DNA of 41,279 bases from Acidimicrobiaceae bacterium (GTDB taxonomy: Bacteria > Actinomycetota > Acidimicrobiia > Acidimicrobiales > Aldehydirespiratoraceae): assembly GCA_026710865.1 (NCBI GenBank), contig JAPOQG010000026.1, forward strand, positions 1 to 41,279, read 5' to 3'. Below, piece by piece: positions 1 through 41,279 of the stretch (its first letter is position 1; every line of letters starts with the position of its first letter). The notes beneath the pieces were generated by a model that was not told the origin of the DNA, ran no database searches, and saw only the letters and a program-made list of their open reading frames with translations. Position numbers and translations under genes: made by a program.

Positions 1-122
1 AACCCCTCTCGGAGTTGCATGACGAGTTCCTGAGCCGGCCCAACGCCAAGGAGATGCTGGTCGAGGCCGAGGAATGCCTCGCAGCGCGAGAGGACAAGCA
101 CACCGCCCGGACCGAGCGGTAG
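1..122 (+). CDS. C-terminal fragment of an unidentified protein
   Basis: A reading frame open from the left edge (first whole codon at 3) ends at TAG 120-122. The 39 visible residues are charged and probably helical, running from PLSELHDEF to a basic end HTARTER. The upstream part is outside the window, so neither family nor length can be judged. Third codon positions are G/C rich like the neighbours, which supports real coding. It could be the tail of a small antitoxin-like or other regulatory protein, but nothing here decides that. Confidence 0.45.
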   Translation, partial: PLSELHDEFLSRPNAKEMLVEAEECLAAREDKHTARTER

Positions 123-232
123 CGCCGGACACCCACTCGATCGGCGTCAAGAGCCCCAGAAGCACCTGCGACGAACCGTGTCGCTGCGGGCTGACAGACT
201 GAGGCCGTGCACCGCGAGGCACGGAGTGGCCC

Positions 233-1522
233 TTGACCAATGAACTCAGGGGAAAGCCGCCCGACGGGACGGTCGGGTTCCTCCACGTGGACATGGACGC
301 CTTCTACGCCGCGGTGGAGGTCCGGCGCCGTCCCGAATTGCGGGGCCGGCCGGTGGTGGTCGGCGGCACCGGCGGCCGCGGGGTGGTGGCCGCGGCCAGC
401 TACGAGGCCCGGGTCTTCGGCATCGGTTCGGCCATGCCGTCGGTCCGGGCCCGCCGGTTGTGCCCCCACGCGGTGTTCCTGCCCGGCGACCATCCCCACT
501 ACGGGGAGGTGTCCGAGCGGGTGATGTCGGTCCTGCGCGACGTCACGCCCCTTGTCGAGCCCCTGTCGCTGGACGAGGCCTTCATGGATGTGCGAGGCGG
601 GGCCCGACTCCTCGGCCCGCCGTACGAGTTGGCCGCTCAGATCCGCGCCCGCATTCTCGAGCAGGAGCAGCTGACCTGCTCGGTGGGAGTGGCCGCCACC
701 AAGTTCATCGCCAAACTGGCGACCGAGCGGGCCAAGCCCCGAGTCGGACCGGCCGGACCGGTGTGGGGTTCAGGAGTCCATGTCGTCGAGGCCGGTACCG
801 AACTCGACTTCCTGCACCCGCTGCCGGTCACCGCTCTGTTCGGCGTCGGCCCGGCGACCTCCCGCCGGCTGCTCCGCCTCGGCGTCGAGACGGTCGGTGA
901 CCTGGCCTCGCTGCCGGAAGCAGCGGTCATCGCCGCGCTGGGCACGGCCTCGGGCCGCCAGCTTCACCAGCTGGCCAACGGCATCGACGACCGGCCGGTG
1001 GTGGTGAACCGGCTGGCCCGCTCCATCAGCCATGAAGAGACCTTCGCCCGGGATCTGCACATCGCCGGCGACCTCGAGGCCCAGGCCACCCGGCTGGCCG
1101 ACGCGGTGGCCCGCCGGTTGAGAGCCTCCAGCCTGCAGGCCCGGACCGTCACGCTGAAGCTGCGCTTCGGAGACTTCAGGACCATCACCCGCTCGGTGAC
1201 ACTGCCCGATCCCACCGACGGAACCCGCGACCTGGTGGCCGCCGCCCGCGAGCTGCTGTCCCAGATCGACGTCGCGCCGGGAGTGCGCCTCCTGGGCGTA
1301 GGCGCATCGGGGCTGGTGGAGACCTCCGCCCGGCAGCTGTCGTTCGAGGACGGATCCCAGGTCCACGAGGCAGCCGAGCGGGTGACCGACCAGATAAGGG
1401 ATCGCTTCGGCGCGTCGGCCATCGGCCCGGCCGCCGCCATCCGAGACGGCAGGGGCATGCGATCGCCGTCGGACGCGGATCAACGCTGGGGACCGCCCGC
1501 CGGCGAGTCCGGCCACAGATGA
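233..1522 (+). CDS. dinB: DNA polymerase IV (Y-family translesion polymerase)
   Basis: Error-prone polymerase that extends DNA past lesions or mispaired ends in the cytoplasm. The 429-residue product has the Y-family palm motif HVDMDAFYAAVEV (Asp20 and Asp22, aromatic steric-gate region at 24-25), the finger motif SYEARVFGIGSAMP, and the second catalytic motif SLDEAFMDV (Asp114, Glu115). CSVGVAATKFIAKLATERAKP-type residues follow, then helix-hairpin-helix and little-finger regions. QLSFE at 368-372 resembles a beta-clamp binding peptide. The start is TTG 233; no ATG is in frame nearby, and later GTG codons would cut into the first catalytic motif. Length is slightly above the usual 350-400 because of an Arg/Gly-rich tail of about 40 residues. 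A convincing SOS box was not found upstream, so damage control is not shown. Confidence 0.93.
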   Translation: MTNELRGKPPDGTVGFLHVDMDAFYAAVEVRRRPELRGRPVVVGGTGGRGVVAAASYEARVFGIGSAMPSVRARRLCPHAVFLPGDHPHYGEVSERVMSVLRDVTPLVEPLSLDEAFMDVRGGARLLGPPYELAAQIRARILEQEQLTCSVGVAATKFIAKLATERAKPRVGPAGPVWGSGVHVVEAGTELDFLHPLPVTALFGVGPATSRRLLRLGVETVGDLASLPEAAVIAALGTASGRQLHQLANGIDDRPVVVNRLARSISHEETFARDLHIAGDLEAQATRLADAVARRLRASSLQARTVTLKLRFGDFRTITRSVTLPDPTDGTRDLVAAARELLSQIDVAPGVRLLGVGASGLVETSARQLSFEDGSQVHEAAERVTDQIRDRFGASAIGPAAAIRDGRGMRSPSDADQRWGPPAGESGHR

Positions 1523-1619
1523 CACAAAGTGCCCTCGCCGCCACGCAGTTGCTGCAGATTCCGGCTATCGTCGGGGCGAACACGCGCAGCTGCGAAGCCA
1601 AGGTGCCGGAGGTGATGGC

Positions 1620-2006
1620 GTGCCGTTGTCGGAGGACGAACAGCGGATTCTCGGCGAGATCGAGTCGCATCTATACGAGAGCGACCCGGAATTAGCCCGC
1701 GAGGTGGCCGAGACCACGGTCTATACGCACGCCTTCCGCAACATCAAGTGGGCCGCGCTCGGCCTGCTGGCCGGCATCGTGATCATGGTCTGGCTGCTGT
1801 CGGTCTCGTTCCTTCTGTCGTTCGGCGGATTCCTGGTGATGCTCGTCTCGCTGCTGTTCCTCGAGCGCAACGCCCGCCGGGTGGGCCGGGCCGGACTGGG
1901 CCAGATGACCCAGTCGATGCGGGGTGGGGGATTCCGCGACGTGGTCGGCGGAGCCGGATCCCGGATGCGGGAGCGCTTCGACCGCGACAACCGCAACGGC
2001 AACTAG
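1620..2006 (+). CDS. DUF3040 family small membrane protein
   Basis: A 128-residue protein of the actinobacterial DUF3040 family; its function is unknown. It opens with the family signature PLSEDEQRILGEIESHLYE, followed by two hydrophobic segments at about residues 45-63 and 65-82 separated by only one or two residues, then an Arg/Gly-rich cytoplasmic tail ending DRDNRNGN. GTG 1620 is chosen because it puts the signature at the extreme N-terminus, as in the family, and has a GGAGG ribosome site at 1608-1612. It stands alone, about 100 bp after dinB, and converges with the minus-strand transglutaminase gene. Family assignment is firm; role is not. Confidence 0.85.
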   Translation: MPLSEDEQRILGEIESHLYESDPELAREVAETTVYTHAFRNIKWAALGLLAGIVIMVWLLSVSFLLSFGGFLVMLVSLLFLERNARRVGRAGLGQMTQSMRGGGFRDVVGGAGSRMRERFDRDNRNGN

Positions 2007-2038
2007 CAGGCCGCGCCGGCAGGCGGGACGACACGGCC

Positions 2039-4498
2039 CTAGCGGCGGCGGCGGAAGAGCGTTGACGGATCGACCGCGAAGGCCAGCCGGCTGAGCAGGC
2101 TTGCCTGCCGGCGGCACGCGCCGACCACGAGCGAGCCCACGACACCGGCCCTGGTCGCCATCAGCGACGGCGTCTCGCCGGCATAGCGCCCGTGGGTGGC
2201 GATGACGGCCAACTCCTGTATGGGTCCCACTGCGGGACGGACCGACACAACCCGGCGGGCCAGCTCCTGGGGAGTCTCAGAAGGCCTGGCATCGAGTTGA
2301 ACCAGCGTTAGAGCCTCGAGAGCGTTGGTCCACCAGAAATCGACCAATCCGGCCGGATCGTCGGCGAGACGGTCCCTGTGCCTGCGCCACTGCAGGCGCT
2401 TGAGCAGGGGCACCGATCCGGCGGCCGATCCCAGAGCGACCAGCGCGAGCGCAGCCAGCAGCCCACCGCTGAGCAAGCGGGAGCCCTCGGAGGACTCGGC
2501 GCCCGAATCGGCGGAGGGCGCCGGCTGTCGGGCCAGGCCCGAGCCCGCTTCGGGATCGTCGCCTGAGGCACCGGCCACCTCCGGTGCGGCCGGGTCCGGG
2601 CTTCCGGGCGCCTCCCCAGTCTCGAGACCCTGATCGGCGCCGGCTGCAGCCGGGTCCGGGCCGGGGCCCGCCTGATCGGCGACCTGGCCGGTGACGGCGA
2701 AGTCCCCGGGAGCGCCCCGGCCGGGCGTCGGCTCGAACCGCACCCAGCCGGTGCCCGCGAAGTACACCTCGGGCCAGGCGTGGGCATGCCTGCCCCGCAC
2801 GACGTAGGCCCCGTCGACGAAGGCCCCGTCTATGTCCCGTTCCGGCTGCCAGTCGCCCCAGGTGAACCCCACCGCGACCCGGGTCGGCAGGCCGACGCTG
2901 CGGGCCAGGGCCGCGTAACCCGACGCGAACTGCTGGCAGTAACCGGCCCGGACGTCGAACAGGAAGTCCTCCAGGCTGTCGATTCCCTCCGAATGCACCT
3001 CCAGGTCGTAGCGGAAGCCGCCGTCCAGCCGGAAATGGTCCTGCAGCAGCAGCGCCCGGTGGTAGTCGGACCGTGCGTCCGCGGTGATCCGCTCCGCCTC
3101 GGCACGGACGAGCGCCCGCACATCGCCGGGCAACTGCGTGTTCGTGGCCAGGAACCCTTCCTCCAGCATCGACGTCTCAGACCGGCGCAGGCGGTCCGGG
3201 TCTCCGACGGCGGGCACGGCCGAGCCGACCGCGTAGGTGAATCGTCCCGGTCCTGCGAGCGCGGCGCGGCGCGTCTTGATGAGCGAGCCCGAGAGAGCCT
3301 CATACTCCATGTCCACCCCGCCGTCATCGATGACTCGACGGAGCTCGTATGCGGCCGGCAGGTATGAGTTCCCGAGTCCTGTGAGCGTCACCGTCTGCGA
3401 CAGGAGGGGTCCCGATGCCGCCGACGGGTCGAGGGTGGCCGCGACCGGCCCCGAGATGTCCTCGTACTGCGAACGGGCCCTCCACGCGTCACCGTCGAAC
3501 TCGTCAAGGGACGTCAGCCTCCAGTACTGGCGCTCATCCTCTGGAACGGCCACCGCGAAGAGCTCCACATCGGACAGATCGATCAGACGGCTTCGAACCT
3601 GGACGAGGGGGCTCACAAGAACCCTCGGCCCGCCGTCGGACCCTTCCACCGCAGCGGGCGAGCCATCGCCCGAAGAGGCCAGGTCGAGCCACGGCTCCGG
3701 GGTGGGGGGCGGGGCGTCGATCCAGGGAGCGGCGTCGGTGACCTCCAGCCGCTCGAGATCGATCCACGGCTCGGCCCGCGCCCCGGGCAGGGCCGGACCG
3801 GCGACCGCGCCGACCGCCACCGCCACCAGCAGCGCGACGCCCGCGGCGCGGGCCATGGCCATCGTCCCCCGACCCGGTCCGGCCTCGATCCAGGCCTCGG
3901 CCCGCCGGCTGCGAAGCCACAGCGCCACCAGCGCCAACCCCATGGCCGCGCATGCCAGCGCCCCGTGGAGAGCCGCCCCGTCGCCGGTCCCGACCGCGGC
4001 CGTGAAGCCGTAGACGGCGGCTGCCGGGGCGACTGCCCAGCCTCCGGAGCGCGGCTTGAAGGCGGCCGCGTCGGCCAGCAGGGCGCAGAACCCCAGCGCA
4101 GTGCCTGCGATCAGGACCAGGCCCGGCACCGGGACGACCGGAGCAGGACTGCCGTTCACCACGTGCCAGGCGTCCACCAGATGATCGTTCGCGGCGGAGA
4201 CCGTGCCGGGCGTGGGCAGCACGAACCAGGCCGTCTCGGTGTAGAGCAGCACCGTTGCCGTGACGGCGAGGCTGGCGACGCTGACGAGCGCAGCGGCGGC
4301 GGCAGCCAACCGCACGCGACGGGTCGCCGCCGCAATCACATGGGATGCGAGTGCCAGGGCCAGCACGTCGCGCAGGAACGAGGTGTCGGTGAACAGCCGC
4401 GACATTCCCGCCGCGACCACGACGGTGACCGCGACCAGCGCAGCCTCCACCAGCCAGTCGTAGCCGCCGCCGCGGCCCGAACCCGGCCCTCCGGCCAT
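2039..4498 (-). CDS. TgpA-like membrane transglutaminase (DUF3488/DUF4129)
   Basis: An 819-residue membrane protein: several N-terminal hydrophobic segments (DUF3488-like), a large extracytoplasmic region, a transglutaminase-like core, a Pro/Ala/Gly/Glu-rich linker, one further membrane segment (SGGLLAALALVALGSAAG) and a C-terminal DUF4129-type part. The core has Cys521 in AGYCQQFASGYAALARS and His573 in HAHAWPEV. Sixteen residues later Glu589 (WVRFEPTPG) stands where Pseudomonas TgpA has the third catalytic residue, an Asp; Glu is common in actinobacterial relatives. It is last in a MoxR - DUF58 - transglutaminase operon, a widespread association whose substrate is usually unknown. I chose ATG 4498, 2 nt after the DUF58 stop, over an in-frame start at 4549 that would overlap that gene. 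Confidence 0.87.
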   Translation of the reverse strand: MAGGPGSGRGGGYDWLVEAALVAVTVVVAAGMSRLFTDTSFLRDVLALALASHVIAAATRRVRLAAAAAALVSVASLAVTATVLLYTETAWFVLPTPGTVSAANDHLVDAWHVVNGSPAPVVPVPGLVLIAGTALGFCALLADAAAFKPRSGGWAVAPAAAVYGFTAAVGTGDGAALHGALACAAMGLALVALWLRSRRAEAWIEAGPGRGTMAMARAAGVALLVAVAVGAVAGPALPGARAEPWIDLERLEVTDAAPWIDAPPPTPEPWLDLASSGDGSPAAVEGSDGGPRVLVSPLVQVRSRLIDLSDVELFAVAVPEDERQYWRLTSLDEFDGDAWRARSQYEDISGPVAATLDPSAASGPLLSQTVTLTGLGNSYLPAAYELRRVIDDGGVDMEYEALSGSLIKTRRAALAGPGRFTYAVGSAVPAVGDPDRLRRSETSMLEEGFLATNTQLPGDVRALVRAEAERITADARSDYHRALLLQDHFRLDGGFRYDLEVHSEGIDSLEDFLFDVRAGYCQQFASGYAALARSVGLPTRVAVGFTWGDWQPERDIDGAFVDGAYVVRGRHAHAWPEVYFAGTGWVRFEPTPGRGAPGDFAVTGQVADQAGPGPDPAAAGADQGLETGEAPGSPDPAAPEVAGASGDDPEAGSGLARQPAPSADSGAESSEGSRLLSGGLLAALALVALGSAAGSVPLLKRLQWRRHRDRLADDPAGLVDFWWTNALEALTLVQLDARPSETPQELARRVVSVRPAVGPIQELAVIATHGRYAGETPSLMATRAGVVGSLVVGACRRQASLLSRLAFAVDPSTLFRRRR

Positions 4499-4500
4499 TC

Positions 4501-5676
4501 TCACGCCAGGTTGACGACCCCGCGGCCGGCCGACGCGGGCACCCGCCACAGGCTCGGCAACTGGCCAGGGCCGGTCAGGTGTATCCAGCCGCCCTCGTAG
4601 TCCACCCCCGGCGCAGCCGTGGATCGATGCCCGGAGCCGTAGGTGACGATCAGCGAGGCCTCCAGACGCTCGGCCAGTTCATGGCGGGCGCTCTCGTCGT
4701 CGATGGCGTCCGGCGAGGCCGACACGGCCACCACCACCGACCCCTGGCCGATCGACTGGACATCGATGTCGGGCCGTCCGCCCTCCAACAGGGCAAGGAA
4801 CTCGAGCGCCACGCCCGCCTCGGAGTAGTGGGACAGCAGCCGGGTCCTGCGGCCGTCGGTAGTGAGGATCTGAGCCTCGTCGCCGGAGCGCAGCACGGCG
4901 TCGGCGATGGACGCGGCCACCGAGGTGGTGCGATCCTGCGCGCTCGCGAGGTCCCCCGGGGGACGGGTGTCGATGATCACCGTCATGCGACCCGGGCGCG
5001 ACGGCTGGAACCGCCTCACCGTGAACTCGTCGAGCCTGGCGGTGGAGCGCCAGTGGATGTGGCGGAGGTCGTCCCCCTCCACGTACGGGCGCAGCACGTC
5101 GAATTCGTCGCTCTCGAGCCCGAGCGACCGGCGATGGAAGTCGCTGGGCAGCGACAGGGCCCCGCCGACGGGCAGCCGGGGCGACACCAGCGGCTCGATG
5201 GGCGGGTGCACGACCACACGCGTGCGCCGGGCGAAGGTCCGTCGCCGGCGCGCCAGTCCGAGACCGTCGATGTCGCTGACGACCGTCGGGCCTATCTCCA
5301 GCACGCCCCGGCGTGCCGGATGAAGCCGGTAGCCGGAGGTCGCGGTCGAGCGGCCGGGCACAGGGGCCAGGCTGAAGCCGGCGTCGGGCTCTCCGCTCAC
5401 ATGCTCGCTGACACGAACCGTCGGGGACCGCAGCCTGGCCAGGTTCGCGACATGCAGCGTCACCTCGACCGGTTCGGCCACCGGCACCATCTCCGACGAC
5501 ACCAGGCGGCGGAGCGACAGGCGGGACGGATGCACCAGCCGCACCGCCAACGCGACGACCACGGCGGAGACGGCCGCGGCCCCGATGACGTAGAACTCGA
5601 GGATCGCGAACGCTCGGCCCGCGACAACCGCCAGGACGCCGAGTGCGAGCAGCTTCCAGCCGATCGCGGTGGGCAT
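4501..5676 (-). CDS. DUF58 domain protein (VWA-like)
   Basis: A 391-residue protein with two closely spaced N-terminal membrane segments (about residues 5-45), a beta-rich middle region, and the DUF58 signature VEGDDLRHIHWRSTARLDEF at about residues 195-215, followed by a von Willebrand A-like fold starting TVIIDTRPP. The family normally partners a MoxR ATPase, probably as an assembly or quality-control pair for envelope proteins; that role is inferred from other organisms. The ATG at 5676 lies 1 nt downstream of the moxR stop, and the stop lies 2 nt before the transglutaminase start, so the three are one transcription unit. Confidence 0.88.
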   Translation of the reverse strand: MPTAIGWKLLALGVLAVVAGRAFAILEFYVIGAAAVSAVVVALAVRLVHPSRLSLRRLVSSEMVPVAEPVEVTLHVANLARLRSPTVRVSEHVSGEPDAGFSLAPVPGRSTATSGYRLHPARRGVLEIGPTVVSDIDGLGLARRRRTFARRTRVVVHPPIEPLVSPRLPVGGALSLPSDFHRRSLGLESDEFDVLRPYVEGDDLRHIHWRSTARLDEFTVRRFQPSRPGRMTVIIDTRPPGDLASAQDRTTSVAASIADAVLRSGDEAQILTTDGRRTRLLSHYSEAGVALEFLALLEGGRPDIDVQSIGQGSVVVAVSASPDAIDDESARHELAERLEASLIVTYGSGHRSTAAPGVDYEGGWIHLTGPGQLPSLWRVPASAGRGVVNLA

Positions 5677-5677
5677 G

Positions 5678-6622
5678 TCAGCGCCCCTTGCGGGGCACGG
5701 GCACGGAGTCGATTATCTCGGTGACGATGTCGGTCGAGCGCAGGCCCCGCACACGGCTGTCGGGCTTGGCCAGGAGCCGGTGCGGCAGCATCACGGGCGC
5801 GAGCGCCTTGATGTCGTCGGGGGTCACGTAGTCGCGGCTCGTCGAGGCCGCCCGGGCCCGGGCCACCCTCAGCAGGGCCAGCACCCCCCGGGGCGACAGG
5901 CCCAGTGAGAGGCCCGGATGGCGCCGCGTGGCCCCGGCGACGTCGAGGAGGTAGGAGCGCAGGGGCCCTGACACATGCACCTCTTCGAGCCGCTCGGACA
6001 TCCATTGGATCACCGTCGCGTCGGCCACGGGCGCGATGAGGTCCACGGGCTCCTGAGCGCCCCTCGACACGAGGATCGAGTCCTCGGCCACGGCGTCCGG
6101 GTAACCGACATGGAGGCGCATGAGGAAGCGGTCCATCTGGCTCTCGGGCAGGGGGTAGGTGCCCTCGTACTCCAGCGGATTCTGGGTGGCGATCACCGTG
6201 AAGGGGGGCTCCAGGATCCGGGTCACGCCGTCGACGGTGACCTGCTGCTCTCCCATGGCCTCCAGCAGGGCCGACTGTGCTTTGGGCGAGGCCCGGTTGA
6301 TCTCGTCGGCCAGGACGATGTTGGAGAAGACCGGCCCGGGACGGAACTCGAAGGATCCGGTGGCCCGATCGAACACCGACGTTCCCGTGATGTCCACGGG
6401 CAGCAGGTCCGGTGTGAACTGGATCCGGCCGAAGCTGACGTCGATGCTGCGGGCCAGCGCCTTGCCCAGGCTCGTCTTGCCCACGCCCGGCACGTCCTCG
6501 ATGAGCACATGCCCTCCGCTCACCAGGGCCAGGATGAGATGCTCGATGACCTCGGGCTTGCCCTTGACGGCGAACTCCATGTTCTGATGGATCAGCCTGA
6601 ACTGCTCTTCGAAGTCAGCCAT
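5678..6622 (-). CDS. MoxR family AAA+ ATPase
   Basis: A 314-residue AAA+ ATPase of the MoxR group, thought to act as a chaperone for metal insertion or complex assembly. Walker A is GVGKT (Lys49), Walker B is VLADEINR (Asp106, Glu107), sensor 1 is ATQNPLEYEGTYPLPESQ, and the second-domain motif SPRGVLALLRVARA is present. Length and order match the family over the whole protein. It is first in the minus-strand operon with DUF58 and transglutaminase genes and is divergent from the small gene at 6683, with 60 bp between the two starts that must hold both promoters. Confidence 0.93.
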   Translation of the reverse strand: MADFEEQFRLIHQNMEFAVKGKPEVIEHLILALVSGGHVLIEDVPGVGKTSLGKALARSIDVSFGRIQFTPDLLPVDITGTSVFDRATGSFEFRPGPVFSNIVLADEINRASPKAQSALLEAMGEQQVTVDGVTRILEPPFTVIATQNPLEYEGTYPLPESQMDRFLMRLHVGYPDAVAEDSILVSRGAQEPVDLIAPVADATVIQWMSERLEEVHVSGPLRSYLLDVAGATRRHPGLSLGLSPRGVLALLRVARARAASTSRDYVTPDDIKALAPVMLPHRLLAKPDSRVRGLRSTDIVTEIIDSVPVPRKGR

Positions 6623-6670
6623 CGCGGGTCAGCGTACCGCTCCCCGGAACACCCGCGAATCCTGCTCCGG

Positions 6671-6676
6671 TAGGCT
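6671..6676 (+). promoter_or_regulatory. Candidate -10 box for a leaderless start
   Basis: TAGGCT fits the actinobacterial TAnnnT -10 box. It ends 6 nt before GTG 6683, so transcription would begin at the start codon. No good -35 match is seen 16-18 nt upstream. Confidence 0.45.
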
Positions 6677-6682
6677 TCGGTC

Positions 6683-6973
6683 GTGGGCGCGATCTCAGCG
6701 GTCAGGCTGGCGCTGCGGTCGGCCCGGGCGGTGGCGGCGCGGCCGCGGCTGTGGCCGACCGCGATGGCTCTGCTCCTGCGCTTCGCCCCGGATCGCTGGT
6801 GGGGGCGGCCACCGTTCGCGCCCCTGCCCCCGACGGACCTCCTGCGCTTCAGATCCGAGACGATGTACGGCGACCCTGCCCGGACTCCCTCGCCCGAGGA
6901 CCTGGCCGTGTGGCTGGAGTGGTGTCGAGCGCAGAGATCACGCCGACTGCATCTGCCACCGGCGGACGGCTAG
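6683..6973 (+). CDS. Small arginine-rich protein of unknown function
   Basis: A 96-residue protein I do not recognise. The N-terminal third is Ala/Arg-rich and could form an amphipathic helix (RLALRSARAVAARPRLWPTA), followed by a Trp/Pro-rich stretch (APDRWWGRPPFAPLPP) and a C-terminal part with TPSPEDLAVWLEWCRAQRSR that looks helical. No signal peptide or clear membrane segment is seen. GTG 6683 is used because a TAGGCT box sits 6 nt upstream and no Shine-Dalgarno is visible. It lies directly before the HNH nuclease gene with a 10-nt gap, and the HNH gene's candidate -10 box starts with this gene's TAG stop, so the two are tightly linked. Coding is supported by the codon pattern and neat fit; function is open. 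Confidence 0.6.
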   Translation: MGAISAVRLALRSARAVAARPRLWPTAMALLLRFAPDRWWGRPPFAPLPPTDLLRFRSETMYGDPARTPSPEDLAVWLEWCRAQRSRRLHLPPADG

Positions 6974-6976
6974 CCT
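6971..6976 (+). promoter_or_regulatory. Candidate -10 box overlapping a stop codon
   Basis: TAGCCT begins with the TAG stop of the preceding gene (6971-6973) and ends 7 nt before ATG 6984, the spacing expected for a leaderless actinobacterial transcript. No clear -35 element is seen. Confidence 0.4.
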
Positions 6977-6983
6977 GCCCCCG

Positions 6984-7496
6984 ATGTCCGGGGTGCTCGT
7001 CCTCAACGCCACCTTCGAGCCGCTCGCCGTGGTGAGCGCTCGCCGCGCCGTGTGCCTGGTGCTGGCTGACAAGGTCGAGATGCTCCACGCCACTGGCCGC
7101 GCCTTTCGATCCGAGCGGAGATCGGTGGAGGTGCCCTCGGTGGTCCGGCTCAGCCACTACGTCAGCGTGCCCCGCCCCCGGCACCGTTCCCCGAACCGGC
7201 GGGCAGTGTTCGCCAGGGACCGCGACGACTGCCAGTACTGCGGGGCGCGGGCCGAGACGATGGACCACATCGTGCCCCGCAGCCGGGGCGGGCAGCACAC
7301 CTGGGAGAACGTGGTGGCGGCGTGCCGCCGCTGCAATGCCAAGAAGCGGGACCGCCTTCCGAGCGAGAGTGGGATGATGCTGCGCCGCCGGCCGGCGCCG
7401 CCGCCGCCGTCGGCCTGGGTCGAGATCGCCGCGGGAGCTGTTCCCGAGGTGTGGGCGCCGTACCTGACACCCGGAAGCGACCTCCGCACCGCGTGA
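6984..7496 (+). CDS. HNH endonuclease family protein
   Basis: A 170-residue protein with an N-terminal region common to actinobacterial HNH proteins (VLVLNATFEPLAVVSARRAV) and a C-terminal HNH domain: CQYCG zinc pair, DHIVPRSRGGQHTWENVVAAC catalytic stretch (read as segments DHIVPRSRGG and TWENVVAAC), and the second zinc pair CRRC, then NAKKRDRLP. It would bind zinc and cut or nick DNA; the biological target is unknown, and this housekeeping-like group is not linked to a particular mobile element. Start ATG 6984. The stop overlaps the GTG of the next gene by 4 nt (GTGA), so the two are probably translated together. Confidence 0.88.
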   Translation: MSGVLVLNATFEPLAVVSARRAVCLVLADKVEMLHATGRAFRSERRSVEVPSVVRLSHYVSVPRPRHRSPNRRAVFARDRDDCQYCGARAETMDHIVPRSRGGQHTWENVVAACRRCNAKKRDRLPSESGMMLRRRPAPPPPSAWVEIAAGAVPEVWAPYLTPGSDLRTA

Positions 7497-8248
7497 GCCC
7501 GAGCGGCGAACCGGCTGGACGTGCACCGGCCGGAGCCCGAGCAACCGGTCGGCCGCTCGACTGGAGAATCGAGCACCGGCGCGGCTCGGTCTCCGACCTC
7601 CTCGCGTTGGACGATCCGCCGGGGGGTACGTCCCGACTGGCCAGGATGTGCACCGTCGAGGGGCCGGGCCTGGTGCTGGGCAGCACTCAGAAGGCCGGTG
7701 CCGCCGCCGGCGCCGGTGTGGAGGTGCTGCGCCGGCGCAGCGGGGGCGGAGCGGTGCTGTTGCGGCCCGGGCGCCAGGTTTGGGCGGACTTCTTCGTGGC
7801 TTCCACCGATCCTCTCTGGCACGACGACGTGACGCTGGCGGCTGACTGGGTCGGCCGGCTCTGGGCGTCGGCGGTGGCCCGCTTCACCACCGCGGTCTGC
7901 TCGGTCCACACCGGCCGCCTGGTTGCCGACCGGTGGGGGAGGCTGGTGTGCTTCGCGGGAATGGGTCCGGGCGAGGTGTCCGTGAACGGTCGCAAGGTTG
8001 TGGGAGTCAGCCAGCGCCGCAGCCGGGACCGGGTCCGGATACAGACGGCAGCCCGGCTCCAGCCCGCTGACGGGCAGGCCGCACCGAGCTCCGCCGCCGA
8101 CGGGCTCGACGAACTCGACCTGCTGGACCTCAGCGCGGCCGAGCGGGCCGAGGGTCAGACGGTCCTGGCCAGTCGCAGCACCTCCATCGCAGCGACCGAG
8201 GCCGAGTTGACCGAGTCCCTGCTCCGGGGGCTGCAGCACTCGGGCTGA
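7493..8248 (+). CDS. Lipoate-protein ligase A-like (biotin/lipoate ligase fold)
   Basis: A 251-residue protein of the lipoate/octanoyl ligase or transferase fold. The binding-loop motif RRRSGGGAVLLRPG is at about residues 80-93 and the second motif NGRKVVGVSQRRSRDRVRI carries the expected lysine for lipoyl-adenylate chemistry. The N-terminal LDWRIEHRRG and GLVLGSTQ also match the family. GTG 7493 forms a GTGA overlap with the HNH stop and leaves a short Pro/Ala-rich head before the domain; longer in-frame readings run through the HNH gene and are not credible. Whether it uses free lipoate, moves octanoate, or has another acyl substrate cannot be told. A hairpin with TCGGG/CCCGA arms spans its stop codon but lacks a T-run. 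Confidence 0.78.
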   Translation: MSPSGEPAGRAPAGARATGRPLDWRIEHRRGSVSDLLALDDPPGGTSRLARMCTVEGPGLVLGSTQKAGAAAGAGVEVLRRRSGGGAVLLRPGRQVWADFFVASTDPLWHDDVTLAADWVGRLWASAVARFTTAVCSVHTGRLVADRWGRLVCFAGMGPGEVSVNGRKVVGVSQRRSRDRVRIQTAARLQPADGQAAPSSAADGLDELDLLDLSAAERAEGQTVLASRSTSIAATEAELTESLLRGLQHSG

Positions 8249-8372
8249 TCCCGACCCTGAGCTGAATCCCGCCCGGACTGCCGAGACGGCAAGGCCGGAC
8301 CTGCGACGCGGCTCGCAGGGAACCCCCTTCACCCGGTCCGACCGATGGGGGAGGGATTGTCGGTGAAGAGAC

Positions 8373-8401
8373 TTGCCTTGTGGGGGGAAAGGGTGTACTG
8401 T
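8373..8401 (+). promoter_or_regulatory. Promoter of the division/cell wall cluster (mraZ promoter)
   Basis: TTGCCT (8373-8378) and TACTGT (8396-8401) are separated by exactly 17 nt, a good sigma-70/SigA-type layout, and predict a transcription start near 8408, about 77 nt before mraZ. The hexamers are the best -35/-10 pair seen anywhere in the window. Confidence 0.6.
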
Positions 8402-8425
8402 GGTTGGCTGTGGAGTATATGGGAG
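8379..8425 (+). promoter_or_regulatory. Ladder of MraZ-box-like direct repeats
   Basis: TGTGG occurs at 8379, 8399 and 8409, and related G-rich cores lie near 8390 (AGGGT) and 8420 (TGGGA), so G-rich boxes recur about every 10 bp. MraZ in other bacteria binds TGGG-type boxes at a 10-bp period upstream of its own gene. The ladder overlaps the spacer, the -10 box and the start region of the promoter, as expected for autorepression. Confidence 0.55.
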
Positions 8426-8484
8426 TCGAAAGTGGTGCCTCGGAGAGGGCCCTGGCTCGCTGTTGGCGAGCGTGAGCGTCGCCC

Positions 8485-8934
8485 ATGAGCCCCTCTCGCA
8501 CGTTGTTCGTCGGTGTTCACGAGCACACGATCGACGGCAAGGGCCGGCTGATCCTGCCGGCAGGGTTCCGCAGCCACTTGGCCGACGGCGCCTACATCAC
8601 GGCCCTGGACTCCTGCGTCGGGATCCTGCCGGTCGACGAGTTCGCGCACACCGCCGAGGAGCTCCGGTCCCAGGTGGGCCAGAAGCAGGTGGACCTCAAC
8701 GCGCTGCGGAGCTTCGCGGCCCAAGCCGACTTCGTGGTCCCAGACGCACAGGGACGCATGCGGATCCTCCCCCACCTGCGGGCCGGAGCCGGACTCAAGC
8801 GCGAGGTGATCGTCACCGGCATGATCCGCCGGATCGAGATCTGGAACCCCGAGCGCTGGACGGAGGTGCAATCCGTCGGCACGGAGCGTCTCGCCGAGGC
8901 CATAACCCACGGCCGGGGGATTGCCAGTGCCTGA
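8485..8934 (+). CDS. mraZ: MraZ, transcriptional regulator of the dcw cluster
   Basis: A 149-residue MraZ with two SpoVT/AbrB-like half domains: GEH-type opening with HTIDGKGRLILPAGFRSHL and a second FVVPDAQGRMRILPHLR. Each carries the DxxGR signature. MraZ assembles into rings on repeated G-rich boxes and controls its own operon. Here such boxes sit at 8379-8425, overlapping the promoter. ATG 8485 is chosen since the family begins about eight residues before the GEH-like motif (here GVHEHTIDGKGR). It is first in the division cluster. Unusually, 250 bp containing a long inverted repeat separates it from rsmH. Confidence 0.95.
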   Translation: MSPSRTLFVGVHEHTIDGKGRLILPAGFRSHLADGAYITALDSCVGILPVDEFAHTAEELRSQVGQKQVDLNALRSFAAQADFVVPDAQGRMRILPHLRAGAGLKREVIVTGMIRRIEIWNPERWTEVQSVGTERLAEAITHGRGIASA

Positions 8935-8991
8935 TGTCCGCAACCACCGAAACAACCCGAACCGCAAGGACCACCGCAGCCGTCGAAGGCT

Positions 8992-9118
8992 CGCCCGGTC
9001 ATGTGCAGTTCCCCGATTGGCAGATGGAAGACCCGTACTCCGCCCGCTTGCCATCAGCTCGATCGGGGGAGAAATCCCGACGTGCGCCGTCGGTCGGGGA
9101 ACTGCAGATGACCGGGCG
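8992..9118. repeat. 25-bp inverted repeat with a 77-nt loop between mraZ and rsmH
   Basis: Arms 8992-9016 and 9094-9118 are complementary at 24 of 25 positions; the only mismatch is G9003 opposite G9107. The core shared by both arms includes TGCAGTTCCCCGA. As RNA the stem could extend inwards about five more pairs using G-U. A smaller hairpin (TCGGG 9063-9067, CCCGA 9076-9080) sits in the loop. No target-site duplication flanks it and no T-run follows, so it is neither an obvious mobile element nor a classical terminator. The rest of the 8935-9184 gap shows no gene. Confidence 0.8.
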
Positions 9119-9184
9119 TTGCCCCACCCGGGCACTCGGCGCCACGCGAGCCGCCGGGCCCAGCATGCTGTGGCCCAGCCGTCC

Positions 9185-10183
9185 ATGAGCGGCAGGACCG
9201 GAGCCGACGAACCCCCGCACCAACACCAGCCGGTGATGTGCCGCGAGGTCGTGGATGTGCTGCGCGAGGTGCCCGAAGGCATCCTCGTGGACGCGACGGT
9301 CGGGGACGGCGGCCACACGGACGCGCTCCTGGAGAACCTCCCGCACATACGCGTCGTGGGCCTGGACCGGGATCCTGAGGCCCTGGGGGCGGCGGCCGAG
9401 CGCCTCGCCCCCCACCGGCACCGCCTGACGCTGCACCACGCCACCTTCGATGCGCTCGGCGCGGTGCTCGACAGCGTCGGGCAAGCAGAGATCTCGGCGT
9501 GCCTGTTCGATCTCGGGGTCAGCTCGCGGCAGCTCGACCGGCCCGAGCGCGGTTTCAGCTACCGGCTCGACGGCCCGCTCGACATGCGTATGGACCCAGC
9601 CGGCCCGGTCACCGCCGCCGACATCGTCAACGGAGCCGACGAGGGCACGCTCGCCGGCATCCTTCGCCGCAACGCCGACGAGCGGTTCGCCCGCCGCATT
9701 GCGGCCGCCATCGTCGCCCAACGACCGTTCGCCACCACCGCGCAGCTCTCCGGAGCGGTGGCCGCGGCCGTTCCCGCGCCGGCCCGCCGGCGGTCCCATC
9801 CGGCCCGGCGCACCTTCCAGGCTCTCAGGATCGAGGTGAACGGAGAGTTGGAGATGCTCGAAGGAGCCCTCGCCGGCGCCATCGAGCGTTTGACCGGTTC
9901 CGGCCGCTGTGCCGTGCTGTCGTATCACTCCGGCGAGGACCGGATCGTCAAGTCGGTCTTCAGACGGGCTGCCGGCGAGTTCCCGCCGCCGCGGCCGGGC
10001 CTGCCTCCCGCCCCGGGCCCCCCGGCCACCGTCCGGCTCCTCTCTCGGCGCTCCCTGACCCCGACCGACTCGGAGAAGGCCGCCAACCACCGGGCGGGCT
10101 CGGCCCGGCTGCGGGCCGTGGAACGCTTGACCCAGAGGCGAGACGACCTCACCGGCCGGCGCGGTCTCACCAGGGATGTTTGA
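9185..10183 (+). CDS. rsmH: 16S rRNA (cytosine-1402-N4) methyltransferase RsmH (MraW)
   Basis: SAM-dependent methyltransferase that modifies C1402 of 16S rRNA in the ribosomal P site. The 332-residue product has the family entry HQHQPVMCREVVDVL, the SAM loop VDATVGDGGHTDALL, GLDRDPEAL, the hallmark FDLGVSSRQLDRPERGFSY and LDGPLDMRMDP segments, and the late SYHSGEDRIVKSVFR motif. ATG 9185 puts about 14 residues ahead of the HxPVM entry, which suits the family; the frame stays open back to 8921 but that extension is Arg/His-rich and crosses the inverted repeat. No strong ribosome site is seen before 9185. Its stop shares one base with the ftsL start (TGATG). Confidence 0.93.
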   Translation: MSGRTGADEPPHQHQPVMCREVVDVLREVPEGILVDATVGDGGHTDALLENLPHIRVVGLDRDPEALGAAAERLAPHRHRLTLHHATFDALGAVLDSVGQAEISACLFDLGVSSRQLDRPERGFSYRLDGPLDMRMDPAGPVTAADIVNGADEGTLAGILRRNADERFARRIAAAIVAQRPFATTAQLSGAVAAAVPAPARRRSHPARRTFQALRIEVNGELEMLEGALAGAIERLTGSGRCAVLSYHSGEDRIVKSVFRRAAGEFPPPRPGLPPAPGPPATVRLLSRRSLTPTDSEKAANHRAGSARLRAVERLTQRRDDLTGRRGLTRDV

Positions 10184-10701
10184 TGGCGCCTCGGGCTCAA
10201 GGGGGCGCCGCGCAGCCGGCAACGGGCACACCCCCGTCGCGGCCGGAGCGCAAGCCGCGGGACCTGAAGGTTGCCGAAGCCCCCGCGGCCGGGCGCCGGT
10301 CCATCACCGATGTCGGCACCCTGCTGGCTCTGGGCATGTTCGCGGTGTGCCTGGCCCTGGCCGCGCTGCACGCCGTCCTCGTCGAGAACCAGGCCTCGCT
10401 GGACGATCTCATCGAGCGCAACCAGCAGAGCCGGGAGCGGATCGACCAGCTGCAGGCGCAGATCGCCTTCCTGGACTCACCGGAGGGTCTGGCTGAGCAC
10501 GCCGACTCGGTCGGTCTCGTGCCGGCCGCGGAGCTGGTCCTGCTGACCCCGGTCGGGCAAGGCCTGCTGCAGCCCCCTGTCTCGGATCCCTTCAGCCTCG
10601 AATTCTCGGGCTTCCAGCCGACCACGACCGCTGACACCGCCAGCAGTGGCGGCGACACCCCGGCCCCAGGAGCCCTCGCCCGAGGGAAGCCGTCCGGGTG
10701 A
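10183..10701 (+). CDS. ftsL: FtsL-like septum protein
   Basis: A 172-residue single-pass protein in the ftsL position between rsmH and ftsI. It has a basic cytoplasmic head of about 45 residues, a membrane segment VGTLLALGMFAVCLALAALH (about 46-68), a coiled-coil stretch ASLDDLIERNQQSRERIDQLQAQIAFL and a short Ser/Thr/Pro-rich tail. FtsL proteins diverge strongly; the call rests on topology, coiled coil and position. It would join FtsQ and FtsB-like proteins and activate FtsW/FtsI. ATG 10183 overlaps the rsmH stop; its own stop overlaps the ftsI GTG (GTGA). Confidence 0.8.
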   Translation: MAPRAQGGAAQPATGTPPSRPERKPRDLKVAEAPAAGRRSITDVGTLLALGMFAVCLALAALHAVLVENQASLDDLIERNQQSRERIDQLQAQIAFLDSPEGLAEHADSVGLVPAAELVLLTPVGQGLLQPPVSDPFSLEFSGFQPTTTADTASSGGDTPAPGALARGKPSG

Positions 10702-12581
10702 CGCCACCCGGGCCGCGCTCCGACGCCTCCTCGCGGCATCCGAGCCGGTGGGGCTCGGGCGGGTCGGCTCGCCCCATGACTGGTCGCCAACTGGTGGGCC
10801 GGGGCCGAATCGTGACCGTCCTGGTGATTCTGCTGCTCGCGCTGGGCGGCCTCGTCTACCGCATCGTCGATGTCCAGGCCACCCCCGACCCGCGGATCCT
10901 CGAAGACGTGATCATCCCCATCGGGGAGTACACCGTGCCCGCTCCGCGCGGCTCGGTGATCGACCGCAACGGCCGGACCATCGCGTTGTCGCTGCCGGCC
11001 GCGACGATCGTCTCGAATCCCCGGATCATCGAGGACCCCCGCGGCGCGTCCGCAGCCCTGTCGGAGGTCCTGGGGATGGAACCCTCCGAACTGCTTGAAG
11101 AGCTGCAGGGGGGTGGCGCCTTCCGCTACATCGCGCGGCAGATCGATCCGGAGATCGGCGAACAGGTCGACAGCCTGGGGATCGTCGGCATCACGGTCGT
11201 CTCCGAACCGCGGCGCGAGCACCCCAACGGCGACTGCTCGGCCCTTGCCGCGGTCGGACGGGTCAACACCGACCATGTGGGTATGAGCGGCATCGAGGAG
11301 ACCTACGACGAGCACCTGTCGGGCACTCCCGGCCGCGTGGTGAAGGAAGTGGGGGTGGACGGAACAACGATCCCCGGCGGCATGCAGGAGGTGACCGCGC
11401 CGACCGTGGGACACGACGTCGCGGTGACCCTGGACCGCAACATCCAGTTCCAGGCCGAGTCGATGCTGTTCGACGTGGTGGCCTCAGCGGGCGCATCGTC
11501 GGGGGTGGCCCTGGTCTCGCTCCCCGCCACCGGGGAGATCGTCGCGATGGCCAACGTGGCCCGCGGATCCGACGGCATCGTCGACTGCACCCGCCAGAAT
11601 CTCGCCGCCACCTGGACCTACGAGCCCGGCTCGGTGTTCAAGCCGGTGACCGCAGCCGCGGCGCTGACGAGCGGGGCGGTGACGGAGCACACGATGATCG
11701 AGGTGCCGTCCTACCTCACGATCTGGGGGCATCGCTTCGAGGACACGCCAACCCATCCGGACGTGGAGTGGACTCCCGTCGAGATCGTCACCCGGTCGTC
11801 GAACATCGGAACCATCAAGATGGCCCAGATGACGGGGGAGGAGCGGCTCTACCAGACGATCCGCGCCTTCGGCTTCGGTTCCCGGACCGCGCTCGAGTTC
11901 AAGGGCGAGTCGAAGGGGATCGTGCCCCCGCAGAGCCGCTGGAACGGGCTCAGCCTGCCCAACATGGCGATCGGCCAGGGGCTGGCGGTCACTCCTCTGC
12001 AGATGCTGCAGATGTACAACACGATCGCCAACGACGGGGTGCGGGTGCCGCTGCGACTCGTCGACGACGGTGCTCACCTGTCCGGGGAGGAGCGCCCGGC
12101 GCCGGTGCGCATACTCAGCTCGGACATGGCGTCGTCGCTGATGCGGATGCTGGAGTCGGTGGTGCTGGTCGGAACCGGCCGGGAGGCGGTCGTGGAGGGC
12201 TTCTCGGTGGCCGGCAAGACCGGCACCGCCTGGCAGCCCTGCGACATCGGCTACAAGTGCGTGAACGAGCGGGACGAGCTGATCGGCCGTCACCACACGG
12301 CCACCTTCGCGGGGATCGTCAGCAATGACGAGGGACCTGCCCTCGTCGTGCTCGTGGTCGTCGACGAGCCCAAGGGCGACGTCATCTCGGGCGGGCGGCT
12401 GGCGGCGCCGGCCGTCAGCAGGATCGCCGAGTACTCGCTGCGCCAGCTGCGCATCCCGGCTGTGCTCGATGCCGGGACCGGATACCGGCGCAGGGCAGAG
12501 CCCGCCACCGCGCCGACGACGACCCTGCCCGACCCGGACGGGACCGACGGGTCGGGAAACACCGGACAGGCCCGGACATGA
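10698..12581 (+). CDS. ftsI: FtsI, septal class B penicillin-binding protein (transpeptidase)
   Basis: D,D-transpeptidase that cross-links peptidoglycan at the septum with FtsW. The 627-residue product has a cytoplasmic head, one membrane anchor (VTVLVILLLALGGLVYRIV, about residues 39-57), a dimerisation domain opening PAPRGSVIDRNGR, and a transpeptidase domain with Ser312-x-x-Lys315 (EPGSVFKP), Ser367-Ser-Asn369 (SxN) and Lys507-Thr-Gly (AGKTGTAW). The tail after about residue 600 is Thr/Asp/Gly-rich, without PASTA domains. GTG 10698 forms a GTGA overlap with ftsL, and the stop overlaps murE (ATGA). A second in-frame ATG 26 codons in (MTGRQLVGRG) also lies before the anchor and is possible. 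Confidence 0.95.
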   Translation: MTPPGPRSDASSRHPSRWGSGGSARPMTGRQLVGRGRIVTVLVILLLALGGLVYRIVDVQATPDPRILEDVIIPIGEYTVPAPRGSVIDRNGRTIALSLPAATIVSNPRIIEDPRGASAALSEVLGMEPSELLEELQGGGAFRYIARQIDPEIGEQVDSLGIVGITVVSEPRREHPNGDCSALAAVGRVNTDHVGMSGIEETYDEHLSGTPGRVVKEVGVDGTTIPGGMQEVTAPTVGHDVAVTLDRNIQFQAESMLFDVVASAGASSGVALVSLPATGEIVAMANVARGSDGIVDCTRQNLAATWTYEPGSVFKPVTAAAALTSGAVTEHTMIEVPSYLTIWGHRFEDTPTHPDVEWTPVEIVTRSSNIGTIKMAQMTGEERLYQTIRAFGFGSRTALEFKGESKGIVPPQSRWNGLSLPNMAIGQGLAVTPLQMLQMYNTIANDGVRVPLRLVDDGAHLSGEERPAPVRILSSDMASSLMRMLESVVLVGTGREAVVEGFSVAGKTGTAWQPCDIGYKCVNERDELIGRHHTATFAGIVSNDEGPALVVLVVVDEPKGDVISGGRLAAPAVSRIAEYSLRQLRIPAVLDAGTGYRRRAEPATAPTTTLPDPDGTDGSGNTGQART

Positions 12582-14035
12582 TCAGCCTGGACGAGCTGTC
12601 GCGGGCGCTCGGCGCCGACATGGTCCTGCCCAGCAGCCCGAGCCGTCGCCAGGACCGGTCGCAGGCAGCCTCTACTGCAGTGCGCGACGTGGAGCACGAC
12701 AGCCGGCTGGTGGGACCCGGCTCGCTGTTCGCGTGCATCCCCGGCCAGGCGCACGACGGCCACCGCTTCGCAGGCGACGCCGTGCGTGCCGGCGCGGTCG
12801 GGCTGCTCGCGGAGCGCCCGGTGCCCGCGGGCGCGCCCTGTCTGGTCGTCGAGTCCTCACGGGCCGCACTCGGGCCCGCGGCCGCAGCGGTGCACGGGCA
12901 CCCCAGCCGGCGCCTCGACGTCGCCGGCGTCACCGGCACCAACGGCAAGACCACGACCGTTCGCCTCCTCGCCGGGCTGCTGCGGGCGGCCGGCACCGCC
13001 ACGGACGAGATCGGCACGCTGACGGGGACGCTCACCACACCGGAGGCCACCGACCTGCAGCGCGCTCTGGCGCGGGCCTTGCGCGAGGGCGCGGGCGCGG
13101 CGGCCGTCGAGGTCTCCTCGCACGGGCTGCTGCAGCGCCGCCTGGACGGATGCCGGTTCCGGGTGGCCGCGTTCACCAACCTCGGACGCGACCATCTCGA
13201 CTACCACCGGTCCATGGAGGACTACTTCGCGGCGAAGGCCCGGCTGTTCACCAGCGAGCTCGCCGATCGGGCCGTCGTGGACACGACCACCGAGTGGGGA
13301 CGGCGCCTGGCGGGGGTGGCCGCCTCCGAGATCCCCGTCACCGACGTGGACCAGCGCCAGATCGAGGTCATGGAAGCCGACACCCGGTCGAGCACGTTCC
13401 GCTGGCGGGGTCACGAGGTGACGCTGCCGCTGGTCGGAGCCTTCAACCGGGCCAACGCGGTGTTGGCCGCGGAGATGGCTGTCGTGCTGGGCATGGAACC
13501 GGCCGACGCCGCGGCGGGCCTCGCCTCGGCTGCGCCGGTGCCCGGCCGGTTCGAGTCGGTCCAGGCCGGACAGGACTTCGCGGTCATCGTCGACTACGCC
13601 CACACTCCCGACGGGCTCGCGGCCGCGCTGCGAGCCGCTCGCAGCCTCACCGACGGCAGCCTCACGGTCGTGTTCGGCGCGGGCGGCGACCGGGACCGCG
13701 GCAAACGCCCCGAGATGGGCGCGGCCGCGGCAAGACTGGCGGACCGAGTGATAGTCACGAGCGACAACCCCCGCTCGGAGGATCCCGAGAAGATCATCTC
13801 CGAGATCGTCGCGGGGATGGGACGCGCCCCCGACCGCCGCGACCCCGACCGGCGCCTGGCTCTCCGCCATGCGCTGTCCACCGCCGTCGGCGGCGACACG
13901 GTGCTGGTCGCCGGCAAGGGCCACGAGACCAGCCAGACGATCGGCAGCGAGCGGCTGGCGTTCGACGACCGGACCGTGGTCTGTGAGGAGATCGCACGCC
14001 TGGCAGCCTGCGGCACGATGGGGGGCGGGCGGTGA
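12578..14035 (+). CDS. murE: MurE, UDP-MurNAc-L-Ala-D-Glu:meso-diaminopimelate ligase
   Basis: Cytoplasmic ATP-dependent ligase adding the third amino acid of the peptidoglycan stem. The 485-residue product has the P-loop GVTGTNGKTTTVRLL (Lys124), VEVSSHGLLQRRL, NLGRDHLDYHRSMEDYF, the lysine in YFAAKARLF expected to be carbamylated, VDYAHTPDGL, VFGAGGDRDRGKRPEMG and VAGKGHETSQ. The residue-choice motif is DNPR at 396-399; Arg in that motif goes with meso-diaminopimelate, whereas Lys-using enzymes differ, so A1-gamma type peptidoglycan is likely. No second Mur ligase is fused to it. ATG 12578 overlaps the ftsI stop; the stop overlaps mraY directly, with no murF between. Confidence 0.95.
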   Translation: MISLDELSRALGADMVLPSSPSRRQDRSQAASTAVRDVEHDSRLVGPGSLFACIPGQAHDGHRFAGDAVRAGAVGLLAERPVPAGAPCLVVESSRAALGPAAAAVHGHPSRRLDVAGVTGTNGKTTTVRLLAGLLRAAGTATDEIGTLTGTLTTPEATDLQRALARALREGAGAAAVEVSSHGLLQRRLDGCRFRVAAFTNLGRDHLDYHRSMEDYFAAKARLFTSELADRAVVDTTTEWGRRLAGVAASEIPVTDVDQRQIEVMEADTRSSTFRWRGHEVTLPLVGAFNRANAVLAAEMAVVLGMEPADAAAGLASAAPVPGRFESVQAGQDFAVIVDYAHTPDGLAAALRAARSLTDGSLTVVFGAGGDRDRGKRPEMGAAAARLADRVIVTSDNPRSEDPEKIISEIVAGMGRAPDRRDPDRRLALRHALSTAVGGDTVLVAGKGHETSQTIGSERLAFDDRTVVCEEIARLAACGTMGGGR

Positions 14036-15084
14036 TCCGCCTGCTGCTGGCCGGCAGCATCGCCATGCTCGTGTCCCTGGTGGGGTGCTGGGTCCTGATC
14101 CGCCTGCTGGTGCACTACGGCATCGGCCAGCCCATCCGCGACGACGGCCCGCAGGAGCACCGGATGAAGTCGGGCACGCCCACGATGGGCGGCATCGCGG
14201 TGGTGTTCGCGGCCACCGCCGGATACGTCGTCAGCGACCTCTTCGGCGGCATCTACACCTACTCCGGCATCATCGTGATGCTCACCATCGTCGCAGCCGG
14301 CGTGGTGGGCCTGCTCGACGACTGGATCAAGGTCAAGGCTGCCCGCAACCTCGGCCTGAACAAGAGGACGAAGATCATCGGCCTGCTGGCCGTCGGCGTC
14401 GGGTTCGCCTGGGCCATGACGCAGCTCACGTCGATCCACACCACCGTCTCGTTCACCCGCTTCGACTACCCGGGCCTCGAGTTGGGGCGGTTGGGCTGGT
14501 CGGTCTGGGCGATCCTGCTCATCATCGCCACCACCAACGCGGTCAACCTGACCGACGGCCTCGACGGCCTGGCCGCAGGCGCCAGCGGCGTCGGCTACGG
14601 CGCGTTCATGATCATCGGCTTCTGGCAGTTCGACCACTACGACTCCTACCAGGTGAAGCACGCGCTCGACCTGGCCATCGTGAGCGCGGCCATGGTGGGG
14701 GCGATCATCGGATTCCTGTGGTGGAACGCCGCCCCGGCCCGGATCTTCATGGGCGACACCGGCTCGCTGGCGCTCGGCAGCGGCCTGGCCGCGCTGGCCC
14801 TGGCCACCAACACCCAGTTCCTGCTGCCCGTCATCGGCGGCCTCTTCGTCATCGAGACCCTGTCGGTGATCGTTCAGATCGTCTCGTTCCGGGGCTTCGG
14901 CCGGCGGGTGTTCCGCATGGCGCCGTTGCACCACCACTTCGAGCTGCGGGGCTGGCCGGAGACCACGGTCATCATCCGCCTGTGGATCCTGTCGGGACTG
15001 TGCACCGGGCTGGGACTGGGACTGTTCTACGGCGATGCCGTCAGCTCCGGCATCGTGGACTCGATCTCGAGGCTCACGCCGTGA
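14032..15084 (+). CDS. mraY: MraY, phospho-MurNAc-pentapeptide translocase
   Basis: Integral membrane enzyme that moves phospho-MurNAc-pentapeptide onto undecaprenyl phosphate to form lipid I. The 350-residue product is highly hydrophobic with about ten membrane segments and has the active-site motifs LLDDWIKVKAARNLGLNKR, NAVNLTDGLDGLAAG, FMGDTGSLALGS and LHHHFELRGWPE, plus the early GTPTMGGIAVV. GTG 14032 makes a GTGA overlap with murE. Length fits the family exactly. In most clusters murF lies immediately upstream; here it is absent. Confidence 0.96.
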   Translation: MIRLLLAGSIAMLVSLVGCWVLIRLLVHYGIGQPIRDDGPQEHRMKSGTPTMGGIAVVFAATAGYVVSDLFGGIYTYSGIIVMLTIVAAGVVGLLDDWIKVKAARNLGLNKRTKIIGLLAVGVGFAWAMTQLTSIHTTVSFTRFDYPGLELGRLGWSVWAILLIIATTNAVNLTDGLDGLAAGASGVGYGAFMIIGFWQFDHYDSYQVKHALDLAIVSAAMVGAIIGFLWWNAAPARIFMGDTGSLALGSGLAALALATNTQFLLPVIGGLFVIETLSVIVQIVSFRGFGRRVFRMAPLHHHFELRGWPETTVIIRLWILSGLCTGLGLGLFYGDAVSSGIVDSISRLTP

Positions 15085-16454
15085 GGTGCACGGCCGCCGG
15101 CGCGATGACCGAGGTGCCCCCGTCGCTGCTGCTCGCCGGATTCGGCGCGACGAACCGGGCAGTGGCCCGGGCCCTGCTGTCGAGGGGCCACGCGGTGACC
15201 GCCTTCGACGACGGGCCGGACGAAGCCACGGTGGCCGTCGCGGAGGCCCTGGGGCTGGACCTGCAGATCGCACCCGCCGACCGCCGGCTCGACGAACTGG
15301 TGGGGGCCGCGGATGCCATGATCCCCACACCGGGGCTGCCCGAGCGCCACCGGGCCATGGCCGCAGCCGGGGCTCGCGGCGTGCCCACCGCCAGCGAGTT
15401 CGACCTGGCCCGAGCCTGGGACTCCCGGCCCATCGCGGCCGTGACCGGGACCAGCGGCAAGACGACCGTCACCGAGATGGTGGTGGCCGCGCTGCGGTGC
15501 TCGGGCCTGGAGGCAGCCGCGGCGGGCAACAACGACCTTCCCCTCGTCGCCGCCATCGAGGACACCGCAGCCGAGGTGTTCGTGGTCGAGGCGTCGTCGT
15601 TCCGCCTGGCCCACAGTCTCCGTTTCGAGCCCCGGGCCGCGTGCTGGCTCAACTTCGCGGCCGACCATCTCGACATCCACCGCGACCTGGACTCCTACGA
15701 GGCGGCCAAGGCCCGGCTGTGGCGATGGCTGCCGCCGGGCGCCACCGCGGTGGCCAACCGGCTGGACCCGACCGTCATGGCCCATGTGCGCAAGGACCGG
15801 GCCACCTGGACGTTCGCGCCGCATGGACCGGCCGACTGGCGACGCCGCGGCGACGTGCTGGCCGGACCCTCGGGGCCGGTGGTGAGCGTTCGGGAGCTGC
15901 GCCGGGCCATGCCCCACGACGTCGCCAACGCCCTGGCCGCGGCGGCCACCGCCGTCGCGGCCGGCGCCACGGCGGAGGGAGTGGGCCAGGCCCTCCGCTC
16001 GTTCGAGCCGGGCGCTCACCGTGTCCAGAAGGTGGCCTCGATCGACGGCGTCACCTTCTACGACGACTCCAAGGCGACGACCCCCCACGCCACCGTCGCA
16101 GCCCTGCGGGGATTCGACGAGGCGGTGCTCATCGCGGGCGGGCGCAACAAGGGCCTCGACCTCGGCGGGCTGCTCGACGCCGTCGACCGTGTGAGCAGCG
16201 TCGTCGCCTTCGGCGAGGCTGCGGACGAGGTGGCCGGGGTCTTCGCGTCCGATCGGCCGGTGCGGGTCGCGGCCGACATGGGCGAGGCCGTCGAGCTGGC
16301 CGCCTCCGCCGCCGGACCGGGATCCGCGGTGCTGCTGTCTCCCGCCTGCGCCTCCTTCGACCTGTACCCGAGCTACGCAGCCCGCGGCGACGACTTCGCC
16401 CGCCTGGTCAAGGACCTGGCTCGCCGGTCCGGCCGCGAGGCGGCGCCGTCATGA
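15081..16454 (+). CDS. murD: MurD, UDP-MurNAc-L-alanine:D-glutamate ligase
   Basis: Cytoplasmic ligase adding D-Glu to UDP-MurNAc-L-Ala. It has an N-terminal Rossmann-like opening LLLAGFGATNRAVARALLSRG, the P-loop AVTGTSGKTTVTEM (Lys127), VVEASSFRLAHS, NFAADHLDIHRDLDSYEAAKARL, the late FYDDSKATTPHATVAAL, IAGGRNKGLDL and LLSPACASFDLYPSYAARGDDF signatures. The usual Asn before Gly-Lys is Ser, a mild variant. I prefer GTG 15081, which overlaps the mraY stop (GTGA) and has an AGG 8 nt upstream; ATG 15105 is the alternative. The product is 457 residues with this start. The stop overlaps ftsW (ATGA). Confidence 0.94.
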   Translation: MRCTAAGAMTEVPPSLLLAGFGATNRAVARALLSRGHAVTAFDDGPDEATVAVAEALGLDLQIAPADRRLDELVGAADAMIPTPGLPERHRAMAAAGARGVPTASEFDLARAWDSRPIAAVTGTSGKTTVTEMVVAALRCSGLEAAAAGNNDLPLVAAIEDTAAEVFVVEASSFRLAHSLRFEPRAACWLNFAADHLDIHRDLDSYEAAKARLWRWLPPGATAVANRLDPTVMAHVRKDRATWTFAPHGPADWRRRGDVLAGPSGPVVSVRELRRAMPHDVANALAAAATAVAAGATAEGVGQALRSFEPGAHRVQKVASIDGVTFYDDSKATTPHATVAALRGFDEAVLIAGGRNKGLDLGGLLDAVDRVSSVVAFGEAADEVAGVFASDRPVRVAADMGEAVELAASAAGPGSAVLLSPACASFDLYPSYAARGDDFARLVKDLARRSGREAAPS

Positions 16455-17653
16455 CCGCGGCCAGATACTCCCAAACCCGCCCGGCGGCGCGGCAGGAGGC
16501 CCGCCGCAGCCACCCGACCGCGAGAGTGGCCCCGGACGGCCGCGGCCCCCGTCCCCCGATAGGGCGCCGGACGGGGCCGTTCCTGGTGCTGTTCCTGGCC
16601 GTGGCCGCGCTGGTGCTGCTCGGCCTGGTGATGGCGCTGTCGGCCACGGCCGCCCCGAGCCTCTCCGGCACCGACTCGGCGTGGTCGCTGTTCAAGAGCC
16701 AGGCCATGTGGCTCGGGGTCGGGACGGTGGCGGTGCTGGTGCTGCTGCGGCTGGACTACCACCGCTGGCGGCGGCCCGCCGCGCTGGGCATGGGCGCCTG
16801 CCTGCTGCTGCTGGCCCTGACCGCTCTGCCCAGCGTGGGGCTGAGCGCCAACGGGGCCCGCCGCTGGCTCGGGACGGGCCCGGTCGTCTTCCAGCCGTCG
16901 GAGTTGACCAAGCTCGCCTTCATCGTCTTCGTGGCCGAGCTGCTGTCCCGGCCCGAGCGCCACATGGAGGACACCCGCGCCACGCTGCAGCCGGTACTCC
17001 TCATGACGGGGGTCGTCAGCGCCCTGCTGATGATGCAGCCCCATCTGGGAGCCTGCCTGCTGATCGCGGGCGTGGCCGCCACCATGCTGTACTTCGCGGG
17101 CGCGCGGCTGTCCCACCTGGCGCTGGCCGGCGGTGCCGGGGCCACGCTCACCGCCCTGATGATCGCCTACTCTCCCTGGCGCAGAGCCCGCGTGCTGGGC
17201 TTCCTCGACCCGTGGGAGGATCCCCTCGGCAACGGCTACCAGACCCTGCAGTCACTGCATGCCCTGGCTGCCGGCGGCGTCGACGGGCTCGGGCTCGGCT
17301 CGGGCCGGGCCAAGTGGGGCTTCCTGCCGTACGCCCACACCGACTTCATCTTCGCGGTGATAGGCGAGGAACTGGGCCTGGCGGGCTCGCTGTTCGTCGT
17401 GACGCTGTTCGTGGTGATCGCAGCGACCGGCCTCACCGTGGCGTTGCGGGCGCCGGACCGCTTCGGGATGCTCCTCGCGGTGGGCATCACGTCGTGGATC
17501 ATCATGCAGGCCGTGCTGAACATCGGCGCCGCGGTCGCCGTCTTCCCGGTCGTCGGGATCACGCTGCCACTGCTCTCGTTCGGCGGGACCTCGCTGGTGA
17601 CGACCATGGCCGCGGTGGGGGTTCTGCTGAACGTGGCGAGGCAGATCCGATGA
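16451..17653 (+). CDS. ftsW: FtsW, septal peptidoglycan glycosyltransferase (SEDS)
   Basis: SEDS-family polymerase that builds glycan strands from lipid II at the septum with FtsI. The 400-residue product has a basic cytoplasmic head of about 45 residues and about ten membrane segments. Family blocks are present: LSANGARRWLGTGPVVFQPSEL, here split as NGARRWLG and FQPSELTKLAFIVF, then QPHLGACLLI, GFLDPWEDPLGNGYQ, FLPYAHTDFIFAVIGEELGL and the end block VGITLPLLSFGGTSLV. Asp298 in AHTDF corresponds to the catalytic Asp (297 in E. coli). ATG 16451 overlaps the murD stop; the stop overlaps murG. FtsW rather than RodA is chosen on position. Confidence 0.94.
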   Translation: MTAARYSQTRPAARQEARRSHPTARVAPDGRGPRPPIGRRTGPFLVLFLAVAALVLLGLVMALSATAAPSLSGTDSAWSLFKSQAMWLGVGTVAVLVLLRLDYHRWRRPAALGMGACLLLLALTALPSVGLSANGARRWLGTGPVVFQPSELTKLAFIVFVAELLSRPERHMEDTRATLQPVLLMTGVVSALLMMQPHLGACLLIAGVAATMLYFAGARLSHLALAGGAGATLTALMIAYSPWRRARVLGFLDPWEDPLGNGYQTLQSLHALAAGGVDGLGLGSGRAKWGFLPYAHTDFIFAVIGEELGLAGSLFVVTLFVVIAATGLTVALRAPDRFGMLLAVGITSWIIMQAVLNIGAAVAVFPVVGITLPLLSFGGTSLVTTMAAVGVLLNVARQIR

Positions 17654-18837
17654 GCGCGCCCGCGCCCCGGGGGCGGGGAGGGCCGGGCGAGCGCCCCGGC
17701 TCGTCCTGGGCCGTGATCGCCGGCGGCGGGACGGCCGGCCACGTGCTGCCGGGAATCAGCATCGCCGAGCAGATCGTCGCCGGGGGCGCGCCCCGCGAGG
17801 CCGTGCACTTCGTCGGCAGCGCCCGCGGCGTCGAGACCCGCCTGGTGACCGAGGCCGGGTTCGGGCTGACGGCCCTGCCCGGGCGGGGCCTGCAGCGGCG
17901 GCTGGCGCTGTCCAATGCAACCGCAACGATCGGGCTCCTACGGGCCTTCGCCGAGGCCCTGGTCGTGCTGCGGCGCCGCAGGCCCGCGGTCGTGCTGGGC
18001 CTGGGCGGCTATGCGTCGGCGGCCTGCGGAGCGGCTGCGGCGCTGCTGCGGGTTCCGCTGGTGATAACCGAGCAGAACGCGGTTCCCGGCCTGGCCAACC
18101 GGCTGTTGAGCCGGTTCGCGGCCGGCGCGGCCACTGCCTTCGAGGCAACCGACCTGCCCCGTGCCACCTGGACCGGCAACCCGGTGCGGACCGAGGTGCT
18201 GGCCGCGGACCGGACCTCCGGACGGGCGGCGGCCAGGGCCGCATTGGGGGTCGGCTCCGGGCGCCGGCTGGTGGCCGTCTTCGGAGGCTCGCTCGGCTCC
18301 CGCAGCATCAACGAGGCCGTAGCCGCCGCGTCGGAGATCTGGCACGACCGGGGCGACCTTCACATTCGCCACATCGCAGGGCGGCGCGACTACGACGATC
18401 TGGCCGGTCGGGCCGCACCCGATCGCGAGCGCGCGCTGGGCTACGACCTGGTCGCCTACGAGGACGACATGGCGACGGTCTACGCGGCCGCCGACATCGT
18501 GGTGAGCCGCTCCGGCGCCACCACCGTCGCCGAGCTGGCGGCGGCAGGCGTGCCGGCGGTGCTCGTTCCGCTGCCGGGAGCGCCCGGCGACCATCAGACG
18601 GCCAACGCCCGCCGGCTCGCCGAGGCGGGTGGGGCGGTCATCGTCAGCGACGCCGAACTCGACGGGACCCGGCTCGCGGCAGAGGTCGACGCACTGCTGG
18701 ATGATCCCGACCGCCTCAGTGCCATGGCCGGCGCGGCCACGGCGCTGGCCCGGCCCGATGCAGCCCGCGCCGTCGTGGATCTCATCGAGCGCTGCGCCCT
18801 TCGCCCGCAGCCCCGCGAGCAGGAGGCCGCTCCGTGA
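17650..18837 (+). CDS. murG: MurG, lipid II synthase
   Basis: Peripheral membrane GT-B glycosyltransferase that adds GlcNAc to lipid I. The 395-residue product has the N-terminal GGGTAGHVLPGISIAE loop, ARGVETRLVTEAGF, VLGLGGYASAACGAAA, ITEQNAVPGLANRLLSRFA, GNPVR, the second-domain loop FGGSLGSRSINE, and the donor-binding SRSGATTVAELAAAGVPAVL with PGDHQTANAR. ATG 17650 overlaps the ftsW stop (ATGA). The head before GGGTAGH is about 20 residues longer than in E. coli and Gly/Pro/Arg-rich. The stop overlaps murC (GTGA). Confidence 0.95.
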   Translation: MSAPAPRGRGGPGERPGSSWAVIAGGGTAGHVLPGISIAEQIVAGGAPREAVHFVGSARGVETRLVTEAGFGLTALPGRGLQRRLALSNATATIGLLRAFAEALVVLRRRRPAVVLGLGGYASAACGAAAALLRVPLVITEQNAVPGLANRLLSRFAAGAATAFEATDLPRATWTGNPVRTEVLAADRTSGRAAARAALGVGSGRRLVAVFGGSLGSRSINEAVAAASEIWHDRGDLHIRHIAGRRDYDDLAGRAAPDRERALGYDLVAYEDDMATVYAAADIVVSRSGATTVAELAAAGVPAVLVPLPGAPGDHQTANARRLAEAGGAVIVSDAELDGTRLAAEVDALLDDPDRLSAMAGAATALARPDAARAVVDLIERCALRPQPREQEAAP

Positions 18838-20252
18838 GAGCCGTCGACCTCTCCACCCCCCGGGCCATCCACGTGGTCGGTGCGGGCGGGGCGGGCATGG
18901 GGGCCATCGCGTCGGTGCTGCGGTCGATGGGCCACCGGGTGTCGGGATCGGACCTGCGCGACGGGCCTGTCGTGGCCCGGCTGCGGGCGGAGGGAGTGCC
19001 GGTCGCCATCGGCCACGACCCCGCCAACCTCGGCGACGCCGGCCTGGTCGCCATCTCCTCGGCCATCCACGACAGCAATCCCGAGGTTCGGGCGGCCGAG
19101 GCACGCGGCGTTCCCGTCGTGCGGCGCAGCGACATCCTGCCCGCCATCGCCTCGCACCGCCGAACGATCGCGGTGGCGGGCACCCACGGCAAGACCACCA
19201 CAAGCTCGATGCTGGCGCTGGTGCTGCGCGACGCCGGGCTCAACCCCTCGTTCATCATCGGCGGAGACGTCAACGAGATCGGCACCGGGGCGATGTGGGA
19301 CGCCGGCGAGTGGTTCGTGCTGGAGGCCGACGAGAGCGACCGGACGTTCCTGGCCATCGACGCCGAGGTGGCCGTGGTGACCAGCATCGAACCCGACCAC
19401 CTCGAGGCCTACGACGGCCGGCCTTCGGCTCTCGTCGATGCCTTCGGCGAGTTCCTGGCCGCGGCCCGCCACCGGGTGGTGTGCGCCGACGACCCGGTGG
19501 CCGCTCGGGTCGGCGCAGCCACCGGAGCCACGACCTACGGCACCAGCCCGGACGCCGACTACCGCATGAGCGACGTGTCGCTGCGGATGCCGGAGTCGGC
19601 TTTCGACCTGTGCGAGGGTCAGACACCGCTGGGGCGCCTCACGCTGCCGACGCCGGGCCTGCACAACGCCCGCAACGCGGCCGCCGCGGCGGTGGCCGCG
19701 ATGGTGGCGGGTGCCCCGTTCGAGGACGCGGCCCGCGCGCTGGCCCGCTTCGGGGGCGTGGCCAGGCGCTTCGAGTTCCGCGGCGACTCTTCCGGCGTGA
19801 CCTTCGTCGATGACTACGCCCACCTTCCCAGCGAGGTCGCGGCGGCCCTCGACGCGGCCCGCACCGGGGCATGGCGCCGGGTGGTGTGCGTCTTCCAGCC
19901 GCACCGTTACAGCCGGGTGTCGTCCATCGGCGCCGACTTCGCGCACTCCTTCACCGGCGCAGACCACCTGGTGCTGACCGGGATCTACCCGTCGGGCGAA
20001 GCCCCGCGGCCCGGTGTGACCTCCAAGATCGTGCTCGACGCCGTGCTCGACGCCCATCCGTGGTCCTCGGTGACGTGGCTGCCCCGGCTCGACGAGGTCG
20101 CCGACTGGCTGGTGGGCCGGCTGCGTCCCGGCGACCTCTGCCTGACGCTCGGCGCCGGGGACCTGACCTCGGTGCCCGACGTCGTGATCGAGCGCCTCGA
20201 GTCTGCCCGCACCACCGGCCGCGAGCCCGAGCCCGCGGGGGCGCAGCGTTGA
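18834..20252 (+). CDS. murC: MurC, UDP-MurNAc:L-alanine ligase
   Basis: Cytoplasmic ligase adding the first amino acid, L-Ala, to UDP-MurNAc. The 472-residue product has the opening HVVGAGGAGMGAIASVLRSMG, the P-loop VAGTHGKTTTSSMLALVL, VLEADESDRTFL, TSIEPDHLEAYDG, TPGLHNARNAAAAVA-type Mur block, FVDDYAHLPSEVAAAL and FQPHRYSRVSSIG. GTHGKTT and the DDYAH block are typical of MurC. GTG 18834 overlaps the murG stop; the stop overlaps the murB TTG. Full family length. Confidence 0.95.
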   Translation: MRAVDLSTPRAIHVVGAGGAGMGAIASVLRSMGHRVSGSDLRDGPVVARLRAEGVPVAIGHDPANLGDAGLVAISSAIHDSNPEVRAAEARGVPVVRRSDILPAIASHRRTIAVAGTHGKTTTSSMLALVLRDAGLNPSFIIGGDVNEIGTGAMWDAGEWFVLEADESDRTFLAIDAEVAVVTSIEPDHLEAYDGRPSALVDAFGEFLAAARHRVVCADDPVAARVGAATGATTYGTSPDADYRMSDVSLRMPESAFDLCEGQTPLGRLTLPTPGLHNARNAAAAAVAAMVAGAPFEDAARALARFGGVARRFEFRGDSSGVTFVDDYAHLPSEVAAALDAARTGAWRRVVCVFQPHRYSRVSSIGADFAHSFTGADHLVLTGIYPSGEAPRPGVTSKIVLDAVLDAHPWSSVTWLPRLDEVADWLVGRLRPGDLCLTLGAGDLTSVPDVVIERLESARTTGREPEPAGAQR

Positions 20253-21208
20253 CCGCCGCCGTCGCAGACCTGCTCGCCGACGTGGACCGGCGGCTGACCG
20301 GCTCGCAACTCGCGCCGTCGGTGAGGCGGGACTACCCCCTGGCGGCCCACACCACCTACCGGGTGGGCGGGCCGGCCCGGCTCTTCGTGACCGTCGATGA
20401 TGGTGCCGGACTCGCCACGCTGGCATCGATCGTGGCCGACTCGTCCGCGGCGGGCGGGCCACCTCCGGTGCTGGTCGTGGGACGGGGCTCCAACCTGCTG
20501 GTCGCCGACCGCGGCTTCGACGGCCTCGCGGTGGCCCTCGGCAGCGGGCTGGCAACCTTCGAGATCGACGCCGCCACGGTCACCGCATCCGGCGGGGCCC
20601 TGCTGCCGGTGCTGGCCCGAGCCTCGGCCGACGCCGGCCTGACCGGCTTCGAATGGGCTGTCGGCGTGCCCGGGACCGCCGGGGGCGCAGTGCGGATGAA
20701 CGCGGGCGGTCACGGCTCGGACATGTCCGAGTCGCTCGTGGAGGCGGTCGTGGTCGACCTGCACCGCGGGGGCTCCACGGCGCTGGGCGTCGAGGAGCTG
20801 GACCTCGGCTACCGCTCGAGCAGCATCGCCGAGCACCAGGTGGTGACGTCCATCAAGCTCCAGTTGAAGTTCGGGGACCGGCAGGCCGCTCGAGCCGAGT
20901 TGGCTGAGATCGTGCAGTGGCGGAGAGCCAACCAGCCCGGAGGCCGCAATGCAGGGTCGGTGTTCACGAACCCCGAGAACGCCGCGGCGGGCGCCCTGAT
21001 CGAGTCTGCGGGCGCCAAGGGACTCCGGATCGGTTCTGCGGAGGTCTCGCCCAAGCACGCGAACTTCATCCAGTCCGACGAGGGAGGGCGCGCAGCCGAC
21101 ATCGTCGAGGTGATGAGAGAGGTGCGCAGGCTGGTGACGGCCGAGCACGGTGTGGACCTGGCGATGGAGACCCACCTCGTGGGCTTCGAGCCCTGGGAGT
21201 TGCCGTGA
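20249..21208 (+). CDS. murB: MurB, UDP-N-acetylenolpyruvoylglucosamine reductase
   Basis: FAD and NADPH-dependent reductase making UDP-MurNAc. The 319-residue product has AAHTTYRVGGPARLFVTVDD, the FAD-binding VVGRGSNLLVADRGFDGLAV, WAVGVPGTAGGAVRMNAGGHG, YRSSSI (the YRxS region), NAGSVFTNPENAAAGALI with the active-site Ser, and GSAEVSPKHANFI. The start is TTG 20249, in a TTGA overlap with the murC stop; no ATG or GTG fits as well, and the coupled layout matches every neighbour. The stop overlaps ftsQ (GTGA). Confidence 0.94.
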   Translation: MTAAVADLLADVDRRLTGSQLAPSVRRDYPLAAHTTYRVGGPARLFVTVDDGAGLATLASIVADSSAAGGPPPVLVVGRGSNLLVADRGFDGLAVALGSGLATFEIDAATVTASGGALLPVLARASADAGLTGFEWAVGVPGTAGGAVRMNAGGHGSDMSESLVEAVVVDLHRGGSTALGVEELDLGYRSSSIAEHQVVTSIKLQLKFGDRQAARAELAEIVQWRRANQPGGRNAGSVFTNPENAAAGALIESAGAKGLRIGSAEVSPKHANFIQSDEGGRAADIVEVMREVRRLVTAEHGVDLAMETHLVGFEPWELP

Positions 21209-21996
21209 GCAGCGCAACCGTGGCCGTGGACCCGCGCATGAAGGCGCGCCGCACCGCAGTGCTGCGGGCGCAAGGGCGCCGGCGCCTCCATATCCTCACC
21301 GCCCTGGCCGCCGTAGCGCTGGTGGCCGGGCTCTCCTTCGGCATCAGCCGCACGCCTCTGATGGACGTGGACCGGATCTCCATCGACGGAGGCGGAGCCC
21401 GATCCGCCGAGATCCTGGAGAGATCGGGCTTCTCCACAGAGGTGCCGATGCTCTCGTTGGACCTGGACGGGGCCGAGAGGTCCATCACCTCGCTGCCGTG
21501 GGTGAGGTCCGCCCGGGTCTGGCGGGACTGGCCGGGCACGGTGCGCGTCACGGTCGAGCCCCGCGTGCCGGTGGCCGAGGTTCCCGCGGTCGGGGGCCGC
21601 ACCGTGCTGATCGACGCCCACGGGTATGCCGTCGACTGGGCGCCGGCCTCGGCTGAGCCGGGCGGGCTTCCCCGCGTCGCCGTGCCGTTCACCGGCCGGC
21701 TCGGCGACATCCACACCGCCGCGGACGGGCCCCTGGCCGTGGTCGCGGCGATGCCCGACGATCTGCGTGCCTGGGTCAGCGCGGTGACCCTCGATCCCGG
21801 CAACGGGCAGATGGGGCTGCAACTGATCGGCGGAGCCAGGGTGGTGCTCGGCGAGCAGAACCTCCTGGACGACAAGATCAGCGCAGTGCGAGCCGTGCTC
21901 GCGGGCAGCGAACTCGATTGCATCACCGAAATCGACGTGATCATGCCCGACATCTCCACCGTGACCCGCCACCAGCCGTGCCTACCCCGCGGGTGA
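21205..21996 (+). CDS. ftsQ: FtsQ/DivIB-like division protein
   Basis: A 263-residue bitopic membrane protein of the divisome. It has a basic head, one membrane segment (LHILTALAAVALVAGLSFGI, about residues 30-50), a POTRA domain (MDVDRISIDGGGARSAEIL through WVRSARVWRDWPGTVRVTVEPR, about residues 54-125) and the following FtsQ beta domain. It would dock FtsL and FtsB-like partners onto the ring. GTG 21205 overlaps the murB stop and closes the chain of coupled genes. The stop lies inside the first copy of a 21-bp direct repeat (21986-22029). Two Cys near the end could form a disulfide outside the membrane. Confidence 0.88.
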   Translation: MSSATVAVDPRMKARRTAVLRAQGRRRLHILTALAAVALVAGLSFGISRTPLMDVDRISIDGGGARSAEILERSGFSTEVPMLSLDLDGAERSITSLPWVRSARVWRDWPGTVRVTVEPRVPVAEVPAVGGRTVLIDAHGYAVDWAPASAEPGGLPRVAVPFTGRLGDIHTAADGPLAVVAAMPDDLRAWVSAVTLDPGNGQMGLQLIGGARVVLGEQNLLDDKISAVRAVLAGSELDCITEIDVIMPDISTVTRHQPCLPRG

Positions 21997-22029
21997 GGCT
22001 GAGGCTTACCCGCGGGTGAGGTTGAGGCT
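21986..22029. repeat. 21-bp direct repeat at the ftsQ 3' end
   Basis: Copies at 21986-22006 and 22009-22029 (23-bp period) are identical but for one C/T change. The first copy encodes the last residues and the TGA of ftsQ; the second lies in the ftsQ-ftsZ gap. The repeated unit starts CCCGCGGGTGAGG. It looks like a small tandem duplication. Confidence 0.85.
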
Positions 22030-22069
22030 CAGCGGCGCCGCCGTGACCCGTCATCGGGCATGCGGGCTC

Positions 22070-22075
22070 TAAGAT
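22070..22075 (+). promoter_or_regulatory. Candidate -10 box for ftsZ
   Basis: TAAGAT lies about 36-41 nt before the ftsZ start, in the only real gap (114 bp) after ftsQ. No good -35 is present at 16-18 nt. A separate ftsZ promoter is usual in actinobacteria, but this assignment is weak. Confidence 0.35.
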
Positions 22076-22110
22076 GCAGTGATCGCGAGCCAGGGAGGTT
22101 CAACACGGTG

Positions 22111-23229
22111 ATGGCCGACTCTCACAACTACATCGCCGTCATCCGGGTGGTCGGAGTCGGAGGCGGGGGCGTCAACGCCGTCAACCGGATGATCGACGCG
22201 GGCCTGCGGGGCGTGGAGTTCATCGCGGCCAACACCGACGCCCAAGCCCTCAGCATGAGCGACGCGGACCTGAGGATCGACATCGGGAAGAACCTGACCC
22301 GCGGCCTGGGCGCGGGCAGCGATCCCGAGATCGGAAGGCAGGCGGCCGAGGAGCACGTCGACGAGATACGGGAGGCCCTCAACGGATCCGACATGGTGTT
22401 CATCACCGCCGGCAAGGGCGGCGGGACGGGCACCGGTGCCGCTCCGGTGGTGGCCGAGGTGGCCAAGAGCCTGGGCGCGCTCACCATCGGCGTAGTCACC
22501 CGGCCGTTCAGCTTCGAGGGATCCCGTCGCTCGGTTCAGGCCGAGGAGGGGATACAGCGTCTCAAGGAGAAGGTCGACACCTTGATCGTCATCCCCAACG
22601 ACCGGCTCATCGCCATCGCCGACGAGAAGACCTCCATGCTCAACGCGTTCCGCATGGCCGACGAGGTGCTGATGCAGGGGGTCGGGGGCATCACCAACCT
22701 GATCACCACGCCGGGGCTCATCAACGTCGACTTCGCCGATGTTCGCACGGTGCTGACCGAGGCCGGCAGCGCCCTGATGGGCGTGGGGTCGGCCAGCGGC
22801 GAGGGGCGGGCGGTGGCCGCGGCCCGCGGCGCCATATCGAGCCCGCTGCTCGAGTCGTCGATCGACCGGTCCCAGGGCCTCCTGCTCAACATCTCGGGCT
22901 CGCCGAGCCTGGGCCTGATGGAGGTGAACGAGGCAGCCGAGGTGGTGCACTCGGTCGCGCACCAGGACGCCAACATCATCTTCGGGACGGTGATCGACGA
23001 CGCGCTCGGAGACGAGGTGCGGGTGACCGTCATCGCCGCGGGGTTCGAGAGCGACCGGCAGAGCTACACCGGCAGGGACCGCCGCGTCCGCCGGGACCGC
23101 AGGCAGACCGCGAGGACGGCCGAGGAGGACATGCAGATCGCCGACGTGTTCGCCACGGCCGAGCATCCCGACGCGCTCGGCGGGCTCGACCTCAACGACG
23201 AGTTCGATGTGCCCGACTTCCTGAGATGA
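22111..23229 (+). CDS. ftsZ: FtsZ, tubulin-like cell division GTPase
   Basis: GTPase that polymerises into the division ring at midcell. The 372-residue product has [27 protein letters not shown], the tubulin signature [37 protein letters not shown], and the synergy loop [12 protein letters not shown] short charged linker of about 45 residues leads to the C-terminal peptide DVPDFLR, the docking site for SepF and others. ATG 22111 follows an AGGGAGG ribosome site at 22092-22098; the adjoining GTG 22108 has slightly better spacing and is an equal candidate. An in-frame ATG at 22060 would add a head not seen in the family. It has its own upstream gap, unlike the coupled genes before it. Confidence 0.97.
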
Positions 23230-23269
23230 CCGCGCCGCCGGCCCAGCCCCCCTCGGCCCGTCCAGCTGC

Positions 23270-23980
23270 GTGATCGAGAGGGTGGTGCCGGCGGGCGACG
23301 GACGGCTCGCCAGGGTGCGCTGCTCACAGGCATTCGAGGGCGACTTCCGCTGCGATCACGACGGCGGGGCCGGCGCCGGGGGCGCCGATTCTCTCGAGCG
23401 GCGGCGCCAGAGGCTGATGAGCGGTCGCTGGACCTGGCTCGAACAGGTGCACGGCGCCGACGTGGCATTCATCACCGAGCCCGGTGGCTGTGCGGGGGCG
23501 GTGGCCGACGGAGCGGTCACGGCTGTGCCCGAGGCGGTACTCGCCGTGCACACCGCCGACTGCGCTCCGGTGGTCGTCGTCGGAGGCGGCGCGCTGGGCG
23601 TGGCCCATGCCGGCTGGCGGGGCATCGTGGCCGGAGTGATCGGCCAAGTCGTCGACGGAGTGCGCCGGGCCTCGGGCGCCGGGGCGGCGACGCAGCTGCG
23701 CGCCGTGATCGGCCCGGTCATCAGGCCCTCGAGCTACGAGTTCGGTGTCGACGATCTGGCCGCGGTGGCCGCGTCCGCCGGTCGCGATGTCTCCGGCGCC
23801 ACCTCCTGGGGCACCCCAGCCCTCGACCTGTGCGCCGCAGTGCTCGGAGCACTGGACGCGGCCGGCGTCAGCGACGTGGAGGACCTGGGGCTCGACACCG
23901 CCCGGAGCGGCTTCTTCTCACACCGGGCCCGCGGCGACCGGGGCCGCCAGGCGACCGCAGCCCGGCTGGAGAGACGGTGA
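23270..23980 (+). CDS. pgeF: PgeF/YfiH-type polyphenol oxidase family (laccase domain) protein
   Basis: A 236-residue member of the multicopper-polyphenol-oxidase-like (DUF152/YfiH) family, zinc enzymes acting on purine nucleosides or editing peptidoglycan precursors in characterised members. Active-site signatures are WLEQVHGADV, VHTADCAPVVVV and GVAHAGWRGI, which supply the His and Cys metal ligands, plus GPVIRPSSYEFG. GTG 23270 is 40 nt after ftsZ without a clear ribosome site. Location right after ftsZ is a common actinobacterial arrangement and fits a cell wall link. Its stop overlaps the next gene (GTGA). Confidence 0.9.
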   Translation: MIERVVPAGDGRLARVRCSQAFEGDFRCDHDGGAGAGGADSLERRRQRLMSGRWTWLEQVHGADVAFITEPGGCAGAVADGAVTAVPEAVLAVHTADCAPVVVVGGGALGVAHAGWRGIVAGVIGQVVDGVRRASGAGAATQLRAVIGPVIRPSSYEFGVDDLAAVAASAGRDVSGATSWGTPALDLCAAVLGALDAAGVSDVEDLGLDTARSGFFSHRARGDRGRQATAARLERR

Positions 23981-24684
23981 GCGTCCCGCCGGCGGCGTCC
24001 GCCACCCTGGCCGGACGGTACGAGGCCCTGCAGGCCCGCATCACCGGCGCGGGCGGCCAGGGTGTCACCGTCATCGCGGTCACCAAGGCGTTGGGGGCAT
24101 GGGCCGTCGACGCGGCCGCCGCCTGCGGCATCGGCGACATCGGCGAGAACTATGCCCAGGAGTGTGTGGCCAAGGTCGCCGAAGCGGCCGCGGCGCCCAT
24201 GCCCCGGGTCCACTTCGTCGGCCGGCTGCAGCGCAACAAGGTCAGGATGCTCGCCGGTTGCGTCGACGTCTGGCAGACCGTCGACCGGGTCGAGCTGGCC
24301 CGCGAGATCGGCCGGCGCGCCCCGGGCGCGGATGTGATGATCCAAGTCAACATCTCGCACGAGGAGACCAAGGCAGGCTGCGCTCCCGCCGACACCGAGT
24401 CGCTGGCCTCGGCAACCTACGACGCCGGCCTCAGTCTGGTGGGCCTGATGGGCATCGGTCCGCTCGGGCCGCCCGAGGAGGCCCGCGCCGGCTTCAGGCA
24501 GCTCAGGCGGCTGGTCGACTCGCTGGGACTGCGCCACTGCTCGATGGGCATGACCGACGACCTCGAAGTGGCCGTGGCCGAAGGCGCGACGATGGTCCGG
24601 GTGGGAAGAAGCCTCTTCGGGGCACGTCCCCGCCAGGGGTTGCGCGGCGTGGCACAATATGACGCACCGCCAGGGGATCGGTGA
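23977..24684 (+). CDS. YggS family pyridoxal-phosphate homeostasis protein
   Basis: A 235-residue single-domain PLP-binding TIM-barrel protein (YggS/PROSC/YlmE). The PLP lysine is in VIAVTKALGAW; further family blocks are IGENYAQECVAKV, HFVGRLQRNKVR, MIQVNISHEETKAG, GLMGIGPL and the phosphate-binding SMGMTDDLEVAVAEGATMVRVG, with GRSLFG near the end. These proteins have no known catalytic activity and keep PLP levels balanced. GTG 23977 overlaps the pgeF stop. The end of the gene overlaps the leader of sepF, whose coding start is at 24728. Confidence 0.92.
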   Translation: MSVPPAASATLAGRYEALQARITGAGGQGVTVIAVTKALGAWAVDAAAACGIGDIGENYAQECVAKVAEAAAAPMPRVHFVGRLQRNKVRMLAGCVDVWQTVDRVELAREIGRRAPGADVMIQVNISHEETKAGCAPADTESLASATYDAGLSLVGLMGIGPLGPPEEARAGFRQLRRLVDSLGLRHCSMGMTDDLEVAVAEGATMVRVGRSLFGARPRQGLRGVAQYDAPPGDR

Positions 24685-24699
24685 GGCGCGCAAGCACGC

Positions 24700-24705
24700 T
24701 AGGGT
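24700..24705 (+). promoter_or_regulatory. Candidate -10 box for sepF
   Basis: TAGGGT fits the TAnnnT box and would give a start near 24712 and a short leader containing the AAGGAG ribosome site at 24712-24717. Given the tight linkage with yggS, sepF may also be read from upstream. Confidence 0.35.
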
Positions 24706-24727
24706 TTTCGCAAGGAGCGACGTATCG

Positions 24728-25267
24728 ATGCTGAAGAAGGCGATGATCTATCTCGGGCTCGGTCCGGACGAGCACTACGAGAGCTACGACGACCCGATCC
24801 GCCCGACACCGTCGCACGGTGCACAGCCAGGCCGGTACGGGCCCGAGGCCGCGCAGCCAGGGGTCTCGGTCGCGTCGGGCAGCGCTCCCGGCGACCCGGT
24901 TCTGGGCCGGACAGTGCGGCCGGTGCAGCTCGCGCCGACCGCGGGCGAGGCGGGCCCGGAAACGGGCTACGACAACCCGGTGCGGCCGGTGCATTCCATG
25001 CCCGCCAAGAACATGAAGCCCCACGCTGTCTCTCCTGACGCCTTCAACGACGCCCAGGAGATCGGGGACCGGTTCAAGTCGGGCCAGCCCGTGATCGTGA
25101 ACCTTCAGGCAGTCGATCGGGACCTGCAGCGGCGCCTCGTGGACTTCGCGAGCGGCCTCTGTTACGCCATGGGCGGCAAGATGGACCGAGTCGCTGACCA
25201 AGTCTACCTGCTCACCCCCTCCGACGTGGAGGTGGCGAAGGAGACCGCCAGGCCCAAGCGCTCCTGA
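24728..25267 (+). CDS. sepF: SepF, FtsZ membrane anchor
   Basis: Cytoplasmic protein that tethers FtsZ to the membrane and bends the septum. The 179-residue product starts with the amphipathic helix MLKKAMIYLGLGPDEHY that inserts in the membrane, then a disordered linker of about 80 residues, then the conserved SepF domain PVIVNLQAVDRDLQRRLVDF, ASGLCYAMGGKMDRVADQVY and LLTPSDVEVAKE. The linker contains near-repeats YDDPIRPTP and YDNPVRPVH. ATG 24728 is right because the helix must be N-terminal and AAGGAG lies 10 nt upstream. It is the expected partner of FtsZ's C-terminal DVPDFLR; actinobacteria lack FtsA and depend on SepF. Confidence 0.95.
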   Translation: MLKKAMIYLGLGPDEHYESYDDPIRPTPSHGAQPGRYGPEAAQPGVSVASGSAPGDPVLGRTVRPVQLAPTAGEAGPETGYDNPVRPVHSMPAKNMKPHAVSPDAFNDAQEIGDRFKSGQPVIVNLQAVDRDLQRRLVDFASGLCYAMGGKMDRVADQVYLLTPSDVEVAKETARPKRS

Positions 25268-25287
25268 CTCTGGTTCTCTGGACATAA

Positions 25288-25557
25288 GTGCTCTCGTTCG
25301 TCTGCCTGCTGCTGAACCTCTACCTGTTCGCGATCTTCGGTCGCGTCCTGTTGAGCTGGTTCCCCCTCAACCCGCACGGGGCGATGGCCACGGTCGCCGG
25401 GTTCCTGATCACCGTCACCGACCCCGTCATGAAGCGGGTCCGGCGGATGCTTCCGGCGGCGCGGTTCGGCGGCATGGCGCTCGACTTCTCCCCGGTGATA
25501 GTGATCTTCGGGATCGTCATCCTCCTGAGGCTCCTCAGGGCGGCCGGCGTCTGCTGA
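25288..25557 (+). CDS. YggT family membrane protein
   Basis: An 89-residue YggT protein with two membrane segments (FVCLLLNLYLFAIFGRVLLSW and SPVIVIFGIVILLRLL) flanking a loop with the family motif ITVTDPVMKRVRRMLP. The function is unknown; homologues sit between sepF and divIVA across actinobacteria and firmicutes and have been linked to division or osmotic balance. GTG 25288 is the only suitable start, 20 nt after sepF. No clear ribosome site is visible. Confidence 0.9.
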   Translation: MLSFVCLLLNLYLFAIFGRVLLSWFPLNPHGAMATVAGFLITVTDPVMKRVRRMLPAARFGGMALDFSPVIVIFGIVILLRLLRAAGVC

Positions 25558-25666
25558 CCGGCCGGGTCCGGGCTGCTCCCCGAGCTGCTCGCAGCCGGGG
25601 CGACCGGCGGCCCGAGACCGCCGAGCATCCACCAAATGCGGGCCTGACCGTGGCATCATCCCCCGC

Positions 25667-27055
25667 ATGAATGCTCTCAATGATCTCAGCACCGAGGTCC
25701 GGTTTCGCGAGCGCATGCGCGGCTACGACTTCGAGGAGGTCGACAGCTACGTCAAGGCGGTGAGCCGGGCGGTGGCCAACGGCAAGGATCAGATCTCGGA
25801 TCTGCAGCAGCGACTGGCTCAGACCGAGACCCACAGTGGCAACGGCGACGGGCTGAACGAGACCCGCGAGATGCTGCTGCGCACCCTCGTGCTGGCCCAG
25901 CGCACCGCCGACACCGCGATCTCGGAGGCCCGGACCGAGGCGAGGTCGATCACCGACTCGGCGCGGGAGCGGGCAGCCAAGACAGTCGCCGAGGCTGAGG
26001 CGGCCGCCAACGAGCGGCTGCGCTCCTCCGAGGAGCGGGCAGTCCGGACCGTCGCCGAGGCCGAGGAGAACTGCCAGTTGATTCTCAGCGAGGCGAAGCG
26101 GACAGCAGCCGCGGAGCTGGCTGTCGAGCGCTCCCGCAAGATCCAGGAGATCGAGGCTCTCGAGGCAGCCCGCGCCGACCTCGAGGCGGCCACCGCCGCC
26201 ATCGGGGCCAGGCTCGACAGCGAGCGGTCGCAGTTGCGCAGTCTGGCGGCCTCGTTCCAGTCCTTCGTCGAGCAGTTCGAGCCCGTCACCGATCCCGGCG
26301 ATTCCACCGGAGGGCCCGCCGGGCCCGGCGGCTCGGACCAGGGCATGGAGATTGACGGCAGCGCGATGCCCGGCGCTGGTCAGCTCCTCGCGGAGCCCGA
26401 GGACGAGGCTGGTCATGGCTCTCAGGTACCGGCGATCGGGTTCTCTTTGGATCCCGGCGACGAGGCCGCAGCCGCCGAGCACGATCCCGGCAACGAGGCC
26501 GCTGCCGCCGAACAGGCCGGGGGCACTGCCTCCGCCGAGCAGGCCGCGCTGACCGACGACACTGCCTCCGCCGAGCAGGCCGCAAAGACCGACGACGCTG
26601 CCGCCGAGCACGATCCCGGCAACGAGGCCGCAGCCTCCGCCGAGCAGGCCACCGACGACGCTGCCGTCGAGGAGGCTCTCGCGGGCACGCTCGCCACGGA
26701 CACGCTGCCCGGTCTCCCGCCGGTGGAATGGGCCGGAGAGGACGCCGGCCCGGCCGGCGCTGCCTCCCCCAGCGCCTACCCGGCCGGGCCCGTCGGCGCC
26801 GGGCAGGCCCACCAGGCCTCAGCGGACCCTCATCGGTGCGCCGACACTGTGGCCGCGCCGGCGACGCACTCGGCGGACACCCGCAGCCCTGAGCTGTTCG
26901 ACATCGAGGCCGAAGAGGACGACGAGTTCATCGAGCAACTCCGGCAGGTCGTCAGCAGCGACGCTCCCTTGCCTCGTGCTGACGCCGCTATGGCTGCCTT
27001 CTTCGACCACGATGAGGGCACCGGACGTGGCGGTAGGCTCGGCCCGCGGGCCTGA
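25667..27055 (+). CDS. DivIVA/Wag31-like coiled-coil protein with repeat-rich tail
   Basis: A 462-residue protein with the DivIVA N-terminal lipid-binding motif VRFRERMRGYDFEEVDSYVKAV (read as FRERMRGYDFEEVDSYVKAV, about residues 12-32). A long coiled coil follows from about 40 to 205, full of Glu/Ala/Arg and heptad-like. After about residue 210 it becomes a low-complexity acidic tail with repeated units such as EHDPGNEAAAAEQ and TASAEQAA, ending with FDIEAEEDDEFIEQLRQVV. Wag31-type proteins mark poles and recruit the wall machinery in actinobacteria; position after sepF-yggT fits. The tail is far longer than in a typical Wag31 (about 260 residues), so polar localisation is inferred. Start ATG 25667. 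Confidence 0.85.
   Translation: MNALNDLSTEVRFRERMRGYDFEEVDSYVKAVSRAVANGKDQISDLQQRLAQTETHSGNGDGLNETREMLLRTLVLAQRTADTAISEARTEARSITDSARERAAKTVAEAEAAANERLRSSEERAVRTVAEAEENCQLILSEAKRTAAAELAVERSRKIQEIEALEAARADLEAATAAIGARLDSERSQLRSLAASFQSFVEQFEPVTDPGDSTGGPAGPGGSDQGMEIDGSAMPGAGQLLAEPEDEAGHGSQVPAIGFSLDPGDEAAAAEHDPGNEAAAAEQAGGTASAEQAALTDDTASAEQAAKTDDAAAEHDPGNEAAASAEQATDDAAVEEALAGTLATDTLPGLPPVEWAGEDAGPAGAASPSAYPAGPVGAGQAHQASADPHRCADTVAAPATHSADTRSPELFDIEAEEDDEFIEQLRQVVSSDAPLPRADAAMAAFFDHDEGTGRGGRLGPRA
26453..26632. repeat. Internal repeats in the DivIVA-like tail
   Basis: A 32-bp unit is exact at 26471-26502 and 26600-26631, with a degenerate copy before the first. A 23-bp unit is exact at 26525-26547 and 26561-26583 (36-bp period). 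All spacings keep the reading frame and encode EHDPGNEAA and TASAEQAA blocks. Confidence 0.85.
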
Positions 27056-27077
27056 GCGCCGCAGACGTTTGAACCGC

Positions 27078-27086
27078 TGATATAAC
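27078..27086 (+). promoter_or_regulatory. Extended -10 promoter for the DksA/TraR-like gene
   Basis: TGA followed by TATAAC gives an extended -10 (TGnTATAAC), the most AT-rich hexamer in this stretch. Predicted start is near 27093. A small hairpin (CCGTC/GACGG) follows before the ribosome site GGGAG near 27114. Confidence 0.5.
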
Positions 27087-27124
27087 CGGGGGTCCGTCGT
27101 CTGACGGCAGGACGGGAGCTTGAC

Positions 27125-27619
27125 ATGGCCAAGTCCGAGAGCGCACAAGCCGGCAAGACCACGAACACCAAGCCGACCGGCTCCAAAGCGTCGGCTAGGA
27201 AGTCCGGCGCGAAGGCGTCCAAGGCGAAGCCCGAGTCCAAGCCCCGCTTCGATGCCAAGTTCCTCGAGGACATGAGGCGGAAGCTGCTCAAGGAGCGGGC
27301 CAAGTACCTGCACTCGGCCGAGGAGTACCAGGCCGAGGCAGAGTCGCTGCTGGCCACCCGAGAGCCCGGCGACGTCCAGTTCGACGAGGAGGGCGGCGAG
27401 GGCACCACCGTGGCGGTGGAACGCGAACGCGCCCTCGCCCTGTCCAGCCAGGCCCGCCACACGGTGAGCCAGATCGACGCCGCGCTCGAGCGCATAGAGA
27501 ACGGCACCTACGGCGACTGCGTCACATCGGGAGCGCCGATTCCCATCGCCCGCCTCCGAGCCATCCCCTGGGCCGCCGAGCGTGTCGAGGTCAAGGCGGG
27601 CGGCCTAGGCCGCCGGTAG
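27125..27619 (+). CDS. DksA/TraR-like protein with a degenerate zinc finger
   Basis: A 164-residue protein. Residues 1-45 are Lys/Ala/Ser-rich and disordered, 46-125 form the helical coiled coil typical of DksA/TraR (FLEDMRRKLLKERAKYLHSAEEY, read as two segments around LLKERAKYL), and the end carries the finger region NGTYGDCVTSGAPIPIARLRAIPW. Of the four zinc cysteines only Cys in YGDC remains; CxxC became CVTS and the second pair is replaced by ERVEV. DksA proteins bind the RNA polymerase secondary channel; here that is inferred only from similarity. ATG 27125 has GGGAG upstream. The lspA GTG follows the TAG stop directly. Confidence 0.8.
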   Translation: MAKSESAQAGKTTNTKPTGSKASARKSGAKASKAKPESKPRFDAKFLEDMRRKLLKERAKYLHSAEEYQAEAESLLATREPGDVQFDEEGGEGTTVAVERERALALSSQARHTVSQIDAALERIENGTYGDCVTSGAPIPIARLRAIPWAAERVEVKAGGLGRR

Positions 27620-28114
27620 GTGGACAACACCGGCAGACACGCGGCCGGGCCTGCCGGCCACCATCGTGCCGCTGCCCTGGTCTCGGCCGCGGTCGTGGTG
27701 GTCGTCGACCAGCTCACCAAGTGGTGGGCCCTGGAGACGCTCGACAATGGCCGCGTCATCGACCTCGTGTGGACGCTGCGACTGCGCCTCGTGTTCAACA
27801 CCGGGGCCGCCTTCAGCAGCTTCCAGGGCCTCGGGCCCCTCCTCGGCGTGGCGGCCGTGGCGGTGGCCGCAGTCCTGCTGCTCAACCGGCGGCTGGTGTC
27901 GGGCCGGTTGTCGGCCGTCGCGACCGGATCCATCGCCGGGGGAGCGCTCGGCAACCTCGCCGACCGCCTCTTCCGATCAGACGACGGCTTCCTCGGCGGG
28001 GCAGTGGTCGATTTCATCGACGTGCAGTGGTGGCCGGTTTGGAACGTGGCCGACATGGGGGTCGTGCTCGGCGGCGCCACCCTGGTGTGGACCGCCTACC
28101 GCCGGCAGAGATGA
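27620..28114 (+). CDS. lspA: LspA, lipoprotein signal peptidase
   Basis: Membrane aspartyl protease (signal peptidase II) that cleaves prolipoprotein signal peptides. The 164-residue product has four membrane segments and the family blocks VVDQLTKWWALETL, NTGAAFSSF, GGALGNLADRLFR and VVDFIDVQWWPVWNVADMGV. The catalytic pair is Asp115 (NLAD) and Asp145 (NVAD). GTG 27620 abuts the preceding stop; the stop overlaps the next ATG (ATGA), so lspA and the pseudouridine synthase are coupled, as in many bacteria. Confidence 0.94.
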   Translation: MDNTGRHAAGPAGHHRAAALVSAAVVVVVDQLTKWWALETLDNGRVIDLVWTLRLRLVFNTGAAFSSFQGLGPLLGVAAVAVAAVLLLNRRLVSGRLSAVATGSIAGGALGNLADRLFRSDDGFLGGAVVDFIDVQWWPVWNVADMGVVLGGATLVWTAYRRQR

Positions 28115-29034
28115 GCCACCCGGGCGAAGTCGTCGGCTCGGCCCTCGACGGTCTGAGGCTCGACCGCGCCGTGGCCCTCGTGGCCGATGTGAGCCGCTCG
28201 GTCGCAGCCCGGCTGGTAGCCGGCGGCGGCGTGCGCCTCGACGGTGCCGTGGTCACGTCGGGCACCAGGCGGGTCGCGGCGGGCGAGTCGCTGGCTGTCA
28301 TCGTCGATCGGCGCGACGATCCGAGGCCGGCGGCCGACCCGGACGTGGCCTTCGACACAGTCCTAGAGGACGCCCACCTGGTCGTGGTGGACAAGCCGGC
28401 CGGCCTGGTGGTCCACCCCGGCGCGGGGCACGAAGGCGGCACGCTGGTCAACGGCCTGCTGGCTCGCTATCCCGACATCGCCGGCGTCGGCGACGCCTAC
28501 CGGCCCGGGATAGTGCACCGGCTAGATCGCGGCACTTCGGGGCTGATGGTGGTGGCCCGCACGCAGCAGGCGTACCAGGGGCTGGTCGAGCAGTTGCGCT
28601 CCCATCGGCCGCAGCGGACCTACTGCGCCCTGGTGCGAGGACAGCCGGAGGCGGCCTCGGGCTTGATCGATGCCCCGATCGGTCGATCGAGCCGGAATCC
28701 GCAGCGCATGACCGTCACCGGCCGGGGACGGGTGGCCCGGACCGGCTACACGGTGGAGCAGCGCTATTCCGAGCCGGCGAGATCCGCTCAGCTGTCGTGC
28801 CGGCTAGAGACCGGCCGCACCCACCAGATCAGGGTCCACCTTCGGGCCATCGGCCATCCGGTGGTCGGTGACCCGACCTACGGCTCAGGCCGACTCGACG
28901 ACGTCTTCGGGCTCTCCCGGCCGTTCCTGCACGCCCGCAGCCTGTCCTTCACGCACCCGCTCAGCGGCGACACGGTCCAGGCCGAGTCGCCGCTCCCGTC
29001 TGACCTGGCCACCGTGCTGGCCGCCTGCAGCTAG
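28111..29034 (+). CDS. RluD-type 23S rRNA pseudouridine synthase (RluA family)
   Basis: A 307-residue RNA pseudouridine synthase. An N-terminal S4-like RNA-binding domain (LRLDRAVALVADVSRSVAARL, read around SRSVAARLVAGG) precedes the catalytic domain with DKPAGLVVHPGAGHEGGTL, the active-site motif HRLDRGTSGLMVVA (Asp139), YCALVRGQ, LETGRTHQIRVHLRAIGHPV and the closing FLHARSLSFTHP. The RluD subgroup is the best guess because of the S4 domain and the lspA neighbour; the exact uridine target cannot be read from sequence. ATG 28111 overlaps the lspA stop. Its TAG stop shares CTAG with the stop of the convergent Rrf2 gene. Confidence 0.92.
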   Translation: MSHPGEVVGSALDGLRLDRAVALVADVSRSVAARLVAGGGVRLDGAVVTSGTRRVAAGESLAVIVDRRDDPRPAADPDVAFDTVLEDAHLVVVDKPAGLVVHPGAGHEGGTLVNGLLARYPDIAGVGDAYRPGIVHRLDRGTSGLMVVARTQQAYQGLVEQLRSHRPQRTYCALVRGQPEAASGLIDAPIGRSSRNPQRMTVTGRGRVARTGYTVEQRYSEPARSAQLSCRLETGRTHQIRVHLRAIGHPVVGDPTYGSGRLDDVFGLSRPFLHARSLSFTHPLSGDTVQAESPLPSDLATVLAACS

Positions 29035-29477
29035 TTCTCGGAGTCCACGGGCCAGGGCGCCTGACCCTGGGCCATCTCGGTGATCTGGGCCAGGCTGAAG
29101 GAGTCCAGGAACCGCCGCATGTGCGAGCCCGACGCCGACCAGATCGCGAGCAGCACGCACTGGCCCTCGTGATCGCAGGCGCCGTCGGTGTGGGGCTCCC
29201 CGAAGTCGCCGGCCGATATGGGCCCGTCCACCGCCCGCACGATGTCCGACAGCTTGATGTCGGACGGGTCGCGGGCCAGGACGTACCCCCCGCCCACGCC
29301 CCGCTTCGAGCGAACCAGGCCGGCTCCCTTCAGCGCCAGGAGTATCTGCTCCAGGTAGGGCTGCGGCAGCGCGGTGCGCTCGGCGATCTCCCGCACCGAG
29401 GTCGGAGCGTCGTCGCTGTGCAGCGCGAGGGACAGCAGGGCCCGGGACGCGTAGTCGCCCCGTGTCGAGACCCTCAT
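29031..29477 (-). CDS. Rrf2 family transcriptional regulator
   Basis: A 148-residue winged-helix regulator of the Rrf2 family (IscR/NsrR/RsrR group). It opens MRVSTRGDYASRALLSLALH, has the recognition part TALPQPYLEQILLALKGAGLV, the wing SKRGVGGGYVLARDPSDI and the dimer helix. Cysteines Cys101 and Cys107 match the first two of IscR's Cx5Cx5C; the third position is Trp113. A [2Fe-2S] cluster with other ligands, or a thiol switch, is possible. ATG 29477 is used because the family starts there; longer readings run into the divergent gene. It may control itself or the phosphodiesterase gene that starts 75 bp away. Confidence 0.9.
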   Translation of the reverse strand: MRVSTRGDYASRALLSLALHSDDAPTSVREIAERTALPQPYLEQILLALKGAGLVRSKRGVGGGYVLARDPSDIKLSDIVRAVDGPISAGDFGEPHTDGACDHEGQCVLLAIWSASGSHMRRFLDSFSLAQITEMAQGQAPWPVDSEN

Positions 29478-29539
29478 CGGCAGGCGGCCGCGGCAGGCGG
29501 GGCGTGACAGCTCCCGCGTGTAGACACCCTCATGATGGC

Positions 29540-29545
29540 ATCCTA
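29540..29545 (-). promoter_or_regulatory. Candidate -10 box for the Rrf2 gene
   Basis: On the minus strand this reads TAGGAT, about 62 nt upstream of the Rrf2 start. A small palindrome GTGTAGACAC lies just downstream (about 29518-29527) and could be an operator. No matching -35 is seen. Confidence 0.25.
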
Positions 29546-29551
29546 GATGCC

Positions 29552-30676
29552 GTGGCCGGCCCGGAACCTGTACCCGAGCGGCGAGAGCCGGTCCTGCCCG
29601 CCTACGGCGGGGGGTGCGTGGCCGACATAGTGCCCGCAATCCTGGAGCCCGCCAGGGCCGGGGCGGCGAGCCCGCTGCCCGCGGAGGTGCTCGACGCCCG
29701 TGCCGTGGTGGTGCTGGTCCTCGACGGTCTGGGCGCGGAACAGCTAACGGCGCGGCCGCGGGTCGCACCCACGCTCAACGAGATGCACGCAGCCACCATC
29801 ACCACCGTGGCCCCGAGCACGACGGCCTCCGCCCTCACCTCCATCGCCACCGGGGTCGGGGTCGGCGAGCACGGCATCGTCGGCTACCGGATCCCGACCC
29901 ATGACGGCAACCTCAACGTCTTGAGGTGGAGGACGCCGGTGGGCGACGGGCTGGACCGCCACCCGCCCGAGCGGCTCCAGCCGGTGGCGTCCTTCGGCGG
30001 GCAGCGCCCGCCCGCACTCCAGAAGGCCGAGTACCGGAAGTCGGGATTCAGCCGCGCCTACCTGCGCGACGCCCGGCGCTTCGGCTACAAGATGCTGTCG
30101 AGCCTCGTCGTGGAGGTTCGCCGGCTCCTGGCCGCGGGGGAGTCCTTCGTCTACGCCTACTACGAGGGCCTCGACATCGTTGCCCACGAGCACGCCTTCG
30201 GAGAGCACTACGAGGCCGAGCTGAGGGCCTGCGACCGGCTGATGGCCGACCTGCTCACAGTCCTGCCCCGGGGTACGGCGGTGGTGGCGATGTCCGACCA
30301 CGGCCTGGTCGACTGCTCCGGGGGCATGGTCAGGATCGACCGCTCGGTCCTCGACTGCTCCCAGGCCGAGTCGGGCGAGGCCCGCTTCCGCTGGCTGCAC
30401 GCCCGGCCGGGCCGGGGCCGCGATCTCTACGAGGCCGCAGTCGACTCCCACGGGCAGCAGGCCTGGGTGCGCACCGCCTCCGAGATCATCGACGGGGGCT
30501 GGCTCGGCCCCGTCGTGACCGACGCCTCCCGGTCACGGCTGGGGGACGTGGCCCTGGTGGCCCGGGACCGCTGGGCCTTCGGCCACCCCGACGACGGCGG
30601 CTCGAAGATCATCGGCCGGCACGGCTCGCTCACATCGGCCGAGATGCTGGTGCCGCTCCTCGTCCACGTGTCGTAG
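29552..30676 (+). CDS. Alkaline-phosphatase-superfamily phosphodiesterase (NPP type)
   Basis: A 374-residue metal-dependent phosphodiesterase or pyrophosphatase of the type I NPP group. Metal ligands and nucleophile are visible: LVLDGLGAEQL (Asp58), APSTTASALTSIATG (Thr90/Thr91 nucleophile region), YYEGLDIVAHEHAFGEHY (Asp and His ligands), VAMSDHGLVDC (Asp-His) and a late His in GRHGSLTSAEM. No signal peptide is evident, suggesting a cytoplasmic enzyme. GTG 29552 is the first usable start after the reading frame leaves the Rrf2 gene. The TAG stop (30674-30676) also begins the candidate -10 box of the next gene. Substrate unknown. Confidence 0.85.
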   Translation: MAGPEPVPERREPVLPAYGGGCVADIVPAILEPARAGAASPLPAEVLDARAVVVLVLDGLGAEQLTARPRVAPTLNEMHAATITTVAPSTTASALTSIATGVGVGEHGIVGYRIPTHDGNLNVLRWRTPVGDGLDRHPPERLQPVASFGGQRPPALQKAEYRKSGFSRAYLRDARRFGYKMLSSLVVEVRRLLAAGESFVYAYYEGLDIVAHEHAFGEHYEAELRACDRLMADLLTVLPRGTAVVAMSDHGLVDCSGGMVRIDRSVLDCSQAESGEARFRWLHARPGRGRDLYEAAVDSHGQQAWVRTASEIIDGGWLGPVVTDASRSRLGDVALVARDRWAFGHPDDGGSKIIGRHGSLTSAEMLVPLLVHVS

Positions 30677-30679
30677 GGT
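30674..30679 (+). promoter_or_regulatory. Candidate -10 box for bpa, overlapping a stop codon
   Basis: TAGGGT starts with the TAG stop of the preceding gene and ends 7 nt before ATG 30687, fitting a leaderless transcript. It supports ATG 30687 over the later ATG 30714, which has its own GGAGGG ribosome site. Confidence 0.4.
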
Positions 30680-30686
30680 TGCAGCA

Positions 30687-31217
30687 ATGGACGCCAACGA
30701 GCACGGAGGGAGCATGCCTGAGACCGGATCCCCCGAGGTGCTGGCTCCGGACATGATCGACGTTGCCGGCGGCGACGGCGACGGCGACGAGATCAACGAG
30801 ACCATCGACCATCCGGCCAAGGTCATGCGCATCGGCACGATGCTCAAGCAGCTTCTGGCCGAGGTCCGCGAGACCGACCTCGACGAGGCCAGCAGGCGGC
30901 GGCTGCGCGAGGTCTACGAGACGTCGGTGAGCGAGGTCGGCTCGGCCCTGTCGCCGGACCTGCGCGACGAGTTGGCCCGTCTCGCCTCGCCGTTCGACCA
31001 GCCGGAGCCCCCCTCAGCGGTGGAGCTCCAGATCGCCAAGGCCCAGCTGGTGGGATGGCTCGAAGGACTCATCCAGGGCATGAAGGCCATGCTGCTGGCC
31101 CAGCAGATGACCGCTCACCAGCAACTCCAAGCCATGCGAGGGGAGTTGCCACCGGGAGCCGACCCGAGAGCGCCCCACGCCCCCGACACCAGCCCCCGCC
31201 ACGGCACCTACCTGTAG
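30687..31217 (+). CDS. bpa: Bacterial proteasome activator (Bpa/PafE family)
   Basis: A 176-residue helical protein matching Bpa/PafE (Rv3780 in M. tuberculosis), an ATP-independent ring that opens the actinobacterial 20S proteasome. Family blocks are HPAKVMRIGTMLKQLLAEVR, LREVYETSVSEVGSALSPDL, ELARLASPF, AVELQIAKAQLVGWLEGLIQ and LLAQQMTAHQQLQAMRGELP. The chain ends GTYL, close to the GQYL gate-opening tail, which inserts into proteasome pockets. The first 35 residues are acidic and variable. ATG 30687 is preferred; 30714 is possible. Its presence implies prcA/prcB proteasome genes elsewhere in the genome; none are in the window. Confidence 0.9.
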   Translation: MDANEHGGSMPETGSPEVLAPDMIDVAGGDGDGDEINETIDHPAKVMRIGTMLKQLLAEVRETDLDEASRRRLREVYETSVSEVGSALSPDLRDELARLASPFDQPEPPSAVELQIAKAQLVGWLEGLIQGMKAMLLAQQMTAHQQLQAMRGELPPGADPRAPHAPDTSPRHGTYL

Positions 31218-31276
31218 AGCCTTGCGCCTGTAGAGGCCTGCCCGGTCCCGGCAGAATGCCAGGTCCGGGAGGCGAG

Positions 31277-31290
31277 CCCCGCCGTCGGGG
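31277..31290 (+). terminator. Weak terminator-like hairpin after bpa
   Basis: CCCCG and CGGGG arms with a CCGT loop lie 60 bp after bpa and before the convergent membrane gene. The T-tract is poor, so factor-independent termination is uncertain. Confidence 0.3.
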
Positions 31291-31352
31291 TCTGCGCTTG
31301 GTGGCCGTGGTGGTCGGTCTGGCTGTCGCGAGCGCGGTGTCCCCTCCGTCAG

Positions 31353-31766
31353 TCACGCACACTCTCGCAGCATGAGCAGGCCGTGCCACCACCACGCCTG
31401 CCACGGCAGCGAACACCAGGCGACGGCTATGACGGTGCGCAGTCCGATCAGGTGGGCGAACTGCATCGACACGGCGATGCACACCACCGCTGCTGTGAAA
31501 CTCCACGGCGTGTTGAACCAGAGATCCCAGCTGGGGAGGCTGTCATACAGCGTCGAGAATGTCTCGCCGGGGTGTTCGCAGGCTAAGGCGTCGGTCCCCA
31601 GGGCTCCGGCTCCGACGGTGGCCGCGAACGCGGCGGTGGCGAAACTCCAGACGCACAATCCGATGAGGGTGGCTGTGACCCAGCCATAATCATGCAGCCG
31701 TGTCCGCAGTTCACGGATCGTCGATCCGGCCGCGGACACCGCAGCGCGGATTCTCACCAGTCGCAT
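31353..31766 (-). CDS. Small membrane protein of unknown function
   Basis: A 137-residue protein I do not recognise, with three hydrophobic stretches: WVTATLIGLCVWSFATAAFA, FTAAVVCIAVSMQFAHLIGL and TVIAVAWCSLPWQAWWWHGL. A periplasm-side loop with ACEHPGETFSTLYDSLPSWD lies between the first two. It ends LLMLRECA. ATG 31766 is chosen since a TATACT box sits 14 nt upstream and the residues before it in the longer GTG reading (31802) are not hydrophobic or conserved-looking. It is on the minus strand, convergent with bpa and divergent from dnaE. Codon use includes more A/T-ending codons than the neighbours, so it may be a lineage-specific or acquired gene. Confidence 0.55.
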   Translation of the reverse strand: MRLVRIRAAVSAAGSTIRELRTRLHDYGWVTATLIGLCVWSFATAAFAATVGAGALGTDALACEHPGETFSTLYDSLPSWDLWFNTPWSFTAAVVCIAVSMQFAHLIGLRTVIAVAWCSLPWQAWWWHGLLMLRECA

Positions 31767-31780
31767 CCCGTCGTGGCCCA

Positions 31781-31786
31781 AGTATA
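31781..31786 (-). promoter_or_regulatory. Candidate -10 box for the small membrane protein gene
   Basis: Reads TATACT on the minus strand, near the sigma-70 consensus, in an otherwise GC-rich context. The start would lie only about 7 nt before ATG 31766. No -35 match stands out. Confidence 0.4.
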
Positions 31787-31904
31787 GGGGTTGTCGGTGC
31801 ACGCGGGGGCGACTTCGCAGAATGCGCCGACCTCGTCGGATGAGACGGCTCTAGCCGGGGGCTCCCCAACATGGATGGCCGGGACACTCCGATTCCCATG
31901 GAGC

Positions 31905-31935
31905 TTGCGCGCGCCTCACCGCTCCCGGCTATGGT
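31905..31935 (+). promoter_or_regulatory. Weak candidate promoter for dnaE
   Basis: TTGCGC (31905-31910) and TATGGT (31930-31935) are 19 nt apart, a little wide. A palindrome CACACTGGTGTG follows at 31942-31953 and might be an operator. The rest of the 31787-32006 gap shows no gene. Confidence 0.3.
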
Positions 31936-32006
31936 GCGAATCACACTGGTGTGCTTTGTCCCCAGGGTGTTCCACAGCTCGTCCAGCCAGTCCACAGGAG
32001 CCGATT

Positions 32007-35000
32007 GTGCCTGACTCCTTCGTCCACCTCCACACCCACACCGAGTACTCGATCCTCGACGGGGCGTCCCGGCTCGACGACCTGATCGCGGCGGCCCTCG
32101 CCGACGGCCAGCCGGCGCTGGGCATCACCGACCACGGCAACATGTACGGCGTCCTCGACTTCTACCGCGGCTGCAAGAAGGCCGGGATCAAGCCGATCAT
32201 CGGCACCGAGGCCTACATGGCCCGCGACTCCCGCCACGAGCGTCCCTCTCGCCGCGGCCGGGTCGACGACTCGGGCGGCGACACCGACGGCGGCGGCAAG
32301 CTCTACTACCACCTCACGCTGCTGGCCGCAGAGGACGCCGGCTACAAGAACCTGATCAAGGTGGCCAGCCGGGCGTTCATGGAGGGCTACTACTACAAGC
32401 CCCGCTGCGACTGGGAGACCCTGGCCGACCACAGCAAGGGGCTGATCGCCACCACCGGCTGCCTCGGTGGCCACGTGCCCCAGGCACTGCTACGGGGCAA
32501 CACCGACGAGGCCCTCTCCAAGGCGGCCCGCTTCCAGGACATCTTCGGCCGCGACAGCTACTTCATCGAGTTGCAGGACCACGGCATTCCCGAGCAGCGG
32601 CAGATCCTCCCGCAGCTGCTCGAGATCGCCCGCAAGCTCGACGCCCCGCTGCTGGCCACCAACGACAGCCACTACACGCACCGCAGCGACGCAGAGGCCC
32701 ACGACGCGCTGCTGTGCGTGCAGACCGGGTCGCTGCTGGCGGACACCGACCGCCTCAAGTTCCACGGCGACGAGCACTACATGAAGACCGCGGCAGAGAT
32801 GCGCCACGTGTTCGCCGAGCTCCCCGAGGCCTGCGACAACACCCTGCTGATCGCGGAGCGCGCCGATGTGACCATCGAGTTCGGCACGCCCCGCCTGCCG
32901 CACTTCGAGGTGCCCGAGGGCTTCGAGGACGACCGGGCCTACCTGGACCACCTCACCTACCGGGGAGCGCTCCAGCGTTGGGGCGACCCGCTGCCCGAGG
33001 ATGTGGCCAAGAGGCTCGCCTACGAGCTCGAGGTCATCAACAGCATGGGGTTCGCCTCCTACTTCCTCATCACCTGGGACCTGATCGCCTACGCCCGGCG
33101 CAGGGGCATACGGGTCGGTCCGGGCCGCGGCTCGGCCGCGGGGTGCGCGGTGGCCTACAGCCTGCGCATCACCGACCTCGACCCGATCCGCTACGACCTG
33201 CTGTTCGAGCGGTTCCTCAACCCGTCGAGGGTGTCGATGCCCGACATCGACATGGACTTCGACTCGCGCCACCGCGACGAGCTGATCAACTACGCGGCCG
33301 AGCGCTACGGGCGCGAGCACGTGGCCCAGATCATCACCTTCGGACGGATCAAGGCTCGGGCCGCGGTGCGCGACGCCGCCCGCGTCCTGGGCTATCCCCA
33401 CTCGCTGGGCGACAAGATCGCGAAGGCCATGCCTCCGCTGGTGCTGGGCCGCGCCACGCCGCTGCGGTACTGCTTCGAGGAGTCGGACAGCCACCGGGAC
33501 GGCTACATGGCCGCAACCGAGCTGCGCCAGATGTACGACACCGACACCGACGTGGCCAAGGTGGTCGACGTTGCCCGGGGCCTCGAGGGCATGAGGCGCC
33601 AGGACGGCATCCACGCCGCCGCGGTGGTCATCACCCCGGAGCCGCTCACCGAGTACATGCCCATCCAGCGCAAGCCGGAGTCGGGCGGGGACCCGAGCGA
33701 GGCGCCCATCGTCACCCAGTACGAGATGCACGGCGTGGAGGACCTGGGCCTGCTCAAGATGGACTTCCTGGGGTTGCGCAACCTCGACGTGATCAGCGAC
33801 ACCGTCGAGCTGATCGAGCGCACCCGGGGCCTGACCGTCGACATCGACGCCGTCCCGCTGGACGACGAGGCCACCTACAAGATGCTGCAGGAGGGCGACA
33901 CCATCGGGGTCTTCCAGCTCGAGAACCCGCAGGTGCGCTCGCTGGTGCGCTCCCTGGCGCCCACCGCCTTCGACGACGTCTGCGCGCTGGTGGCGCTGTA
34001 CCGGCCCGGGCCGATGGCGGCCAACATGCACCACGACTACGCGGACCGCAAGAACGGCCGGCGGCCGGTGGAGTACTTCCACGACGACGCGGAGGAGATC
34101 CTGGCCGACACCTACGGGCTGATGATCTACCAGGAGAGCGTCATGCGGGTCGCCCAGCGCTTCGCGGGCTACTCGCTGGCCGAGGCCGACTCGCTGCGCA
34201 AGGCCATGGGCAAGAAGATCCGCGAGGCCATGGCCGCCGAGGAGGAGAAGTTCGTGGCGGGCGTGGTGGCCACCGGCTACGAGGAGGGCCTCGGCGCCCA
34301 GCTGTTCAAGATCATCGAGCAGTTCGCCGACTACGCCTTCAACAAGAGCCACAGCTACGGCTACGGCCTGGTCGCGTACCAGACCGCCTTCCTGAAGGCC
34401 AACTACCCGGTCGAGTACCTGGCGGCGTTGCTCACCAGCGTGAAGGGCAAGCTCGAGAACGCCTCCGTCTACCTCAATGAGTGCCGGCTGCGGGGCATCG
34501 ACGTGCAGGTCCCCGACGTCAACCGGTCGGCGTCGGACTTCACGCCGGTCCCCACCGACGACGGGACGGGCCCGGGCCGCGTCGTGTACGGGCTGTCCGC
34601 GGTGCGCAACGTGGGGGAGGGCGTGGTCGAGAAGGTGATCGCCGAACGCGACGAGGGCGGCCCCTTCACGTCGTTCGTCGACTTCGTCGAGCGGGTGCAC
34701 ATCGACGTGCTGAACAAGCGGACGGTCGAGTCGCTGATCAAGGCGGGGGCCTTCGACTCGCTCGGGCACCCCCGCAAGGGACTGCTGCAGGTGCACGACT
34801 CCATAATCGACATGACGGTGCGCAAGCGGCGTGAGCACGACGCCGGCGTGATGTCGCTGTTCGGCGAGCAGAGCGAGGGGCCGTCCTTCGACGACCGGCC
34901 GGAGGTGCCCGACGTCGAGTACGAGCGCATGCCGAAGCTGGCCCACGAGAAGGAGATGCTCGGCCTCTACATCTCCGACCACCCCATGAAGGGGATGGAG

Positions 35001-35552
35001 GCCAGGGTGCGCCGCCTCGCCGACTGCACGATCGGCGATCTGGCGGCCGGAGCGGGCGCCAGCGACGACTCGGGCTTCTGGTCGGTGGGGGGAGTGGTCA
35101 CCGGCCTGCAGCGGCGCTGGACCCGCAGGGGCGAGCTGATGGCGACGTTCGCGCTCGAGGACCTCCAGGACAAGATCGAGGTTCTGGTGTTTCCCAGGGT
35201 GATGGCCGAGCAGGGATCGAAGCTGGCCGACGACGCGGTGGTCGTGGTGCGGGGGCGGCTCGACTCGAGGGAGGAGACCCTGAGGTTCTTCGCCAACGAG
35301 GTGCAGCCGGTGACCAGCACCGAGCCCGACCCTCCGCTGCGGGTCAATCTGGGTCTCGAGCACCAGACCGACCGGCTCATCCACGAGCTCAGGTCGCTGC
35401 TGGTGGCCCATCCCGGCGGGTCGCCGGTCGAGTTGCTGCTGGGCGAGCGCCGGGTGGCGCGCCTGGCCGAGGACTTCGCGGTGGACACAGCCAACGGGTT
35501 GCCGGCCGAGCTCCGTGAGCTGCTGGGGGCCGGGGCGATCGCCGGAGTCTGA
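32007..35552 (+). CDS. dnaE: DNA polymerase III alpha subunit (DnaE1, with intact PHP domain)
   Basis: Replicative polymerase subunit, 1181 residues. The N-terminal PHP domain opens FVHLHTHTEYSILDGA and keeps all nine metal-site residues known for the proofreading PHP of mycobacterial DnaE1: His9, His11, Asp18, His43, Glu68, His102, Cys152, Asp220 and His222. The polymerase active site is PDIDMDFDSRHRDELINY (Asp413, Asp415) with GPGRGSAAGCAVAY before it; RQDGIHAAAVVI and NKSHSYGYGLVAYQTAFLKA follow. A tandem helix-hairpin-helix and an OB fold (GGVVTGLQRRWTRRGELMAT) come near the end. GTG 32007 has a CAGGAG ribosome site 6 nt upstream; a longer frame to 31791 adds non-family sequence. Confidence 0.96.
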   Translation: MPDSFVHLHTHTEYSILDGASRLDDLIAAALADGQPALGITDHGNMYGVLDFYRGCKKAGIKPIIGTEAYMARDSRHERPSRRGRVDDSGGDTDGGGKLYYHLTLLAAEDAGYKNLIKVASRAFMEGYYYKPRCDWETLADHSKGLIATTGCLGGHVPQALLRGNTDEALSKAARFQDIFGRDSYFIELQDHGIPEQRQILPQLLEIARKLDAPLLATNDSHYTHRSDAEAHDALLCVQTGSLLADTDRLKFHGDEHYMKTAAEMRHVFAELPEACDNTLLIAERADVTIEFGTPRLPHFEVPEGFEDDRAYLDHLTYRGALQRWGDPLPEDVAKRLAYELEVINSMGFASYFLITWDLIAYARRRGIRVGPGRGSAAGCAVAYSLRITDLDPIRYDLLFERFLNPSRVSMPDIDMDFDSRHRDELINYAAERYGREHVAQIITFGRIKARAAVRDAARVLGYPHSLGDKIAKAMPPLVLGRATPLRYCFEESDSHRDGYMAATELRQMYDTDTDVAKVVDVARGLEGMRRQDGIHAAAVVITPEPLTEYMPIQRKPESGGDPSEAPIVTQYEMHGVEDLGLLKMDFLGLRNLDVISDTVELIERTRGLTVDIDAVPLDDEATYKMLQEGDTIGVFQLENPQVRSLVRSLAPTAFDDVCALVALYRPGPMAANMHHDYADRKNGRRPVEYFHDDAEEILADTYGLMIYQESVMRVAQRFAGYSLAEADSLRKAMGKKIREAMAAEEEKFVAGVVATGYEEGLGAQLFKIIEQFADYAFNKSHSYGYGLVAYQTAFLKANYPVEYLAALLTSVKGKLENASVYLNECRLRGIDVQVPDVNRSASDFTPVPTDDGTGPGRVVYGLSAVRNVGEGVVEKVIAERDEGGPFTSFVDFVERVHIDVLNKRTVESLIKAGAFDSLGHPRKGLLQVHDSIIDMTVRKRREHDAGVMSLFGEQSEGPSFDDRPEVPDVEYERMPKLAHEKEMLGLYISDHPMKGMEARVRRLADCTIGDLAAGAGASDDSGFWSVGGVVTGLQRRWTRRGELMATFALEDLQDKIEVLVFPRVMAEQGSKLADDAVVVVRGRLDSREETLRFFANEVQPVTSTEPDPPLRVNLGLEHQTDRLIHELRSLLVAHPGGSPVELLLGERRVARLAEDFAVDTANGLPAELRELLGAGAIAGV

Positions 35553-35683
35553 TCGGACCGGTCCGCGGCCGGCCGGGCAGGCGGGCGAACCCGATCGAAA
35601 CGGGCCCCAAGGGTTGCGAAATGTCCCCGTATCCCTGAGACTGGAGCGGACGGCACGGGCGATCGATAGGGGTGTAAGTCACC

Positions 35684-36352
35684 ATGGCAATCGCGATCGA
35701 GACCAGGGATTGCACCGCACTGGGGGACTCCGATCTGGCTGAGATGGCCGATCTCTGCGCCGTCTCGTCCGACATCTACGAGGTTGGCTCCCTCTCCAAG
35801 CAGGCCGAGGCCTGGGTGCTGGTGACCGAGGCCCGCGACAACGGCAAGCTTCGCGGCTTCTCGTTCTGCACCCTGGAGCGCATCGGTGGAACGCCGTGCG
35901 TGCTGGTCGGCGCCGGCCACAGCTGCCGCACGACCCGCCGTGACACCGTCCTGCGGGGCATAGTGACGGACCAGCTGCGCCGGGCCGCCCTGTCCTTCCC
36001 CGACGAGGACGTGCTCGTCGGCATGCAGATCAACGACCCGGGCGCCTTCGAGGCGTTCAAGAACCTCCACGATGTGGTGCCGCGGCCGGGCCACAAGGCC
36101 ACCGGCGAGGAGCGGGCCTGGGGACGCCGGCTCGCCAAGCGCTTCGGGATCGGCTCGCTCAGCTACGAGGACCGCATCTTCACCACCCGGGGCAAGGGAG
36201 GCCCGCCGGTGGTGCTCGACCATGCGAGCCTCAAGCCCGAGAAGATCCAGCCCGAGGCGGCGGCCCTGCTCGACGGACTGGTCCCAGCGGACGGCGACAC
36301 GTTGATCGTGCACGGCTGGGTGTTGGCCGAGGAACTCGAGAAGCTGCTCTAG
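35684..36352 (+). CDS. Unknown protein, possibly GNAT-like fold
   Basis: A 222-residue soluble protein I do not recognise with confidence. It has a central stretch LRGFSFCTLERIGGTPCVLVGAG (read as GFSFCTLERIGG and PCVLVGAGHSC) followed by CRTTRRDTVLRGIVTDQLRRA, which resembles the beta strand - loop - helix core of GNAT acetyltransferases, and then DVLVGMQINDPGAFEAFKNL. The C-terminal 60 residues contain RIFTTRGKGGPPVVLDHASL and VHGWVLAEELEKLL. ATG 35684 fits coding onset 131 bp after dnaE; no ribosome site is strong. Base and codon use match neighbours. It stands alone; the next feature is the 68-bp repeat array 34 bp downstream. Confidence 0.65.
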   Translation: MAIAIETRDCTALGDSDLAEMADLCAVSSDIYEVGSLSKQAEAWVLVTEARDNGKLRGFSFCTLERIGGTPCVLVGAGHSCRTTRRDTVLRGIVTDQLRRAALSFPDEDVLVGMQINDPGAFEAFKNLHDVVPRPGHKATGEERAWGRRLAKRFGIGSLSYEDRIFTTRGKGGPPVVLDHASLKPEKIQPEAAALLDGLVPADGDTLIVHGWVLAEELEKLL

Positions 36353-36386
36353 CGAGACGGTCGCGCCTGCGGCCGGCGCGGCGCAG

Positions 36387-36549
36387 CCATGGAGTTCGAG
36401 CAGGCAGTCCGGCGAAGTTGCCGGCGCGCCCACAGATGAGAGGGGCCGGCACAGCCATGGAGTTCGAGCGGGCAGTCCGGCGAAGTTGCCGGCGCGCCCA
36501 CAGATGAGGGGGGCCGGCGCAGCCATGGAGTTCGAGCAGGCAGTCCGAC
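36387..36549 (+). repeat. 68-bp tandem repeat that triplicates a translation start
   Basis: Two full 68-bp units (36387-36454, 36455-36522) precede a partial third (36523-36549) that is the true start of the nitroreductase gene. Each unit begins GCC ATG GAG TTC GAG. In the first two, ATG 36389 and ATG 36457 open 16-codon reading frames ending TGA at 36437-36439 and 36505-36507 (MEFEQAVRRSCRRAHR and one Arg variant). Each full unit contains the hairpin CCGGC-GAAGTT-GCCGG. The units differ at few positions. Likely origin: repeated duplication of the intergenic region plus the gene's first 27 bp. Confidence 0.9.
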
Positions 36550-37139
36550 GGCGCCGGATGGTGCGCTCGTTCACGAGCGTGCCGGTGGAACCGCAGACGG
36601 TGGACGACATCTGCGATCTGGCCCGCAGAGCGCCCACCGCGGGCAACACCGCAGCGATGGAGTTCCTGGTGCTGGAGGGCGGCGACACCGCGGCCTACTG
36701 GGATGTGACCCTCCCGGCGGAGCGGCGCGACGGCTTCGCCTGGCCCGGCCTGCTGGACGCCCCGGTGCTGGTGGTGGTGTGGGCCGATCTGGGCCGGTAC
36801 CTGCGCCGTTACCGGGAGTCCGACAAGGACCACACCGGCCTCGGAGCCGGCGCGACGGCCTGGCCGGTGCCGTACTGGTTCGTCGACGGCGGGGCCGCGG
36901 TGATGACCCTGCTTCTGGCCGCGCAGGACCGGGGGCTCGGCGCCGCCTTCTTCGGCATGTTCGACCATGAGCGGGCGGTGCGCAAGCGCTTCGGAGTTCC
37001 CCCCGACCGGCGGGGCGTGGGAACGGTGGCCATCGGCCATCCGGCCGGCGACGACCGGCCCAGCAGCTCGGCTCGGCGGGGCAGGCCCGCTCTCGACGAG
37101 GTGCTCCACCGTTCCCGCTGGCAGGGGCCGGCCGGGTAG
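36525..37139 (+). CDS. Nitroreductase family FMN flavoprotein
   Basis: A 204-residue nitroreductase-like FMN oxidoreductase. The N-terminal phosphate-binding block is AVRRRRMVRSFTSVPVEP, followed by LARRAPTAGNTAAMEFLVLE, a middle region with APVLVVVWADL, and the second block MTLLLAAQDRGLGAAFFGMF; VGTVAIGHPAGDDRP lies near the end. These enzymes reduce nitro or quinone-like compounds or act in cofactor chemistry; the substrate here is unknown. ATG 36525 is chosen because the family begins a few residues before the Arg block. An in-frame start at 36486 falls inside the repeat. The start region exists in two further copies just upstream (68-bp repeat), which is very odd. Confidence 0.85.
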   Translation: MEFEQAVRRRRMVRSFTSVPVEPQTVDDICDLARRAPTAGNTAAMEFLVLEGGDTAAYWDVTLPAERRDGFAWPGLLDAPVLVVVWADLGRYLRRYRESDKDHTGLGAGATAWPVPYWFVDGGAAVMTLLLAAQDRGLGAAFFGMFDHERAVRKRFGVPPDRRGVGTVAIGHPAGDDRPSSSARRGRPALDEVLHRSRWQGPAG

Positions 37140-37331
37140 GCGCACGAGCCGGCCCATACGGGCGAGGCCGTGGCCCGAGCGGCCCTCATGCCGCAGCGAA
37201 CCCGTCGTACCTTCGGCCGCATATTCCGGCGGTCAGGGTCGATAGTCGCCCAAAACCACCGGAAATTGGGAGAGTGAGGGCGGCGAGGCGATTTGTGGCA
37301 TCGCCGAGCAGGCCGACTGAGAGATCTGGGT

Positions 37332-37337
37332 TAGCCT
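37332..37337 (+). promoter_or_regulatory. Candidate -10 box for the DUF35 gene
   Basis: TAGCCT ends 8 nt before ATG 37346, compatible with a leaderless or near-leaderless transcript. The rest of the 37140-37331 gap shows no gene. Confidence 0.35.
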
Positions 37338-37345
37338 CCGTGGCG

Positions 37346-37744
37346 ATGGCCCCGGCGCGAGTTCCGCTCGTCGATTACCTGCACCTCGAGCCCGAACCGC
37401 ATCTGGTGGCCAATGAGTGCCGCGGCTGCGGGGCCCGGTTCTTCGACCGGCGCAACGCCTGCGCACGCTGCGGCCTGACCGATTTCGCGCCGGCTGAGGT
37501 CGCGGGCGCAGGCGAGCTCAGGGCCTACACGATCGTCCACCGGGCGGCGCCGGGCATCCCGGTGCCGTTCGTGTCGGCCATCGTCTGCACCGACGACGGC
37601 ACCTGGGTGCGCTCCAACGTGGTGAACTGCGACCCGACGCCCGATGCGGTCGGGCTCGGCATGAGAGTGCAGCTCACCACCTACCCGATTGGCGCCGACG
37701 ACGACGGCACCGAAGCCGTCGCCTTCGGCTACGAGCCGGTCTGA
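37346..37744 (+). CDS. DUF35 OB-fold/zinc-ribbon acyl-CoA-associated protein
   Basis: A 132-residue protein of the DUF35 (ChsH2/DitF-like) family: a rubredoxin-like zinc ribbon CRGCGARFFDRRNACARCG (Cx2C ... Cx2C, about residues 25-44) and an OB fold with ELRAYTIVHRAAPGIPVPFV, VSAIVCTDDGTWVRSNVV and VQLTTYPIG. Such proteins partner thiolases or hydratases in sterol and fatty acid degradation and help bind acyl-CoA. The thiolase gene follows 51 bp downstream, which supports a two-subunit unit. ATG 37346 is used; GTG 37340 is an alternative two codons earlier. Confidence 0.87.
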   Translation: MAPARVPLVDYLHLEPEPHLVANECRGCGARFFDRRNACARCGLTDFAPAEVAGAGELRAYTIVHRAAPGIPVPFVSAIVCTDDGTWVRSNVVNCDPTPDAVGLGMRVQLTTYPIGADDDGTEAVAFGYEPV

Positions 37745-37795
37745 GGCCGGGACCGGCCGGCGGCGTCACCGACCCAGCAGGGAGGCATTCCTACG

Positions 37796-39013
37796 ATGGC
37801 AGCCCGGATCTCTCCAGACAGCGTGTGGGTGCTCGGCGCCCACATGACCCGCTTCGCCCGCTACCCGGACCGCGACCTGATCGACCTCGCCTCGGAGAGC
37901 GCCATGGGCGCGCTGGCCGACGGCGAGGTCGCGGTGGGCGACATCGACGTGCTGGCCTGCGGGGCGCTGTTCCAGGCTTCGGGCGCGGTGGGCCAGCGCA
38001 TCCAGAAGCAGATCGGCCAGACCGGCGTGCCCGTCTACAACGTGGCCAACGCCTGCGCCACCGGGGCCACCGCCATCCGCACCGTGATCATGGCCATCAA
38101 GGCGGGCGAGGCCCGGATGGGGCTGGCTGTCGGGGCCGAGCAGATGGGCAAGATGGGACTGCTGGGCGGCGGTGCTGCCAAGAAGGAGAAGAAGGTCTTC
38201 GAACCGTCGGGCCGCTACGGCGCGGTGACCGGGGTGGACGGCCGTCTGGGCACCGAGACGATGCCGGGCGTGTTCGCCCAGGCCGGAATGGCCTACGCCC
38301 ACGATCACGACGGGGTCGGCTTCGAGCAGTTCGCCCGGGTCGCCTACAAGAACCATCTCCACTCGACGTTGAATCCGCTGGCCCAGTACCAGAAGGAGTT
38401 CTCCCTCGACGAGATCATGGAGTCTCCGATGATGAGCTACCCCAACACGCTGCTGATGTGCTGCCCGACCGGCGACGGCGCCGCCGCGGTGGTGCTGGTT
38501 TCGGGGGAGCGGCTGGCGTCGATGCCGGCCCACGTCCGCAAGCGGGCGGTGAAGGTCTCGGCGTCGGTGCTGACCTCGGACCCGTTCACCGAGGACTGCC
38601 ACGTGCAGCCTGACGTCAACACGCTCACCCGCAACGCCGCCGACCAGGCCTACGAGGCGGCCGGGGTGGGTCCCGACGACCTGGACCTGGTGGAGCTGCA
38701 CGACTGCTTCGCCACCGCCGAGCTGATCCACTACGACAATCTGGGCCTGTGCGAGCCGGGCGGCGCGGGGGAGTTCATCGACTCGGGCGGCCCGTTCCGG
38801 GACGGCGCCACGCCGGTCAACGTCTCCGGCGGGCTCATCTCCAAGGGCCACCCGATCGGCGCCACCGGCGTGGCCAACGTCTTCGAGGTCACCACCCACC
38901 TGCGAGGGGAGGCCGGCGACCGCCAGGTCGAGGGGGCTTCTGTCGGCCTGGCCCACGTCATCGGCCTGGCCTCGGCCTGCGGGGTCCACATCCTGGAGAA
39001 GGCCGCCGCCTGA
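37796..39013 (+). CDS. Thiolase-like protein (SCPx/lipid-transfer type acyl-CoA thiolase)
   Basis: A 405-residue thiolase-superfamily protein. The acylated cysteine is Cys87 in NVANACATGATAIRTV; other active-site blocks are VELHDCFATAELIHYDNLG, GGLISKGHPIGATGVANVFE (His352) and ASACGVHILE near the end. The HDCF block points to the SCP-x/non-specific lipid-transfer group, which cleaves or joins branched or sterol-derived acyl-CoAs. With the DUF35 partner it probably forms a thiolase complex or an aldolase of sterol side chain catabolism; the substrate is inferred. ATG 37796 has a GGGAGG ribosome site upstream (about 37780-37786). Confidence 0.9.
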   Translation: MAARISPDSVWVLGAHMTRFARYPDRDLIDLASESAMGALADGEVAVGDIDVLACGALFQASGAVGQRIQKQIGQTGVPVYNVANACATGATAIRTVIMAIKAGEARMGLAVGAEQMGKMGLLGGGAAKKEKKVFEPSGRYGAVTGVDGRLGTETMPGVFAQAGMAYAHDHDGVGFEQFARVAYKNHLHSTLNPLAQYQKEFSLDEIMESPMMSYPNTLLMCCPTGDGAAAVVLVSGERLASMPAHVRKRAVKVSASVLTSDPFTEDCHVQPDVNTLTRNAADQAYEAAGVGPDDLDLVELHDCFATAELIHYDNLGLCEPGGAGEFIDSGGPFRDGATPVNVSGGLISKGHPIGATGVANVFEVTTHLRGEAGDRQVEGASVGLAHVIGLASACGVHILEKAAA

Positions 39014-39183
39014 GAGGCCGGCGCTCTGCCCGGAACGAGCCCCGACTTCCGCGCGGATGGCCACGACAGCCGACAGTCGGTGACGACCGAGCCCGGCTCG
39101 CCCAGCACCGACCGCACGCCGAGCGGCCACCCCGGACGGCGGAAGACCCCATCGCTCGCGCCGTCGCGGTTCAGCGCCTCGAC

Positions 39184-41279
39184 ATGAAGCTCTCACGGTG
39201 CTGCTCGATCGACCTCGAGGTCTCCCCGTCCACCGATGAGATTCACGCCCTCGCGGGCGTGCGCTACGACACGGAAGCGACCTACCACGCTTCGCAGGCC
39301 GGGCCGAGGCTGCGAACACACCTGCTGGCCCTCGACACCCTGGCAGAGGGCGCCGACTTCCTGATCGGGCACAATCTGATCAACTTCGACCTGCCGTATC
39401 TGCGCGCCGCCCAACCCGGCCTGCGTCTGCTCGAACTACCCGTCATCGACACGTTGTGGCTGAACCCCCTCGCGTTCCCCCGATTCCCCTACCACCGCCT
39501 GGTCAAGCACTACCGGCAAGGGGATCTCAAGCGCCACACCCGCAACGATCCCGAACTGGACGCCCGCCTCGCCCTACTGGCGTTTCAGAACCAGCAGGAG
39601 GCGCTGCTCGACGCAGAGCCCAGTCTGCTGGCCGCATGGCACTGGCTGTGCGCCGGTCCGGACGAACCGGGATTCAACCTCTTCTTCGAAGCCCTGCGCC
39701 GCTCGCCGAGACCCTCGGAGGCGGAGGGGCGCAATGCCGTCGAGGAACGGCTTGAAGACGTTGCCTGCGTCACGCACGCACGTCGAGTCATCGGGTCCGG
39801 CACTGGGCGCGGCTGGCCGCTGGCTTACGCCCTGGCATGGCTGTCGGTGTGTGGCGACAACTCGGTGATGCCGCCGTGGGTCCGTCACCAGTTCCCGGAG
39901 GCCGGGAAGCTGGTCCGGCTCCTGCGCGACACCGCCTGCACCGATCCGGCTTGTCGTTGGTGCCGGCAACGCCACGATGCCCGCGGCGAACTCAAGCGCT
40001 TCTTCAACTTCGATGGCTACCGGCGTGAGCCCGCCGACGAGCACGGACATCCGCTGCAACAGGCCATCGTCGAGGCCGCGATGGCCGGTGAGCATGGGCT
40101 TGGCATCCTGCCCACCAGCACGGGCAAGTCGATCTGCTACCAGGTGCCCGCATTGTCTCGGTACGACAAGACGGGAGCACTCACCGTGGTGATCTCACCG
40201 CTGGTTGCGCTCATGGCCGATCAGGTCGCCGGGCTCGAGGACAAGGGGATCACGTCTTGTGTGGCGATCAGCGGCATGCTCTCGATGCCCGAGCGCGCCA
40301 AGGCCCTCGAACGGATCAGGCTCGGCGACGCCGCCATCGTGCTGTGCTCCCCGGAGCAGCTGCGCAGCGTGTCGCTGCTCCGTGCGCTCGACCAGCGCGA
40401 GATCGGCGCCTGGGTGCTCGACGAGGCCCATTGCCTCTCGAAGTGGGGCCATGACTTCCGGCCCGACTACCGGTATGTGGGACGCTTCATCCGCGAGAGG
40501 GCCCAGGACGGCGCGACACCGCCCGTCCTTTGCCTCACCGCCACCGCGAAGCCGGATGTCAAGTCCGAGATCGTCGAATACTTCCGCGAGCGGCTCGGTG
40601 TCGAGTTGCGGGTGTTCGACGGCGGCAGCAAGCGGACGAACCTCGAGTTCGAGGTGGTGCCGACGACCGAGGCAACCAAGCTCCAGGCCGTCCATCTGCT
40701 CTTGGAGCAGCACCTCTCATCCGAAGAGGAGGGTGGGGCGATCGTCTACTGCGCGACGAGGCGCCGCACGGAGGTGGTGGCGGGCTTCCTGGCTGAGAAG
40801 GGCCTGAGCGCTGACCGCTTCCACGCCGGCCTCCAGCCGGAGGAGAAGAAGAACATCCAGCGGATGTTCATCGTCGGCGAGTTGCGGGTGATCGCCGCCA
40901 CCAACGCCTTCGGGATGGGAATCGACAAGCCTGACGTGCGGCTCGTGGTCCATGCCGACATTCCGTCGTCGCTGGAGAACTACCTGCAGGAGGCCGGACG
41001 CGCCGGGCGGGACCAGCAGAGCGCTCACTGCGTGCTGCTCTACACCAAGGATGACATCGACCGCCAGTTCACGATGTCGGCGCGCTCGCGACTGACCCGC
41101 CGGGAGATCCACAGCGTGCTGCGGGCACTGCGCCGTCTCCGCAGGCGCAACAAGGGTGGCGGCGAGGAGCTCGCGGCCAGCGTCGGGGAGATCCTCGCCG
41201 AGGACGAGGAACATGAGTTCCGGCAGGACTCCACCACCGACGACACGCGCGCCCGCACCGCCGTGATGTGGCTCGAGGA
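39184..41279 (+). CDS. Exonuclease-RecQ helicase fusion protein (cut by window end)
   Basis: 698 residues are visible; the frame is open at the right edge. Residues 1-130 look like a DEDD-family 3'-5' exonuclease: Asp10/Glu12 in SIDLEVS, Asp69 in IGHNLINFDLPYL, and Asp126 in NDPELDARLALLAF, with Asn121 five residues before Asp126 in place of the usual His. A CCCH cluster (Cys252, Cys257, Cys260, His264) follows. The RecQ core has ILPTSTGKSICYQVPAL (Lys315), LDEAHCLSKWGHDFRPDY (Asp413-His416), CLTATA, NAFGMGIDKPDVRLVVH and YLQEAGRAGRD (602-610). ATG 39184 puts the exonuclease motif at the N-terminus. Codons use more A/T third positions than neighbours, hinting at transfer. It may serve repair, like WRN, or defence; neither is shown. 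Confidence 0.88.
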   Translation, partial: MKLSRCCSIDLEVSPSTDEIHALAGVRYDTEATYHASQAGPRLRTHLLALDTLAEGADFLIGHNLINFDLPYLRAAQPGLRLLELPVIDTLWLNPLAFPRFPYHRLVKHYRQGDLKRHTRNDPELDARLALLAFQNQQEALLDAEPSLLAAWHWLCAGPDEPGFNLFFEALRRSPRPSEAEGRNAVEERLEDVACVTHARRVIGSGTGRGWPLAYALAWLSVCGDNSVMPPWVRHQFPEAGKLVRLLRDTACTDPACRWCRQRHDARGELKRFFNFDGYRREPADEHGHPLQQAIVEAAMAGEHGLGILPTSTGKSICYQVPALSRYDKTGALTVVISPLVALMADQVAGLEDKGITSCVAISGMLSMPERAKALERIRLGDAAIVLCSPEQLRSVSLLRALDQREIGAWVLDEAHCLSKWGHDFRPDYRYVGRFIRERAQDGATPPVLCLTATAKPDVKSEIVEYFRERLGVELRVFDGGSKRTNLEFEVVPTTEATKLQAVHLLLEQHLSSEEEGGAIVYCATRRRTEVVAGFLAEKGLSADRFHAGLQPEEKKNIQRMFIVGELRVIAATNAFGMGIDKPDVRLVVHADIPSSLENYLQEAGRAGRDQQSAHCVLLYTKDDIDRQFTMSARSRLTRREIHSVLRALRRLRRRNKGGGEELAASVGEILAEDEEHEFRQDSTTDDTRARTAVMWLE

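Follow-up and report, generated by a model that had tools for sequence, protein, structure and literature searches.

One gene at the end of the window, a term by which we mean the whole stretch of DNA analyzed (41,279 bases, the entire contig C382 of an assembly comprising 4.33 Mb in 424 contigs), was shown by comparison with its relatives to belong to a family in which a single gene encodes a predicted three-enzyme protein, combining a DEDD-type exonuclease domain with two motors, RecQ (SF2) and UvrD/PcrA-type (SF1). The predicted order along the chain is DEDD exonuclease, a module of helices and a possible zinc site, RecQ core, a helix-rich middle, UvrD helicase, and finally a C-terminal domain. 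If active as predicted, one protein would thereby perform a task that bacteria usually assemble from several, joining two unrelated motors with degradation.

A giant gene divided between two contigs

The frame from the ATG at 39184 is open to the contig end and encodes 698 residues (window positions 39184-41277). Since the frame is also open upstream of 39184, this start codon was inferred from where the alignment of relatives begins. The codon-position G+C of 0.70/0.46/0.86, in a window of 71% G+C, is as expected for a coding frame. Elsewhere in the window (32490-35411, - strand), a 973-aa open frame lies opposite a dnaE-like gene, which probably reflects the high G+C of 71% rather than a gene.

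A scan of a genome collection matched 523 stretches, 476 of which encode a relative, and the best 80 of these 476 were kept; those beyond may include ordinary helicases. The kept relatives, mostly from MAGs, are ~1,700 aa long and match almost the entire 698-aa sequence with ~63-87% identity. A close relative, L004 from an Acidimicrobiaceae MAG, is 87% identical across the 698 aa, and its protein comprises 1,700 residues counted from the matching start. Comparing the last 1,002 residues of L004 with the genome of the window revealed a match at 82% identity on contig C141 (positions 1-2682, from L004 residue 814 on). The sequence past 41279, where the initial annotation had to stop, was thus traced to C141 of the same genome, which codes for the missing C-terminus with the predicted UvrD-type SF1 helicase. 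Beyond the giant gene, C141 carries a 121-aa frame and then a longer frame, which we take, by eye, to be a glyoxalase and a DUF222 protein, respectively. The 121-aa frame also directly follows the giant gene in G011, which is the L004 genome (its copy is 100% identical), and in G006. Given the match on C141 and this shared next gene, the gene is split by an assembly gap of ~115 codons.

The window gene does stop at a contig border and is spread over two contigs, which would speak for an assembly artefact joining two genes. However, this reading is refuted by the relatives and has next to no probability: 69 of the 80 have an uninterrupted frame exceeding 1,600 aa, some of them on megabase contigs, and the C141 part is followed by the gene that G011 and G006 also have at this place. 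The other 11 relatives comprise 8 that run into a contig end and 3 that are closed but shorter (L016, L056, and L064).

Features of the giant gene and its upstream neighbor, with positions in the window
Feature	Position	Strand	Basis or remark
Upstream neighbor, thiolase by eye	37796..39013	+	Sequence beyond its stop codon differs between congeners
5' part of the giant gene, 698 of ~1,700 codons	39184..41279	+	Continues on C141:1-2691 of the same genome; gap of ~115 codons
DEDD exonuclease-like domain, residues 1-140	39184..39603	+	D10, E12, D69, and D126 invariant in 70/70; AlphaFold/Foldseek
Exo motif I, D10-L-E12	39211..39219	+	Both acids invariant in aligned heads
Exo motif II, GHN(x4)D, D69	39367..39390	+	Head alignment; hhalign
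Exo motif III, N121-D-P-E-L-D126	39544..39561	+	Asn replaces the His/Tyr of DEDDh/DEDDy enzymes
Conserved helical region, residues 141-251	39604..39936	+	Head alignment; AlphaFold model
Possible zinc site ahead of the helicase, C252-x4-C257-x2-C260-x3-H264	39937..39975	+	Three Cys in 70/70; His in ≥90%
RecQ helicase core (SF2), residues ~289-640	40048..41103	+	Pfam, TIGR00614; PDB matches of the same L004 region
Helicase motif I, PTSTGKS	40111..40131	+	PTGxGKS in the family
DEAH box, residues 413-416	40420..40431	+	Residue check
Helicase motif VI, QEAGRAGRD, residues 602-610	40987..41013	+	Residue check
Start of the helix-rich middle, truncated by the contig end	41104..41279	+	L004 comparison; AlphaFold model

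An exonuclease-like head with Asn in motif III

The initial annotation had proposed that a DEDD exonuclease-like head and a RecQ core share one frame, and on this point the 80 relatives, TIGR00614, and Foldseek agree; every residue that it had named was found in place (D10, E12, D69, D126, K315, DEAH at 413-416, and QEAGRAGRD at 602-610). The four acids, spread over three motifs, are invariant together with N121 in all 70 aligned heads, and the same pattern recurs in 7 of 7 plasmid relatives, at overall identities down to 26-30%. A simple search, by pattern alone and irrespective of placement, found N-x-P-x-x-D in 78 of the 80 loci. The position of the His/Tyr general base of DEDD exonucleases is occupied by Asn in 70/70 heads and in all 7 plasmid relatives, whereas the 3 DEDDh enzymes encoded in the same genome as the window gene, one of them within a DinG-like fusion, have H-x-A-L-x-D at motif III. 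Judging from this replacement, the nuclease activity of the head may be weak or absent. Between the window and L004, dN/dS amounts to 0.137 for the head (residues 1-140), 0.267 for residues 141-286, 0.239 for residues 287-698, and 0.249 for the part on C141, the head thus showing the lowest value of the four segments in this one pair. This purifying dN/dS indicates that the head is maintained, whatever its chemistry.

In Pfam searches, the head stayed below the cut-offs, with PF03104 as the best match (E 0.028), and only a few of the 70 members reached an E-value of 0.1 (6 with PF03104, 2 with RNase_T). Nevertheless, the RNase H-like (DnaQ-like) fold on which the earlier assignment depended is supported by AlphaFold and Foldseek. 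The AlphaFold model of residues 1-286, based on 70 sequences (pLDDT 87.4, pTM 0.85), has an order of strands and helices that fits a DnaQ-like fold. With the head model as query, Foldseek placed Staphylococcus aureus DinG on top (9ii8, E 7.9e-4, probability 1.00), followed by T7 DNA polymerase; further matches include DnaQ, a TREX1 homologue and, lower, Escherichia coli DNA polymerase II. The Foldseek probability is 0.93-1.00 in the first 29 rows, while only 2 of the 563 matches have E ≤0.001. The low query TM-scores in the same rows (0.27-0.36) are partly due to the extra helical region included in the query. DinG was likewise the best match of the head profile among PDB sequences, at a weak E of 0.038, and hhalign against the 3 DEDDh enzymes of the same genome gave an alignment spanning motifs I and II (E 1.8e-4, probability only 49%).

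Predicted helicase motors and the regions around them

Of the 7 plasmid relatives, several lack a complete version of the possible zinc site ahead of the helicase. For the RecQ core, the NCBIfam model TIGR00614 (RecQ family) scored 301 bits against a cut-off of 219.8, and TIGR01389 scored 335 bits against 640. The third position of helicase motif I is Ser in the window copy, G in 79 of the 80 relatives, and A in one, so that the Ser represents either a natural change or a sequencing error. In L004, DEAD (289-459) and Helicase_C (507-610) were both above their Pfam cut-offs, and the N- and C-terminal domains of UvrD were identified within residues 1081-1554 (PF00580 with 140.7 bits, cut-off 23; PF13361 with 34.6 bits, cut-off 25.6). 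Sequence matches of L004 in the PDB correspond to RecQ, BLM, RECQ1, and WRN at ~288-655 and to UvrD/PcrA/Rep at parts of 1081-1319.

RQC, RecQ-Zn, and HRDC domains were not found in 5 full-length relatives by Pfam up to E 1, a range in which the HMMER filters drop most matches above 0.1, and full-length relatives gave no Pfam match to a PD-(D/E)XK nuclease. The middle region (L004 residues 625-1085) yielded a helix-rich model of moderate quality (pLDDT 78, pTM 0.49) without a Foldseek match at E ≤0.001, winged-helix proteins being among the weak ones, and its profile matched only a transaldolase among PDB sequences, at E 0.1 or worse. The last 145 residues had no meaningful match in Pfam or, as a profile, among PDB sequences (best E 0.34). 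A C-terminal HIRAN domain had been suspected by eye and was rejected: Pfam, applied to 44 of the 69 C-termini, found none, and a search of 3 host genomes with PF08797 gave no match at the giant gene.

Patchy distribution and variable insertion sites

In a tree of 69 relatives and the window, 12 phylum labels require 15 label changes, compared to a minimum of 11 and a mean of 43.4 after shuffling. The relatives are patchy between phyla and clustered within them, and because of this partial clustering, recent transfer does not appear to be rampant. At E 1e-100, the gene was found in 8 of 16 genomes of its own genus (including its own) and in 5 of 21 genomes outside the genus but within the family, of which one matches at 38% identity and one has only a fragment, and in none of 24 genomes from other families of the order. 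In a sample of 396 genomes from the phylum, only two matched at E 1e-150, namely its own and another member of the family. Some of these absences may be gaps, as the genomes are mostly incomplete MAGs (84-96% complete in the genus). Two congeners hold 2 copies of the giant gene. A further RecQ-like match is present in at least 22 of 36 host genomes (E 1e-60, only some candidates scored). L005, a 5.6-kb contig labelled Chloroflexota, carries a copy of 85% identity, which the tree places together with the window and L004; the contig is either a misbinned contig or a recent transfer.

RHO or IRC codes appear in 15 of the 80 record titles, and most other relatives are presumably of sponge origin, too. 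Both codes denote sponge hosts according to a published paper. Record titles and organism names point to groundwater and sludge as further sources, and one relative lies on a Thiothrix plasmid. Full-length members occur in cultured Thiothrix, Rhizobium, Paracoccus, and Cereibacter, with distant ones in Bacteroides and Aliarcobacter.

The giant gene follows the same thiolase (by eye) in the window, G001, G006, G011, and G013. G007 represents an empty site, with ~90 bp between the thiolase and the 121-aa frame found downstream of the giant gene in other genomes, corresponding to either a gain or a loss of the giant gene. From window position 39013 onward, several different contents follow the thiolase stop among congeners (by eye), as if this were a recurrent insertion site. 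The stand-alone nature of the gene, as initially proposed, held up across the family: no neighbor is conserved, and sorting 87 loci by site gave at most 63 groups, an upper figure because loci with short flanks cannot be joined. A conserved operon partner was also rejected, as the commonest neighbor family occurs in only 8 of the 80 loci.

Among 946 matching plasmid records, 25 hold at least 80% of the protein, 16 at 41-58% and 9 at 26-32% identity, and just one record among the 80 kept has plasmid in its title, MAG contigs being unclassed in this respect. In 7 plasmid regions, a type I restriction system lies less than 1 kb away in one, a type I-D CRISPR system ~4 kb away in one, and toxin-antitoxin genes less than 10 kb away in four. 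The giant gene adjoins parA/parB, near replication genes, on an Aliarcobacter plasmid and is ~6 kb from parA on a Bacteroides plasmid. A distant match on the Nostoc sp. ATCC 53789 plasmid NZ_CP046704.1 spans 2 annotated helicase genes and an IS1634 transposase. None of the 117 matching phage records holds 80% of the protein. Relatives were also found on 4 viral contigs, 3 of which contain terminase-, portal-, or replication-like genes by eye.

Defense genes in the neighborhood

PADLOC models matched only the two helicase parts of the giant protein among the matches listed (best 25 of 40 and best 25 of 82), and no listed model matches it as a defense protein over its length. For the neighborhood, one locus per site group was sampled, giving a near set (150 of 386 genes within 4 kb) and a far set (150 of 155 genes at 6-10 kb), both drawn at random, and a control set of 147 genes (of 337) taken from 10 host genomes, in which 20 regions, each 20 kb long, had been chosen at round positions; all three sets include false genes, since genes were called as longest frames. 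At E 1e-15, 83 models matched near genes, 55 far genes, and 87 random-region genes, each with at most 2 proteins, in a rough comparison that counts models. Among the matches listed, restriction and MADS-type models were hit by near genes; Zorya, CRISPR, and AbiE-type models by far genes; and methylase, restriction, DndA, and AbiE-type models by genes of the random regions. The idea, raised in the initial annotation, that such genes might sit in defense islands thus did not find support: this rough model count gave no visible excess near the gene over far or random genes. In Pfam, the near set, viewed without a control, includes N6_Mtase (3/150) and Phage_integrase (2/150).

Proposed function and its alternatives

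As families, RecQ and UvrD helicases translocate 3'-5', and DEDD exonucleases take nucleotides from 3' ends. Together, these family polarities suggest a 3'-entry machine that degrades one strand. The giant protein would load onto 3'-ended single-stranded DNA at ends or gaps, the RecQ and UvrD motors would strip proteins and unwind the duplex, and the exonuclease head would remove the 3' strand. Its main target would be incoming or replicating foreign DNA, and abundant phage ssDNA or SSB may act as a trigger. We see an even chance that the protein is such a helicase-nuclease, loading on 3' ssDNA and used mainly against foreign DNA with the logic of Hna or Nhi; its use against foreign DNA is the least certain part of this best explanation.

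An accessory role in DNA repair, with the protein acting at stalled forks or broken ends like DinG or WRN and spreading by helping under stress, is a serious possibility, to which we give a substantial but minor share of the probability. RecQ and UvrD are established repair helicases, defense genes showed no excess nearby in the rough PADLOC test, and Foldseek ranks DinG closest to the head, an enzyme that in B. subtilis is linked to replication stress (PMC12525004). However, the gene is missing from half of its genus and from nearly all of the phylum sample, relatives reside on plasmids and on contigs with phage-like genes, and at least 22 of 36 host genomes encode a RecQ-like protein besides this one. 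While the missing island signal and the likeness to DinG thus lean to repair, patchiness, mobility, and solo occurrence lean to defense. On the basis of sequence, an anti-phage or anti-element role appears somewhat more likely than repair. The reported richness of sponge metagenomes in defense systems (PMC5099237) fits a defense role but proves nothing.

It is rather improbable that the gene primarily helps its carrier plasmid or prophage in replication, recombination, or establishment. The partition genes on the Aliarcobacter and Bacteroides plasmids and the relatives on some viral contigs would be in line with such a helper, but only the single kept record is titled plasmid, the neighbors vary, and the phage records lack a match holding 80% of the protein. 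Compatible with any of these roles, and unlikely though worth considering, is a head that serves as a catalytically dead clamp for DNA ends, leaving a two-motor helicase without nuclease. The uniform Asn at the His/Tyr position points in this direction, whereas the invariance of the four acids and the lowest dN/dS of all segments argue against it. As full-length members are available in cultured hosts, the proposed defense against foreign DNA is directly testable.

Comparison with known systems

The giant protein belongs, as a variant, among the known helicase-nuclease fusions. Plasmid copies, where annotated, are mostly designated RecQ family ATP-dependent DNA helicase, and the sequences themselves are therefore not new. 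A search of the open-access literature, with subscription journals mostly outside its scope and hence no proof of absence, returned nothing on an exonuclease-RecQ-UvrD fusion. The genome of the window also encodes a second giant fusion, L107 (C139, ~7.6-13.4 kb, - strand), a single frame of 1,728 aa comprising a DEDDh exonuclease (RNase_T), a helicase resembling DinG/XPD by eye, a RecQ core, and a Cys cluster. G061 and G064 have RecQ-matching frames (1,685 and 1,735 aa) that may be of the same kind as L107.

The initial annotation had described the architecture as WRN-like. Human WRN does combine an exonuclease and a RecQ core in this order in one chain; however, the giant protein differs by its C-terminal UvrD helicase, by the lack of detected RQC, RecQ-Zn, and HRDC domains, and by the Asn in motif III, where the WRN exonuclease has Tyr (DEDDy), and WRN-like was therefore rejected as a label for the family. 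Moreover, the WRN exonuclease is absent from the fold matches of the head among the best 50 of 563 listed. Bacterial DinG with an exonuclease (Bacillus subtilis and S. aureus) likewise has an N-terminal DEDD domain and an SF2 helicase, but this helicase is XPD-like instead of RecQ and there is no UvrD part. B. subtilis DinG, which combines a DEDD exonuclease with a helicase, has been tied to replication stress (PMC12525004).

The RecQ core aligns with the defense helicases PsyrT (RqlH) and DpdF (PADLOC E 2e-87; best 6e-113), but the best models match only residues ~288-650, without the exonuclease or UvrD part. A UvrD-type helicase is shared with Gabija GajB (PADLOC E 1.7e-52). GajB works with a separate nuclease, GajA, whereas no conserved partner gene accompanies the giant gene. 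Hna (PMC13381803) is encoded by one gene, combines an SF2 helicase with a 3'-5' ssDNA exonuclease, acts in phage defense, and is stimulated by a phage SSB; it comprises 845 aa with a DinG-like helicase and a C-terminal PD-(D/E)XK nuclease. The giant protein shares with Hna the single gene and the pairing of an SF2 helicase with a nuclease domain, but is ~1,700 aa long, has DEDD, RecQ, and UvrD parts, and gave no PD-(D/E)XK match. By analogy, Hna, DinG, and AddAB would be its nearest counterparts in logic. RecBCD and AddAB are helicase-nucleases that combine motors with a PD-(D/E)XK nuclease, whereas here a single chain includes RecQ among its motors and a DEDD nuclease domain. We put forward, tentatively and as the lesser prospect, that the giant protein is a single-chain counterpart of AddAB/RecBCD directed against phages and plasmids, in which an Asn-type DEDD exonuclease would be fed by RecQ and UvrD motors, with different phyla sharing it in dense communities, for example among sponge symbionts.
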